Shown piece after piece: positions 1-57,239 of a stretch of 57,239 nt of DNA; the first letter of the stretch is position 1; each line of letters begins with the position of its first letter. Source of the stretch: Nitrospiraceae bacterium (GTDB lineage Bacteria > Nitrospirota > Thermodesulfovibrionia > Thermodesulfovibrionales > UBA1546); NCBI GenBank assembly GCA_003599795.1, contig QZJQ01000012.1, positions 1-57,239 of the forward strand. The letters run 5' to 3'. Below the pieces are notes generated by a model. It searched no databases. It was not told where the DNA came from and saw nothing but the letters and a program-made list of their open reading frames with translations. Made by a program: the position numbers and the translations under genes.

Positions 1-839
1 TTTCCGGCCCCCTTCTTTTTTGCTGAGTCTATAAGTTCTATAAGCTTATCAGCAGGCAGAGACCCTGTGAGCACAGAGCCGTCAGGCATGATAGATGTCG
101 GCGTGCCTGAAATTCCGAGGCTTGCCGCAAGTTTTATGTTCTTGTCAATAACATCTGTTTCACAAGAAGGCTGCGGAATAGATTTTTTCTCAAATACGCT
201 TTCAAGAAACGCTAACGACCCGCTGCATATTATGCTTTTAGATTTCCAGTAAGCATCAGGATGAAGCTTAGTAAGAGGGAACAGTTTGATATAAAAGGCA
301 ATATCCTTTCTTTTTTCTACGGCCTTCTTCATCTCCAGATGAAGTGTTCCGCAGAATGGTCAATCAGGGTCTGTAAAGACGATCACCTTGTTTGCAGCTT
401 TTTTATCTCCTAAAACAAGTGCATCTTTAAGCGGGATAAGTGAGCGGTTGATTCGCCTGTCTTTGTTAAGGGCGTCAAGCCGTTCTTTTGTCTTGTCAAT
501 TGCGGCATTTACTTCAATGATGCTGACATTGCCGCCTACTATATATTTTTTTGAAAAGTCCACATAGAAAAGCCCGCGCTGGCCTTTATTGTCTATAGCG
601 ACTTCCCACAGCCCCCTCACAGGGCTCATCTGCACCTTTAATATTTTTGCGTCAGGCGCCTTGATTTTTGCAAGAATATTGCGGACTTCATCCGTGCTGA
701 TGGTGTGGCACTTTGTGCAGTCCGTATCGCAGGAACCGGAGGCAAAAGCAGGACTTGGAGAGAAGAGCTGTCCGCCACTGGCGGGTTCGCCTGAGGCGAA
801 ATAGCTGATGGCTAAGACGAGCAATAATAAAATACGCAT
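1..839 (-). CDS. DsbC/DsbG-like periplasmic thiol-disulfide protein, probable selenoprotein (3' end outside window)
   Basis: Residues 1-34 look like a signal peptide. Residues 36-45 hold a Cys cluster ending in CTKCH, then a DsbC-type N-terminal dimerisation region (about 48-130; the LFYVDFSKKY stretch is typical). The thioredoxin fold begins with VFTDPD, and the codon at 362-360 is TGA where DsbC has the first Cys of its CxxC. The frame stays open to the window edge for 119 more codons and keeps PFC after the TGA, a Cys pair, and the cis-proline motif GTPT. The natural reading is a UxxC active site (U160, C163). A SECIS-like hairpin follows the TGA. DsbG-like selenoproteins are known from metagenomic surveys. 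The role would be disulfide isomerisation or reduction in the periplasm, perhaps for cytochrome maturation. The alternative, a nonsense pseudogene, fits poorly with the intact downstream frame. No sel genes are in the window. Confidence 0.85.
318..353 (-). promoter_or_regulatory. Bacterial SECIS-like stem-loop after in-frame TGA
   Basis: Reading the coding strand after TGA (362-360): a 5-bp lower stem TGCGG/CCGTA (353-349 with 322-318, one G-U), a 4x4 internal loop, a 7-bp perfect upper stem CTTCATC/GATGAAG (344-338 with 333-327), and a four-base loop TGGA (337-334). The loop begins 22 nt after the TGA and has G at its second position. This matches the known bacterial SECIS rules: upper stem, small loop with an early G, and about 16-37 nt from UGA. 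Confidence 0.72.
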
Positions 840-878
840 AGATAATTATAACAAATTTTGGGGCCTGTTGCCGAATAT

Positions 879-2364
<1,486 letters not shown>

Positions 2365-2370
2365 GTTTCC

Positions 2371-2571
2371 TTACCTCTCCCCAGTAAGCCTCACTCTTTT
2401 AAGGGCTTTTTTACGTGCGGCAATAGCCTTCTTTTTCTTTTTTACGCTTGGCTTTTCGTAATGCTCTCTCTTCTTTATTTCCGAGAGAATTCCTTCACGC
2501 TCGCACTGCTTTTTAAACTTCCTGAGAGCATTCTCAAAAGAATCGCTCTCGCGCACCTTCACAGAGGGCAT
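2371..2571 (-). CDS. rpsU: 30S ribosomal protein S21
   Basis: A 66-aa very basic protein starting [13 protein letters not shown], the standard S21 N-terminus, with the arginine/lysine-rich C-terminus that contacts 16S rRNA near the anti-Shine-Dalgarno end. Length matches the family. It stands alone here rather than in the rpsU-dnaG-rpoD arrangement of enterics. Convergent with murA. Confidence 0.96.
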
Positions 2572-2789
2572 TTATAATCACCCCTCTCCTTATAAATTTT
2601 ATTCTTTAAGTAAGCCTGTATAAAGCAGGATACTTTACCAATTAAATCGCATTTGTGTCAAGGAATCAGAGATGTGCATTTGCAACGGCAAAAAACAAGG
2701 GAAACCATGCCATCTCTGCCCCAGCGGGTTTACACTGCGAATATTTTTGTGGTAAACTTCAAAATCTTCATTTTAAAACCTCAAATCGT

Positions 2790-3734
2790 ATGCCAGAAAA
2801 ATATGTCATAGGGATAGATATCGGCGGGACAAATCTGCGGGCTGCTTTAATATCCGGCAAAGGAGAAGTAGTCAGCAAGATAAAAGAGCCCTCAAAGGTT
2901 AATGCACTTGAGTCTCTGCAAAAGGCCGTTGAAGCCCTGTTTTCAGATAATGTTGCAGGCATAGGCATTGGAGTGGCAGGCCTTGTGGACAGGAAAGAAG
3001 GGGTGGTCCTGTGCTCACCTAATCTCCATGGCATTGAAGGGGTTAAGTTCAGAGAATCTCTCAGCCAGCAATTCCCTGTTCCGGTAATGATTGAAAATGA
3101 CGCCAATGCAGCGGCATTCGGAGAAAAATGGATAGGTGCAGGCAGGGAATTTAATTCTTTTGTTCTTCTTACGCTTGGCACAGGCGTCGGAAGCGGTATA
3201 ATTTATAAAGGGATGCTTGCTGATTGCGCTGCTGAGATAGGGCATATGAGCATCAATGCGGACGGAGAAAAATGTCCTTGCGGGAATTACGGGTGTCTTG
3301 AATTATATGCGGCGGCAAATGCAATACATGCAAAAGTGGTTTCTGCGCTTGAAAAGGGCAGCGAGAGTCTTTTGAAGGAATGCTGCCACGGTAATGTTTA
3401 TAAGATTACGGCAGAAGATATTTACAAACATGCGATTGAAGGCGATAATCTTGCAAGAGAAGCGCTCAAGGAGGCAGGCAGGTATCTTGGAATCGGGCTT
3501 GCGAATATAATAAACATAATAAGCCCTGAGGCTATAATTCTCACAGGAGGGCTCGTCGGCGCATGGAACATCTATGTGCAGGAGGCTGTTAAGGAGGCGT
3601 CAAGAAGGTCCTTTAAGGCTCTTTTTGATAAAGTTAAAATAATTCCCTCTTTATTGGGCGATGATGCAGGCATGATAGGCGCAGCAGGGCTTGTATTTTC
3701 TGCGCAGCCAGGCATAGAGAAGAAAATAAGGTAA
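2790..3734 (+). CDS. glk: ROK-family glucokinase
   Basis: ATP-dependent glucose (or related hexose) phosphorylation feeding glycolysis. The 314-aa protein starts MPEKYVIGIDIGGT; the DIGGTNLRAAL phosphate-binding motif is at residues 9-19. A second motif IENDANAAAFGE follows near 100, LTLGTGVGSG near 130, and the ROK zinc motif CPCGNYGCLE near 160. A longer frame runs upstream, but residues before MPEK do not look like protein. The gene starts a same-strand run into lepB and ribE. Substrate could also be mannose or N-acetylhexosamine, since ROK specificity cannot be read from motifs alone. The 218-nt spacer before it shows nothing I can name. Confidence 0.88.
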   Translation: MPEKYVIGIDIGGTNLRAALISGKGEVVSKIKEPSKVNALESLQKAVEALFSDNVAGIGIGVAGLVDRKEGVVLCSPNLHGIEGVKFRESLSQQFPVPVMIENDANAAAFGEKWIGAGREFNSFVLLTLGTGVGSGIIYKGMLADCAAEIGHMSINADGEKCPCGNYGCLELYAAANAIHAKVVSALEKGSESLLKECCHGNVYKITAEDIYKHAIEGDNLAREALKEAGRYLGIGLANIINIISPEAIILTGGLVGAWNIYVQEAVKEASRRSFKALFDKVKIIPSLLGDDAGMIGAAGLVFSAQPGIEKKIR

Positions 3735-3771
3735 TATATATAGTTATGCAGTGAATGAGGAGAAACGCTTG

Positions 3772-4383
3772 ATGACAAATAAAAAGAAGATAATATGGGA
3801 GTATGCAAAAGCAATAATCACCGCGCTTATACTTGCCATGGTGATAAGGGCCTACATTATACAGGCATTCAAGATTCCATCGGGTTCAATGAAGCCTACA
3901 CTGCTTGTAGGCGACCATATTCTCGTAAACAAATTTCTTTACGGGACAAAGATTCCTTTTAAAGACAAGAGGGTTCTTATGTTCAAGAAACCTGCAAGAG
4001 AGGATATAATAGTTTTTAAATACCCCGGAGATCCCTCTAAGGATTTTATAAAAAGGGTAGTGGCAGTGGAAGGCGATGTAATAGAAGTAAAGAACAAAAT
4101 AGTGCATGTTAATGGGAACAAGGTAAATGAGCTGTATGCACAGCATACAGACAGTTCTATGATGCCAACGGGAATAGCGCCGAGAGATAATTTCGGGCCT
4201 GTTATAGTGCCCAAGGATAAGTATTTTGTAATGGGCGACAACCGTGACGAGAGCAATGACAGCCGCTTCTGGGGATATGTGGATATAAAAGATGTGAAAG
4301 GGAAGGCCCTTATCCTTTACTGGTCGTGGGATTCTGAAAAGAACTGGGTAAGGTTCGGAAGGATTGGAAACCTGATACATTGA
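3772..4383 (+). CDS. lepB: Signal peptidase I
   Basis: Inner-membrane serine protease that removes signal peptides from Sec- and Tat-exported preproteins. One N-terminal transmembrane helix (about residues 9-32) precedes the catalytic Ser motif PSGSMKPTL. The general-base Lys is in FIKRVVAVEGD, and the box GDNRDESNDSR completes the family signature. I chose the ATG at 3772 because TGAGGAGA lies 9-16 bases upstream; a GTG at 3751 would add seven residues and lacks such a site. Size is 203 aa, a short form typical outside the enterics. The stop overlaps the next gene's start. Confidence 0.95.
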   Translation: MTNKKKIIWEYAKAIITALILAMVIRAYIIQAFKIPSGSMKPTLLVGDHILVNKFLYGTKIPFKDKRVLMFKKPAREDIIVFKYPGDPSKDFIKRVVAVEGDVIEVKNKIVHVNGNKVNELYAQHTDSSMMPTGIAPRDNFGPVIVPKDKYFVMGDNRDESNDSRFWGYVDIKDVKGKALILYWSWDSEKNWVRFGRIGNLIH

Positions 4384-4739
4384 AAAAAATGCGGATATTA
4401 GGCAATAAGGAAGGCTTCTTCAAGTTTGTCTTTGTCCTGCTGATTATTGCGTTTCTCATGTATGCAGGTTTCCAGATAGCAATGCCTTTTTACAGACATT
4501 CATCGCTCAGGTCAGATGCAGAGCAGCTTGCAAGGATCAGCGTTTTAGGTGATGTTGATAAAACAAGGGCTCAGGTTTTTGAGCTGGCGCAGGAATTAAA
4601 AATCCCGCTAAGAGAGCAGGACATAGAAGTTATAAAGACAGCCCGCGGGATGCGGGTGAAAACAGCGTGGTCGGAAACAGTGGATATATTAGGCATATAT
4701 CAAAAAACCTTTGATTTTAAAATTGACGTAGAGGAGTGA
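4380..4739 (+). CDS. Small single-pass membrane protein after lepB (DUF4845-like position)
   Basis: A 119-aa protein with one hydrophobic helix (about residues 14-34) followed by a soluble, probably periplasmic domain. I do not recognise it by motif. Its place directly after lepB matches the DUF4845 membrane proteins found between lepB and rnc in proteobacteria, and the size agrees, so it may be an analogue. The TTG start at 4380 overlaps the lepB stop, and an in-frame ATG at 4389 is an alternative. It is followed within two bases by ribE, so translation is probably coupled along the run. Confidence 0.7.
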   Translation: MKKMRILGNKEGFFKFVFVLLIIAFLMYAGFQIAMPFYRHSSLRSDAEQLARISVLGDVDKTRAQVFELAQELKIPLREQDIEVIKTARGMRVKTAWSETVDILGIYQKTFDFKIDVEE

Positions 4740-4740
4740 T

Positions 4741-5385
4741 TTGTTTACAGGCATTATAATTGAGATGGGTGAAATCACATCAGTTAAGATGCGAAGCGGA
4801 GGCGCAGTGCTTTCGCTTAAAGCAGGCGAAATTGCATCTGACGCAAAACTCGGAGACAGCATCTCTGTAAACGGTGTGTGTCTTACTGTTGTTGAAAGAA
4901 AATCAAATATGCTTTCTTTTGACCTGTCAGACGAGACCCTTCACAGCACAAATCTCGGCGCTCTTAAGGCAGGAGACAGAGTCAACCTTGAACCTTCATT
5001 GAGTCCTGATTCCAAGATAGGGGGTCATTTTGTTACAGGGCATGTTGATGCAGCAGGCGCCATGCGTTCAAAGGCAATAATCGGAGATATGCTTAAGATT
5101 GAAATCAGCGCTCCGCAAAAGGTAATGAATTTTCTTGTGGAGAAAGGTTCGGTTGCTGTTGACGGCGTAAGCCTTACAGTCGTTGATGTTTTAAGCGGCG
5201 GGTTTACGATTGTTATTATTCCGCATACGGCAAAGCTTACTACGCTTGGATTCAAGGGAGCAGGAGACACTGTAAACATTGAGGCTGACATATTGGGGAA
5301 ATATGTCGCGAAGTTCTTAAATAAGGACAGGGGAAAGGATATGGGGTTTATGAATACATTGATGAGCGAGGGATATATAAAATAA
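4741..5385 (+). CDS. ribE: Riboflavin synthase alpha chain
   Basis: Dismutates two 6,7-dimethyl-8-ribityllumazine molecules to riboflavin, the last step of the pathway. The protein begins (M)FTGIIIEMGEI with a TTG start preceded by GAGGAG at 4731-4736. Two tandem lumazine-binding barrels are visible: the first has SVNGVCLTV (about 42-50) and the second VDGVSLTVVD (about 140-149). GGHFVTGHVD near 98 is the joint between them. Length of 214 aa is normal. Lumazine synthase (ribH) is about 13 kb away on the other strand, and ribBA follows downstream. No FMN riboswitch could be seen upstream. Confidence 0.96.
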   Translation: MFTGIIIEMGEITSVKMRSGGAVLSLKAGEIASDAKLGDSISVNGVCLTVVERKSNMLSFDLSDETLHSTNLGALKAGDRVNLEPSLSPDSKIGGHFVTGHVDAAGAMRSKAIIGDMLKIEISAPQKVMNFLVEKGSVAVDGVSLTVVDVLSGGFTIVIIPHTAKLTTLGFKGAGDTVNIEADILGKYVAKFLNKDRGKDMGFMNTLMSEGYIK

Positions 5386-5386
5386 A

Positions 5387-5461
5387 TTCAAAATGCAAAA
5401 ATCAAAATTCAAAAATAAGGAGTTCCGCAATTTTTAATTTTTAATTTAAAATTTTGCATTC
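5387..5461. repeat. A/T word-repeat spacer with inverted partner
   Basis: The spacer between ribE and ribBA is built from CAAAAATCAAAATTCAAAAA-type words followed by their approximate reverse complement (TTTTTAATTTTTAATTTAAA then TTTTGCATT). Both ends carry AATGCAAAA or its complement. It can fold into one long A/U hairpin. Same architecture as the other word-repeat loci in this window. Confidence 0.6.
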
Positions 5462-5475
5462 TCACGGAGTGAGCC

Positions 5476-6690
5476 ATGGAAAAGTATAAATTCAACACAA
5501 TAGACGAGGCAATTGAAGACGTAGCAAAAGGCAAGATGATCATCCTTGTAGATGATGAAGACCGTGAAAACGAAGGCGACCTCTGCATGGCAGCGGAGAA
5601 GATAACACCCGAGGCAATTAACTTCATGGCTAAATACGGCAGAGGGCTCATATGCCTTTCGCTTACGCCTGAGCGGGTGGAAGAACTGAAGCTGCAGATG
5701 ATGACGGATGACAATACCTCGCCCTTTGGAACAGCGTTTACAGTTTCCATAGAGGCAAAGAAGGGCGTTACAACAGGCATATCAGCTTCTGACAGGGCCA
5801 TCACAATACTAACGGCAATAAATCCAAATACAAAGCCTGAAGATATTTCAAAGCCCGGACACGTATTCCCTTTGCGGGCAAAGCGCGGCGGAGTGCTCCA
5901 GAGGGCAGGCCAGACAGAAGGTTCAGTGGACCTGGTGAGGCTTGCCGGGCTTTATCCTGCCGGCGTTATCTGTGAGATTATGAATGATGACGGCACAATG
6001 GCAAGGGTGCCCCAGCTTATGGAATTCGCAAAGAAGCACAACATGAAAATAGTTACGGTAAAAGACCTCATTAAATACAGGATGAGGGCCGAGCTTTTTG
6101 TAAGGCGCATAGCAACGACAAAGCTGCCGACTGATTTCGGCGGCGATTTTACGGCGATTGCATACGCCAATGATATGGACAATAATGTGCATATTGCCCT
6201 TGTCAAAGGCGAGATAAAGCACGAAGATGAGGTGCTTGTGAGAGTGCATTCCGAATGCCTTACAGGCGATGTGTTCGGTTCAAAGAGATGCGACTGCGGG
6301 GAACAGCTTCACAATGCCATGGAACTCATAAGAAAAGAAGGCAAGGGTGTTGTCTTATATATGAGGCAGGAGGGAAGGGGCATCGGGCTGGTTAATAAAT
6401 TAAAGTCTTATGAGCTTCAGGATAAAGGGCTGGATACAGTTGAGGCAAACATAAAACTCGGATTCAAACCTGACCTCAGGGACTACGGCATAGGCGCGCA
6501 GATACTTGTGGACCTTGGAGTAAGAAAGATGAGGCTTATGACGAACAACCCGAAAAAGATTGTCGGGCTTGAAGGATACGGGCTCAAGGTAGTGGAAAGA
6601 GTTCCTGTAGAGACAAAGCCGCATGATAAAAATATCATTTATCTCAAGACAAAGAAAAAGAAATTAGGCCACATGCTTGACAGTGTGTAA
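5476..6690 (+). CDS. ribBA: Bifunctional 3,4-dihydroxy-2-butanone-4-phosphate synthase / GTP cyclohydrolase II
   Basis: Supplies both precursors of riboflavin. The N-terminal DHBP synthase domain (about 1-200) carries the acidic loop [11 protein letters not shown] and the tail motif GHVFPLRA. The C-terminal GTP cyclohydrolase II domain has the zinc site in [19 protein letters not shown] (Cys ligands), [10 protein letters not shown], and the YGIGAQIL segment. Total length of 404 aa is standard. Start ATG at 5476. It follows ribE after a word-repeat spacer and is convergent with accA. Confidence 0.97.
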
Positions 6691-6724
6691 CACATGGAAG
6701 CAGTAAAAAAGAAGCAGGATTAAT

Positions 6725-7702
6725 TTAACCTTTGCTTGCCTCAAAACTTCCGATCCGCCGGAGCCTTTTATACCTTTCGTCTATCAGCTTTCCGCTGCTT
6801 TTACTGCCGAGCTCTTCTATGGACTGCATTATTATCTCGGAAATATTTTTCGCAACTGCTTCCGGATTTCGCTGGGCGCCGCCGAGCGGCTCGGGTATTA
6901 TCCCGTCAATTATCTTAAATCCAAGAAGATCCTGAGCCGTAAGCTTGAGCGCCTCAGCAGACTTTGAGAACTCCTCCGGTGTAAGGTCCCCGTTTTTTTT
7001 CCATAATATCGCAGCGCAGCCTTCAGGTGATATAACTGAATAAACAGAATGCTCAAGCATATAAATCCTGTCCGCGACTCCCAAGGCAAGCGCCCCGCCG
7101 CTTCCGCCCTCGCCTATGACAACAGAGATTATGGGAGTTTTTATTTTTGACATTTCCATAAGATTTGTTGCTATTGCCTCTGATTGGCCTCTCTCTTCAG
7201 CGCCGATGCCGGGAAATGCTCCAGGCGTGTCAATAAATGTGATTATGGGCTTCTTAAATCTCTCCGCAAGTTTCATGAGCCTCAGAGCTTTTCTATAGCC
7301 CTCCGGCTGCGGCTGGCCGAAGTTCCTGTATATCCTTTCCTTGGTCCCTCTTCCCTTCTGGTGGCCTATAATCATTGCATGAACGCCGTTTATGGTTGCA
7401 AAACCTCCGGCTATGGCAGGGTCGTCGGAAAACCTTCTGTCGCCGTGAAGTTCCATGAAATCTTCTGAAAGCATATCTATATAGTCAAGGGTATACGGCC
7501 TGTCAGGATGCCTTGCAAGAAGCGTTTTCTGCCATGGTGTAAGATTGGAAAAGATTTCAGAGCGGAGTTCTTTTGCCTTTTTCTCAAGCTTTTTTACAGC
7601 TGAGGTTATATCCATGTCTTTCCTGTTAGAAAGACTTTTAAGCTCCTCTATCTTAAGCTCAAGCTCTTCTATGGGTTTTTCAAATTCAAGATAATATCTC
7701 AT
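6725..7702 (-). CDS. accA: Acetyl-CoA carboxylase carboxyltransferase subunit alpha
   Basis: Alpha half of the carboxyltransferase that moves the carboxyl group from biotin to acetyl-CoA, committing carbon to fatty acid synthesis; works with AccD, which is not in this window. The 325-aa protein has an N-terminal coiled segment and the crotonase-like core with [24 protein letters not shown] and the oxyanion-hole stretch [16 protein letters not shown]. Length is normal. It lies downstream of dnaE on the same strand, an order seen in many bacteria, but here a word-repeat spacer separates them. Confidence 0.96.
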
Positions 7703-7705
7703 AAA

Positions 7706-7768
7706 AAAGTTAGAAGTTGAAAGTTAAAAGTTGAAATCCTTAAACTCTTCACTCTTAACTTTTAACTT
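7706..7768. repeat. AGTTAAA word-repeat with inverted partner, reaching into the dnaE stop
   Basis: Left half is AAGTTGAAAGTTAAAAGTTGAA (written here in heptamers: AAGTTGA, AAGTTAA, AAGTTGA). The right half is its complement family (AACTCTT, CACTCTT, AACTTTT, AACTT). The dnaE stop codon (7764-7762) and the last residues lie in the right half, so the repeat defines the end of that gene. Confidence 0.6.
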
Positions 7769-10700
7769 GTTATTCTCACTGCTCCTTTCCCGAGTATTCC
7801 TTCAAGCCTGTTTATCAGCATGCTGCTCGGCTCTATCTGAAGCCCAGTGGCAATAAATACCTCTGAATCAGGCAAATCCATTTTAAAATATAAAGGGCAT
7901 TCCCCTGAACTGCCTGATAGCGCTTCTCTCAGATTTGCAAGGATTAAACTGTCAGCAATGGGATATTTTATACTAATCTCGCATTTTAAGCCATTTTTTG
8001 AAGCCATGTTGTCAATGCCGGACAGCTCTCTTAATAGGAGCTTAACGCCCTTTTCTGTCTTGTCAATGGTTCCCTTCGCTACTACAAGAGTGTCTTTCTT
8101 GAGAAGCCCAAGGCTGTTTCTGTAGATGTCAGTAAAGGCTATGGCTTCCACGCTGCCTTCCTCATCTTCTATTGTCAGATATGCCATTGTATCTGTCGTG
8201 CCCTTTTTTTGAAATTTCTTAATGGCTGCTATTACGCCTGCAATCTGGACGTCTTCCCTGTCAGACATGCCGCCTATCTCAGAGGTCTTTTTTATATTCA
8301 GGGCTGAGAGCCTTCCCCTGTATTTCATAAGCGGATGGCCGGTTATATAAAAACCAAGGGCATCCTTCTCATTTTTAAGCAGTTCTGCCTCATCCCATTC
8401 CTCTGCTGAAATCTCAGGTTCAAATTGTTCATCGCCAAAAATGTTTTGCTGGCCGTTATGCCTTGAACCCTTGCCGTTGCTGCTCAAAATATCATTGACA
8501 GCGCGCATTGCAGTCCCTCTTGAAGTGCCTATAGAGTCAAAGGCGCCTGCCTTCACAAGGCTTTCAAGGACTTTCTTGTTAACCTTCCGCGAATCAACTC
8601 TTTGGATGAGGTCTGCAATGGATTCAAACGGCCCGCCGCTTTCCCGGACTTCAAGGACAGACTCTATTGCCGCTCCGCCTACGCCCTTTACAGCCTCAAG
8701 CCCAAAACGTATTGAGTTGCCTATAACCCTGAACTCCCGTCCGGAAAGGTTTATATCAGGCGGAAGCATCTCAATCTTCATGTTCCTGCATTCATTGATT
8801 GACTTTACTATCCTGTCAGTGTCGTTTACGTCAAGACTGAGAGTGGCGGCCATAAACTCAACCGGATAATGCGCCTTAAGATATGCTGTCTGGTACGCTA
8901 TGAACGCATAGGCAGCTGAATGTGATTTGTTAAAGCCGTACTGGGCAAAGGGTTCCATTTTTTCAAAAAGCTTTGAGGCCTTTTTTTCAGGGATGCCGTT
9001 TTTAACTGCTCCGCTGACGAAATTCTCTTTCTGTTTCATCATTTCTTCAATCTTCTTTTTCCCCATGGCCCGCCTGAGGATGTCTGCCTGCCCCATGCTG
9101 AAATTCGCAATCTTATTTGCTATCATCATTACCTGCTCTTGGTACAGGATAATCCCGTAGGTCTCATCAAGGATCTCCTTAAGCTGCGGCAGGACATAGC
9201 TAATCTTTTTTTCGCCCTTTTTACATTTGATGAAGTCATCTATCCATGCCATTGGCCCGGGCCGGTAAAGCGCAACAAGAGCGATGAGGTCCTCAAACCT
9301 GCTGGGCTGCATCCTTATGAGGATGTCTCTCATCCCCTCGCTTTCAAGCTGGAATACGCCTGTTGTATGGCTTGAGCTGAGCAGATCATAAGTCTTTTTA
9401 TCATTGAACGGTATGTCATTGAGATTAAGGTCTCCGCCTGCCTGCTTGATATACCCCAATGTCTTCTCAATGACCGTAAGAGTTTTCAGCCCGAGGAAAT
9501 CAAATTTAAGGAGCCCGATTTTTTCCAGGGACTCCATATCAAACTGTGTCACAATGCTTTCGTCAGCCGGGTTTCTGTAAAGAGGAGTATAATCAGTCAA
9601 AGGCGCCGGCGAAATTACCACGCCTGCGGCGTGCGTAGACGCGTGCCTGTTAAGCCCCTCAAGCCTTACAGCGATATCGAGCAGCTTTTTAACGTTTTCA
9701 TCAGAGTCATATGCCTGCTTAAGCTGGGGTTCAAGCCTTAAGGCCTCTTCAATTGTTATCTTTAACTGGTTAGGAACGAGCTTTGCAATTTTATCAACCT
9801 CAGCATATGGTATATCCATCGCGCGGCCCACATCCCTTATAGCAGCTTTTGCGGCCATTGTGCCGAATGTTATTATCTGAGCAACATGGTCCTTCCCGTA
9901 TTTGCCTGATACATATGATATTACGTCTCCTCTTCTGTCCTGACAGAAATCAACATCAATATCAGGCATGCTTATCCTTTCCGGGTTCAGAAACCTCTCA
10001 AAGAGAAGGCCGTATTTAAGGGGGTCTATCTCTGTTATGTCAAGGCAGTAAGAGACAAGGCTTCCGGCAGCTGATCCCCTTCCGGGCCCAACGGGTATGC
10101 TGTTGCTTCTTGCATAACTTATGAAATCCCAAACAATCAGGAAGTAAGAGGCATAGCCCATTTTCTTTATGACATTCAATTCCGTCTGAAGCCTTTCCCT
10201 GTAAAGCGGAGGAGCATCTTTCCCGATTTTCCTTTCAAGGCCGGCAACTGCAAGTTTTGAAAGCAAGAAAGAGGGGTCTTCGCCGCCCTCGGTATTATAT
10301 TTTGGAAGAAGGATATCCCCGAGTTTGAAATCAACGTTGCACCTTTCGGCAATGGTTATTGTATTTTTAACAGCCTCCGGAACATCTTTAAAGATTTCTT
10401 TCATCTCTGAAGGCGATTTGAGATAAAATTCATCGGAACTGAATTTCATGCGGTTGAGGTCTTTAAGTGTTTTGCCTGTCTGGATGCAGAGGAGAACTTC
10501 GTGGGCCTTTGCATCGCTTTTTCTGAGATAATGGGAATCATTTGTTGCAACAAGGCCGATATGGAGTTCCTGCGAAAGTTCTATAAGCTGTTTGTTTACC
10601 TCTATTTGTTCAGGCAAGCCGTTTGCCTGTATCTCCAGATAAAAATTATCAGGGCCGAGTATGTGTTTATAAGCAAGCGCTTTTTCCCTGGCCCTGTCAA

Positions 10701-11166
10701 GCATTCCTTTCTGCAAATAATAGGGTATTTCACCCTTGAGGCAGGCTGAAAGGCCTATAAGCCCTCCGCTGTACTGCTCAAGAAGATCCATGTCTATCCG
10801 CGGCTTGTAATAGAATCCTTCAAGATAGGCCATTGTAACCAATGTGACAAGGTTTTTATAGCCTGCATTATCTTTTGCAAGCAGTATGAGGTGAAAAGAT
10901 TTCTCATCGTTTTCCGCGCTGCTCTTGTCCAAGCGGCTTCCCGGAGAGACATAAAGTTCGCATCCGATTACAGGCTTGATGCCTGCTTTTGAAACCTTCT
11001 TATAAAAATCTACTGCTGCAAAGAGATTGCCGTGATCTGTTACGGCAAGGGCAGGCAGCTTGAACTGTTTTGCCTGTTCAACAAGCTCATTTATCCTTAT
11101 TGCGCCGTCTAAGAGGCTGTATTCAGTGTGGAGGTGCAAGGGGACATAGTCTGAATGTAAATGCAT
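7762..11166 (-). CDS. dnaE: DNA polymerase III subunit alpha
   Basis: Replicative DNA polymerase catalytic subunit. The PHP domain (about 1-280) opens with YVPLHLHTEYSLLDG and TDHGNLF. The polymerase core has VGPGRGSAAGSLVSY and the aspartate triad region with PDIDVDFCQDRR. A helix-hairpin-helix region (about 760-830) and an OB-fold (about 960-1050) follow. At 1134 aa it is DnaE1-type, not the shorter error-prone ImuC. The C-terminus ends in VRITS within a word-repeat, so the final residues were probably reshaped by it. Divergent from purF with an 80-nt shared promoter region. Confidence 0.97.
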   Translation of the reverse strand: MHLHSDYVPLHLHTEYSLLDGAIRINELVEQAKQFKLPALAVTDHGNLFAAVDFYKKVSKAGIKPVIGCELYVSPGSRLDKSSAENDEKSFHLILLAKDNAGYKNLVTLVTMAYLEGFYYKPRIDMDLLEQYSGGLIGLSACLKGEIPYYLQKGMLDRAREKALAYKHILGPDNFYLEIQANGLPEQIEVNKQLIELSQELHIGLVATNDSHYLRKSDAKAHEVLLCIQTGKTLKDLNRMKFSSDEFYLKSPSEMKEIFKDVPEAVKNTITIAERCNVDFKLGDILLPKYNTEGGEDPSFLLSKLAVAGLERKIGKDAPPLYRERLQTELNVIKKMGYASYFLIVWDFISYARSNSIPVGPGRGSAAGSLVSYCLDITEIDPLKYGLLFERFLNPERISMPDIDVDFCQDRRGDVISYVSGKYGKDHVAQIITFGTMAAKAAIRDVGRAMDIPYAEVDKIAKLVPNQLKITIEEALRLEPQLKQAYDSDENVKKLLDIAVRLEGLNRHASTHAAGVVISPAPLTDYTPLYRNPADESIVTQFDMESLEKIGLLKFDFLGLKTLTVIEKTLGYIKQAGGDLNLNDIPFNDKKTYDLLSSSHTTGVFQLESEGMRDILIRMQPSRFEDLIALVALYRPGPMAWIDDFIKCKKGEKKISYVLPQLKEILDETYGIILYQEQVMMIANKIANFSMGQADILRRAMGKKKIEEMMKQKENFVSGAVKNGIPEKKASKLFEKMEPFAQYGFNKSHSAAYAFIAYQTAYLKAHYPVEFMAATLSLDVNDTDRIVKSINECRNMKIEMLPPDINLSGREFRVIGNSIRFGLEAVKGVGGAAIESVLEVRESGGPFESIADLIQRVDSRKVNKKVLESLVKAGAFDSIGTSRGTAMRAVNDILSSNGKGSRHNGQQNIFGDEQFEPEISAEEWDEAELLKNEKDALGFYITGHPLMKYRGRLSALNIKKTSEIGGMSDREDVQIAGVIAAIKKFQKKGTTDTMAYLTIEDEEGSVEAIAFTDIYRNSLGLLKKDTLVVAKGTIDKTEKGVKLLLRELSGIDNMASKNGLKCEISIKYPIADSLILANLREALSGSSGECPLYFKMDLPDSEVFIATGLQIEPSSMLINRLEGILGKGAVRITS

Positions 11167-11246
11167 AGAAAATATTAACTATATGAAAGCTGCCAAGTCA
11201 ACCTTGTAAGAACACTGTCTTCCCATATATGTTAAAATAAAAAACA

Positions 11247-12647
11247 ATGTTTCACGATATTCATGAAGAGTGCGGGGTATTCGGGGTTTACGGACATTCC
11301 GAGGCGTCCAACCTTGCATATCTCGGCTTATACGCTCTCCAGCACAGGGGGCAGGAAGGCGCAGGCATCTGCTCTTCTGACGGCAGGCATCTGCACCTTG
11401 ATAAATCAATGGGCCTTGTCGCCGACATCTTCAGCGAAAAGCGCCTGAAAAAACTCCCCGGCCATATTGCGATAGGCCATAACCGCTATTCAACAGCAGG
11501 CAGCAGTGTTCTTAAAAACGTCCAGCCGATACTGGTAAATTTTGCCTTGGGCCCATTGGCAATTGCCCATAACGGCAATCTTGTGAATGCCGGAGAGATA
11601 CGGGAAGAACTTGAAAAAGAAGGCGCAATATTCCAGTCAACATCCGACAGCGAAGTTATAGTGCACCTCATCGCGCATTCAAAGACCGGCGACTTTTACG
11701 ATAAGGTAATTCAGGCGTTAAGGCAGGTAAGCGGCGCATTCAGCCTTCTGATACTGAGGGAAAGAGAGATGATTGCCGTGAGAGACCCGTATGGCGTAAG
11801 GCCCCTGAGCCTCGGTCAGGTTGACGGCGCATATGTCGTAGCATCAGAGACATGCGCTCTTGATCTTATCGGCGCAACATATATCCGCGACGTGGAGCCA
11901 GGAGAACTCCTTATAATCAATGAGAACGGCTTAAAATCAATGAAGCCGCTGGTTGCTCCGAGACAGGCGTCCTGCATATTTGAGTTCATATATTTTTCAC
12001 GGCCTGACAGCTACATCTTCGGCGAGAAAAATGTTAATGAGATGAGAAAGAAGTTCGGGGCCCAGCTTGCAAGGGAATCAGGCGTTGACGCTGACCTTGT
12101 GATTGCAGTGCCTGATTCAGGCGTTCCTGCAGCAATAGGATTTGCGGAAGAAAGCAAACTCCCGTTTGATTTCGGCCTCATAAGAAACCATTACATCGGC
12201 AGGACCTTCATAGAGCCGAAACAGAACATAAGGCATTTCGGCGTAAAAATAAAACTTAATCCAGTAAGAAAACTTCTTGAAGGCAAACGGGTGCTGGTGG
12301 TAGACGACTCTATTGTCAGAGGAACCACAAGCAAAAAAATAGTGAAAATGCTCAGAGAGGGCGGCGGCGCAAAAGAGGTTCATATGCGAATAAGCTCTCC
12401 GCCGACAATAGGGCCGTGTTTTTACGGCATTGACACTCCTACAAGGCAGGAGCTTATTGCATCTTCACATAGCGTTGAAGAGATAAGAAAATTCATAACT
12501 GCTGACACACTTGCCTACCTGAGCCTTGAAGGACTGAAGAACATTGTCCCTGAATCACATAACTTTTGCACAGCTTGTTTTGATGACAATTATCCGATAA
12601 GTTTCCCCGGTGAGCGCCTTGCGCAGATGGAGCTTTTTCTTAAGTAA
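11247..12647 (+). CDS. purF: Amidophosphoribosyltransferase
   Basis: First step of de novo purine synthesis: makes phosphoribosylamine from PRPP and glutamine. The N-terminal Ntn glutaminase carries the catalytic Cys in [12 protein letters not shown] after an eight-residue propeptide, so self-cleavage is expected. The C-terminal phosphoribosyltransferase shows the PRPP loop [16 protein letters not shown] (about 350). Length of 466 aa is normal. Four cysteines compatible with the structural iron-sulfur cluster of the Bacillus-type enzyme are visible, including C-terminal [10 protein letters not shown]. Its stop codon touches that of the convergent purL with no base between. Confidence 0.96.
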
Positions 12648-15600
12648 TTATTTTTCCCCACACCATTTCCTTGCATTCTGAAAAAGCCTGAGCCACGGAG
12701 ATGCCTTGAGATTTTTTTTCCATTCTTCAGGCATCCACGCCCAGTTCCACTTGAGGAAGGTTCTTTCAGGATGAGGCATGATTGCAAGGTGCCTACCGTC
12801 AGGGGTGCATAAAGCTGCGATGCCGTTTACAGAGCCGTTTGGATTAAACGGATATGCCTGCGTAACCTTACCCTTATCGTCAACATATCTCACAGGCGCG
12901 AGGTTTTGTTTCATCACCTTATCAAGTATATCTTTCTTCGGGAAATACGCTCTTCCTTCTCCGTGTGCAACCCAGATACCGAGAGTAGAGCCTTCCATGC
13001 CCTTAAGCATTATTGAAGGGCTTGGGAATATTTTTACTGTAGAAAATCTTGACTCAAACCTTCCCGATACATTATGAATAAACCTCGGCTGGTATTTGTC
13101 TTCAATCCCCTGCCACGGAATCCATCCGAGCAATGCCGCAAGCTGACATCCATTGCATACGCTAAGGCTGAATGTGTCAGTCCTGTTGTAAAATTTCTGG
13201 AACTGTTCGTAGACCTTTTTATTGAATTTTATAACCCCAGCCCATCCCTTTGCGGAATCAAGGACATCTGCATAACTGAATCCGCCGACAAATGCCACGC
13301 CCCTGAAATTATCAAGATTTACTTTGCCCTCAAGGAAATCTGTCATCGTAGCGTCCCAGACATCAAATCCTGCCTGATAAAATGCGGATGTCATCTCCCT
13401 GTCGCTGTTGCTTCCTTCTTCGCGGATAACAGCAACGGCAGGCTTATTTTTCCTTTTCATAATCGCAGAAGAAGTGATGTCAGACTTGAATGTAATCTTG
13501 AATTGAGGTCCGCGCCTGTCATAAATATTCTTCTTTTCTTCATCAGCACAATCGGGGTTAACCTGAAGCTTTTCAAGCTGACAGCCTGTCTCTTCCCAGA
13601 TGCCTCTTAGAACCCTCATGTCTTCGTTTAAAACAGTTTTATTATTTAACTTAACCTTTATTTTTTTCTTCGTAATAGTGTTGCCTATAATTTGGCAAGG
13701 TATCTTCTGTTTCTTTAATTCTGCAAGTATCTTCTTCTCATTCTTCGGAAGGTATTCAATGACAAGCCCGAGTTCTTCAGAAAATACTTTCGCGATTATT
13801 TCATCTTGCATCATGTATCCTGCATCATGCATCTCTATCTCTATTCCGCAGTTCCCTGCAAATGCCATCTCAAGGAGTGTTGTGATTAATCCTCCGTCGC
13901 TCCTGTCATGGCCTGAGAGGATTAAATTATCGGATATAAGTTCCTGTACAGCATTAAACGCCTTTTTCAATAATTTCGGGTCATCAACATCAGGCGATTC
14001 ATTGCCTATCTGCTTATATACCTGCGCAAGCGCTGTTCCGCCAAGCCTGTTCTTGCCGTTGCCCAAATCTATAAAGAGCAGCTTGCTCTTTCCGGGCTGT
14101 TTGATATCAGGTGTTATGACCTTTGTAATATCAGGGCAGGTTGCGTAGGCCGAGATTACGAGCGTGCCGGGAGATTTTACAATCTCTGTAGTAGGGGACA
14201 GTCCCGATTCTACGACTCCGCTTTGCTCCGTCCGTAAATCTGGGACAGTCCCCCTCCCTATTTTGCTGACTGCTGACTGCTGACTGCTTTTCACCTTCGC
14301 TGCCATTGAAAGGCTGTCTTTTCCGCCGTCAATTGCAATGCCGAGTTCAAGCATTATATCTCTTAATGCAATTGCCGCATCATAAAGCCTTGCGCCCTCG
14401 CCCGGAAGTTTTGCAGCCCACATCCAGTTGCCCGAGCATTTAATATCTTCAAGTTTGCTTATTTTGGCCCAGACAATATTGGTTAATGCCTCTCCCACAG
14501 AAAGCCGAGCAGTGGCAGATGGATTGATGAGCGTTTTTACCGGCTGCTCGCCTATTGAAATCGCCGCGCCTGTAAGTCCAAAATGACTTTGGGCAATCAC
14601 AGCCACATCAGACACAGTAAGATGCAAAGGCCCCGCACACTGCTGTCTTGCAATAAGCCCTGTAACGCTTCTGTCAACCTTGTTTGTAAGGAATCTCTTT
14701 GAGCCTACTGACACAAGCCTCAGAACTCTGTCCAGAGCCTCTCTTACAGTAAGATTCTCAGACAGTTTAAGAGGCTCAAGTTTAGGCTCAATCCTTTCAA
14801 GTCTGAATGTTTTTTGCGGCATGTCGCCGAGTATTTTTTCAAGGCCAAGGTTCACAGGCGCGCTTCCATCATTTTCGTCATGAAGCACAATGTACCCGTC
14901 GCCGGTAATCTGTCCTATGAACGAGAATGGAACTTTCTCCCTCTTACAGAGTTCTTCAAACATATTTGCCTTATCAGGTTTTATAAGAAGCGCATTCTGT
15001 TCCTGATATTCCGCTCCCCATATCTCAAGAACAGAAAGAGTGTTGTCGCCGACCTGAATCTTTCGTATCTCAATCTTTGCTCCGGCAGGATAGATTATTT
15101 CTTTTACAACGTTGCAGTTTCCGCCTGCTCCCTGGTCATGGATGCTGATTATCGGATTATTACTGCCCAGCTCAACACACGCCCTTATCACCCTGTTTAG
15201 CTTCTGTTCCATCTCAGCATCTCCGCGCTGAACAGCATTGAAGTCAAGCTCTGCAATGTTTTCTCCCTGAATCATGCTTGAAGCAGCGCCTCCGCCCATT
15301 CCGATTCTGTATGCGGGGCCTCCAATCTTTGTGACGAGCATTCCCTTTTCAGGCTGCCCCTTTTCAATATGCCTTGCATCCATCTGGCCGATTCCGGCAG
15401 TAAACATTATGGGCTTAATCCATTCCCTTCTTTCGCCGTCAGGAAGCCTCATCCCGAATGAACGAGTAAAGCCCTGAATTACCGGCTCGCCGAATTTATT
15501 GCCGTAATCAGATGCGCCGTTGCTTGCATCAATCTCTATCTGCAAAGGAGATGCAAGGTTATCGGGATACTCAAATGACTCATCTTCCCATGGGAGGTTA

Positions 15601-16712
15601 TATCCGGGAATAAGGAGATTTCCCACGCAGTATGCGGCAGTTCCTGCTATGACATGCGCGCCCCTTCCTGTTGCCTGAACATCCCGTATCCTTCCGCCTG
15701 TTCCTGTCTCAGCGCCGGGGAAGGGCGCAACACCGCTCGGGAAATTATGCGTCTCAGCTGTCAGGATTAAATGATATTTGAGGGCTGTTTCTTTGAATCT
15801 TGAATGCCTTCCGGGATGCTCAGGAAGAATTGTTTTAATCTTATATCCCTTAATGCCGCTTGAATTATCCTTGAAGGCAATCACGCTGTTGCCGGGCTTT
15901 GCCTTTAACGGCTGTTTTATTATCTGCATCAGGTTTTCAGGAATCTCTTTTCCGTCTACAATCAGTTTTCCCCTGAAAAACCAGTGGCGCGAATGTTCGC
16001 TGTTTGACTGGCTTAAATCAAAGCACTCAACATTTGTAGGATTTCTTTTCAGGTCATTTACAAACAGGTTGTAGTAATATTCTATGTCCCAGTCGTCAAG
16101 CCCGAGCCCCATTTCTGTGTTAATTTTTTTCAATGCTGAATGCCCTTCTTCAATTAATGGCACTGTATAAGCAGGCTCAGGTTTAATACCTGTCTCAAAT
16201 GTTTGCAAAGTTTCAGGATACGGGCATTCGGTCATGCGGTCGTGAATGAGAGAGAGGAACCGGTGAATAGGTGAATAGGTGAATGGGTGAAGAGGAGAAG
16301 ACAATGATTCTGACTTCTGACTTCTGACTAACTTATATCTTCTTGATCGCTCTATTCTCGTAATCTTCTTTAATCCGCACGCATGGCAGACAGAAACAGC
16401 ATTTGCTGACCATGCAGTTGTGAAGTTCATGCGGGGGCCGACCTCAAGGATAGAGTTAAGAGTTAAGAGTTGAGAGTTAAAAGTTAAAAAGCTACTTGAA
16501 GAAAAACCTTCAGGTTCAAAGGTCTCTGCCAGAAGCCACCTGAGGATATTCAGTTCTTCAGTCGTAAGCGGAGCAGTTGCTTCAATATTAAAGCAGTACT
16601 CTGTCTCTATGTCATTAATATCTGGCGCGACGCCTTGTCTGAGAATCGCAAGAAGGCTTTTCTTCTTTGTCTCAGAAAGCGCCGGTGTCCGGTAAAGATG
16701 TATCAAATTCAT
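12648..16712 (-). CDS. purL: Phosphoribosylformylglycinamidine synthase, single-chain form, with repeat-derived insertions
   Basis: ATP- and glutamine-dependent amination of FGAR in purine synthesis. This is the large fused type (1354 aa): N-terminal PurS-like part, FGAM synthetase halves (GGAASSMIQGEN, DGGKDSLSM and SDGGLI segments), and a C-terminal glutaminase with catalytic Cys in SVCNGCQLAAL and PHPERTF near the end. Family members are about 1300 aa. At least four stretches (residues about 74-87, 128-150, 807-850, 960-970) are encoded by tandem word-repeats and do not resemble family sequence. The reading frame survives all of them. It lies at the end of the ribH-nusB-purB-purL run. Confidence 0.95.
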   Translation of the reverse strand: MNLIHLYRTPALSETKKKSLLAILRQGVAPDINDIETEYCFNIEATAPLTTEELNILRWLLAETFEPEGFSSSSFLTFNSQLLTLNSILEVGPRMNFTTAWSANAVSVCHACGLKKITRIERSRRYKLVRSQKSESLSSPLHPFTYSPIHRFLSLIHDRMTECPYPETLQTFETGIKPEPAYTVPLIEEGHSALKKINTEMGLGLDDWDIEYYYNLFVNDLKRNPTNVECFDLSQSNSEHSRHWFFRGKLIVDGKEIPENLMQIIKQPLKAKPGNSVIAFKDNSSGIKGYKIKTILPEHPGRHSRFKETALKYHLILTAETHNFPSGVAPFPGAETGTGGRIRDVQATGRGAHVIAGTAAYCVGNLLIPGYNLPWEDESFEYPDNLASPLQIEIDASNGASDYGNKFGEPVIQGFTRSFGMRLPDGERREWIKPIMFTAGIGQMDARHIEKGQPEKGMLVTKIGGPAYRIGMGGGAASSMIQGENIAELDFNAVQRGDAEMEQKLNRVIRACVELGSNNPIISIHDQGAGGNCNVVKEIIYPAGAKIEIRKIQVGDNTLSVLEIWGAEYQEQNALLIKPDKANMFEELCKREKVPFSFIGQITGDGYIVLHDENDGSAPVNLGLEKILGDMPQKTFRLERIEPKLEPLKLSENLTVREALDRVLRLVSVGSKRFLTNKVDRSVTGLIARQQCAGPLHLTVSDVAVIAQSHFGLTGAAISIGEQPVKTLINPSATARLSVGEALTNIVWAKISKLEDIKCSGNWMWAAKLPGEGARLYDAAIALRDIMLELGIAIDGGKDSLSMAAKVKSSQQSAVSKIGRGTVPDLRTEQSGVVESGLSPTTEIVKSPGTLVISAYATCPDITKVITPDIKQPGKSKLLFIDLGNGKNRLGGTALAQVYKQIGNESPDVDDPKLLKKAFNAVQELISDNLILSGHDRSDGGLITTLLEMAFAGNCGIEIEMHDAGYMMQDEIIAKVFSEELGLVIEYLPKNEKKILAELKKQKIPCQIIGNTITKKKIKVKLNNKTVLNEDMRVLRGIWEETGCQLEKLQVNPDCADEEKKNIYDRRGPQFKITFKSDITSSAIMKRKNKPAVAVIREEGSNSDREMTSAFYQAGFDVWDATMTDFLEGKVNLDNFRGVAFVGGFSYADVLDSAKGWAGVIKFNKKVYEQFQKFYNRTDTFSLSVCNGCQLAALLGWIPWQGIEDKYQPRFIHNVSGRFESRFSTVKIFPSPSIMLKGMEGSTLGIWVAHGEGRAYFPKKDILDKVMKQNLAPVRYVDDKGKVTQAYPFNPNGSVNGIAALCTPDGRHLAIMPHPERTFLKWNWAWMPEEWKKNLKASPWLRLFQNARKWCGEK
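13804..13835. repeat. In-frame GCATGATGCA word-repeat inside purL
   Basis: CATCATGTATCCTGCATCATGCATC encodes purL residues about 960-970 (MHDAGYMMQDE on the coding strand). It is the same word family as the spacers flanking purD (54039-54102 and 55382-55443). Confidence 0.55.
14169..14290. repeat. In-frame composite repeat inside purL
   Basis: Contains two copies of the palindrome-bearing word GGGACAGTCCC about 70 bases apart, then three to four tandem TGCTGAC heptamers (14271-14290 region). Together they encode about 44 residues (SSQQSAVSK and onward to LSPTTEIVKS) that are unlike PurL family sequence. Confidence 0.65.
16263..16330. repeat. In-frame octamer and heptamer repeats inside purL
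   Basis: Four octamers of the type GGTGAATA (16263-16294), then three heptamers TTCTGAC (16310-16328). They encode residues about 128-150, low in similarity to PurL (LHPFTYSPIHRF pattern from the octamers). Confidence 0.65.
16452..16491. repeat. In-frame AGAGTTA heptamer array inside purL
   Basis: Five imperfect heptamers of the type AGAGTTA/AAAGTTA. They encode FLTFNSQLLTLNSIL at about residues 74-87. The same word is used in the spacer between accA and dnaE. Confidence 0.65.
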
Positions 16713-16739
16713 TCCCTGCTGTTTATTTTTATATGGATA

Positions 16740-18032
16740 TTACTTAAACACTCTCTTAAAAATATAATCCACGTTCTTGAGATAATACTGAAGGTCAAAG
16801 ATTTTTACTATCTCTTTTGAAGAGAGGTATTTTTTGACATCTTTATCCTTCAATAACAACTTTTTAAACTCGATTCCCTTCTTCCAGCTCTGCATTGCAT
16901 TCCTCTGAACAAGTTCATACGCATCCTCGCGGCTCATTCCCTTGCCCGTTAATGCAAGGAGAACTCTCTGTGAATTATAGAGGCCATAACTGCGGTTCAT
17001 ATTTTTAAGCATCCTGTCAGGATATACATGGAGGCCGTCAAGGATTCCCTTTAATCTGTTAAGCATATAATCAACAAGTATCGTGCTGTCAGGAATAACG
17101 ACCCGTTCAACAGATGAATGTGAGATATCGCGCTCATGCCATAAGGCAATGTTTTCCAGCCCTGCCATTGCATTTGAACGCACCAGCCTTGCAAGCCCTG
17201 AGATGTTCTCGCAGCCTACAGGGTTTCTCTTATGAGGCATTGCCGATGAACCCTTCTGCCCTTTTGTGAAAGGCTCCTCTGCTTCAAGCACCTCTGTTCT
17301 CTGGAGATGCCTTATCTCAACCGCAATCTTTTCCACAGATGCAGCAATAAGAGAGAGGGTTGTCAGGTATTCTGCGTGCCTGTCCCTCTGGATAACCTGT
17401 GTTGCAATAAGTTCGGGTTTAAGCCCGAGTTTTTTACATACTTTTTCTTCAATCTTTGGCGTGATATTTGAAAACGTGCCGACAGCTCCGGAAAATTTGC
17501 CTATGCTCACAATATCTCTTGCACGTTTCATCCTCGCAATGTTCCTCTGTGTCTCCTCATGCCAGAGGGCAAATTTAAGCCCGAAAGTCATCGGCTCTGC
17601 ATGGACTCCGTGGCTTCTTCCTATAGCAGGCGTGTTCTTATATTTGTACGCCTGTTTTTTAAGCACAGACATCAGTTCCCTTAGGTCTTTAAGGATAATG
17701 TCTGCCGCCTCATTCATCAAAAGGGAAAGCGCAGTATCAACAACATCGGATGACGTAAGCCCTTTGTGGATGAACCGTGACTCATGCCCCACATTTTCAG
17801 CCACAGAAGTAAGGAATGCAATCACATCATGCTTGACAACGCCTTCTATCTCGTCAATTCTTTTTACATCAAACCTTGCCTTTTTCTTTATTTTTGCGAC
17901 AGCATCAACAGGAATCTCTGCAAGCTCCGCCCATGCCTCGCACACCGCAATTTCAACATCAAGCCACTTTTGAAATTTATTTTCAGGCTCCCAGAGTTTG
18001 CCCATCGCTTGTCTCGTATATCTTGCTATCAC
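16740..18032 (-). CDS. purB: Adenylosuccinate lyase
   Basis: Cleaves fumarate from SAICAR and from adenylosuccinate, so it serves both IMP and AMP synthesis. The fumarase/aspartase superfamily signature GSSAMPHKRNPV is near residue 260; other conserved stretches are RFIHKGLTSSDVVDT near 85 and RSHGVHAEPMTFG near 140. Length of 430 aa is normal. The start is GTG at 18032 with GAGGAGG five bases before it. Upstream lie nusB and ribH, downstream purL. Confidence 0.97.
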   Translation of the reverse strand: MIARYTRQAMGKLWEPENKFQKWLDVEIAVCEAWAELAEIPVDAVAKIKKKARFDVKRIDEIEGVVKHDVIAFLTSVAENVGHESRFIHKGLTSSDVVDTALSLLMNEAADIILKDLRELMSVLKKQAYKYKNTPAIGRSHGVHAEPMTFGLKFALWHEETQRNIARMKRARDIVSIGKFSGAVGTFSNITPKIEEKVCKKLGLKPELIATQVIQRDRHAEYLTTLSLIAASVEKIAVEIRHLQRTEVLEAEEPFTKGQKGSSAMPHKRNPVGCENISGLARLVRSNAMAGLENIALWHERDISHSSVERVVIPDSTILVDYMLNRLKGILDGLHVYPDRMLKNMNRSYGLYNSQRVLLALTGKGMSREDAYELVQRNAMQSWKKGIEFKKLLLKDKDVKKYLSSKEIVKIFDLQYYLKNVDYIFKRVFK

Positions 18033-18090
18033 GCTGCCTCCTCTCTATTCCTGCTAATCTTCAATCACAGGAAATAGCATTAAAGCGGAT

Positions 18091-18498
18091 TTATTTTTTC
18101 ACCTTTTTGGCAATTTTGTCCAGAATGCCGTTTATAAATGCAGCAGACTCGGCTGTTGAATATCTCTTCGCAATCTCTATAGCCTCATTTATAGTTACAG
18201 GCGCGGGAATATCTTTGCGGTGCAGGAGTTCATAGACGGCGAATCTCAGGATATTTCTGTCAACAGCAGCCATCCTGTCAAGCACCCAGTGTTCCGCAGC
18301 CTTGTTGATCACAGAGTCTATTTCAGCAAGGCCGGAAAGAGTGCCTTTGATAATCTCTGTTGCAAATTTTTTGACTTCATTGTCTTTTTCTTTGTCAGCC
18401 CAGAACTGCTTAAGGCCACTGCTTACGCCTCTTTTATCTCCGAAATCAGACTGGAAGAGGAACTGGAGAGCATACTCCCTTGCCTTGCGACGCTTCAT
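18091..18498 (-). CDS. nusB: Transcription antitermination factor NusB
   Basis: RNA-binding helical protein that with NusE (S10) loads the rRNA antitermination complex at boxA. The 135-aa product starts [18 protein letters not shown] and ends with the family helix around [23 protein letters not shown]. The start codon overlaps the ribH stop (ATGA), the usual ribH-nusB pairing. Confidence 0.96.
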
Positions 18499-18956
18499 AA
18501 CTTCTTCATCAATTGCGCCATTTCTATAGCTGTTATTGCTGCGTCAAACCCCTTATTACCGCTCTTTGTTCCGGCCCTTTCAACAGCCTGCTCAATTGTA
18601 TCGGAAGTGATGACTCCGAAAGCAATCGGAATTCCTGTCTCCATTGATGCCGTTGCAATGCCCTTTGACACCTCAGCCGCAACATACTCAAAGTGAGGCG
18701 TTGCGCCCCTTATGACTGTGCCCAGGCAGATCACTGCGTTATATGTGCCTTTTGAAGCAAGTTTTTTTGCTACCAGAGGAATCTCAAATGAGCCCGGTAC
18801 CCGTGCAATATCTATGTCTTCCTCTTTCGCCCCATGCCTCAGCAGCGCATCCTTAGCTCCCTCAAGAAGCTTGCTCGTAATAAAGTCATTGAACCTGCTT
18901 ACAATTATCGCAAACTTTAATCCCTTTGCCTGAAGTTCGCCTTCTAATATTTTCAT
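18495..18956 (-). CDS. ribH: 6,7-dimethyl-8-ribityllumazine synthase
   Basis: Condenses the two riboflavin precursors to lumazine; forms hollow 60-mers or pentamers. Visible motifs are [41 protein letters not shown] (with the catalytic His) and [13 protein letters not shown] chose the ATG at 18956 because GGAGGT sits just before it, inside four codons of a longer frame. Length is 153 aa. First gene of ribH-nusB-purB-purL. Confidence 0.95.
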
Positions 18957-19070
18957 AAAACCTCCCATAATCTCAAATTAGATGCAACTATTATATACTT
19001 TAGAATACAATATTGTGAAGAAACAAAAAATTGGACAATCTTATAGAATATAAAAAACAGGAGATATTAG

Positions 19071-19769
19071 ATGCCTCTAAGAAAATGGATAAAAAGCGCG
19101 GACTTTGCGATAGAAGGGATTCTTCATGCAGCCAGAACGCAGAGGCATCTGCGTTATCATTTTTACAGCGCCGCCGTTGTTCTCCTTGTAAGTTATGTTC
19201 TCGGCGTATCCCGCACGGAATTTATGATAATCTCGCTTTCTGTGATAGCAGTGCTTCTCGCGGAGATGTTTAACACTGCGATAGAGGCGATAGTTGATAT
19301 CATATCCCCTAACCACAGCGAAAAGGCGCGCATAGTAAAAGACATAGCAGCTGGCGCGGTATTTGTAACTGCATTCGGGGCCGCAGTTGTCGGGTACATA
19401 GTCTTATCCCCTTATGTGCGTGATATTTTCCATCGAGGGCTCTACATCGCCAAACACTCTAAAGAAGAGATAGCCATTATCTCATTTATAATAGTCCTTA
19501 TACTTGTTGTAATAACAAAAGTGTATTCAGGGAAAGGGCATCCGCTGCGCGGCGGCATGCCGAGCGGCCATGCTGCTCTCGCATTCTCGGCGTGGATTGC
19601 AGTAACATTCATAGCAGAGAACTTTACTGCTTCCCTGCTGTCTTTTATCCTTGCCGTAATAATTGCCCAGAGCAGGGTTGCAACAAAGGTTCACACGTGG
19701 TGGGAGGTATTTCTCGGAAGCCTTATGGGAGCAGCCGTAACACTGCTGCTGTTCAGGGCGTTTCTTTAA
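19071..19769 (+). CDS. Fusion of diacylglycerol/undecaprenol kinase and PAP2 phosphatase
   Basis: Residues 1-115 are a DgkA-type small integral-membrane lipid kinase with EMFNTAIE (65-72) and KDIAAGAV (90-97). Residues 135-232 are a PAP2 lipid phosphatase with GGMPSGHAALAFS (161-173) and SRVATKVHTWWEV (201-213; catalytic His 208 expected). The fused protein could both phosphorylate undecaprenol and dephosphorylate undecaprenyl pyrophosphate, so it would sit in carrier-lipid recycling for cell-wall synthesis. Which lipid is used is inference. ATG at 19071 has CAGGAG upstream. Similar fusions are known in some Gram-positive and other bacteria. Confidence 0.85.
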   Translation: MPLRKWIKSADFAIEGILHAARTQRHLRYHFYSAAVVLLVSYVLGVSRTEFMIISLSVIAVLLAEMFNTAIEAIVDIISPNHSEKARIVKDIAAGAVFVTAFGAAVVGYIVLSPYVRDIFHRGLYIAKHSKEEIAIISFIIVLILVVITKVYSGKGHPLRGGMPSGHAALAFSAWIAVTFIAENFTASLLSFILAVIIAQSRVATKVHTWWEVFLGSLMGAAVTLLLFRAFL

Positions 19770-19808
19770 TTAAGCAATCCGCGCTCAGAAACGCTGCTGT
19801 ATTTTCCA

Positions 19809-22800
19809 TCAGATAACGGCCTCTGCCCTGTTTCTGCCTTTCTCTACAGCAAGTGAAAGAGCCTTTTCCGCTGACTGTATCAACTCCTCAGCAGACTGCC
19901 CGCTGAATTCTAAGATGCCTGCGCTTGCGGTAAGCCTGCCGCTCGGCTGGCCTTCCTCTTTAAGAAACGGATAATCATGAATTGTTGCAAGCGCTCTTTT
20001 GCACAAGGCAATTCCTGATGAAAGATATGTGTTGGTAAGAATCATTGCAAAGGCATCACTGCCATACCTTACGACAACATCGGAACCTCTGATATTCTTC
20101 CTCAAAAGTTCCGATACCTTACGCAATGCAAGATTCCCGTAGTATTCTCCGTGCCTGTTCGTGTAATGGGTGAAGTAGTCAACTCCGAATATTGCTATTA
20201 CAAAAGGAAGGTTATACCGCCTTGCCCTGCTGGTTTCCTGTGCCAGCCTTATCTGGAAATATCTGTGATTGAAAATCCCTGTTATCTCATCAATAAGCCC
20301 TGCCCTTTTTGGATGTAAGACCTCAAGGTCTCTCAGGTGTGTAATAAGCGCCTTTGAACTAAGAGCATCTTTTCTAAGCACCTTTTCTATCTGCCCTGTC
20401 ATAGACAGGCTTTCTTCTTCTGAAAGCGCGCTGGATGTAAGGGCAAACAAGGGCATCATTTTTGTTGCAGGATTTTCTTTAAAAGTCTTGATCAGATTAA
20501 ACCCGCCTTCCGGAATATTCAGGTCTATAATTGCCAGATTCGGATTGGTTGCCAGGGCCAGATTAATGCCCTCCTGAGAATTGGCCGCTGAGTGCACAAG
20601 AAATCCTTCGTTGCCAAGTATATTCTGAAAATGCTTTTGAATGCCCGCATCGCCTGTAACTGTGAGCACAGTGACAGGATAGCGCTTCTTTTTTGTTGCC
20701 GAAGAGATATGTTCAAGCCTGCTCAGGATATTTGCCTTATCCAAAGGCTTTACAATGTAATCTACGGCTCCAAGGGCAAACCCGAGCTCTTTATTATCTA
20801 TTATTGAATGGATAATCACAGGGATATCGCTTGTCTCAGAGTCTGCCTTCAGAGACTGCAGAACCTCCCAGCCGTTTTTCCTTGGGAGCATTATATCAAG
20901 AGTTATGGCAAAGGGCTGAACCTCTTTTGCCAGCCTTATCGCCTCTACGCCGTTGTATGCATGCACAGTTCTGTATCCGGCCTTGGAAAGATGGATGGCT
21001 AATAATTCTGATGTAGGAATGTCATCCTCAACAACAAGAACCAGCGGAGCGTTCACGGCATCATCTGCAATAGCGGCTATAGCTTCCGGCAATTCCTGTT
21101 TTTCTTCCTCGTATTGCTCAGACATAACCACCGGAATATATACATTAAATGTGCTTCCCTTGCCGAAATCGCTCTCTGCGTCTATATATCCGCCATGCAG
21201 CTCAACAAGCTTCTTTGTCAGAGACAGTCCAAGTCCTGTGCCTTCAGTTGCCTTTGACGGGTCCAGTTGTTCAAATTCATCAAATACCCTTTCTATATCC
21301 TCAGCCCTGATGCCGATACCGGTATCCCAGACCGAAAGTTTTAAAAATTCCTGACCCTTGCCTGCCCATGGGAACAAGTCCCCGTTAATGAATTTTTCTG
21401 TCCTTACTCCTACGCTGCCTGATTCCGGCGTAAACTTTACGGCATTAGACAGCAGATTATATAAAATCTGCTTAAACTTGACTTTGTCTGCAGTGAAATT
21501 GGGAACCTCGTGGCTTATGTCTGTTTTTAATTCTATATGCTTCCTGTCCGCAAGATGCTTGACAACCATAAGCACCTCGTTTGTGACATCCTTTAAAGAG
21601 CATATCTCACATGATAACTCTATTCTGCCTGCCTCTATCTTTGCGAGGTCTAATATATTGTTTACAAGATGCAAGAGGTGTTTGCCTGAGTTGAGTATGT
21701 TCGTTATATGCTTTTGCTGCTTCTCATTTATGTCTCCGAAGGCCCTGTCAAGGAGAACTTCTGAAAACCCGACAATGGAATGAAGCGGAGTCCGCAGCTC
21801 ATGGCTCATATTAGCTATGAACCTCCCCTTTATCTCATTGGCCCTTCTGAGTTCTCTGTTTATTTTTTCAAGCTCTCTTGTTCTTTCAAGCACCTTTTCC
21901 TCAAGGCTCTGCGTGAGCTCTTCGAGCTCTTTGTTTTTATCCTTAAGTTTTTCCCGTAACTGCTTTTCTTCTGTGATGTCTTTGCTAACGCCGACTGTGC
22001 CGATGATATTGCCGGCCTTATCCCTGAGGCGGGAGATGGTGAGGCTTATGTCCACATGAGAGCCGTCTTTTTTCTGAAGTTTTGTTTCGTAATTAAATAC
22101 AGCCCCTTCTTCTTTAAGCGCCTCAAGAATTTTTGCCCTTTCTTCCTTGTCCACATAAAACTCGGCAGCGTTCCTCCCTATAACCTCATCTGCCCTGTAG
22201 CCGAGAATCCTTCCCCCGCCTTTTGAAAATTTAACAATCCTGCCCTTGTTGTCGGTTGTGGCAATCATATCCTGTGAATCATCAAGCACTCCCTGAAGAT
22301 AACCAAATGATTCCTCAAGCTCGTGCATGAGCTTAAATTTTTCTATTGCCTGCGCAGCAAAAGAAGAGAAAATCTTTATGAGATTTTTATGCCTTTCTGT
22401 AAACTCCCTCGGCTTGAAATCATCCAGATAGAGAATCCCGACAATGCCTTCGTCAAGAAGAAGCGGGGATGCAAGCAGTGACTTTATTCCTCCCTGTAAT
22501 ATCTTTGTGCCCTTAAGTAGCGGTTCTTTCTCCGTGTCCTGAAACTCAACAGGTTCCTTGTCCTTGAGTATGCGGTATGTAAGGCCATCCTTTCTTGGCT
22601 GCCATCGTTGTTCTTTAAAAAACTCACGGCTCAGCCCCCTATGTGCAGCCATAACCATTTCATCGCCGTCAATGAGGGCAATGCTGCCGGCAGGTGTTTC
22701 CGTGAGTTTCAAGGCAGACTTTAATACCTTATCTAAAACCTCTTTTAGATTTACGGCTTTTGTAATGGTGATGCCATTCTGGTAGAGGACGCCCATATCG

Positions 22801-23129
22801 TTCTTTGCAAGCTGCTGCCTTTTTACAAGGTCCCAGAGGAATTTTGCGCTTGTGCCTTCAATAATCTCTACCGGGTAAGGAGCAGCCTGTTTAATGAACA
22901 CGCTGACCTTTGGCTCGCCTGTTGTATTTATTACAATCTCAGGGCTCTGGCTGAAGAGGTCCCTCACATCATTGGCAATAAATACACCCCACTCTTTTGC
23001 AAGGTTAAGACCCGGTGCTTTATTGTCCCTGTCAGTTATGCCTACTACCTTTACCTCGCCGTTTATATGAAATACTTCAAGAAGATAGCTTCCGCCTTTT
23101 CCAGCCCCTACTATTGCAACCTTAATCAT
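19809..23129 (-). CDS. Giant hybrid histidine kinase with N-terminal Rossmann domain and degenerate GGDEF
   Basis: Soluble 1106-aa protein without membrane helices. Order: Rossmann nucleotide-binding fold (VAIVGAGKGGSYLL, 4-17; to about 105), GAF (about 125-265), PAS (about 275-390), coiled coil (390-435), HisKA with phosphoacceptor His443 in MSHELRTPLHS, HATPase with DTGIGI and GTGLGLSLTKKL, receiver 1 (Asp745), receiver 2 (Asp869, weak acidic pocket), then a GGDEF-fold domain with GSDAF (1023-1027) in place of GGDEF. An RGSD I-site (1014-1017) is kept five residues before it, so the last domain probably binds c-di-GMP rather than makes it. The start overlaps the stop of the HD-GYP regulator gene (ATGA), so the two are co-translated and likely partners. 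Confidence 0.88.
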   Translation of the reverse strand: MIKVAIVGAGKGGSYLLEVFHINGEVKVVGITDRDNKAPGLNLAKEWGVFIANDVRDLFSQSPEIVINTTGEPKVSVFIKQAAPYPVEIIEGTSAKFLWDLVKRQQLAKNDMGVLYQNGITITKAVNLKEVLDKVLKSALKLTETPAGSIALIDGDEMVMAAHRGLSREFFKEQRWQPRKDGLTYRILKDKEPVEFQDTEKEPLLKGTKILQGGIKSLLASPLLLDEGIVGILYLDDFKPREFTERHKNLIKIFSSFAAQAIEKFKLMHELEESFGYLQGVLDDSQDMIATTDNKGRIVKFSKGGGRILGYRADEVIGRNAAEFYVDKEERAKILEALKEEGAVFNYETKLQKKDGSHVDISLTISRLRDKAGNIIGTVGVSKDITEEKQLREKLKDKNKELEELTQSLEEKVLERTRELEKINRELRRANEIKGRFIANMSHELRTPLHSIVGFSEVLLDRAFGDINEKQQKHITNILNSGKHLLHLVNNILDLAKIEAGRIELSCEICSLKDVTNEVLMVVKHLADRKHIELKTDISHEVPNFTADKVKFKQILYNLLSNAVKFTPESGSVGVRTEKFINGDLFPWAGKGQEFLKLSVWDTGIGIRAEDIERVFDEFEQLDPSKATEGTGLGLSLTKKLVELHGGYIDAESDFGKGSTFNVYIPVVMSEQYEEEKQELPEAIAAIADDAVNAPLVLVVEDDIPTSELLAIHLSKAGYRTVHAYNGVEAIRLAKEVQPFAITLDIMLPRKNGWEVLQSLKADSETSDIPVIIHSIIDNKELGFALGAVDYIVKPLDKANILSRLEHISSATKKKRYPVTVLTVTGDAGIQKHFQNILGNEGFLVHSAANSQEGINLALATNPNLAIIDLNIPEGGFNLIKTFKENPATKMMPLFALTSSALSEEESLSMTGQIEKVLRKDALSSKALITHLRDLEVLHPKRAGLIDEITGIFNHRYFQIRLAQETSRARRYNLPFVIAIFGVDYFTHYTNRHGEYYGNLALRKVSELLRKNIRGSDVVVRYGSDAFAMILTNTYLSSGIALCKRALATIHDYPFLKEEGQPSGRLTASAGILEFSGQSAEELIQSAEKALSLAVEKGRNRAEAVI

Positions 23130-24118
23130 TCCTTGTTTTCCCTTCCTCTCATCATCTCTACAAACTTTTCAAGAAGCGCAGGGTCCCACTGTCCTGAATC
23201 TTTCTCTTCCTCCATCCTCCTGATCGCTTCTTCAATGGACGCAGGGCCTCTGTACGGCCTCTCGGATACCATAGCGTCAAAGGCATCTACTATTGACAAA
23301 ATTCTTGCCATAAAGGGTATCCCATCCTTTTTAAGCCCCTCAGGAAATCCGCTGCCGTCCCATCTTTCATGATGATGCCTGATAGCAGGGAGAATCACAC
23401 TGAGAGAATAAAGAGGCTTGCATATATTTTCGCCAATAACTGCATGCTGTTCTACAAGGCGTAATTCTGTTCTTGTAAGAGAGCCTTTTTTGTAGAGAAT
23501 AGAGTCTCCTATCCCAATTTTGCCGATATCATGAAGAGCGCCTGCTTTTTTGACAAACCCCTGTTCTTTTTCCGGAAGCCCGATAAAGGCGGCAAATTCC
23601 GCTGAAAGTTTTCCCACCCTTTCCGAATGCCCTTTTGTATAAGGATCTTTTGACTCCAATGCAACCGCCAGCGTAAGAATTACACTCTCTGAATGGTCGA
23701 GTTCTTCCTGAAGTTTTCTGAATTTAAGCAGTGAACGGACCTTTGTGGTAAGTTCAATGGATTTAAAGGGCTTGGTTATAAAGTCATCAGCGCCTGCTTC
23801 AATGCCGGCTATTTTGTCTTCCAGTTCTGCCAGAGAAGTTACAAGAATTACAGGGAAAAATCTCGCGCCGCTTTTCTCTTTCAGCTTTTTACAGAGGTCA
23901 TAGCCGCTCATGCCCGGCATCATTACGTCAAGGATAGCCATATCAGGCGAGGACTTTTCAAGAAGCTGAAGCGCCTCATCGGCATTATGTGCTGTCAGGA
24001 CATGGCAGCCTTCTTTCTCAAAGATAGCCTCCATCAGTTCTAAGTGAACATCGAGGTCATCCGCAATGAGGATAGAAGCCTTTTCTTCTTCTATCAAGCA
24101 TTCAGGATAGGTTACCAC
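23126..24118 (-). CDS. Response regulator with HD-GYP c-di-GMP phosphodiesterase domain (RpfG-like)
   Basis: Receiver domain (about 14-130) with phosphoacceptor Asp in AILDVMMPGMSGYD and the TKPF lysine motif, then an HD-GYP domain (about 145-325) with HDIGKIG, HHERWDGSGFPEG and the metal-binding DAFDAM. Predicted to hydrolyse c-di-GMP when phosphorylated by a partner kinase, most likely the hybrid kinase encoded directly downstream with a 4-base overlap. The start is a GTG at 24118 without an obvious ribosome-binding site. Length of 330 aa is usual for RpfG-type proteins. Confidence 0.92.
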   Translation of the reverse strand: MVTYPECLIEEEKASILIADDLDVHLELMEAIFEKEGCHVLTAHNADEALQLLEKSSPDMAILDVMMPGMSGYDLCKKLKEKSGARFFPVILVTSLAELEDKIAGIEAGADDFITKPFKSIELTTKVRSLLKFRKLQEELDHSESVILTLAVALESKDPYTKGHSERVGKLSAEFAAFIGLPEKEQGFVKKAGALHDIGKIGIGDSILYKKGSLTRTELRLVEQHAVIGENICKPLYSLSVILPAIRHHHERWDGSGFPEGLKKDGIPFMARILSIVDAFDAMVSERPYRGPASIEEAIRRMEEEKDSGQWDPALLEKFVEMMRGRENKE

Positions 24119-24172
24119 GAATAATTAAACCACCTGACTGCCCTGTTTGTCAAGAACTAAGGCGGAACGGGT

Positions 24173-24240
24173 TTGCTTTAGAGCAGCAGAGCAGTATTTT
24201 ACCTGATGCACTGTTGCGCTTCTGCGCTATTGCTCTAATG
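24173..24240. repeat. Word-repeat spacer (GCAGAGCAG / CTGCGCTATTGC type)
   Basis: TTTAGAGCAGCAGAGCAG on the left and CTGTTGCGCTTCTGCGCTATTGCTCTAA on the right form an imperfect inverted pair. The same words return at 43346-43425 and 47457-47512. The spacer lies between the phosphofructokinase stop and the HD-GYP start. Confidence 0.55.
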
Positions 24241-25455
24241 TTACAGATGCCTTTTGGGCGCTCCTTTAGTTTCCACAAGTTCGTATCCAAATTTCTGCGG
24301 CTTCCTTCCGAAGCAGGTGCCGAGGCTTTCAAACAGCGCTACCTCGCTAATATCCACTTCCCTTCTTTTTATAGCCTCTGACGTAGGGATATAATTTATC
24401 TTGTTTCCTTCCACATCAACTACTGTATTGCCTGTTTTGCCTTCAAGCAACAGCAGTACTGACGCCGCACCGGCCCTCTGCCCGAAATTAACGTCATATG
24501 CAGATGATGGCCCTGAACGCACAAGGTGCCCCGGTGTTACTTCCCTGACCTCGGGTATCTCGTAAACTCCGGGCGCATACATCCCCGCTCTCTTCATAAA
24601 TTCTTTTACGTCAGGGTCTGCCTTCAGCCTTTTTTCAAGCTGCTGCTTGACGTATTTCCCTGCTCCCGCAAGTTTTTTATGGCCGAATGCGTCAACCCCG
24701 GCTGATTCGTCATACAAAAGTTCACCGCCTGCAGTTTTGATTCCTTCGGCTGCTACAATAATATATGTGCCAGCCTTAACATCACTTCTTTCCACGCGCG
24801 CAAAATATGTGGTCTTCATGTGGCTGTACACGACATCAAAATCAACCGGTATCTCGGGGAGAAGAATACAGTCAGCCTCAGCGCCCACACCCCCGCGCAT
24901 GGCAGTGTGCCCCACGTACCTGCCGAAAACTTCCATCACAATAATCCTGTTGTGGCTCAGCCCGGTTGTCTTTATGTCCCTTGTAAAAAGGGCAATCCTG
25001 TTTACTGCAGAATCTCCTCCGACACTGTAGGGCTGAAGGTCCAGGTCCATGGTCTTAGGCACATGAACGCAGGGGATGCCGTGAGAGTTCAGGTCTATAA
25101 CAACGCTTCCGGTATCATCACCGCCGCTTATAATCAGGGCGTCTATCTTAAATTTTTTAAGCCCGGCCTTAATCCTGTCGTAAGTATTAGGGTCTTTTAT
25201 TTTGCTTATCTTTACCCTTGAATGCCCTGCCTCGGAACCTGCAAGGGACGCCTCAATGCGGCTCACCCTCTCGGCATCCAGGACTACAACCTTTTCAAGG
25301 TCCACAAGGTTATAAAGCCCTGCATAACCGTTCGGGATTACTACTGTCTCAATTCCATGAGCGTATGCCTCCCGCGCAGCGCTTTTGATAACCGCATTTA
25401 AGCCTCCGCAGTCTCCGCCGCTTGTGATAATTCCGATTCTCTTTATATCAGCCAT
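24241..25455 (-). CDS. pfp: 6-phosphofructokinase, probably pyrophosphate-dependent
   Basis: Phosphorylates fructose 6-phosphate in glycolysis. The fold starts IGIITSGGDCGGLNAVI; the phosphoryl-donor loop reads ISGGDDTGS, and the catalytic loop VPKTMDLDL. In this family GGDD plus a Lys in PKTxD marks pyrophosphate users, whereas ATP enzymes carry GGDGS and a Gly at the Lys position. So I infer a PPi-PFK, which would be reversible. A family variation is PKTMDLD where PKTIDND is usual. MEVFGRYVGHTAM is the substrate helix. ATG at 25455 follows AGGAGGG. Length is 404 aa. Confidence 0.87.
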   Translation of the reverse strand: MADIKRIGIITSGGDCGGLNAVIKSAAREAYAHGIETVVIPNGYAGLYNLVDLEKVVVLDAERVSRIEASLAGSEAGHSRVKISKIKDPNTYDRIKAGLKKFKIDALIISGGDDTGSVVIDLNSHGIPCVHVPKTMDLDLQPYSVGGDSAVNRIALFTRDIKTTGLSHNRIIVMEVFGRYVGHTAMRGGVGAEADCILLPEIPVDFDVVYSHMKTTYFARVERSDVKAGTYIIVAAEGIKTAGGELLYDESAGVDAFGHKKLAGAGKYVKQQLEKRLKADPDVKEFMKRAGMYAPGVYEIPEVREVTPGHLVRSGPSSAYDVNFGQRAGAASVLLLLEGKTGNTVVDVEGNKINYIPTSEAIKRREVDISEVALFESLGTCFGRKPQKFGYELVETKGAPKRHL

Positions 25456-25470
25456 AAAACCCTCCTGATA

Positions 25471-25536
25471 ACGTTATTGCGTTTATTTTTTCTTATCGCT
25501 ATAACGCTCAACGCTGAACGCTATAACGCTCTTGTC
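25471..25536. repeat. AACGCT word-repeat spacer
   Basis: Words of the type ATAACGCT/CAACGCTGAACGCT recur (CGCTATAACGCTCAACGCTGAACGCTATAACGCTC, split here over 25497-25532) with TAACGTTATTGCG on the left as a partial inverted partner. The same word family occupies 29608-29684. Confidence 0.55.
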
Positions 25537-25678
25537 TGCCGTCTATTATAAAACCACTTTCATCTAATTTTCCATCATCCTCTAAAACTCATTCAAAATG
25601 AGGCGAATGCTGTCCTGTTTATTCTGTTTTGCTCCCTCCGAGCACCCAATACAAGACGGTTATATGATATAATATCCA

Positions 25679-26407
25679 ATGCCTTGTGTGAAGATAGGAT
25701 GCAGCGGGTTCCTGTACGATAACTGGCAGGGGACCTTTTATCCTAACGAACTCTCCAAAAAGCAGTGGCTTGAATACTATTGCAAGAAATTCGCAACTGT
25801 TGAGCTTAACGTCACTTTTTACAGGGTACCAGAAAAAGAGACTTTTTCAAAGTGGTATAGCGAAACTCCCAAAGACTTTACAATCTCCCTTAAAGGCAGC
25901 AGGTCTATAACCCATGTTAAAAAATTAAAGTCCCCTGCCGAGCCTCTGGATGTATTTTTTTCAAGAATAACAGCGCTGAGAGAGAAACTTGGGGTGGTTC
26001 TGTGGCAGTTTCCGCCTGACTTTAAGGCAGATACCGGTAAACTGCAAGAATTTCTTGAAGCGCTAAGCCAATACCACGCAAGAAATGCCTTTGAATTCAG
26101 GGACAAGAGCTGGATGAATAAAAAAATCATAACGCTTCTGGGAAGAAACAATATAGCGCTGTGTTTTGCCGACTGGCCTGATTTCTTATGCGATGCTCCG
26201 GTTACCGCTGATTTCGTATATGTCAGGAGACACGGCGCTGACGGGAAATGCGCCTCTTGCTATACAACTGAGCAGCTAAAGACAGAGGCAAAGGCAATAA
26301 AAAAATTTCTGAAGGATGGCAAGGACATTTTCCTGTATTTCAATAATGAAGCCTGCGGGTATGCTCCGAAAAATGCAAAAGAGCTCAAAAATATTCTTAG
26401 AAAGTGA
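25679..26407 (+). CDS. DUF72 family protein
   Basis: TIM-barrel-like protein of the widespread DUF72 (YecE) family, whose biochemical role is not established. Family features seen: the N-terminal IGCSGF.Y..W.G.FYP pattern, ELNVTFYR near residue 42, the VVLWQFPPDF stretch near 98, EFRDKSW near 140, YVRRHG near 180 and FLYFNNEACGYAP near the end. Length of 242 aa is normal. ATG at 25679 follows a 143-nt stretch in which I see nothing beyond a short A/T-rich promoter-like region (TATATGATATAAT). recN follows on the same strand. Confidence 0.9.
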   Translation: MPCVKIGCSGFLYDNWQGTFYPNELSKKQWLEYYCKKFATVELNVTFYRVPEKETFSKWYSETPKDFTISLKGSRSITHVKKLKSPAEPLDVFFSRITALREKLGVVLWQFPPDFKADTGKLQEFLEALSQYHARNAFEFRDKSWMNKKIITLLGRNNIALCFADWPDFLCDAPVTADFVYVRRHGADGKCASCYTTEQLKTEAKAIKKFLKDGKDIFLYFNNEACGYAPKNAKELKNILRK

Positions 26408-26433
26408 AATAAAAATAGCGCTGTCTGCATTCA

Positions 26434-28077
26434 ATGCTTAAAGAACTCAGGATAAAAAATCTCGCTATAATTGATGATCTCAAAATAAGATTTGAAACAG
26501 GCCTTAATGTCTTAACAGGAGAGACAGGCGCCGGAAAGTCAATAATTGTTGATGCCCTCGGGCTTGCTCTTGGAGAAAGGGCCCAGACAGATATGATTAA
26601 AAGCGGGAAGGGTGAAGCGTCTGTTGAGGCGTTCTTTGAGGTCTCAGGCCATCCGATGCTTGCGGAAATGGGCATTATCTCCGAAGACGGGATTGTGATA
26701 CGCAGAAATATCTCATCATCAGGGAAGAGCAGGGCCTATATAAATGATTCTCTTGTTAACATCCAGAGCCTGTCTGCAGTAGGCAAAACCCTCGTTGACA
26801 TGCACGGGCAGCATGAACACCAGAGCCTTCTTTCAGCGGATAATCAGAGAACCCTTCTGGATTTTTACGGCAAACTCCATGACAAAAGGGCAGAAGTTGA
26901 GGCGCTGTTTCATGAAGTTCAGGAGCTTAAAAAAGAACTCGGCAAACTTAAGGAAAATGTTAAGGAACGCATGCAGCGGATTGACCTGCTGAGTTTCCAG
27001 ATAAATGAAATAGACACTGCTTCGCTTAAAACAGGGGAAAAGGAAGCGCTGGAAGAAGAGAGGACTATACTTTCAAACCTGAATAGACTGAATGAGCTTG
27101 TAGAAACAGCATATACAATGCTCTACTCATCAGAAGGCGCATGCACAGAGCAGCTCGACGCTGTGATCTCAAAACTCAGGGAGATGGCTGCAATTGACCA
27201 GAGCATCGCTGAAACCCTGGAACTTCTTGAATCAGCAAAGCCCCTGCTTGAAGACGGGGCCCTGTCGTTGAGGGGGTTTAAGCAAAAATATGACCTGGAC
27301 CCAAAGCGGCTTGAAACCGCAGAGGAAAGGCTTGAGGCCATAAAAAAACTTGAGAAAAAATACGGAGACGGCGCTGACGCAATAATCGCCTACAGGGATA
27401 AAACTGAAAAAGAACTATCAAGCCTGAAACATTCTGATGAAAAAATTGACCGGCTTGAAAATCAACTCAGAGAAAAAGAAGAGAGACTCATGGATTCAGC
27501 GTCTCATCTATCGGAAAAAAGAAAACAGACGGCAAAAGATATAAGCAAGGCAGTAGAAAAAATATTAAAAGAACTTGCATTTGAAAAGGCCGGATTCACA
27601 GTTGACGTCATGCCGTCTCCACTGTCTTCTTCAGGCCTTGATGCAATTGAATTCCTTTTTTCGGCAAACCCCGGGGAGCCTCTTAAGCCTCTTTCAAGGG
27701 TTGCATCCGGCGGAGAGCTCTCAAGGATAATGCTTGCTCTAAAGAATATTCTTGCTGACGTTGACAGCATCCCGGTGCTGATATTTGACGAGGTTGACGC
27801 CGGCATAGGAGGAAGAACAGCTGAAAGCGTAGGCACAAAATTAAAAAGGCTTTCAAGGGCTCATCAGGTTATATGCATAACCCATCTTCCTCAGATAGCG
27901 TCGGCAGCGGATTTTCACATAATGACAGAAAAGTCCCAGAAAAAAGACAGCACTTCAGTAAGGATAAAGGAACTCACTCCGGATGAGCGCACGGCTGAGA
28001 TAGCGCGAATGCTCAGCGGCAAAATAACTGACGTGTCTTTAAAACATGCCGGGGAACTGCTTGAAAGGTCCGCCTAA
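26434..28077 (+). CDS. recN: DNA repair protein RecN
   Basis: SMC-like ATPase that acts early in double-strand break repair. The Walker A motif GETGAGKSI is at about residues 29-37. A long coiled-coil region lies in the middle (about 150-380), followed by the ABC signature RVASGGELSRIMLALK and Walker B VLIFDEVDAGIGG. The THLPQIAS switch follows. Length of 547 aa is normal. ATG at 26434. The frame ends 14 bases before a ferredoxin gene, with which it may be co-transcribed. Confidence 0.96.
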   Translation: MLKELRIKNLAIIDDLKIRFETGLNVLTGETGAGKSIIVDALGLALGERAQTDMIKSGKGEASVEAFFEVSGHPMLAEMGIISEDGIVIRRNISSSGKSRAYINDSLVNIQSLSAVGKTLVDMHGQHEHQSLLSADNQRTLLDFYGKLHDKRAEVEALFHEVQELKKELGKLKENVKERMQRIDLLSFQINEIDTASLKTGEKEALEEERTILSNLNRLNELVETAYTMLYSSEGACTEQLDAVISKLREMAAIDQSIAETLELLESAKPLLEDGALSLRGFKQKYDLDPKRLETAEERLEAIKKLEKKYGDGADAIIAYRDKTEKELSSLKHSDEKIDRLENQLREKEERLMDSASHLSEKRKQTAKDISKAVEKILKELAFEKAGFTVDVMPSPLSSSGLDAIEFLFSANPGEPLKPLSRVASGGELSRIMLALKNILADVDSIPVLIFDEVDAGIGGRTAESVGTKLKRLSRAHQVICITHLPQIASAADFHIMTEKSQKKDSTSVRIKELTPDERTAEIARMLSGKITDVSLKHAGELLERSA

Positions 28078-28091
28078 GGCGAAAGGAGCGC

Positions 28092-28352
28092 ATGAAAGGA
28101 AAAATCGCAATAGACAGACAATTGTGCAAGGGTTGTAAATACTGTGTAATGTCCTGTCCTAAAGGAGTTATAGTAATTGAAGAGCAATTCAACAAGATGG
28201 GATATTTCACTGCCTATCCTGAACAAATAGAAAAATGCACAGGGTGCGCATTATGCGCGCAGATGTGCCCTGAACTCGCTATAGAGGTATGGGCGGAAAG
28301 CAAGCCTGATAAGTCCGGACTCGCCAAGGCGGGCAGGAAGAAAAAGGCTTGA
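28092..28352 (+). CDS. Two-cluster [4Fe-4S] ferredoxin, KorD-like
   Basis: An 86-aa protein with two CxxCxxCxxxCP sites (CKGCKYCVMSCPKG at about 13 and CTGCALCAQMCPE at about 50). The sequence between them, with GYFTAYP, is typical of the delta subunit of 2-oxoacid:ferredoxin oxidoreductases. The alpha and beta subunits would normally follow, but here an HU gene follows, so this is an orphan or works as a free electron carrier. The tail is a lysine-rich extension. AAAGGAG lies before the ATG at 28092. Confidence 0.85.
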   Translation: MKGKIAIDRQLCKGCKYCVMSCPKGVIVIEEQFNKMGYFTAYPEQIEKCTGCALCAQMCPELAIEVWAESKPDKSGLAKAGRKKKA

Positions 28353-28408
28353 TTTTATTACATCAATAGATATAAATTTAAATCAGCACGACATAATGGA
28401 GGTTTTTT

Positions 28409-28687
28409 ATGACAAGATCGGTACTTGTAGACAAAATATCTGAGAAAGTTGAAGGACTTACAAGGAAACAGACAGAGATAGTAATAGAAACGGTTTTTGA
28501 CAGCGTAAAAGAAGCGCTTCAGCGTGGAGAAAAGATAGAGATAAGGGGCTTCGGGAATTTCAGGCTAAAGACAAGGAACCCGAGAAAAGCAAGGAACCCC
28601 AAGACAGGCGCAAGCGTTGATGTCCCTGCAAAGAAGGTACTCCACTTCAAGGTCGGGAAAGAACTCAGGGAACTCCTGAACGCATAG
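28409..28687 (+). CDS. hup: HU/IHF-family DNA-binding protein
   Basis: A 92-aa nucleoid protein that bends DNA as a dimer. The signature IRGFGNFRLKTRNPRKARNPKTG (quoted in two overlapping parts: IRGFGNFRLKTR and RNPRKARNPKTG) forms the beta-arm, with the intercalating proline in RNPKTG. An N-terminal helical pair (residues 3-40) is present. I cannot tell HU from IHF subunit by eye; the arm is somewhat IHF-like. GGAGG precedes the ATG at 28409. Confidence 0.92.
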   Translation: MTRSVLVDKISEKVEGLTRKQTEIVIETVFDSVKEALQRGEKIEIRGFGNFRLKTRNPRKARNPKTGASVDVPAKKVLHFKVGKELRELLNA

Positions 28688-28733
28688 GTTGCTTTTATTT
28701 TGCCTTCTGTGGTATAAATAACAACTCCTTGCT

Positions 28734-28777
28734 CTCCGAGTTGCTCGGAGGGCTATAATCCTCCCGGGATGCTCGGG
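28734..28777. repeat. Two CCGAG-type hairpins upstream of rpsF
   Basis: CTCCGAG/CTCGGAG with a TTG loop (28734-28750) and CCCG..CGGG around GGATGCT (28763-28777). They sit in the leader of the S6-SSB-S18 operon, 40-80 bases before rpsF. In other bacteria this operon is autoregulated by an S6:S18-binding leader RNA. I could not see the CCG-bulge fold of that element clearly, so this may be a dispersed hairpin instead. Confidence 0.4.
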
Positions 28778-28811
28778 ACTCGGGGTGAAAATCCATAAGG
28801 AGGTGTTCTCT

Positions 28812-29189
28812 ATGAACATCTATGAAAACATCGTAATACTAAATGCGTCTCTTGCCGACGAAGAGATTGAGACAGCCTCAGGCAAGATAAAAGACCTCAT
28901 AACGAATTCAGGCGGAGAAATATTGAAGTCTGACGCATGGGGCAGAAGGAAACTCGCCTATGAAATCAAGAAACAGAAAAAAGGCTTCTATCTTTTCCTT
29001 GTCTTTAAGTCGCCCTCAGCCGTGATAAAAAAACTTGAAGACTATTATAAAGTCTTTGACCCTGTAGTGAAATACATGGTAATTAAACTGGAAAAGAAGC
29101 AGGCAGAGTCGGCATTGAAGTCATCCGCAGCTGCGGAAGCAGCTACGGTCACACCTGTTGAAAAAACAGAGCAAAAAAGCGAGGCATAA
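28812..29189 (+). CDS. rpsF: 30S ribosomal protein S6
   Basis: Ribosomal protein of the central domain that binds together with S18. It starts MNIYENIVIL at 28812, with GGAGGTG at 28799-28805; a longer frame upstream is not family-like. DAWGRRKLAYEIKKQKKGFY is the conserved core, followed by FDPVVKYMVIKL. The C-terminal extension after about residue 100 is Ala/Ser/Thr-rich. First gene of rpsF-ssb-rpsR. Confidence 0.96.
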   Translation: MNIYENIVILNASLADEEIETASGKIKDLITNSGGEILKSDAWGRRKLAYEIKKQKKGFYLFLVFKSPSAVIKKLEDYYKVFDPVVKYMVIKLEKKQAESALKSSAAAEAATVTPVEKTEQKSEA

Positions 29190-29193
29190 ACCT

Positions 29194-29607
29194 GTGTTTA
29201 ACAAAATAATACTAATAGGGAACCTGACTAAAGATCCGGAACTCAGATATACGCCGCAGGGCACAGCCGTAGCTTCTTTCAGGATTGCTGTTAATTCAAA
29301 AATAAAACAGCAAGGCGAACTCAAAGACGAAACTCTTTTCATCGGCGTGGTCGTATTCGGCAAGCAGGCAGAAAGCGCGGGACAGTACCTTAGCAAAGGC
29401 AGGTCCGTGCTTGTTGAAGGCAGGCTGCAGGAGAGAAAGTGGGAATCTGAAGGTCAGCAGAAAAGCAGGATGGAAGTAGTTGCAAGTTCAGTTAGATTTT
29501 TGTCAAAGAAAACCGGTGCAGGAGAGGCCGCCTTAGGCGCGGGAGACTCGGCATCCACGGAAGATATAGCCCCGCCTGAAGAAACAACGGACATGGAGCC
29601 GTTTTAA
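29194..29607 (+). CDS. ssb: Single-stranded DNA-binding protein
   Basis: OB-fold protein that coats single-stranded DNA in replication and repair. The family N-terminus FNKIILIGNLTKDPELRYTP follows a GTG start at 29194, four bases after the rpsF stop, with GAGG upstream. An ATG at 29158 inside rpsF would add twelve basic residues not seen in the family. GRLQERKWE is conserved. The acidic tip DMEPF at the C-terminus is the partner-protein docking site. Length is 137 aa. Confidence 0.95.
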   Translation: MFNKIILIGNLTKDPELRYTPQGTAVASFRIAVNSKIKQQGELKDETLFIGVVVFGKQAESAGQYLSKGRSVLVEGRLQERKWESEGQQKSRMEVVASSVRFLSKKTGAGEAALGAGDSASTEDIAPPEETTDMEPF

Positions 29608-29684
29608 TTAGCGTTATGGCGCAAAGCGTTGAGCGTTTTAGCGAAAACAATAACGCAATAACGCTATAACTCAATAAACGCTAT
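29608..29684. repeat. AACGCT word-repeat with inverted partner, between ssb and rpsR
   Basis: Left half GCGTTATGGCGCAAAGCGTT and GAGCGTTTTAGCG; right half ATAACGCAATAACGCTATAA and AATAAACGCT. The halves are approximate reverse complements, so a transcript could fold into a long hairpin inside the ribosomal operon. Confidence 0.6.
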
Positions 29685-29702
29685 TTTTGAAAGGAGAAAA
29701 CA

Positions 29703-29927
29703 TTGCAGCAGAGAAGAATGCAAAGGAAAAAATTCTGCAGATTTTGCTCGGAAAAGGCAGAGTTCATAGACTACAAAGATATCAGAATTCTGAGGTATTA
29801 CCTTACGGAAAAGGGCAAAATTCTTCCGCGCCGGATGACAGGCGCATGCGCAAGGCACCAGAGAAGCCTGACGGAAGCCATAAAAAGAGCCCGGAATATA
29901 GCTCTTCTTTCATTTGTGGAAAAATAG
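29703..29927 (+). CDS. rpsR: 30S ribosomal protein S18
   Basis: A 74-aa basic protein with RRKFCRFC-like N-terminus ([10 protein letters not shown]), [19 protein letters not shown] and [15 protein letters not shown], all standard for S18. The two N-terminal cysteines make it the zinc-type (C+) paralogue pattern in part. The start is a TTG at 29703 with AGGAG seven bases before it; an ATG at 29718 is an alternative. The next gene in most genomes is rplI, but here two DUF507 genes follow. Confidence 0.94.
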
Positions 29928-29930
29928 AGC

Positions 29931-30212
29931 ATGAGAATCCCCAAAACATGGGTGCCTCTGATAACTAAAAAGGTCGTAGACGGCATTATTTCAAAACAGC
30001 TTGTCACTCCGCGCATTCCTATGGAACAGCTGCTCGCCAACACAGAAGAACTCATAATGGATGAGCTTCTAACAGAAGACAGGGTCAATGAAGAGGTAAG
30101 AGAAATACTAAAAAAACACAACTCGGAAATAGAGCGCGGCAGGGTTGACTACAGGAAACTCTTTGAGCTGACCAAACAAAAGATAGTGAAAGAGAGAAGC
30201 CTTATTCTATGA
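29931..30212 (+). CDS. DUF507 family protein, first copy
   Basis: A 93-aa charged helical protein of the DUF507 family, with no known function. It begins MRIPKTWVPLITKKVVDGI and carries the LITxxLxxxRVNEEVREIL-type helix (LLTEDRVNEEVREIL). Start three bases after the rpsR stop. Its stop overlaps the start of the second copy (ATGA), which implies coupled, equimolar synthesis. No membrane segment or signal is seen. Confidence 0.82.
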   Translation: MRIPKTWVPLITKKVVDGIISKQLVTPRIPMEQLLANTEELIMDELLTEDRVNEEVREILKKHNSEIERGRVDYRKLFELTKQKIVKERSLIL

Positions 30213-30493
30213 TGCTTTCTGAGGAAAAGATAACGCACCTCACACATATGCTTCTTCAGGGCCTTATAAGCAGAAATTTAATTGAGCTTAACGATGAGGA
30301 AGGAAAAATAAGGCGTGAGATTAAGCGCATCATTGCCAATGAATTAAAGATCGGAGAAGACATAGATTCAGCTATAAGGAAAAAACTTCAATCCTTTTCA
30401 AGAAAACTATCCGAGGGGAGTCCTGAGTGGGAAGTGCTGTACAAAAAATTCTTCAGGGAAGAGGAGATAAAGAGGGGCCGGGCTTCCGGATAA
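30209..30493 (+). CDS. DUF507 family protein, second copy
   Basis: A 94-aa paralogue of the preceding protein with the same layout: MLSEEKITHLTHMLLQGL at the N-terminus, then a charged helix IRREIKRIIANELKIGEDID and a basic C-terminal helix. The two copies are only modestly alike, so the duplication is old, and a heterodimer is plausible. The gene overlaps the start of the GGDEF gene by 67 bases. Confidence 0.8.
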   Translation: MMLSEEKITHLTHMLLQGLISRNLIELNDEEGKIRREIKRIIANELKIGEDIDSAIRKKLQSFSRKLSEGSPEWEVLYKKFFREEEIKRGRASG

Positions 30494-32484
30494 AAAAGAG
30501 CATCCCCTTACTCTGTCTTGTCCTGATATGGATTGGACTCCTGAAAAATTTTCCGGTAACAATGCCTGCCCTGTGGTTTTTGTTCAGCGCTGCAACAGCT
30601 ATTGCATATTCAATACTGCATTACACATCTAAAAGAAAAAGTGCTTCCCTGGAGTTCCTTTTTTCCATAGCGCTCATTTTTGAGGGCCTAATTGCCGCGC
30701 TGAATTTAGAGTGGCTCAAGCCCGTTTATTTCCCGCTTGTTATTTCCGCTGCTGTTTTTTATGGCTGGAAGACTGTCGTTCCTTTGTCTTTCCTCATCAT
30801 ATTCCTCAGATTAAGGGCTTTATTTATGAACCCCGAGCTGTTCGGAGAGGAAATCGCTTTTTCAGTTTCACTGCTGCTTACGGCAGTCATTTCCTCTGTG
30901 ATACTGGACCGGTTCAGAAAGGGGAAATACAAAGATTATGCCGTTTTGAAAACAATTAAGCATGCCGATGAGGCTGTCACTGAAACAGACGCGGACTTAA
31001 TAGACGGCCCCGAGCAGCTCGGGGTATCGCAGTATTTTTCGTCAATGCTCAAAACAGACGAAGAAATTAAAGAACATCTGCTGGCGATAAAACATGCTGT
31101 CTATGCCGATTCAGTAAATTTTTTCGTGCAGACAGCCCCGAGCAGCCCAGGGGGCTTTACGCTGAGATGCTCAACTGAGGAGAAAGGCGATATAATTGTT
31201 ACCGGCAAAGGCATCATCGCTGAATGTTTTAAAACAAAAAAAACTTTTTACTCCGGCGAGGTAAACAAAAACACCTCTGAAATAGGTTATATAAAAAATA
31301 AAAAGGTTTCATCTGTCCTTGTTATGCCCGTAATGGACGGCTATGCATTAACCGGAGTCCTTACCGCCGACAGTTCAATTTATCATGCCTTCAGCGAGCC
31401 TGTCAGGAATACAGTGCGGATGCTTGCCGCGCATTTCGTCAGAATTATTGAGAGAGAGAGAATTTATCCTAAACTTGCGCGCGACTACAACGGGTTAAAA
31501 ATATTAAATGAGGAAAGCTCCAAACTTGTCTCATCGCTCAACTTAAATGTAATTGCCGAAAAGCTGTGCGAAGGGGCGGAAAAAATTGCATCCTCTAATG
31601 CGTTTCTCTTTATTGCATCAGGCAGACAGTTTGAGTTAATACACCATACAGGCGGTATGTCAGGAGACAAGACCGGCTTTGATTTAAAAGGCACATTTGT
31701 TAATATTGCAGTTGAAAACAAACAGCCCGTTTATATGGCTGACATGAAGGACTACCATTCTTCAGTCCTGCCCTTCAGGACAGGAGAAATCCGCTCCATT
31801 TTTGTCATACCCTTGGTTTATGAGAGCAGGCTGCTCGGGCTATTTGTAATGTCCTCTTTGAAAACAGACTTCCTTGACACATTTCAGATAGAATTGCTGA
31901 AGGTAATGTGCAATCAGGCGGCAACATCCATTGCAAATGCTAAATTGCATGCAGAGATAGAAAAACTTGCGACCACGGACGGCCTCACAGGGCTTTTAAA
32001 CCACAGGATTTTTCAGGAGAAGCTCTCTGAAGAACTTAAAAAATTAAGCAGATATTCGGAAACCACCTCTCTGCTCCTGGCAGACATAGACTTCTTCAAA
32101 AAAATAAATGACAAATACGGACATCCTGCCGGAGACATGGTTCTTAAAGAAGTCTCAAAGCTTATAAAAGAAGCCATAAGGGACATAGATATACCTGCGC
32201 GGTACGGGGGCGAGGAATTTGCCGTAATACTGCCTCGAACAGACAGCAAAGGCGCAATGAACATTGCGGAGAGATTAAGAAAAGCTGTTTCCAGTAAATC
32301 TTTTGATATAGGTCATATAAGTCATACTGGACCCATTCAGGCGACTCTGAGCATAGGCATTGCAACTTCTCCGCTGGACGCTAAAACAAAGGAAGAACTC
32401 ATTGAAAAGGCCGATCAGGCGCTTTACCATGCAAAGCACAATGGACGAAACAGGAGCGTGCTCTGGAGCGAAATCAGAGGCTGA
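30427..32484 (+). CDS. Membrane GAF-GGDEF diguanylate cyclase
   Basis: Makes c-di-GMP. About four to five hydrophobic helices (residues 24-155), two GAF-like sensor regions (about 180-340 and 360-500), then a GGDEF domain starting TTDGLTGLLNHRIF with an intact active site RYGGEEFAVIL and an RDID inhibitory site five residues before it, so it should be active and feedback-inhibited. The GTG start at 30427 lies inside the second DUF507 gene but has GAGGGGAG six to seven bases upstream. A CCCCGAG/CTCGGGG hairpin (31008-31024) lies within the coding sequence. The HNH gene follows by one base. Confidence 0.9.
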   Translation: MGSAVQKILQGRGDKEGPGFRIKKSIPLLCLVLIWIGLLKNFPVTMPALWFLFSAATAIAYSILHYTSKRKSASLEFLFSIALIFEGLIAALNLEWLKPVYFPLVISAAVFYGWKTVVPLSFLIIFLRLRALFMNPELFGEEIAFSVSLLLTAVISSVILDRFRKGKYKDYAVLKTIKHADEAVTETDADLIDGPEQLGVSQYFSSMLKTDEEIKEHLLAIKHAVYADSVNFFVQTAPSSPGGFTLRCSTEEKGDIIVTGKGIIAECFKTKKTFYSGEVNKNTSEIGYIKNKKVSSVLVMPVMDGYALTGVLTADSSIYHAFSEPVRNTVRMLAAHFVRIIERERIYPKLARDYNGLKILNEESSKLVSSLNLNVIAEKLCEGAEKIASSNAFLFIASGRQFELIHHTGGMSGDKTGFDLKGTFVNIAVENKQPVYMADMKDYHSSVLPFRTGEIRSIFVIPLVYESRLLGLFVMSSLKTDFLDTFQIELLKVMCNQAATSIANAKLHAEIEKLATTDGLTGLLNHRIFQEKLSEELKKLSRYSETTSLLLADIDFFKKINDKYGHPAGDMVLKEVSKLIKEAIRDIDIPARYGGEEFAVILPRTDSKGAMNIAERLRKAVSSKSFDIGHISHTGPIQATLSIGIATSPLDAKTKEELIEKADQALYHAKHNGRNRSVLWSEIRG

Positions 32485-32485
32485 T

Positions 32486-32779
32486 ATGGAACCTTTTATT
32501 TCATATATTACAGAAGAAGATATTAAAAGAGAGAAGGCAAAGGCGCGTGAACTCAGAAAATCACAGTGGTGGAAAAGAAAATGCTCGGAAGGCAGATGTT
32601 ATTACTGCAATAAAACCTTCAGCCCGAAAGAATTAACAATGGACCACATCGTCCCCATCATACGCGGCGGAAAATCAACGAAAGGGAATACTGTGTCTGC
32701 TTGTAAGGAATGCAATAGCAGGAAAAAGCACATGCTTCCGCTTGAATGGGAAGAGTATATGGAGAAACTTAAATCTTAA
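32486..32779 (+). CDS. HNH endonuclease-like protein
   Basis: A 97-aa protein with a zinc ribbon and HNH core: CYYCNKTFSPKELTMDHIVPI, then GGKSTKGNTVSACKECNSRKK (quoted as separate motifs DHIVPI, GNTVSACKECN and RKK). Such small HNH proteins are widespread in chromosomes, may nick DNA, and have unknown roles. ATG at 32486 is one base after the GGDEF stop; a longer upstream frame is the shadow of that gene. Convergent with the moeA-like gene at two bases. Confidence 0.87.
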   Translation: MEPFISYITEEDIKREKAKARELRKSQWWKRKCSEGRCYYCNKTFSPKELTMDHIVPIIRGGKSTKGNTVSACKECNSRKKHMLPLEWEEYMEKLKS

Positions 32780-32781
32780 TC

Positions 32782-34008
32782 CTACTTTCCGAACGGGCAC
32801 ACAGGATAGCGGCATGTTTTGCAATTAAGGCATAAGCCGCCGTGTCCAAGCTCTGCCAGTTCTTTCCTGCCAATTATTTCTCCGGCAAGCACCCGAGGGA
32901 GAATTAAATCAAAAATTGTAGTCTTATGATACATGCCGCAGGCAGGAATGCCGAGAATAGGAATAAAACTAAAGGATTCGAGGGTTCGGGGGTTCGAGGG
33001 TTCGAGTAGATGTTCATCTTTTACCCTTGACTCCTTTTCTAAATATGCTACCAGAAACATCGCCCCCGGCAATACTGCCGAACCGTATGTAATATCATTG
33101 ACGCCGAGTTTTCTTATTGCAAATCTCGTTACATCGTCAGGGTCAACAGACATGCCTCCCGTTGTGATAAGGAGTTCAGCTCCTGCTTCTATCAATTCCC
33201 TGAGCCTTGCTTCTATAAGCCCTTCATCATCAGGAGCATAATATATCCCTGCAATCTCACATCCGTATTCCTGTATTTTTTTTGTGATTACAGGCGCAAA
33301 AGCATCCTTTATCCTCCCGTAATAGACCTCATTGCCTGTGATAACAATGCCGGCTTTCAGTTTGCGTAATTCTTTGACTTCAACAACGCCAGTCTGAAAG
33401 GGTTCGAGGGTTCGAGGGTTCGAGGGTTCGAGGAAATTATTTTTTTGTCCACTTGACCCCTTGACCACTTGACCCCTTGGCTCCTTTGCTTTATTAGCTA
33501 TTGCCACTGCTTCCTCCACAATTGTTTTCTTCACGACGAGCGGAATTGCTCTTGTGCCTCCGACAAGCTGTCCTTTTTTGACAGGTGTATTGCTGTGGAG
33601 AGTAGCGCACATCACATCTCCGAGCATATTAAACTGCGTAAGGGCATTTTTATCCACTTTTAAAAGGCCGTCTCTTTCAGCAATTATATTAATCTTGCCT
33701 TCCTTGGGTTCTCCCTCTATTGACACTCCATTGCCCATAAGGGCCTTAGCCAGCGTATAAGCTGCTTCATCCTCATGCATTTCGTCTTCAGAAATATTAA
33801 GAACAAACAGGTTTTCTTTCCCAAGCCTTTGGAGATGGCAGACATCTTCTTGCTGGACAATATGCCCTTTTTTAAAGGCCCTGCCTTTAAATTCATCTTT
33901 CTTTATCTCTGTAATGTCATGCGCCAGCACAGTCCCGACTGCCTCTGTTACCGGGATTGTTTTAACGCCTAATCTGTTTTTCGTATCGGAATCCTGAATA
34001 TCACACAT
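32782..34008 (-). CDS. MoeA-like molybdopterin-binding protein with Cys-rich tail
   Basis: Residues 1-120 resemble the MoeA insertion half (TIPVTEAVGTVLAHDI), and about 215-330 form the MoCF-biosynthesis fold with KAGIVITGNEVY and TTGGMSVDPDDV. The extreme C-terminus has four to five cysteines (CLNCKTCRYPVCPFGK), probably binding a metal. It likely inserts or senses molybdenum for the molybdoenzyme encoded upstream. At 408 aa it is inflated by two repeat-derived stretches containing SNPRTLE (about residues 187-201 and 332-345). ATG at 34008 follows GGAGG. Confidence 0.85.
   Translation of the reverse strand: MCDIQDSDTKNRLGVKTIPVTEAVGTVLAHDITEIKKDEFKGRAFKKGHIVQQEDVCHLQRLGKENLFVLNISEDEMHEDEAAYTLAKALMGNGVSIEGEPKEGKINIIAERDGLLKVDKNALTQFNMLGDVMCATLHSNTPVKKGQLVGGTRAIPLVVKKTIVEEAVAIANKAKEPRGQVVKGSSGQKNNFLEPSNPRTLEPFQTGVVEVKELRKLKAGIVITGNEVYYGRIKDAFAPVITKKIQEYGCEIAGIYYAPDDEGLIEARLRELIEAGAELLITTGGMSVDPDDVTRFAIRKLGVNDITYGSAVLPGAMFLVAYLEKESRVKDEHLLEPSNPRTLESFSFIPILGIPACGMYHKTTIFDLILPRVLAGEIIGRKELAELGHGGLCLNCKTCRYPVCPFGK
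32976..33007. repeat. GGGTTCGA octamer repeat inside moeA-like gene, copy 1
   Basis: Three to four octamers of the type GGGTTCGA encode LEPSNPRTLES on the coding strand. The same octamer recurs at 33402-33433. Confidence 0.65.
33402..33478. repeat. GGGTTCGA and TTGACCCC repeats inside moeA-like gene, copy 2
   Basis: Four tandem GGGTTCGA octamers (33402-33433), then octamers TTGACCCC, TTGACCAC, TTGACCCC (about 33451-33478). In frame they encode a stretch (QVVKGSSGQ, then SNPRTLEP) that does not resemble MoeA sequence. Confidence 0.68.
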
Positions 34009-34066
34009 AATGCCTCCTAAATTTAGCTTTCAGTTGTCAGCAGCCTTCAGCAAAATCAAATCCTTA

Positions 34067-34399
34067 TTATTTCCCGAATATATTGCCGAACTTCTTATCA
34101 ACCATTTCTCTTATGCCTTCTTCCATCAATGCATACTGTTTTAAAAATTTTCTCGCATCTTTTGTGAGCAAGGCGCCTCCGCCGTTTTTTCCGCCCGTCT
34201 GTCTCTCAACCAGTTTAATGCCGAGCCTTTCCTCCATTGCCTTTATATAACTCCATGCTTTTCTGTAAGAGATGTTTATTTCTTTTGCCGCCTGATTTAT
34301 AGAGCCGTACTGGTCTATTGCATTAAGCAGGAATCTTCTGCCCCTTCCGAATACAGGCTCTCCGTCAACCTCTATCCAGAGCTTTGATTTAATCTCCAT
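34067..34399 (-). CDS. ModE-type molybdenum-responsive regulator, DNA-binding domain only
   Basis: A winged-helix protein of the ModE N-terminal type: WIEVDGEPVFGRGRRFLLNAI, then the helix-turn-helix SINQAAKEINISYRKAWSYIKAMEERLG and the wing GGKNGGGALLT. It lacks the C-terminal molbindin domains that bind molybdate, so the effector is unclear. I prefer the ATG at 34399 (MEIKSKLW); an ATG at 34420 would sit at the predicted transcription start. An inverted repeat covers its own promoter, suggesting autoregulation. Placed among molybdenum-enzyme genes. Confidence 0.88.
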   Translation of the reverse strand: MEIKSKLWIEVDGEPVFGRGRRFLLNAIDQYGSINQAAKEINISYRKAWSYIKAMEERLGIKLVERQTGGKNGGGALLTKDARKFLKQYALMEEGIREMVDKKFGNIFGK

Positions 34400-34401
34400 A
34401 T

Positions 34402-34459
34402 CGTTATGACTTTTATGCATAACGCATTATAATAAAAAAACCTACCTGTCTGTCAAGCC
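34402..34459 (-). promoter_or_regulatory. Sigma-70 promoter with ModE-like operator for the modE-type gene
   Basis: On the minus strand: TTGACA (34459-34454), a 19-base spacer, TATAAT (34431-34426). At the predicted start lies CGTTATG-N9-CATAACG (34402-34424), 7-bp perfect arms, resembling known ModE boxes with CGnTAT half-sites. The spacer is longer than ideal. The promoter lies in the 3' end of the preceding gene. Confidence 0.55.
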
Positions 34460-34759
34460 TTTTTTCAAGGACCCGGCAGGGGCCTTTGAGCCCTCGCTTA
34501 CAATGGTAATATTCTGAGACCAGAAGACCCCCTTTAGGGGTGAGAGTATGCCTTTTACGGTGCTCTCTATTAATCCCTTCGCAAAATCTTTTTTTAAGTC
34601 CAGTTCGCCGTTTTCAGTATAAATATGAATTTCTTCGGGTTCAATGCGCATGGTTACATTTCTTGAATCATCGCCGAACGTCTGCGCAATTGCGCAGAGG
34701 ACGCTTGCAATATAATTCTGCGTAAACTCATTTAACGGCACAATATTATTATTTACCAT
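34442..34759 (-). CDS. Uncharacterised small protein of the molybdoenzyme locus
   Basis: A 105-aa protein that I do not recognise. It begins MVNNNIVPLNEFTQNYIAS and is otherwise an alpha/beta small soluble protein with acidic and hydrophobic alternation and no cysteine cluster. It has an IEPEEIHIYTENGELDL stretch and a helix ending GILSPLKGVFWS. The ATG at 34759 overlaps the fmdE stop by eleven bases, so it is co-translated; a TTG at 34774 would add five residues. The location between fmdE and the regulator suggests an accessory role in molybdenum-enzyme maturation, which is inference only. Confidence 0.65.
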   Translation of the reverse strand: MVNNNIVPLNEFTQNYIASVLCAIAQTFGDDSRNVTMRIEPEEIHIYTENGELDLKKDFAKGLIESTVKGILSPLKGVFWSQNITIVSEGSKAPAGSLKKGLTDR

Positions 34760-35345
34760 GAGGCTTGTCTTCAACTTTGTAATACCCTCCTTCAGCGCAC
34801 GGCCTGCATAACACCTTTCCGCTTTTATGCAACTCTCTCATGTCCTGAACATATTCTCCGCACATATCGCACGGAACTCTCTTGAGCGGCCTGCCCGGCA
34901 TGTCCTCAGGCTTTACGGCTACACTGACATGCATCACATCAAAAAGTTCCCCGTCAGACATTACCTTGTATGCCTCAAGCTGAGCCTTGTATTTATCTGC
35001 TGTCTCAGGGAAATATTTCTTTGCTTTTTCCCTTGCGTCCTCTTTTGCCACAACCCTCACGGCCTTGCCTGTTTTAAGATTCACGAATGTCGCCGCCATC
35101 TTACCGTAGTCCATAAACTTCATGGTCCTGTGCCCGAGGCTGCATCCGGTAACAGACTGCACTGCGTCAGTGGCGCACCTGTCCATCTCAACAAATACAA
35201 TCAAACTTTTTCTGTCTTTGCCCCTCGGGTCTTCAATCCCTATCTCCCTCAGTCCGAGCATTGACATCTTCACTCCGAGCACCTGACCCGGACAGAGATG
35301 TCCGTGGATTTTTACGGATTCATTGAGAAGCGTTTCAAAGTCCAT
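34749..35345 (-). CDS. FmdE-family protein with C-terminal zinc ribbon
   Basis: The FmdE domain (about 1-140) shows KIHGHLCPGQVLGVKM, EMDRCATDAVQ and TGCSLGHRTM. The C-terminal part has a four-Cys zinc ribbon (CDMCGEY and CRPC). FmdE was first found in the formylmethanofuran dehydrogenase operon, but relatives occur beside many molybdenum or tungsten enzymes, and the function is unknown. It is placed between the multi-cluster ferredoxin gene and the small unknown, consistent with cofactor handling. Length of 198 aa is usual. Confidence 0.88.
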   Translation of the reverse strand: MDFETLLNESVKIHGHLCPGQVLGVKMSMLGLREIGIEDPRGKDRKSLIVFVEMDRCATDAVQSVTGCSLGHRTMKFMDYGKMAATFVNLKTGKAVRVVAKEDAREKAKKYFPETADKYKAQLEAYKVMSDGELFDVMHVSVAVKPEDMPGRPLKRVPCDMCGEYVQDMRELHKSGKVLCRPCAEGGYYKVEDKPHGK

Positions 35346-35351
35346 TGTAAT

Positions 35352-36368
35352 TTAAACCCCGCACAACACCTCTTTTTTTGCACTGATGAATTCCAAGGGA
35401 CTGCCGCCTGTAAATCCTTTTTCTATACGCAAGGCGCTGTTAAAACAAAAATCCCTGCACAGGCCGCAGCCGCTGCACAGAGAGCTGCTGAAAAAAAGCT
35501 CCCTGTTATCATCATCCTTATCTTCTATCTTCAGCGCCCCCGTAGGGCACATGCCGATGCATGCAAAGCAATTATTGCACGCATCTGTTGCAGTAACATC
35601 GTAGTAATAATTTTTCAGCAGCGCCTTTTTGGTCTCATCAGGCAGAACACTAAGCGCCCTGTTCAGCAGCTCTCTCTTAAACGGCAGTTTTTTTGCCGAA
35701 TAAGCCCGCAGTTCTTCGCCTGTGTCTTCATCGCCGAAAAGTCCGGCTGCCTTCATAAAAGTTGCATTTTTCAAGGCCTTGAAAAAGCCGCGGCGGTCAT
35801 ACGAGACGTCATTGAATTTAATATCCGCTTTGTTTTTAACAATTTTTATCCTGTCAGAGATTTTCAGAGAGGTTTTTGCTTCAACGCCGGCAATCCTTTT
35901 TTCAAGGGCAGCGACTACAAAACTGTTTCTGCAATCAGCGCATCCCGACAAGTCAATCTGGAGCTGGTTATTCATGAAAACAACAAGGGCTATTATGTGC
36001 TCCTCGGATAAAAAGCCGAAACAAAATGTCTTTTCATGCGAAGGAGTTTTTGCGTTCGCCCTGCAGCCGAGAACAGGCGATGCAACAGAGGCTTGAACTT
36101 TCCTGAGCTTGCCGATTACAGAATAAAAGTCCAGCCCGCTTATATCAAAACAGTCCGAGGGGCATGCTGAAACGCAGAGCATGCACTCAGAGCATTCGCC
36201 TGTCTTTATATAAACGTCGTCTGTTATTGTTATTGCATTGAAGCGGCATTGTTCAACGCATCCGGTGCATGAATTATGATTAAACCTCATCCTCAGGCAT
36301 CGGGAACGCTCTGTCACAATGCTGTCTTCTGCGCTTAAGGCTTTATCAATAATCTTTTCTCTTAACAT
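35352..36368 (-). CDS. Multi-[4Fe-4S] ferredoxin-type protein of the molybdoenzyme locus
   Basis: A 338-aa protein with two ferredoxin pairs. The N-terminal pair is CTGCVEQCRFN (about 34) and CSECMLCVSACPSDC (about 59). The C-terminal pair is CNNCFACIGMCPTG (about 264) and CSGCGLCRDFCFN (about 297). Between them is an uncharacterised region with five further cysteines. No signal or membrane helix, so it would act in the cytoplasm. It could carry electrons or help load iron-sulfur clusters. NapF-like maturation proteins have a similar cluster count. The start lies two bases after the TorD stop. Confidence 0.8.
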   Translation of the reverse strand: MLREKIIDKALSAEDSIVTERSRCLRMRFNHNSCTGCVEQCRFNAITITDDVYIKTGECSECMLCVSACPSDCFDISGLDFYSVIGKLRKVQASVASPVLGCRANAKTPSHEKTFCFGFLSEEHIIALVVFMNNQLQIDLSGCADCRNSFVVAALEKRIAGVEAKTSLKISDRIKIVKNKADIKFNDVSYDRRGFFKALKNATFMKAAGLFGDEDTGEELRAYSAKKLPFKRELLNRALSVLPDETKKALLKNYYYDVTATDACNNCFACIGMCPTGALKIEDKDDDNRELFFSSSLCSGCGLCRDFCFNSALRIEKGFTGGSPLEFISAKKEVLCGV

Positions 36369-36370
36369 TC

Positions 36371-37036
36371 CTAAACAGCGCTCGCCTTTAATGCCACGGG
36401 AAGTTCATCTCCGGCTTGAGCTTTCTCAATAAAAACAGACAAGCAGCCGGCAAGTGAATTGTAAAATTCATTGTCTGTGCCTGCTTTTATCTTATCACAA
36501 AAAAGCCCAACCCATTTTTTAAGAAACTGGTCCTGAAATAAATTCTGTGTTTTTATAAAATCAAGCGCCTTATCCGTCTCTGATTTCTCAAGCGCCTCAA
36601 TTTCCTTGAATATCAGGTAATACATGAATTCAAGTTCCACGGCTATATGGTCGGGCGCTTCCTTAAAATCATCCCCCATTTTAAGTCCCGCTTCTTCGTA
36701 CATCTTTATGGTCTCCATCGTGGAATCGCCCATGACCCTTCTCTCTCCGTCAAGATATATAGAGCCGTAAGGCGGAGCCAAAAGCTCATTGGGGCCTACA
36801 AAGAGCTTTGCATAAGCAACAAGGAGCTCTTCTTCGTTGTATTTTAAAAACGCCTTTTCCATTGCAGGCACATGCGCTGCGGCATCCGGAGCAATATCCT
36901 TTAAAACCATTGCAAGGTTTTTAAAAAATTCTTCCTGAATGAATGCCTCTTTTTGCAGCTGATAAAAACATGCTGACAGAAGCCTGAAACAATCGCCCCT
37001 TGCTTTTTCTTTTAGAATAAAATCTTTGATTTCCAA
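36371..37036 (-). CDS. TorD/DmsD-family molybdoenzyme chaperone
   Basis: A 221-aa all-helical protein of the redox-enzyme maturation family, which binds the Tat leader of the catalytic subunit and holds it until the cofactor is inserted. Family features: the RGDCFRLLSACFYQ opening, the YAKLFVGPNELLAPPYGSIYL motif (E..PPYGS) near 85, and the DHIAVELEFMYYL stretch near 128. The start is a TTG at 37036 with GAGG upstream. In arsenate respiration operons the counterpart is ArrD. An 82-nt spacer with hairpins separates it from the ferredoxin subunit gene. Confidence 0.9.
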   Translation of the reverse strand: MEIKDFILKEKARGDCFRLLSACFYQLQKEAFIQEEFFKNLAMVLKDIAPDAAAHVPAMEKAFLKYNEEELLVAYAKLFVGPNELLAPPYGSIYLDGERRVMGDSTMETIKMYEEAGLKMGDDFKEAPDHIAVELEFMYYLIFKEIEALEKSETDKALDFIKTQNLFQDQFLKKWVGLFCDKIKAGTDNEFYNSLAGCLSVFIEKAQAGDELPVALKASAV

Positions 37037-37060
37037 TTTAACCTCGCCTCGTAAAATGAG

Positions 37061-37111
37061 GATGGGACTACTTTTGTAGTCCCATCCGTTTCTGAAACAA
37101 CTGAGTTGTTA
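37061..37111. repeat. Two hairpins between the ferredoxin-subunit and chaperone genes
   Basis: GGATGGGACTAC and GTAGTCCCATCC form a perfect 12-bp stem with a four-base loop (37061-37088). AACAACT/AGTTGTT (37097-37111) forms a 7-bp stem. No T-run follows, so they are more likely mRNA-stabilising or processing signals separating structural genes from accessory genes than a terminator. Confidence 0.6.
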
Positions 37112-37118
37112 CGGTCGT

Positions 37119-37907
37119 TTACTTCCTGACCGAAAAACTCCTGATGTAGTAAACATTAGGCTGTGTGCCTTTTTCTCCGGCCTTTAAAGTCTCTCCCTTG
37201 TTGTTCTTGAGCTGAACAGGCTTATGTTTTTTGATAAGCTTGCTTACCTCGCTGTCCTTGTCATTGAGGTCGCCGAATACTCTGGCGCCTGAAGGACACT
37301 GCACAACGCAGTTGGGCAGTTCGCCGTTAAGCACCCTGTGCTCGCAGAATATACACTTTTCAACCTTGCCTGCCACTCTCACACTGGCATAATCCGAATG
37401 TTTGTACATCGTGCGGTGAGGGGGCGTATCCCCTGCCTTCTGCGAAATCTCAGCGCCTGATGCAGTGACACCCGGAACGACTTCTGTTTTGTCCTTGAAG
37501 AAAGGCTGAACTTCATCCGTAAAGTCATTGAAGCTTATAACGCTATACTGCGCTCCGGACTTATTCACGTCCGTTGAGCTGTAAGGACATGCTCCCTGGC
37601 ATTTGCGGCAGCCGATGCATCTTTCCATATTGTGAATCGTCATGCCGTTTTCGTGCTTGTGCATTGCCTTCGGCGTTACAGGACATGCTTTTACGCAAGG
37701 AGCGTCTGTGCAGTGATTGCAGAGAACCGGCCTTGCTGTGAACTTTGCGTTCGGGAACTTACCCTCGGCCTTCATGTGATAATCAGCCCAGTTATAGGTC
37801 TGTCCCTTTCCTCTGTCCTGAGTGTTGTTTTCTGTCTTGCATGCCATAGCGCATGCGCCGCAGCCTACACACTTCTGTAAATCTATAACCATTCCATATT
37901 TAGCCAT
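37119..37907 (-). CDS. ArrB/PsrB-like four-cluster ferredoxin subunit of the molybdoenzyme
   Basis: Electron-transfer partner of the catalytic subunit. A 262-aa protein with sixteen cysteines in four sites: CVGCGACAMAC, CNHCTDAPCVKACP, CIGCRKCQGACP and CIFCEHRVLNGELPNCVVQCP. The opening YGMVIDLQKCVGCG and the end VSKLIKKHKPVQLK followed by YYIRSF match the ArrB type closely. An insertion of about 30 residues between sites three and four makes it longer than ArrB. It has no Tat signal and would be co-exported with the catalytic subunit. GGAGGT lies before the ATG. Confidence 0.9.
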   Translation of the reverse strand: MAKYGMVIDLQKCVGCGACAMACKTENNTQDRGKGQTYNWADYHMKAEGKFPNAKFTARPVLCNHCTDAPCVKACPVTPKAMHKHENGMTIHNMERCIGCRKCQGACPYSSTDVNKSGAQYSVISFNDFTDEVQPFFKDKTEVVPGVTASGAEISQKAGDTPPHRTMYKHSDYASVRVAGKVEKCIFCEHRVLNGELPNCVVQCPSGARVFGDLNDKDSEVSKLIKKHKPVQLKNNKGETLKAGEKGTQPNVYYIRSFSVRK

Positions 37908-37926
37908 CTATTTTTACCTCCTTTCC

Positions 37927-40473
37927 TTAAGCCTTCTCAATTTTAACGCCGGTAAATCCGCCGTTTCTTACATTTGCGCCGCTCAAGCGTTCGGTCTCAA
38001 AGGGCATTATCTCATTGTTGTTTACGCCCCGTGCGGTCTTGCCGAACTCTTTAGCTCCAACTCTGCCATAGGCCCAGTGCCCCTGGCCGTAGCATTTGGC
38101 AACTGTGCCCGGACGTATACCTTCCCACAGCTTTACTTTCAGCATGTAGCTTCCGGTTACTGTGGTTATCTTAACCGTATCTCCGGTTTTAACGCCGAGC
38201 TTTGTAGCATCCGCAGGGTTAATCTGGAGCATATCTTCGTGGCTTTCGTCTCCAAAGTCAACCTTATGGAACTCATAATACCACGGAGAATTCTGGCTTC
38301 TGCCTTCCCTGTTGAGCCTGGACTTATAGTCAATGAAGGTAAACGGATATTCCTTCACATCGCCGAACCTGTAAGGCGACTCATAGTGAGGCACAAATGC
38401 AAGCTCTCCCTTTGCCTCATAATTACACACCTTCAGGATGTCGTCCACATCGGTTTTGTGCTTTTTCGCGTGGTCTGTCAGCGTCTTTTTCAGAGTCTCG
38501 CTGTAGAATTCAAATTTCTTTGAAGCGGTATGGAATTTGCCTCCCCACCTGCTCTTATATTTATAAGCCTCAGAGTTCCATACACCGCGCTGCCTGTAAT
38601 CTTCCCAGCCGTTTATCTTGTCTCCAATCTTGGCGCCGGCTGCGGTCCATGCAGGCGAGGTGTAATATTTCACGGAATAGAGGGCAAACTCTTTGCCTGT
38701 CCTCGGTGACATGCCTGTTTCGGGGTCCTTGAACTCCTTTGTAAGATAGTCATAAAGGTTCGGGAACCCTTTCTCTTTAAGCTTTTCAGCGATAAGGAAG
38801 GGCATTTCCGTCTCATCATGCTTTACATCCCAGAGCGGCTCCACAACCGGCTGGATGAGCGCTACATGGGCATGCCTGTTCTGTTTCTGCTTTACAAACG
38901 CCCATTTCTCAAACATGGTAATCCTTGCGGGAAGGACTATATCCGCATACTGTGTCATCTCAGCTATATTAGTTGTAAGATGGGCAAAGAACGGTATCTT
39001 TTCCATTGCCTTTTCCCATCTCTGAGCGCCGCTGCAGGAGAACGTAAAATTATTCATATATCCAATGGCGACCTTTATCTCATTGGGTTTGCCTTCAAGT
39101 ATGCCGGTAGCAGTATTGTTGGCAATAGATCCGCCGCCTGACTTTTTGTTGAGCGCGGGATACGCCTTCTCGCCTCTCCAGTCTATCTTTTTCATCTTTG
39201 TATGTTTCTTGGCGAGCTCGTCCTGATATTTATCCACCTTCGGCATCTTATTGGCAGCCTGTTTTGCGCTGGCGAGAGTGCCACCCACATTGTCAACGGC
39301 TCCTAAAAGTCCGTTCAGGGCATGGACAGCCATTGCGCTGTATCCGCCCCTCACATGCATTGCCGCGCCGGGACCCATCCATACACATACATGAGGCGCT
39401 GCTTTGCCCATTCCCTTTGCAACCCTGATGATCTGCTCTTTAGAAACCCCTGTAACCTTAGCAGCCCATTCAGGAGTCCTGTCTTTAACCTCAATGTTCC
39501 ACCATTTAACAATGCCGTGTGTTTCCTTTTCCGCAAATGCGGCTTCGTCAACTGTTTTGCCGGCCTTGAAGAGATTTTTGCCGTCTTTGAAATCGCCGAC
39601 AAATTCCTTGCTCCAGAGTCCTTCCGTAAGTATTACATGCGCAAGGGCTGTTGCAAGAGCGCCGTCCTGTCCGGGGATTACCGGAAGCCATTCCTGCGCC
39701 TTTGTTGCAGTAGTCTGTTGCCTCGGGTCCACAACGGCTACTGTAGCCTTGTCAAGCACGTCTCCGAATCTCTTTATGAAAATCGGCACCTGCCTGTTAG
39801 AGTTTGCAGGGTCGCATCCCCATATCACAAGGTATTTCGTGTTGGCGAAGTCGTAATCCCTGTAGCCCCACATCCCTTCCGTGTAATATGCGCCAAAGTT
39901 CTCCGCCTCTGCGCAGAGAGAACTGTGAGATACATTGTTCGGAGAGCCGATGATTTTGGTCATGGCGTCATAAATAACATCTCTCATATACGAATACCTG
40001 CCGCGCAGGAGCAGATACTTTTCAGGTTCGTTGTTCTTCCTCAGTTCCATTATTTTGTCGGCGATGGTATTCAACGCTTCATCCCACGAGATAGGAACGA
40101 ATTTAGGGTCAACTCCTCTGCCCTTCTTGGGGTTGGTCCTCTTCATAGGAACCTTTACCCTGTCAGGGTCATAAAGCTCCTGAAGTCCCATATGCGCTCT
40201 CGGGCATACATTACCCTCATTCTGCATGGAATATTGGTTGCCCTTTACTTTTACCGCCCTGCCGTTCTGGACAAAAATCTCAACAGGACACCATGTTGTA
40301 CAGCCCTGACAAGTAGATGCAATCCACTTACCGGGGTCTGTTGCTCCACTTGCTTTTTCGCCTGCAAGCGGCTTAGGCGCTGCTGCAAAGGCGTTGAGCG
40401 ACGGCCCGGCTAAAGCTACTGCTGCGCCGGCTGCCACGCCTGCCTTCAGAAAATCTCTTCTTTTAATCTGCAT
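37927..40473 (-). CDS. Tat-exported molybdopterin oxidoreductase, ArrA-like (arsenate/polysulfide/selenate reductase clade)
   Basis: Catalytic subunit of a DMSO-reductase-family enzyme. It starts MQIKRRDFLKAGVAAG, a twin-arginine leader, at 40473 with AGGAGG upstream. The [4Fe-4S] site is CQGCTTWC plus Cys about 28 residues later. The Mo ligand is Cys in SHSSLCAEAENFG. Nearby RGRY, SHSS and GYRDYD match the substrate pocket I recall for the arsenate respiratory reductase ArrA, but the Lys after CAEAE is Asn here. Length of 848 aa matches ArrA (about 850). Close relatives include selenate (SrdA) and polysulfide enzymes, so substrate is open. There is no membrane anchor gene; quinol coupling must occur otherwise. 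Confidence 0.85.
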   Translation of the reverse strand: MQIKRRDFLKAGVAAGAAVALAGPSLNAFAAAPKPLAGEKASGATDPGKWIASTCQGCTTWCPVEIFVQNGRAVKVKGNQYSMQNEGNVCPRAHMGLQELYDPDRVKVPMKRTNPKKGRGVDPKFVPISWDEALNTIADKIMELRKNNEPEKYLLLRGRYSYMRDVIYDAMTKIIGSPNNVSHSSLCAEAENFGAYYTEGMWGYRDYDFANTKYLVIWGCDPANSNRQVPIFIKRFGDVLDKATVAVVDPRQQTTATKAQEWLPVIPGQDGALATALAHVILTEGLWSKEFVGDFKDGKNLFKAGKTVDEAAFAEKETHGIVKWWNIEVKDRTPEWAAKVTGVSKEQIIRVAKGMGKAAPHVCVWMGPGAAMHVRGGYSAMAVHALNGLLGAVDNVGGTLASAKQAANKMPKVDKYQDELAKKHTKMKKIDWRGEKAYPALNKKSGGGSIANNTATGILEGKPNEIKVAIGYMNNFTFSCSGAQRWEKAMEKIPFFAHLTTNIAEMTQYADIVLPARITMFEKWAFVKQKQNRHAHVALIQPVVEPLWDVKHDETEMPFLIAEKLKEKGFPNLYDYLTKEFKDPETGMSPRTGKEFALYSVKYYTSPAWTAAGAKIGDKINGWEDYRQRGVWNSEAYKYKSRWGGKFHTASKKFEFYSETLKKTLTDHAKKHKTDVDDILKVCNYEAKGELAFVPHYESPYRFGDVKEYPFTFIDYKSRLNREGRSQNSPWYYEFHKVDFGDESHEDMLQINPADATKLGVKTGDTVKITTVTGSYMLKVKLWEGIRPGTVAKCYGQGHWAYGRVGAKEFGKTARGVNNNEIMPFETERLSGANVRNGGFTGVKIEKA

Positions 40474-40595
40474 CTTTCTTCCTCCTTTCAATCTCTAATC
40501 TGTCGTAATGAATTCTAAACAACCAAACGCTAAAACCAAACTGCCTTTTCTCCCCAAGTCTTTGCGGCCCTGTTCCCAAACCACCTCCTTCTCAG

Positions 40596-40622
40596 AAAAA
40601 ATCTGTCCCGAGCTTTTCGGGG
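40596..40622 (-). terminator. Weak intrinsic terminator/attenuator in the ArrA-like leader
   Basis: On the minus strand CCCGA/TCGGG forms a short stem (40622-40607), followed after four bases by six T. It lies about 130 bases before the ArrA-like start, within its predicted leader. The stem is only five to six pairs, so activity is uncertain. Confidence 0.3.
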
Positions 40623-40678
40623 CAAAACATTAAATCTCCCTTCCGAAAAATAGGAAAGTCTTCCTGGCATCGCTGTGA

Positions 40679-40708
40679 ATGCTGTATATTACAGTATTTT
40701 ATAACGAT
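40679..40708 (-). promoter_or_regulatory. ModE-like operator candidate upstream of the ArrA-like gene
   Basis: On the minus strand ATCGTTATA (40708-40700) is a perfect ModE half-site, followed by an imperfect second half TAATATACAGCAT. The stretch also contains the inverted repeat CTGTA-TAT-TACAG (40682-40694). It lies just downstream of the predicted sigma-54 start. Confidence 0.4.
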
Positions 40709-40725
40709 GTGCAACCATAAATAAT

Positions 40726-40741
40726 TGCAATAAAGATGCCA
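40726..40741 (-). promoter_or_regulatory. Sigma-54 (-24/-12) promoter for the molybdoenzyme operon
   Basis: Minus strand TGGCATCTTTATTGCA matches the consensus TGGCAC-N5-TTGCA at every strongly conserved position with exact spacing (GG at 40740-40739, GC at 40728-40727). Transcription would start near 40715, about 240 bases before the ArrA-like start codon. An NtrC-type activator is encoded 7 kb away; whether it acts here is unknown. Confidence 0.65.
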
Positions 40742-40967
40742 TGTTCTCCAACAAAGAAAAACCAAATATAATAAGCTTTTTTGAGAGACAGCCAAACAAG
40801 GACTGTTACTAATACGTAACGTCAGGAATGATTTTTAGAGCATAACCATTTGATTTAAAGGCTTTTTGCCGCTTTTTAGTCCCAAAAGATGCAATGTTAC
40901 GGAAAGGAAACAAAAGGGGATGCTTAAGCTGATGATTTGGAAGGGACACGGATTACCCTGAGAGCAG

Positions 40968-41080
40968 TGATGCCTTGAGCGATAGAAAGTTGTCATTGTG
41001 AGTCCCGAGCGGCTCTATTACAATGAGATTGCCACGCCCCGAACAATTCCGGACTCGCAATTACAGCGAATACAAGGCAT
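40968..41080. repeat. MITE-like palindromic element with nested inverted ends
   Basis: Inner ends TGTCATTGTGAGTCC (40991-41005) and GGACTCGCAATTACA (41051-41065) are inverted with 13 of 15 matching. Further out, ATGCCTTG and its complement CAAGGCAT flank them. The centre has TCATTGT..ACAATGA and GAGC/GCTC stems and ends in GAGATTGCCACG. The words TCATTGnGAG and GAGATTGCCACG belong to a dispersed repeat type that I know from many bacterial genomes. Confidence 0.6.
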
Positions 41081-41214
41081 TAAGCAGTCTATCGCTATTT
41101 TGTGATAGTAGTGCATGAATTGCATTTTCTGGATTAATGAGAGATAATATAAAAATCCATTTCAGCTCGGTTTCGAGTCGCAACGACCTGAATATTAAAA
41201 GGGGGCTATCTAAA

Positions 41215-43347
41215 ATGAAGATTATTAAAAATCCTTTCCCGAGCCGTTCGGGATCTCCGATAACTCAAAAATTGGGGTGGAAGATCTCATTCATTGTTTT
41301 CCTCGTGCTTTTTCTTGTCAACGGGCCCTTTGTGTTAATTGAATCTTACAACGCAAGAAAAGATGTTTATAGCCTTAATGAGAACCGCTGGGATCTTTTT
41401 ACAGAGGCAGTCTTCCGGTCCATAGAGGCTGTGATGCTTGAAGGAAAGGCTGAGATTGCCAACAACATACTTAATGACTTCAGGCAGATTGCCGAGGTTG
41501 AAACACTTGAGGTTGTAAATATGGATGGCACAAGGTCCTTTGATAAAAAACGCACTAAAGTGATTGAACCGGACACGATAAACCGCCTTATAAAAGCGCA
41601 GCGCCTGAATATCTATGAAGACTCTAACGGCAAAAAAGTTCTCACACATCTCGGGCTTATGCATAACACTGAAAAGTGCCAGGCATGCCACGGTAAAGAC
41701 TCGCCTTACATGGGCGCAATAATGATTAAGACGTCGCTTGCAGGAACAGAGGCAAAGGTTTGGTCCATGCTTTTAAGGGTTGGGGCGATGGGCGCAATTG
41801 TCGTTATAGGACTTCTTATAGTGATTCCGCTCAGCATGAAGAGAACTGTTGTAAGGCCCATTGAGGCCGTGCTTTCAGTGACAACAGAGATTTCCAAGGG
41901 AGACTTGAGCAGGGCTGTTACAACGCCGTCAAAGGATGAAATGGGCAAGCTTGTAAGCTCCATAGAGGCCATGCGCATAGGACTTATAGATTTAATACAT
42001 CAGGTCAGGGATTCTCTGAAAAAAGTGAAGCACTCAGTAAGCGGCTTTGTTACAGGCATGAACAAATTAACAGACGGCTCGGAAAAACAGGTTGTTGACT
42101 CAGCAGAGATAACCACATCTGTTCTTGAGATAAATACTACCACAGGAGAGATTACCGAAGCTGTTAAACATCTGCATGAATCAGCGGAAGGCACATTAAC
42201 AACGCTTCTTGAGATGAAGGCGACTGTAAAGGAAGTGGCTGAAAACACGGCGTCCTTTGCCTCCTTCATAGATGAGACATCATCTTCCATAGAGCAGAGT
42301 TTTGCCGCAATCAAGGCGATAAATGAAAACATAGAGCATTCAAGAAAATCAGTCAGCAACACGCTTGTATCTGCCACAGAGATTACCGCAAGTGTTAATG
42401 AGGTCAGGGACTCCGCTAAACAGTCTTCAGGCCTTGCAAAAGAAGTCACCTCAGCCATACGCGAGAAGGGGATAAGCTCCATCCATAATTCAGTAAAAAG
42501 CATAAGCGAGATAAAGGATTCTGCAGACAAAACAGCCGGAATCGTCAATGGCATGAGAAAATCATCAGAAAAGATAGATGAAATTGTGCAGGTCATAGCC
42601 GAGGTTGCTGATGAGACAAAACTCCTGGCGCTTAATGCCGCAATCCTGTCCGCTCAGGCAGGGGAGCACGGCAAGGGATTTGGAGTTGTTGCTGATGAGA
42701 TAGGAAGGCTTGCAGAGCGCACAGCCCAGAATACAAAGGAAATCACGACAATCATTGAAGAGGTCAAAGGGTATATAAACAATGTCGCGACTGCTGAGGA
42801 AAAGACAGTTAATCTGATAGAGCAGGGGCTGGAATTGATAACAGACGCGGGCGTTGTATTTAACGGCATACTTGAAACTTCCACGGCGTCGGCCTCTCAG
42901 ACCGCCTTTATAGAAAAGGCGACTGCCGAGCAGGCAAAAGCGATAAAGGAGATAAACTCTTCAATAGAAGGAGTGTCTATCAGGATGGAAGAGATACTGA
43001 ATGCATCTGAACAGCAGAGAGCAGGCAGTGAGATGATACTCTCGGGCATAGAAAAAGCAAAGGAGATTGCGCAGGGGCTTAAGAGCTCCACCTCAGAGCA
43101 GTCCAAGGGCGCAGACCTTATTACCCTGGCGGGCGAGGACATACTCTCGCAGGTCAGCAGGATAAAAAAAGCGATGGAGGACATGAAGGCCGGAAGCATG
43201 GCCATAACCAAACGCATAGAGGCAATAACTGATATTGCAAAAGATAACCTTGCGCTTGCCAAAGAAATGACAAAGGAATCATCTGTTCTCGGGGACTCGG
43301 TGGGAACTTTGGACGGTGAGATTAATAGATTCAGGACAGAGCATTAG
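41215..43347 (+). CDS. Methyl-accepting chemotaxis protein with periplasmic c-type heme site
   Basis: Two membrane helices (about residues 24-40 and 184-207) enclose a roughly 145-residue periplasmic domain with the heme c motif CQACH (41677-41691) just before the second helix. HAMP follows (about 208-265), then a cytoplasmic signalling domain with the hairpin tip ETKLLALNAAILSAQAGEHGKGFGVVADEI. Heme-containing sensors with this layout are known in Geobacter and respond to redox state. I chose the ATG at 41215 because AAGGGGG lies before it; an ATG at 41137 would add 26 residues of weak quality. A TCCCGA hairpin (41237-41253) lies in the first codons. Confidence 0.9.
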   Translation: MKIIKNPFPSRSGSPITQKLGWKISFIVFLVLFLVNGPFVLIESYNARKDVYSLNENRWDLFTEAVFRSIEAVMLEGKAEIANNILNDFRQIAEVETLEVVNMDGTRSFDKKRTKVIEPDTINRLIKAQRLNIYEDSNGKKVLTHLGLMHNTEKCQACHGKDSPYMGAIMIKTSLAGTEAKVWSMLLRVGAMGAIVVIGLLIVIPLSMKRTVVRPIEAVLSVTTEISKGDLSRAVTTPSKDEMGKLVSSIEAMRIGLIDLIHQVRDSLKKVKHSVSGFVTGMNKLTDGSEKQVVDSAEITTSVLEINTTTGEITEAVKHLHESAEGTLTTLLEMKATVKEVAENTASFASFIDETSSSIEQSFAAIKAINENIEHSRKSVSNTLVSATEITASVNEVRDSAKQSSGLAKEVTSAIREKGISSIHNSVKSISEIKDSADKTAGIVNGMRKSSEKIDEIVQVIAEVADETKLLALNAAILSAQAGEHGKGFGVVADEIGRLAERTAQNTKEITTIIEEVKGYINNVATAEEKTVNLIEQGLELITDAGVVFNGILETSTASASQTAFIEKATAEQAKAIKEINSSIEGVSIRMEEILNASEQQRAGSEMILSGIEKAKEIAQGLKSSTSEQSKGADLITLAGEDILSQVSRIKKAMEDMKAGSMAITKRIEAITDIAKDNLALAKEMTKESSVLGDSVGTLDGEINRFRTEH

Positions 43348-43425
43348 AACAGTAGAACAACAGAGCAGAAGTAAAGAACTACTGCGCTACTGCGCTACTG
43401 GGCTGCTGCGCTACTGCTCTAAAAG
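43346..43425. repeat. CTACTGCG word-repeat spacer
   Basis: AACAGTAGAACAACAGAGCAG on the left, then repeated CTACTGCG/CTACTGGG/CTGCTGCG octamers and TCTAAAAGG on the right, forming an inverted pair. Related copies are at 24173-24240 and 47457-47512. Confidence 0.6.
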
Positions 43426-43433
43426 GAGTTGAA

Positions 43434-45191
43434 ATGACTGAGGAAAATAAGGATAACCGCTCCACCTTAAGCGAAGGCTACAGTTTTGACAAGGAGGAAT
43501 TGCGCGAATCAATGGGCTGGCTTATAAAGCTCAGGTGGATAGGCATTCTCAGCGTGCTTGTCGGAACTCATGTTATAAGGGAAGTAGCATTCATGTCCTT
43601 CTCCCTTATCCCTGTTTATATCATTCTTGGATTTGCAGCTTCATATAATATGTATTTCCGGTGGGAAGTGAAATTTCCCGGGTCAAACCTTAAAAAACTG
43701 GCCCTGCTTCAGATATTTCTGGACCAGATAACACTGGCCCTGGCTGTTTACTTTTCCGGCGGCTGCGACAGCCCTTTTATTTATTTTTTCATATTTCATA
43801 TAGTGATAAGCGGCATAATACTTCCTTGGAAATTCACCTTTGCATTCGGCGGCCTGGCCATCTTTTTTCCTGCCTCTGTTATGGGACTCAAATATCTCGG
43901 GCTTTTGCCGCATTACGGCATTTTCAAAAATGAACCCATGATATTTACAGACCTAACTGTAATGGGTTCCTACGGTATAGTCTTTATAAGCACCGTGTTT
44001 CTTACCGCATATTTTGTCACATACCTCAGCAGGAAACTCTACAATAAGCACGAGGAGATACGCAGGCTCTATACCCTTTCGGAAAGACTGCGCTCGTCAA
44101 TAAGGCTGAAGGAAGTCATAGAAATCATTGAGAAAGAACTCTGCGGTTTTGCCAGCGCCTGCAGTTGTATTTATATGCCTCTGGATAAGGAAAAACGCGT
44201 GCTTATCTTTAAAAATAACAGCGAGGAAATCAATATCCCCCTCCTGGACAGCAATGCTTTTAGCGCGGCAATAATGAAGGGAAGCGCCATGACAATAGAC
44301 CACAGGACGCTCACATCCGGATATGAGGCATCTGTGCTGAATGCCCTGGGAATTAAGCGGGCCCTTGTCCTTCCGATAATGGCCGCATCATTAAGGCCCT
44401 GTTATGAATACTTCAGCTGCACTGATGCGGAATGCGCTGCATACGGCAAAGAAGCAGGGAAATGCTGGCAGATTGCGTCCACGCACTGCAAGGGCAGGGT
44501 AATGAGAAATATCATTGAAAAACTGGACGCCTGTCTTGCCTGCGAACTGTTTACCCCTGTTGGCTTATATGTGCTGGACATTTCAAAGGAGCACATGCCG
44601 CTTGAAGAATTTGACATAAATGCGTGCATGAGGCTTCTTGACGCATCCGGGCTTGCAGTGTCCAATGCGCTGCTTTATGAAAAGACAATGGAGCTCTCAA
44701 AAACAGACGGGCTTACAGGGCTTAAAAACCACAGGGAGTTCAAGGATGCGTTTAACGCTGAAATTCTTAGGGCCAAAAGATACCAGAGGCCGTGCAGCCT
44801 CTTAATGATGGATATAGATTACTTCAAGCATTACAATGACACAAACGGGCACCCGCAGGGAGACGTTCTACTTAAAAAACTTGCAGAGCTGATAAGGGAA
44901 AACCTTAAGGACACTGATGTTGTAGCCAGATACGGCGGCGAGGAGTTTGCCGTTCTGCTCCTTGAGACGCCCAAAGATCAGGCAGAATCCATAGCAGAAA
45001 GAATGCGCAACATGATAGAGTGGTGCCGGTTTCCCAAAGAAGAAACACAGCCGGACGGGAAGCTTACCGTAAGCATAGGATTAAGTTCTTTCCCTGATGA
45101 CGGGGACAGCGCAGAGGGAATACTCCGCGCAGCGGATGAGGCTTTATATGAGGCAAAAAGGGCAGGCAGAAACAGAGTAATCTCCGCATGA
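43434..45191 (+). CDS. RegB-like membrane sensor fused to Cys/Trp-rich GAF region and GGDEF diguanylate cyclase
   Basis: Six membrane helices (about 30-200) contain LRWIGI at the start and GGCDSPF (109-115) in an outer loop, resembling the quinone-binding GGxxNPF heptapeptide of RegB/PrrB kinases. A GAF-like region (about 215-415) is interrupted by a Cys/Trp-rich segment (323-370: CYEYFSC, ECAAY, KCWQIASTHC, CLAC) of the type called two-CW. The GGDEF domain (420-585) has an intact GGEEF (501-505); the I-site position reads KDTD, so feedback inhibition is probably weak. Likely a redox-controlled c-di-GMP synthase. Its stop overlaps the start of the HD-GYP gene (ATGA). Confidence 0.88.
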   Translation: MTEENKDNRSTLSEGYSFDKEELRESMGWLIKLRWIGILSVLVGTHVIREVAFMSFSLIPVYIILGFAASYNMYFRWEVKFPGSNLKKLALLQIFLDQITLALAVYFSGGCDSPFIYFFIFHIVISGIILPWKFTFAFGGLAIFFPASVMGLKYLGLLPHYGIFKNEPMIFTDLTVMGSYGIVFISTVFLTAYFVTYLSRKLYNKHEEIRRLYTLSERLRSSIRLKEVIEIIEKELCGFASACSCIYMPLDKEKRVLIFKNNSEEINIPLLDSNAFSAAIMKGSAMTIDHRTLTSGYEASVLNALGIKRALVLPIMAASLRPCYEYFSCTDAECAAYGKEAGKCWQIASTHCKGRVMRNIIEKLDACLACELFTPVGLYVLDISKEHMPLEEFDINACMRLLDASGLAVSNALLYEKTMELSKTDGLTGLKNHREFKDAFNAEILRAKRYQRPCSLLMMDIDYFKHYNDTNGHPQGDVLLKKLAELIRENLKDTDVVARYGGEEFAVLLLETPKDQAESIAERMRNMIEWCRFPKEETQPDGKLTVSIGLSSFPDDGDSAEGILRAADEALYEAKRAGRNRVISA

Positions 45192-47458
45192 AAAATAAAA
45201 CCTTTTTAAATTTTATCCGGAATCTGAGCCTTGACAAAAAACTCGCAGCTGCTATAACAACCTGCGTAATTCTGTCCATCGCTGTTATAACGATCCTCAT
45301 TGTCAGGCGTGAGACCATACTCCTTGAAGAAGACAACAAAAAAAACGCCGAGGTTCTGTCAGCATCCATAAGCATTGCGCTTAAAGACAATATGCTCGGG
45401 GGCCGGCCCGAAGAAACAGTCAGGCTTATTAAAGAGCTTTCAGCTATGAAAGGAGTAGAAGGGATAATAGTATTAAATCCTGACGGCAGGCCTGCGTTTG
45501 GCATGCAGGCGCCTGCTCTTGAACTCAAAGAAGATTTAAGGGACAGCATTCTCAAGGGGAACGAAGCAGAATTTTCAACGGCAGAGTCGCAGTATTTTAT
45601 AAAGCCCTTATTAAATGAAAAACAATGCCGTTCCTGCCATTTTGACAATAAGCAGATAAGGGGCGCTGTAATCGTAAGGCTCTCCACATCAGGAATTTCC
45701 GGAAACATCATAGACCTTGTAGAAAGGATGACAGGTTTCGGAATAGTTGCCTCTGTTGTTCTTTCCGTATTGTTGATTTTTCTTACCAGGCGCTTGCTGA
45801 TTTCTCCCATAAAAGGCCTCACAGAAGCGGCAAGGCAGATAGCGCTCGGGAATTTTACGCTGTTCAACCAGAGGGGGACACATTGTTATGAGATACTGGA
45901 TTGCAAAAAAACAGAATGCCCTTCTCATAAATTTGACGATGCTATCCCTTGCTGGCTTGAAAGCGGGACGCTCTGCGAGGGAAAAGTTACAGGGGACTTT
46001 GCCTTAAAATTAGGCGATTGTTATAAATGCAGGGTTTATAAAGAGCTAAAGGGCGATGAACTCAGGCAGTTGATTGACAAGTTCAACAAGATGAGCCTCA
46101 CGATGCAAAAACATGAAAACGATATTAAAAACCATATAAACAATGTTGAATATGTCAATCAGGAGCTTCGGAAAAGCAACACCAAGCTGAATACGCTTCT
46201 TGAAGCGTCAAGGATTACAACCTCAACGCTTAAGCTGGACGAGATACTCTCAGCCTCCCTTAAGATTATACTCAATGTAACAAATCTCAAGGCTGGGATA
46301 ATCCTCCTGCTTGAAGAAGACCTTGAGAAAAAATGCTATGAGTTTTTTGACTGTGACGCATTTAACTGCCCTGCTTATAAGGCGGCATTAAACTGCTGGC
46401 GGCTGGCAGGCACAATGTGCCACAGCGGCGATGCGTCTGCCTGCCCGTTCGGCTCTACAGCCATAAGCTGCTGGAAGAGCAGGCACATCCACAGCCATTA
46501 CACTGCTGCCAGAAATTTTGACGAAAAGGTTAATGGATGCAGTAACTGCGAGTTCTTCGCAAACATAGTCTTAATACCAAAAATGATTGCAGGATTTCAA
46601 AATGGCAGTCATATCGGCAAGAAACTGAGGCTTGACAGCACTACAATCCAGAAGGCGCTTCTCATGGGCCGCACGATGGTGGATTATTCAAGGGAAAATC
46701 CGTTCAACCTGCCTATAGACACTGTCACCGAGCTTGCCGTGCCTCTCAAGATGCAGGATGAGATGATAGGCATACTCTATCTGGCTTCAGACGAGTCCCT
46801 TCACTACGATAAAAATGAGATTGAGTTTTTCCAGCTCTTGTCGGAGGTCATATCAGCAGGAATATTAAACAGCAGGATATATTATGACATGGAGACCTCA
46901 TATCTTCAGACAGTTATGGCTCTTGCAAATGCGATTGAGGCAAAAGACCCTTATACAAAGGGCCATACGGAGAGAGTGGCAAGCCTCAGCAACAAAATAG
47001 CAGGCTTCTTTAAGCTGAGCGAGCAGGAAAAAGAACATCTTAACTTTGCATCTCTTTTGCATGACATAGGGAAAATAGGCATCAGCAAAGACATTCTCTG
47101 GAAACACTGCAGCCTGGATGAATGCGAAGAGGAAGAGGTAAAAACACATCCTGACAAAGGCGTTCAGATACTTGAGCCTGTTCATTTCCTGAAGCCTATC
47201 CTCTCTACGATACGGCATCACCATGAGAAGTATGACGGTTCAGGCTATCCTCTTGGGCTAAAGGGCAAGGAGATTCCTTTTAAGGCCAGGATAATAAGCA
47301 TTGCAGACACATGGGACGCCATGCTTTCAGACAGGCCTTACAGAAGAGCGCTGACAACAGAAGAAGCAAAAAACGAACTGAAAAAACATTCGGGGATTCA
47401 GTTTGACCCTGAAATTGTTGTCGCCTTCATAAAGGTGCTTGAGTCAGAGGGGCAGTAG
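45188..47458 (+). CDS. Heme-binding HD-GYP phosphodiesterase with two Cys/Trp-rich inserts
   Basis: First helix at about 20-40, then a periplasmic domain with heme c motif CRSCH (147-151), second helix (183-200) and HAMP-like segment. A Cys/Trp-rich insert (233-282: CYEILDC, ECPSH, PCWLESGTLC, CYKC) follows. Then a GAF-like region carries a second insert (383-454: CYEFFDC, NCPAY, NCWRLAGTMC, CSNCEFF). The HD-GYP domain (about 575-750) has HDIGKIG and HHHEKYDGSGYP. Predicted to degrade c-di-GMP under redox control, opposing the diguanylate cyclase encoded just upstream with a 4-base overlap. Confidence 0.89.
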   Translation: MKNKTFLNFIRNLSLDKKLAAAITTCVILSIAVITILIVRRETILLEEDNKKNAEVLSASISIALKDNMLGGRPEETVRLIKELSAMKGVEGIIVLNPDGRPAFGMQAPALELKEDLRDSILKGNEAEFSTAESQYFIKPLLNEKQCRSCHFDNKQIRGAVIVRLSTSGISGNIIDLVERMTGFGIVASVVLSVLLIFLTRRLLISPIKGLTEAARQIALGNFTLFNQRGTHCYEILDCKKTECPSHKFDDAIPCWLESGTLCEGKVTGDFALKLGDCYKCRVYKELKGDELRQLIDKFNKMSLTMQKHENDIKNHINNVEYVNQELRKSNTKLNTLLEASRITTSTLKLDEILSASLKIILNVTNLKAGIILLLEEDLEKKCYEFFDCDAFNCPAYKAALNCWRLAGTMCHSGDASACPFGSTAISCWKSRHIHSHYTAARNFDEKVNGCSNCEFFANIVLIPKMIAGFQNGSHIGKKLRLDSTTIQKALLMGRTMVDYSRENPFNLPIDTVTELAVPLKMQDEMIGILYLASDESLHYDKNEIEFFQLLSEVISAGILNSRIYYDMETSYLQTVMALANAIEAKDPYTKGHTERVASLSNKIAGFFKLSEQEKEHLNFASLLHDIGKIGISKDILWKHCSLDECEEEEVKTHPDKGVQILEPVHFLKPILSTIRHHHEKYDGSGYPLGLKGKEIPFKARIISIADTWDAMLSDRPYRRALTTEEAKNELKKHSGIQFDPEIVVAFIKVLESEGQ

Positions 47459-47512
47459 AACAGAAGTAAAGACTTAAAAAACTACTGTGCTGTTGCTCTA
47501 CTGCGCTAATAC
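47457..47512. repeat. CTACTGCGC word-repeat spacer
   Basis: AGAACAGAAGTAAAGACTTAAAAAACTACTGTG then CTGTTGCTCTACTGCGCTAA. The first words repeat those of 43346-43425 almost exactly (AGAACAGAAGTAAAG and AGCAGAAGTAAAGA). It fills the gap between the convergent HD-GYP and NtrC-type genes. Confidence 0.55.
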
Positions 47513-47517
47513 GGAGT

Positions 47518-48867
47518 TTATTCAATGCCGTAGGCGTTAATTTTTTCCCACAGCGTCTTTCTGCTTATGCCCAATATCTCGGACGCCTTAGTCTTGTTTC
47601 CCTTAACTGTCTTCAGCGTTCTGATTATGTATTCCTTTTCTGCTTCTGAAGCCACGGATGAAAGTGACGGACGCTTACTGCCTTCGCCTGAAGCGGACGT
47701 TTCCTTGAGAATAAATGACGGCAGGGCATCTTTGCCTATTACATCTGAAACTGCAAGCGCCGAGCATCTCTCTATTATGTTTTCAAGCTCTCTCACATTT
47801 CCAGGGTAGTCATATTCAAGAAGCGCATTGACGGTATCCTTTGAAAAACGGATATTTTTGGACATTTTGCTTTTGCATTTCTCTAAAAAAGCATCAATAA
47901 GAAGAGGAATGTCTTCCTTCCTGTCCCTTAACGCCGGAAGGATTACCGGTATTACATTAAGGCGGTAATACAAGTCTTCCCTGAACCTTTTTTTCTTAAC
48001 CTCTTCTTCAAGGTTCTTGTTCGTTGCGGCAATTATCCTGACATCGGTGTTTAACGTTTCCGTGCCTCCGACCCTTTCAAAGGTCCTTTCCTGTATCACC
48101 CTTAAAATCTTTGACTGCGTGGCTAAGGGCAGGTCTGCAATCTCATCAAGAAAAATCGTGCCTTTATCGGCAAGTTCAAATCTGCCCGGCTTCCTCTTGA
48201 TGGCCCCTGTGAACGCGCCTTTTTCATGCCCGAAAAGTTCGCTCTCTATAAGGCCTTCAGGCATTGCAGCGCAGTTTACTTTAATCAGGGGCTTATCTCT
48301 TCGTTTGCTTTGATAGTGGATTGTAGTGGCTATAAGTTCCTTCCCCGTGCCGCTCTCTCCGAGAATCAGAATTGTTGAATCTGACCCTGAAACTCTCTCA
48401 ATCAAAGAAAAAACCTTCTTCATTTCAATGCCTTCACCGATAATATTCGGGAAGCAGTAGCACTTGCTGAGGTCTTTTTTTAATCTGACATTTTCATCGC
48501 GCAGCCTCTTTACCTCAAGCGCCCTTTCAATAAGCAGCAGAAATTCATCCAGAGAAAAAGGTTTTGTTATGTAGTCAAATGCTCCGAGCCGCATTGCATT
48601 AACAGCGTCCTTTATCGTGCCGAAGGCAGTCATCACAATTACCTGGGCATCATTCATCCGCGTGATTTCCTCAAGTATGTTAATGCCGTCAATATCAGGC
48701 AGCCTGACATCTGTAACCACTACATCGGCAGGGCTGATTTTGAGAGAGCTCAAAGCCTCTGTCCCTGTTTCAAAGGCCGTGACCTCATAGCCTGCTGTCC
48801 TCAGGGCATCCTCAATAGTAACCCTCATCAGCTTTTCGTCTTCAATTAATAAAATAGTTTCTTTCAT
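47518..48867 (-). CDS. Sigma-54-dependent NtrC-family response regulator
   Basis: Receiver domain (1-120) with phosphoacceptor Asp in VVVTDVRLPDIDG, AAA+ domain (about 140-370) with Walker A GESGTGKE, the sigma-54 contact GAFTGA in FGHEKGAFTGAIK, and Walker B FLDEIADLP. A Fis-type helix-turn-helix lies at the C-terminus (KASEILGISRKTLWEKI). Length of 449 aa is standard. The start overlaps the stop of the kinase gene by four bases (ATGA), so the cognate kinase is clear. Targets would carry -24/-12 promoters such as that at 40726-40741. Confidence 0.95.
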   Translation of the reverse strand: MKETILLIEDEKLMRVTIEDALRTAGYEVTAFETGTEALSSLKISPADVVVTDVRLPDIDGINILEEITRMNDAQVIVMTAFGTIKDAVNAMRLGAFDYITKPFSLDEFLLLIERALEVKRLRDENVRLKKDLSKCYCFPNIIGEGIEMKKVFSLIERVSGSDSTILILGESGTGKELIATTIHYQSKRRDKPLIKVNCAAMPEGLIESELFGHEKGAFTGAIKRKPGRFELADKGTIFLDEIADLPLATQSKILRVIQERTFERVGGTETLNTDVRIIAATNKNLEEEVKKKRFREDLYYRLNVIPVILPALRDRKEDIPLLIDAFLEKCKSKMSKNIRFSKDTVNALLEYDYPGNVRELENIIERCSALAVSDVIGKDALPSFILKETSASGEGSKRPSLSSVASEAEKEYIIRTLKTVKGNKTKASEILGISRKTLWEKINAYGIE

Positions 48868-50354
48868 TTCTCTACAGGGAAGGAAAGGGTAAACGTGCTT
48901 CCCTTGCCTGCCTCGCTTTCAACGGAAATTTCTCCATTGTAGTTTCTGATTATCTCGTAAGTCAACCAGAGGCCCAGCCCTGTGCCTTCTCCTGGCGGCT
49001 TTGTGGTGAAGAACGGGTCAAAAATCCTTCCAATGTTTTCATGCGCAATGCCGCAGCCTGTATCACGGACCTCTATTTTAATCTTTGAATCTTCCCTGCA
49101 CCCCCGGACCCTTAAGGACCCTCCCTTTTCCATGGCCTGAATCGCATTTATAAAAAGATTAAGCGCAACCTGCTGGAGATCATGCGGGTCAATAAAAATG
49201 TTCAGGTTATCGTCTGCCTCATTGATAAAGTTAATTCTGCTCTTCCGCACCTTATATTCAACAAAGGAATACACATCATTTACAACATTCCTGATATTTA
49301 CCTGCGCAGGCTTGTGCTCATTTTTCCTTGCCATCCACAGGAGCTTGCTCACCGTGCTTTCTATTCTGTCAAGCCCCTCATTAATAAGGCCCAGATATTT
49401 TGCCCTGAACTCAGGGTCCTCACCTTTCTGCTTTAATATCCGGAGGCAGTTGAAAAGCCCTCCGAGCGGGTTATTTATTTCATGAGCAACTCCGGCTGCA
49501 AGGATGCCGATGGATGCAAGCTTTTCCGACTGCACTAATTTCTCGTGCGTCTTTTTAAGCTCTTCGTTTGCCTGCTTTATCCTTTCAATCATGCTGTTGA
49601 ATCTTTCTCCAAGGAGCGCCAGTTCATCATATCCTTTCACATCAACCTTAACATCAAGATAGCCGCCCCCTGTTTTTTCCATCATAGCCGCCAAAAGCGT
49701 TATCGGACTTATAAATCTCCTGCTCAACAGCAGTATAATCCCGAATCCGGCGGCAAGAAAGAAAATAGTCAGAAAAACGATCTTTTTAACAGTGGCGATA
49801 ATCTCGCGTTCAACTTTTTTCAAAGAGATACCGACCACCAAAGTCCCCCAGCGCTTCTTGCCGATAGACAGCGGGACGCTGACATCCAGCGCCTTGTGGC
49901 CGTCATGAGAAAAATGCTGCACCTTAGTATTGTCTGCCTTGAGCGCATTTATTGTCAGCGGGTCAGTATAGACCTTCCCGTAGTTTGTGATGTCATTGTG
50001 AGACATTACCCTGCCGTCTTCATCAATGATTGCTATGTAAAGCAGATTAACATCCTGCCTGTTGAATATCTCAAGTATATAATTGTCAAGGAGGCCTCCT
50101 TCTTCAACAAGCCCGAGTTTTTCATATATGAGGTCATTTATTATTGGGATGGCAAGGGTTTCCCCGAGCAGCCTGCCTTCCCTCTCAACCTCGGTATACA
50201 AAATAGACCTTTCCCTCTCAACGGCAAGATACCCTATAATGAACATCAGGATGACAATTGCAGCGGTGGTAATCAGAATAAATTTATGCTGAAGGCTTAA
50301 TCTGGATAAAAACTCGAACCTTTTTGAGATGCCGGAAGCTTTAATAGTCTTCAT
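48864..50354 (-). CDS. Membrane sensor histidine kinase (NtrB-like transmitter)
   Basis: Helix one (about 23-42), an extracytoplasmic Cache-like domain (43-190), helix two (about 193-212), HAMP (213-265), coiled coil, HisKA with phosphoacceptor His in GVAHEINNPLGG, and HATPase with DTGCGI and GEGTGLGLWLTYEI. I take the start at 50354, since its ATG overlaps the stop of the binding-protein gene (ATGA); upstream starts at 50387 would overlap that gene by 37 bases. Partner of the NtrC-type regulator. It may read the PhnD-like protein encoded just before it. Confidence 0.92.
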   Translation of the reverse strand: MKTIKASGISKRFEFLSRLSLQHKFILITTAAIVILMFIIGYLAVERERSILYTEVEREGRLLGETLAIPIINDLIYEKLGLVEEGGLLDNYILEIFNRQDVNLLYIAIIDEDGRVMSHNDITNYGKVYTDPLTINALKADNTKVQHFSHDGHKALDVSVPLSIGKKRWGTLVVGISLKKVEREIIATVKKIVFLTIFFLAAGFGIILLLSRRFISPITLLAAMMEKTGGGYLDVKVDVKGYDELALLGERFNSMIERIKQANEELKKTHEKLVQSEKLASIGILAAGVAHEINNPLGGLFNCLRILKQKGEDPEFRAKYLGLINEGLDRIESTVSKLLWMARKNEHKPAQVNIRNVVNDVYSFVEYKVRKSRINFINEADDNLNIFIDPHDLQQVALNLFINAIQAMEKGGSLRVRGCREDSKIKIEVRDTGCGIAHENIGRIFDPFFTTKPPGEGTGLGLWLTYEIIRNYNGEISVESEAGKGSTFTLSFPVEK

Positions 50355-52087
50355 AGCCGAATCCTGGGGTGGCATCTTATCCCGCATGTTTCAGGCACAG
50401 CATTTATCTTTGTTCGTATGCCGGCATAATCGCTGTCGAATGCTTCGATAAAGCCGTTCTTGAGATCATCGTCCAGACGTTTAAGCACCTTCTGGTGATG
50501 CGGATCATTTGGGTTAAGGTCAAGAAGCGCCTTTTTTATCTCTGCAACTACCGGCGCAGCTAAACGTTTGCTTACGACAAGGGGCCCTGTCGGGATCGCA
50601 TCTGACGTAGCTATGACATCCAGCCCGAGCTTCATGTATTTCTTTGCTATAGAGTCCCTTACTGCGCCTGCATCATACTGCCCCTTCAAAACAGCCTTAA
50701 CTGCTGAATCATGGTAATCGAAGTTTGCATATTTGCTAAGCTCGCTCAGGTGTATGCCGGCATTTGCAAGCAGATAACGGGGCATAAGGTTTCCCGACGT
50801 GGATTTTGAGGCCGAAAAAGCTATGGTCTTTCCCTTTAGTTCCGAGAGCCTGTATATATTCGATGACTTCTTGTTAGTGATTACCACGCTTTTATAGGTC
50901 GCTGTGCCGTCTATCCCCTTTGGCTTTAAGAGGCAGACTATCCCATATCGCGCACGCGCTTCAAGATATGTCAGGGGGCCGAACAGCGCAACGTCTATCA
51001 TCCCGCTGCCTATGGCGTTGACGGTATCCTCATAATTCTTTTTCAGGACCAGCTCGTAGCCGTAGGGTGTTTTTTCCGAAAGGTAATCAAGAAGCGGCTG
51101 GTATTTCTCGTACATTATGCGCGGGTTATCCCTCGGTATTACGCCGAAGTGAATGGTCTGCCGGCCTTTGTCTTTTTTATCATTACTGCCGGAACCTGCA
51201 ACATATTGCTCCATTTTCCTGATGGAATCGTAGGCGCTGTCCGATATTTGCATAAAGCCTTCTATCATCATGGCATTCAGTATCTCCATGCCTTTTTCTG
51301 TCTTATGCATATTCAAAAACGCATCGCGTATTTTTTTCTTCAGCCCAGCGTCTATCCCGCTTCCCACAACCACCGGAGGGATGCCGAAGGGCGGCGAACG
51401 TTTTATAATCCTTGTCTGCCGTGCATAGGGAGAATTTTTTTTAATCATGTATTCATACACCATGCTTTCAACGGCTGCGCCGTCAACCACTCTCTTTGCC
51501 ACGAGTTCCACCGACTTGTTGTGGCTGTAGCTGTAAATGGTCCTCTTAAAAAATCTTTCGGGTGTGTACCCCATTGTCTTCAGTAGGTAGGTAGGGTAGA
51601 GCTTGCCGCTGTTAGATTTAGGGTCGGTAAAAGCAAAAACATTGTTTTTCAATTCAGGGAATGACTTAACGGTGCTGTCTTTATGGACGATTACATAGGA
51701 ATTATACGTTGCCTTTCCATTAAGGCGTGGTGCGACAAGCAGTTCAGCGCCAAAATTCCTGTTATCCATAACATAGGAAGAAGAACAAAGAAATGCCACT
51801 TTGACTTCTCCTTTTTCAAGGAGTGAATCCATCTCATCGTAAGTCCTCCTTTGGACCATCTGCACAGGTTGATTTATCTGCTCGCCGACATAATCAATGA
51901 TGTCCTGATAGTATTTAACGGTATCAACAGGGGTAATCATTGAGGCAACGCCTATTTTTATAGGCTGTTTGGGAGTTCCTGATTTGCTCTCGGCATAGAG
52001 CGCCGGGCCGTGATGAGCCGGTTTCTGCAGAGGGAGAATAACGGACCAAAGGATTATGCTTAAGCCTATAATAAACCTGAATCGCAT
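50351..52087 (-). CDS. Tandem PhnD-like periplasmic binding protein
   Basis: A signal peptide (1-32) precedes two PhnD-type substrate-binding domains in one chain: the first begins IKIGVASMITPVD (about 43) and the second IHFGVIPRDNP (about 305). Each has the VAFLCSSSYVM/VALFGPLTYLE ligand-pocket stretch and an FAFTDPKSNSGKLYPTYLL or IAFSASKSTSGNLMPRYLL segment (quoted from SGKLYPTYLL and SGNLMPRYLL). No ABC transporter genes accompany it, so it is more likely a sensor input for the kinase than an uptake protein. The C-terminus ends in ETCGIRCHPRIRL, a CxxxCH pattern. Ligand unknown (phosphonate, phosphite or other oxyanion). Confidence 0.87.
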   Translation of the reverse strand: MRFRFIIGLSIILWSVILPLQKPAHHGPALYAESKSGTPKQPIKIGVASMITPVDTVKYYQDIIDYVGEQINQPVQMVQRRTYDEMDSLLEKGEVKVAFLCSSSYVMDNRNFGAELLVAPRLNGKATYNSYVIVHKDSTVKSFPELKNNVFAFTDPKSNSGKLYPTYLLKTMGYTPERFFKRTIYSYSHNKSVELVAKRVVDGAAVESMVYEYMIKKNSPYARQTRIIKRSPPFGIPPVVVGSGIDAGLKKKIRDAFLNMHKTEKGMEILNAMMIEGFMQISDSAYDSIRKMEQYVAGSGSNDKKDKGRQTIHFGVIPRDNPRIMYEKYQPLLDYLSEKTPYGYELVLKKNYEDTVNAIGSGMIDVALFGPLTYLEARARYGIVCLLKPKGIDGTATYKSVVITNKKSSNIYRLSELKGKTIAFSASKSTSGNLMPRYLLANAGIHLSELSKYANFDYHDSAVKAVLKGQYDAGAVRDSIAKKYMKLGLDVIATSDAIPTGPLVVSKRLAAPVVAEIKKALLDLNPNDPHHQKVLKRLDDDLKNGFIEAFDSDYAGIRTKINAVPETCGIRCHPRIRL

Positions 52088-52172
52088 TGTTTCTTCAAGC
52101 CGCCATTCCTAAGTCCAAGATTTAAATAAATCAGGGGCGGACGGGCTAAAATAACCGCCATTGAATTTTCTC

Positions 52173-52201
52173 TTGACAAAGATTGCAATTACTGGCATAT
52201 T
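52173..52201 (+). promoter_or_regulatory. Sigma-70 promoter of the RRM protein gene
   Basis: TTGACA (52173-52178), a 17-base spacer, CATATT (52196-52201; four of six to TATAAT). It lies about 100 bases upstream of the start codon and drives a leader with a hairpin. Confidence 0.5.
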
Positions 52202-52258
52202 TAGTTTAGCCATATCTTGTTATTATATGATATTGAGTCAGGTAATATGCAAGCATCA

Positions 52259-52290
52259 CCCAGGGCATCAGCTCTGGGATTTTATTTTTT
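52259..52290 (+). terminator. Terminator-like hairpin in the leader of the RRM gene
   Basis: CCCAGGGC and GCTCTGGG form an 8-bp stem (one G-U) with loop ATCA (52259-52278), followed by ATTTTATTTTTT and directly by the ribosome-binding site GGAGGA (52291-52296). Shape and T-run fit an intrinsic terminator placed before the gene it would control. Confidence 0.55.
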
Positions 52291-52299
52291 GGAGGAAGA

Positions 52300-52629
52300 A
52301 TGGGCAACAGACTTTATGTAGGGAATATCTCGTTTCAGGCATCAGATGATGACCTGAAGGAACTGTTTTCAAAGGCAGGAACAGTAGCATCCACAAAACT
52401 GATAACTGACGCCGCTACAGGCAGGCCCAGAGGGTTTGGTTTTGTTGAGATGAGCTCAGACGAAGAAGCGCAGAAGGCAATTGAGATGCTGAACGGAAGT
52501 AATTTCATGGATAGGAACATCGTGGTCAACGAGGCAAAGCCGCAGGGTGAAAGGGATCGCAGCCGCGGCGGCCATTCAAGAGAAAGAGGCGGATTCAACA
52601 GGGAAAGAAGGCCCGGCGGAAGGAGATAG
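52300..52629 (+). CDS. RRM-domain RNA-binding protein with RG-rich tail
   Basis: A single RNA recognition motif (residues 3-80) with RNP2 LYVGNI and RNP1 RGFGFVEM, aromatic residues in place, followed by a glycine/arginine-rich tail (about 82-109, RGGHSRERGGF and RRPGGRR). Small bacterial proteins of this type occur in cyanobacteria and many other phyla, and several are cold-induced; they bind mRNA. Length of 109 aa is normal. ATG at 52300 with GGAGGA upstream. The long leader with a terminator-like hairpin suggests attenuation, perhaps by the protein itself. Convergent with the DUF89 gene. Confidence 0.93.
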   Translation: MGNRLYVGNISFQASDDDLKELFSKAGTVASTKLITDAATGRPRGFGFVEMSSDEEAQKAIEMLNGSNFMDRNIVVNEAKPQGERDRSRGGHSRERGGFNRERRPGGRR

Positions 52630-52661
52630 ACCTATCTAACTTTTCCAGCCATACAGGCAGG

Positions 52662-53507
52662 TCAGGACTTTTTTAAAAGCATAGACCCCTTAGAAAGTCC
52701 CAGTTCTTTTGAAACTGCGTCGCATTTGGACTGAAAGAGGAAGAATATTCTTTTTTGAGAGCGCATTAGCGTCTCGAAATTCCCCTGTCCTTTGCTGATA
52801 ATAAGGGAGGCGTTTGCAAAATCGCTCTGGAATTTTTCTGATGTCCATTCCAGTATTGTTCCTACGGCATCAGAACCGTTGTCTGTGACACGGCAGATTT
52901 CCGCCAGGCGGGTTTCATGCGCGTCCTGCATGGTGGAATCATTTATAACGTCAGAGCCTTTTACAACTGCGGTTATTTCTTTGCCGAGAGAAACAAGGGT
53001 TTCTATAAGAATCCTGTCAAAGACTATTTCGCCTGAGTTGTCAAGCAGATAAAGGATGCTGTTATGTTTCTTAATCTCATCCTTAAATGCCGGATAATCG
53101 TCTACGGTTATAGGGCCTCTCAATGCCTTTTCTACTGTTCCTTCAATGTCAACTGAAGTGAAGATGCCGAAGTCAATAACGTTGCCGGCTATTGCGAGCC
53201 TTGACGCTGTCCACAGGGGATCAGGGCTTTCCTCAGAGCGTTTTTTTAAAAAAGGGTAGAGCTTTAAAGCAATCTGATTGTATTCTGCTTTTATGTCTTT
53301 AAACGGGTCTTTGCCCAGAAGATTCCGTATTTCTCTGTGAAGAATGGTAGTTGTATGGGCAGGAGTCTTTGAGGTGTCAGCTTCTCCGATAGCTGAGGCT
53401 ATTTTCTTGAGGACATATTCTCTTTTTTCATTGTCTTTTGTCCCGAGCCTTGCCGCAATTATAGCCTGCCTGAGAAAACAGGGATAACAGTCCAGATTAA
53501 CCTTCAT
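52662..53507 (-). CDS. DUF89 (ARMT1-like) metal-dependent phosphatase
   Basis: A 281-aa protein of the DUF89 family, whose studied members are metal-dependent damage-control phosphatases on phosphometabolites. Features: the N-terminal MKVNLDCYPCFLRQA Cys pair of the prokaryotic subfamily, AIAGNVIDFG (Asn and Asp metal ligands), LYLLDNSGEIVFD and the SKGQGNFE stretch. Its start overlaps the purE stop by eleven bases, so the two are co-translated; a role in clearing side products of purine synthesis is possible but unproven. Confidence 0.87.
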   Translation of the reverse strand: MKVNLDCYPCFLRQAIIAARLGTKDNEKREYVLKKIASAIGEADTSKTPAHTTTILHREIRNLLGKDPFKDIKAEYNQIALKLYPFLKKRSEESPDPLWTASRLAIAGNVIDFGIFTSVDIEGTVEKALRGPITVDDYPAFKDEIKKHNSILYLLDNSGEIVFDRILIETLVSLGKEITAVVKGSDVINDSTMQDAHETRLAEICRVTDNGSDAVGTILEWTSEKFQSDFANASLIISKGQGNFETLMRSQKRIFFLFQSKCDAVSKELGLSKGSMLLKKS

Positions 53508-54018
53508 TATTTCCCTTGACCCCTCGCCCCCTGTTTATTGCCATTGCCTTCTTCTCAACGTCATGCGACATCTTCTTTTTATAATCCTTTAACTTTTTCA
53601 CAATCTTTGCATCTTTTCTGCCGATAATCTCTGCGGCAAAGATTGCCGCATTCTTTGCGCCTGCTTTTCCAACCGCCATCGTTGCAACGGGAATCCCGGG
53701 AGGCATCTGCACTGTGGAAAACAGGGCGTCAAAGCCCTGAAGAGGCGATGAATTAATGGGCACGCCTATCACGGGCAGTATTGTGTGTGCTGCAATAACT
53801 CCTGCAAGGTGCGCGGCTGCGCCGGCTCCTGCAATGATTACTTCAACTCCCCTTTTCTCTGCATCTCTTGCAAGTTTTGATGCCCTCTCAGGCGAACGAT
53901 GCGCTGACGCTATTGTTGTTTCAAAAGAGATGCCGAACGCTTTCAATATCTTTTCTGTTTCCTCCATAACAGGCAAATCCGAATCGCTTCCCATAATTAT
54001 CAGAACCTTTGTCTTCAT
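53497..54018 (-). CDS. purE: N5-carboxyaminoimidazole ribonucleotide mutase
   Basis: Class I PurE, converts N5-CAIR to CAIR in purine synthesis. Visible motifs are IIMGSDSDLPVM, ASAHRSPERA, GAGAAAHLAGVIAAHT and GVPINSSPLQGFDALFSTVQMPPGIPVATMA (quoted as GVPINSSPLQG and QMPPGIPVATMA). I start at the ATG at 54018, preceded by GGAGG; a longer frame adds twelve atypical residues. Length is 173 aa including a lysine-rich C-terminal extension. PurK is not in the window. Upstream is purD after a repeat spacer. Confidence 0.96.
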   Translation of the reverse strand: MKTKVLIIMGSDSDLPVMEETEKILKAFGISFETTIASAHRSPERASKLARDAEKRGVEVIIAGAGAAAHLAGVIAAHTILPVIGVPINSSPLQGFDALFSTVQMPPGIPVATMAVGKAGAKNAAIFAAEIIGRKDAKIVKKLKDYKKKMSHDVEKKAMAINRGRGVKGNNEG

Positions 54019-54038
54019 ATCTCCACCTCCATTAAGTC

Positions 54039-54102
54039 GTGATACAGGATACATGATTCAGGATAAAAAATCAGGCATCATGCATCGTGCATCTTGCATT
54101 TG
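54039..54102. repeat. ATGATTCAGGATA word-repeat spacer, extending over the purD end
   Basis: GATACAGGATACATGATTCAGGATAAAAAATC then GCATCATGCATCGTGCATCTTGCAT; the two halves are approximate inverse complements. The last codons of purD (KCKMHDA and stop at 54078) lie inside the right half. Confidence 0.6.
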
Positions 54103-55370
54103 TTTATCGCCCTGTCTGCGATGTCTTTTCTGAATTGCATCCCCTTAAAATGAATCTTTTCTATTGCACTATATGCCTTGGCCTTTGCGTCAGATATATT
54201 TTTACCGAGCGCTGTTACTCCGAGAACCCTTCCGCCTGATGTCACAACTTTATTGCCGTTAAATGATGTGCCTGAGTGAAAGACAAAGACGTCCTCCATT
54301 TTTTTGACGTCATTGAGGCCTTCTATTACCCTGCCTTTTTCATATGCGCCGGGATAGCCCTTTGACGCTATTACAACACAGACCGAATGCTCCTGCTTCC
54401 ATTCAAGGCTGATGCCTGATAGCTTTTCATCTGCTATGGCAAGGGCAATGTCTATAAGGTCTGTTTTAAGTCTTGCAAGAACAGGCTGTGTTTCAGGGTC
54501 GCCAAGCCTGCAGTTAAACTCCAGAGCGTAGGGTTTATTTTCATGTATCATAAGCCCTGCGTAGAGTATCCCTTTATATTTTATTCCTTCGGACTGCAAA
54601 CCCTTTATTGCAGGGCGCATTACCTTGTCCATCACTATTGCTTCAAGCTCAGGAGTAATCACAGGTGCAGGGCTGTACGCTCCCATGCCGCCTGTATTAG
54701 GCCCCTTATCTCCGTCAAAAATCCGCTTGTGATCCTGAGAACTTACCATTGGAAGTATTGTCTTCCCGTCAGTGAATGCCATAAAAGAAGCCTCTTCGCC
54801 CTTAATGCATTCTTCAACAAGCACTTTGTTGCCTGCATCGCCAAAGGCCCGGTCTTTCATCATAAGTTTAAGCCCTGCTATTGCCTCATCAACAGTTTCC
54901 GCTACTATAACGCCTTTGCCTGCTGCAAGGCCGTCAGCCTTGATGACGATGGGGGCTCCTTTCATACGCACATAGTCTTCGGCATGAAGATAGGAAGTAA
55001 ATACCTTATACTCTGCTGTTGGTATCCCGCAGCGCCTCATAAGGTCCTTTGCAAATACCTTGCTGCCTTCAAGCTGCGCCGCTTTTTTGTCAGGCCCTAC
55101 TATCTTTCTGCCGTTTTTCTCAAATACATCAACTATGCCGCTTGATAACGGCGCCTCAGGGCCAACGATTGTCAGGTCAATTCCCTCATATCTCGCGAAA
55201 TCAACAAGAGCTTCAAAATTATTATCATTATTAAAGCTTATGCATTCCGCCAGCTCGGAGATGCCGGCGTTGCCCGGGCAGCAGAATATTTTTTCTGCAT
55301 GTCTGCTCTGGGAAAGCTTCCAGACAATGGCGTGCTCCCTGCCGCCTCCGCCGATAACAAGAATCTTCAT
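54078..55370 (-). CDS. purD: Phosphoribosylamine-glycine ligase (GAR synthetase)
   Basis: ATP-grasp enzyme for the second step of purine synthesis. Motifs: MKILVIGGGGREHAIVWKL at the start, GPEAPLSSGIVD, VIKADGLAAGKGVI (nucleotide loop), GGMGAYSPAPV and LEFNCRLGDPETQPVL (metal binding). Length of 430 aa is normal. The C-terminal residues (KCKMHDA) are encoded in a word-repeat, so the natural end was probably replaced. ATG at 55370. A second repeat spacer separates it from the IMP cyclohydrolase gene. Confidence 0.97.
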   Translation of the reverse strand: MKILVIGGGGREHAIVWKLSQSRHAEKIFCCPGNAGISELAECISFNNDNNFEALVDFARYEGIDLTIVGPEAPLSSGIVDVFEKNGRKIVGPDKKAAQLEGSKVFAKDLMRRCGIPTAEYKVFTSYLHAEDYVRMKGAPIVIKADGLAAGKGVIVAETVDEAIAGLKLMMKDRAFGDAGNKVLVEECIKGEEASFMAFTDGKTILPMVSSQDHKRIFDGDKGPNTGGMGAYSPAPVITPELEAIVMDKVMRPAIKGLQSEGIKYKGILYAGLMIHENKPYALEFNCRLGDPETQPVLARLKTDLIDIALAIADEKLSGISLEWKQEHSVCVVIASKGYPGAYEKGRVIEGLNDVKKMEDVFVFHSGTSFNGNKVVTSGGRVLGVTALGKNISDAKAKAYSAIEKIHFKGMQFRKDIADRAINKCKMHDA

Positions 55371-55381
55371 TCATTCCTCCC

Positions 55382-55443
55382 TAAAATTAGATTCAAGATT
55401 CATGATTCATGATGCCTGATTTTTTATCCTGAATCATGTATCA
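55382..55443. repeat. ATTCATGATGCCTGA word-repeat spacer, reaching the IMPCH stop
   Basis: ATTAGATTCAAGATTCATGATTCATGATGCCTG then TTTTTTATCCTGAATCATGTATCA, inverted halves around a T-run. It repeats the words of 54039-54102 and 13804-13835. The stop codon of the IMP cyclohydrolase gene (55443-55441) lies in it. Confidence 0.6.
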
Positions 55444-56040
55444 TTTATTCTCTGCCTTTGTTAAGTAATCGGCTATTGCATTGTCATACCTTGATGTAAG
55501 CCTGAAGACCTTTTTTGCAAGTTCAAACCGTGTTTTATAACTGAGGTCTCCTTTAAGCTCTTTCATCTCCTTGATGATGCCGTCATAGTCATTATAGTCA
55601 GTCACCACTGCAACATCTTTAAAATTTTTTGATGCAGAGCGAAGCATTGTCGGGCCGCCTATATCTATATTTTCTATTGCCTCTGCAAAGGTGACGTCAG
55701 GTTTTGCCACAGTCTCTTCAAAGGGATAAAGGTTAACGACAATCATGTCTATCAGCTCTATGCCGTATTCCTTTATATCCTCCATATCTTGCGGGTGGTC
55801 CCTTCTTGAGAGAAGGCCGCCGTGAATTTTCGGGTGAAGCGTTTTCAGCCTGCCGTCAAGCATCTCAGGAAACCCTGTGTAATCAGAAACATCCTTTACG
55901 GGAACGCCTGCTTCACGCAGTGCCTTTGCGGTGCCTCCTGTTGACAGCACCTCAACACCCAAAGAATGAAGCGCCTTTGCAAATTCAGCAAGGCCTTTTT
56001 TGTTTGATACGCTTACAACTGCTCTTTTTATTTTCGGCAT
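55441..56040 (-). CDS. purH: Stand-alone IMP cyclohydrolase domain (N-terminal half of PurH)
   Basis: A 199-aa protein with the MGS-like fold of Pur[76 protein letters not shown] and a final helix with [11 protein letters not shown]. Usual bacterial PurH is about 510-530 aa, with AICAR transformylase making up the C-terminal two thirds. Here the frame stops at the end of the first domain, in a word-repeat spacer, and no transformylase remnant follows before purD. Split forms are known in archaea. It closes the ring to IMP if an AICAR transformylase (PurH part or PurP) exists elsewhere. Confidence 0.88.
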
Positions 56041-56071
56041 TTAATCCCCCCATAATTTTAAATTTTTCATT

Positions 56072-56764
56072 TTAAATTCTCTTGACATATCCGTCGTCTA
56101 TAAGGCTTGTGTGCCTGCTGTCTCCTATTATCACATGGTCCAGAACCTTTATGCCTACAATCTCGCCTGTCTGCATAAGCCTCTCGGTTATGGCTATGTC
56201 CTCACGGCTTGGCGCAGGGTCTCCGCTTGGATGGTTATGTATAAAGATAACAGACGCTGCAGACTCCTTTATTGCGCTCTTAAACGCCTCCCTCGGATGA
56301 ATGAGAGAATTTGTAAGCGTCCCCTCTGAAACCTTGCTGTTCATGAATATCCTGTTTTTTGCATCAAGCATAGCGCAAAAAAGAATTTCTTTTTTGAAAT
56401 CTCTGACAAGGGGGTAATAATAGGAATACACATCATTGCTTGAAGAAAACACAGGGCCTTTTGAATCGCGCTCCATAAAAAGTCTCCTGCCTAACTCAAA
56501 TGCAGCCTTAATCTGCGCTGCCTTTGCATGGCCCATTCCCTTAAAGGAAGCAAGTTCCTTTATTGATGCGTTTTCAATATTTTTAAGGTTCTTAAAAAAA
56601 TCCAGCATTTCCATCGCGAGATCCATTGCGCTCTTTCCGCCTCCGCCTGTCCTCAGTATGATGGCAAGAAGCTGGGCAGCGGAAAGATTAGCGGCTCCAA
56701 GACTGAGAAGCCTTTCTCTCGGTCTTTCATCTTCGGGCCAGTCCTTTATGCTTTTGTATGACAT
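56072..56764 (-). CDS. radC: RadC family protein (JAB/MPN domain)
   Basis: Features: an N-terminal helix-hairpin-helix region (SAAQLLAIILRTGGGGKSA, FKGMGHAKAAQIKAAFELG; quoted as RTGGGGKS and KGMGHAKAAQ), then the JAMM metal motif IFIHNHPSGDPAPSREDI near residue 175. Family members are conserved, but their role is unsettled despite the name. I start at MSYKSIKDWP (56764), the usual N-terminus; a longer frame begins at 56812. Length is 230 aa. It lies upstream of the IMP cyclohydrolase gene on the same strand. Confidence 0.93.
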   Translation of the reverse strand: MSYKSIKDWPEDERPRERLLSLGAANLSAAQLLAIILRTGGGGKSAMDLAMEMLDFFKNLKNIENASIKELASFKGMGHAKAAQIKAAFELGRRLFMERDSKGPVFSSSNDVYSYYYPLVRDFKKEILFCAMLDAKNRIFMNSKVSEGTLTNSLIHPREAFKSAIKESAASVIFIHNHPSGDPAPSREDIAITERLMQTGEIVGIKVLDHVIIGDSRHTSLIDDGYVKRI

Positions 56765-56835
56765 AAGATTGAGGATTCTAACATCTTCACGCCTATTTTT
56801 CCAGCACATCAAATGCTATGTGTGTATTGAAGACT

Positions 56836-57239
56836 TTACTTCTTTGTGTCTTTGATTGAGACAACATCATCTCTGGGGATACAGAGCTTGCCGTAAGATT
56901 CATTTGTGCAGTAATTGTCGCCTTCCTCAAAGTAATCTCTCCAGAACAGAATGCTGCCGTTTTTCATCCGGACTGTGATATTGCGCGGAGACTTGTCCTG
57001 AATAACCGGCTTGTCAGAAGGATCTCCGAATTGCTTCTGGTATATATTTTTTATCTTGGCAAAAGCATCAAGCGCATAAGGAATAACCTTGTCTTTATAA
57101 GACGGGAACATAAATACGCCGGCTATTATAGAAACGGCAAGCGCCAAAAAAATTATGCAGCTGCAGCCTCCCCGCCTTCTTGGCATTGTAGCCCTGACAG
57201 GCTTAGCAGGCTTTTCTTTTATAGGTTCAATTGGACTTA
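56836..57239 (-). CDS. Membrane protein of unknown function, 5' end outside window
   Basis: The frame is open to the window edge. A Pro/Lys-rich cytoplasmic stretch (EPIKEKPAKPVRATMPRRRGG) precedes a hydrophobic helix (about CIIFLALAVSIIAGVFMF), followed by a roughly 80-residue soluble domain with RNITVRMKNGSILFWRDYFEEG and a Cys pair, ending in DDVVSIKDTKK. An ATG at 57186 is possible, but the open Pro-rich upstream part suggests a longer protein, perhaps with an N-terminal zinc ribbon. I do not recognise the family. Confidence 0.6.
   Translation of the reverse strand, partial: SPIEPIKEKPAKPVRATMPRRRGGCSCIIFLALAVSIIAGVFMFPSYKDKVIPYALDAFAKIKNIYQKQFGDPSDKPVIQDKSPRNITVRMKNGSILFWRDYFEEGDNYCTNESYGKLCIPRDDVVSIKDTKK

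Follow-up and report, generated by a model that had tools for sequence, protein, structure and literature searches.

The first 839 nt of the window, the 57,239-nt stretch of DNA analyzed here, hold a gene for a DsbC-like protein on the minus strand. Its 3′ end is lost at the contig edge (base 1), where a few C-terminal residues and the stop codon are absent. Between the ATG at 839 and the contig edge, the sole in-frame stop is the TGA at 362-360. As the preliminary description had noted from the reading frame, this codon stands at the first Cys of the active site (FTDPD-TGA-PFC) and is followed by 119 open codons that include GTPT (residues 245-248; T246, P247). Ordinary gene calling would give a product of 159 amino acids (ORF 360..839), the same truncation at residue 159 that the description had foreseen. 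The locus carries the following features.

1..839, minus strand: predicted DsbC-like selenoprotein gene, 279 codons from the ATG at 839, cut short by the contig end; likely signal peptide, followed by a DsbC_N-like domain and a thioredoxin domain
705..731, minus strand: CxxxCxxCH motif (C37, C41, C44, H45), a possible c-type haem site, from the homolog alignment
360..362, minus strand: in-frame TGA read as selenocysteine (Sec; residue 160), position 1 of UPFC, from the homolog alignment
315..356, minus strand: full two-stem structure with an 8-bp lower stem, from the fold and an 86-gene comparison; the complete lower stem is specific to the query gene
327..344, minus strand: SECIS core hairpin CTTCATC-TGGA-GATGAAG, from the fold, a pattern search, and 43 distinct Sec windows
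323..380, minus strand: putative conversion tract and longest paralog-like block, with 57/58 identity to L044, the Sec paralog in genome G005
324-363, minus strand: minimal tract as delimited by query-private changes
192..227, minus strand: second diverged patch, residues 205-216 (CSGSLAFLESVF), from diagnostic sites and homolog comparison
1111..2364, plus strand: murA, a divergent neighbor conserved beside the Cys orthologs and not part of the selenoprotein

The query protein matched the Pfam families PF13098 (54.9 bits; cut-off, 27) and PF10411 (DsbC_N; 27.9 bits; cut-off, 25). By sequence, the nearest solved full-length protein was Escherichia coli DsbC (1eej; E value, 1.2e−14; residues 65-277). 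Structure prediction was poor with 13 close sequences (pLDDT, 60) and good with 75 (mean pLDDT, 91.8), and the best fold match of the predicted structure was again DsbC. The whole-length TM-score of this predicted model against DsbC was only ∼0.45 (rmsd near 9 Å), which probably reflects a difference at the hinge, and its catalytic domain alone could be fitted to Neisseria 3gv1 at 2.4 Å. The earlier assignment as DsbC-like stands at the level of both Pfam domain and fold. The layout of DsbC is present, with a DsbC_N domain and a thioredoxin domain that carries the CxxC position and the cis-Pro, and Sec replaces the first Cys. The query shares with E. coli DsbC this two-domain arrangement and two further conserved Cys (C205, C226); however, it is only 24-25% identical to that protein and differs from it in the Sec residue and in the N-terminal CxxxCxxCH. 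As the score against the NCBIfam DsbC equivalog model fell below its cut-off (66.5 versus 215 bits), the name DsbC-like rather than DsbC is used here. From its sequence, the product is best explained as a DsbC-like thiol-disulfide protein that is exported and carries selenocysteine in its UxxC active site, and it would act as a periplasmic disulfide isomerase or reductase.

Directly behind the signal peptide lies CDTDCTKCH, the CxxxCxxCH motif listed above. It is found in most homologs, is missing from some members (L073, L083, L091, and L092), and is accompanied in the family by paralogs with CxxCH alone. The motif could possibly make this a haem-c-bearing disulfide protein. A two-codon insertion is also seen near residues 104-105.

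The homolog set comprised 86 genes from the query's own genome (G000) and 60 others of the order Thermodesulfovibrionales (Nitrospirota); the named relatives are Nitrospirota/Thermodesulfovibrionales MAGs, e.g., GWF2_44_13. At the query's TGA codon, 47 of these genes had TGA and 39 had Cys (TGC/TGT), and the Cys homologs align across the TGA at this same codon, in keeping with the Sec/Cys exchange expected in the preliminary description. In-frame TGAs were confined to one codon column throughout the 86 genes, apart from one near the C-terminal end of L019 that is probably its true stop, and no second internal Sec was identified in the translated homologous genes. Extra stops in some homologs (two TGAs, or a TGA with a TAG or TAA) were mostly terminal stops or belonged to a pseudogene. 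Downstream of the TGA, dN/dS was 0.11 to 0.14 between the query and four Cys orthologs and 0.12 to 0.17 among the Cys orthologs of the genus; the frame behind the TGA has thus not decayed, and its codons are, by this comparison, under purifying selection.

A hairpin with a 7-bp upper stem starts 15 nt past the TGA and places its TGGA tetraloop 22 nt past it. The fold of 365-310, consistent with the two-part stem-loop described previously, gave an 8-bp lower and a 7-bp upper stem at −19.8 kcal/mol (z, −4.9), and none of 200 shuffled sequences was equally stable. Like bacterial SECIS elements, the structure is stable, has a G-bearing apical loop, and lies immediately downstream of the UGA. The pattern TGA-N15-CTTCATCNGGAGATGAAG occurred 39 times in 34 of the 61 genomes, at sites matching the homolog matches of the family, and 0 times in the reversed control. 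Across the Sec genes, the codons 15 nt past the TGA read CTT CAT CNG GAG ATG AAG with almost no exceptions, whereas Cys genes encode this peptide with varied codons and nearly all have lost the hairpin core. Among the 43 distinct Sec windows, six of the seven stem pairs never vary, the seventh changes from T-A to C-G in three, and nearly all windows have a loop of the form N-GG-A or N-GG-T. The query structure had the lowest energy of all 86 genes because the query alone completes the 8-bp lower stem, through bases (GCC GTA) that are private to it. A Rfam scan of the window returned nothing above any gathering score, so the SECIS call rests on fold and conservation.

Hairpin conservation and purifying selection behind the TGA make a pseudogene or a plain stop unlikely, and on these features and the machinery genes described below the gene is very probably a real selenoprotein, as the preliminary description had proposed, in which Sec would be incorporated at the UGA. 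A nonsense mutation, a pseudogene, or an assembly error, with the TGA being a stop or two genes joined in a chimeric sequence, appears highly improbable. The gene's location at the end of a contig, the incompleteness of the assembly, the odd divergence of residues 205-216, and the presence of one pseudogene among the family's paralogs (in G012) could be taken in its favor, but the post-TGA dN/dS equals that of intact orthologs, and the TGA is accompanied by a full SECIS that the orthologs are without.

Residues 205-216 (CSGSLAFLESVF) depart from the otherwise conserved CxKSLxLLEDNF, with 18 private changes in 36 nt. This patch also contains six consecutive paralog-type diagnostic sites (p, 2e−5). 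It is not claimed as another conversion, as its best homolog match reached only 67%.

The preliminary description had made Sec decoding depend on the presence of sel genes. Genome G000 (1.40 Mb, 74.7% complete) contains a tRNA-Sec (66.6 bits; cut-off, 47; anticodon TCA by ARAGORN), selB (C10:14877-16727), and selD, which itself has an in-frame TGA (active site, CAG-U-AAK). This part of the expectation is borne out; selA was not found in the 74.7%-complete assembly. Most of the neighborhood in which selA lies in G001 was not found there either, and selA was present in 26 of the 26 relatives that are at least 90% complete; the gap is read here as assembly incompleteness. By analogy with the bacterial system, SelB on the hairpin just downstream would bring Sec-tRNA-Sec to the UGA.

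The divergent murA gene also adjoins the Cys orthologs, and this fixes the orthology of the locus. All 13 orthologs, five in the genus and eight in the family's other genera, have Cys (TGC or TGT). In a DNA tree built with codons 154-182 masked, the query fell within the Cys clade of the genus (100/100) and grouped with L006 and L008 (100/96), and the protein tree placed it in a family clade of 13 rows, 12 of them Cys (100/95). A topology that kept the query apart from the family's Cys genes was rejected (dlnL, 63; p-AU, 0.00018). A topology with the five genus Cys genes as one clade was not rejected (p-AU, 0.18), so the exact place of the query within the genus is tentative.

Retention of an ancestral Sec in the query, with repeated loss in all the Cys orthologs, was considered in the light of these trees. 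Sec orthologs do occur in other families of the order, and these outgroup genes (L017, L018, L019, L021, and L022) make it probable that Sec already existed at deeper nodes. However, the query nests within the family's 13 Cys genes, so that Sec would have to be lost many times in parallel, and the Cys genes of the genus have nearly identical derived codons at the site (HEEIKK). Under retention, the loop should moreover read CAG, as in the Sec orthologs, whereas the query has CTG. Taken together, retention is very doubtful, and the lineage at the query locus would formerly have contained Cys.

The protein tree of this family implies at least 14 Sec/Cys changes, and Sec/Cys paralog pairs within one genome are frequent. 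In G010 (C64), 4 kb separates a Cys member from a Sec paralog, and in G027 (C15), the two are nearly adjacent, arrangements that would favor recombination between them. Two genes, L050 (the paralog of G004, a member of the query's genus; TGC) and L030 (G024), retain an intact SECIS hairpin downstream of a Cys codon and are read here as recent Sec-to-Cys losses, the reverse of the change in the query. The Sec paralog of G012, L084 (G012:C44), has in-frame TAA and TAG codons and is apparently a decaying gene. Genome G019 carries three Sec family members, and L088 (G019:C1:2088053-2088088) reads U-P-F-S, in which Sec is kept and the second active-site Cys is lost (UxxS).

Overall, the query and the genus's Sec paralog share about 52% amino-acid identity. 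In 12-codon windows outside the tract at 323..380, the query was mostly 75 to 97% identical to the genus orthologs and about 30 to 65% to the Sec paralog. This relationship was inverted at codons 157-172, where identity was 61 to 78% to orthologs and 86 to 97% to paralogs. Across most of the gene, ortholog identity was 83 to 97%, dropping to 61 to 72% at codons 161-172, while paralog identity rose there from about 55% to 89 to 97%. Residues 159-179 comprised nine consecutive paralog-type diagnostic sites (of 184), an arrangement seen in 0 of 100,000 permutations, a value that is descriptive because the limits of the tract were set with the alignment in view. Query-private changes numbered 12 in 60 nt, compared with about 4 expected from the upstream rate (21 in 351 nt). 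Ten of the 12 went to the paralog base, namely, the TGA itself, five changes forced by the hairpin, and four that were unforced (codon 159 GAT, codon 161 CCA, the loop T, and codon 172 AAG). The loop T (CTG) matches that in the genus's paralogs, while all outgroup Sec orthologs have CAG. The sequence is therefore paralog-like inside the tract and ortholog-like on both flanks at an orthologous locus, the block pattern of gene conversion. Within the tract, base 346 (codon 165 ACA) matched no paralog, and the same was true of codons 173-174. In the tract-only tree, grouping of the query with Cys orthologs was not significantly rejected for this short tract (51 columns; dlnL, 13.6; p-AU, 0.083), and the query was not placed firmly inside the genus paralogs.

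For an assembly chimera, k-mers would have to be shared on either side of the tract, and these reached up to 26 nt on the left and at most 14 to 17 on the right; the tract also differs from every known paralog. The main rival of cassette transfer is de novo convergence, in which TGC mutated to TGA and selected point mutations built the SECIS, which converged on the family hairpin because SelB demands it. Selection could draw a sequence toward the hairpin core, which hardly varies among Sec genes; the private lower stem of the query (GCC GTA) must in any case come from point mutation. A shared SECIS constraint could also mimic part of the tract's paralog identity. Yet this route requires about 10 paralog-matching changes in 42 nt, four of them unneeded by the hairpin, and a loop base of the genus paralogs' type rather than that of the Sec orthologs. 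In addition, the stem tolerates a compensatory pair (T-A to C-G), so that exact identity is not forced. De novo convergence is accordingly considered unlikely.

It thus appears, with good confidence, that a Cys gene regained Sec through a short gene conversion of a cassette comprising the UGA and the SECIS. About 40 to 58 nt, covering the UGA, the second active-site Cys, and the SECIS, would have been overwritten by the same stretch of a Sec paralog, with the gene's own flanks kept. The most likely route would be homologous strand exchange seeded in the longest ortholog-paralog match, which spans up to 26 nt. This exact 26-nt match, the longest between the genus orthologs and the G005 paralog, ends at the TGA, and its length comes close to the minimum commonly cited for RecBCD-dependent recombination in E. 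coli. Later, two more private changes would have completed the lower stem and given the most stable SECIS of the family. As a whole, Sec in a DsbC-like protein, regained from a paralog cassette, is the best explanation of the locus and a likely one.

The putative donor paralog was not found in the 75%-complete G000 assembly, in which the whole region around it is missing, and a paralog of the same genome is therefore a candidate source. In G001, the Sec paralog lies between the Nif3-like and GGDEF genes, ∼10 kb past the point where the syntenic G000 contig C10 ceases to match. A segment of the window itself (6741-11205) is 90 to 91% identical to a segment ∼5 kb from the Sec paralog in both G001 and G005. 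Here, this paralog-near segment follows ribBA, near the query, and its junction (6690-6741) represents either a rearrangement or an assembly join beside the query locus.

Reports of UxxC thiol-disulfide selenoproteins, among them a DsbG-like one, date back to the Sargasso Sea survey (PMC1088965), and a 2026 review of the prokaryotic selenoproteome includes both a PF13098 "thiol:disulfide interchange protein" and the DsbG-like NF041057 (PMC13188914). The query resembles the PF13098 UxxC family of that review (PMC13188914), likened here by Pfam and description, in having the same Pfam domain, the UxxC motif, and a bacterial SECIS just downstream; it differs in adding a DsbC_N-like domain and CxxxCxxCH and in having regained Sec inside a Cys clade. 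The DsbG-like selenoprotein (PMC1088965; NF041057) is likewise an exported UxxC thioredoxin-fold protein with a bacterial SECIS, but the query scores higher on the DsbC than on the DsbG model (66.5 and 29.8 bits, respectively). The NF041057 model gave no match for the query, and the paralog L044 reached 12.1 bits against a cut-off of 190. As a selenoprotein, the query therefore belongs to an already known kind, and the noteworthy part is the probable regain of Sec by cassette transfer.

Phylogenetic analysis by Zhang et al. in 2006 inferred 33 events of bacterial Cys-to-Sec change (PMC1794560), and the review attributes such changes to bacterial SECIS elements being plastic and easily acquired de novo (PMC13188914). 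The conversions of Zhang et al. also involve a Sec gene nested in Cys genes, a Sec-decoding organism, and a UxxC redox family (PMC1794560). In that study, SECIS phylogenies were consistent with selenoprotein phylogenies (PMC1794560), whereas in the query the SECIS and the gene phylogeny disagree, which points to import of the codon and the SECIS together. In the literature open without subscription, no report was found of SECIS transfer by gene conversion or of a SECIS matching a paralog against the gene tree.

A change from Cys to Sec looks difficult, since the protein is truncated at a UGA that lacks a working SECIS, and comparative work infers many such changes in bacteria while leaving the intermediate unexplained. 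It is fairly likely that the UGA and SECIS form a portable cassette of ∼40 to 60 nt and that ectopic recombination between paralogs can switch Cys to Sec in one step. If so, a cassette copied from a paralog would remove the need for the intermediate, and Sec could be regained after its loss without a SECIS evolving anew. Given the Sec/Cys changes and paralog pairs of this family, the idea would be directly testable in sister species.
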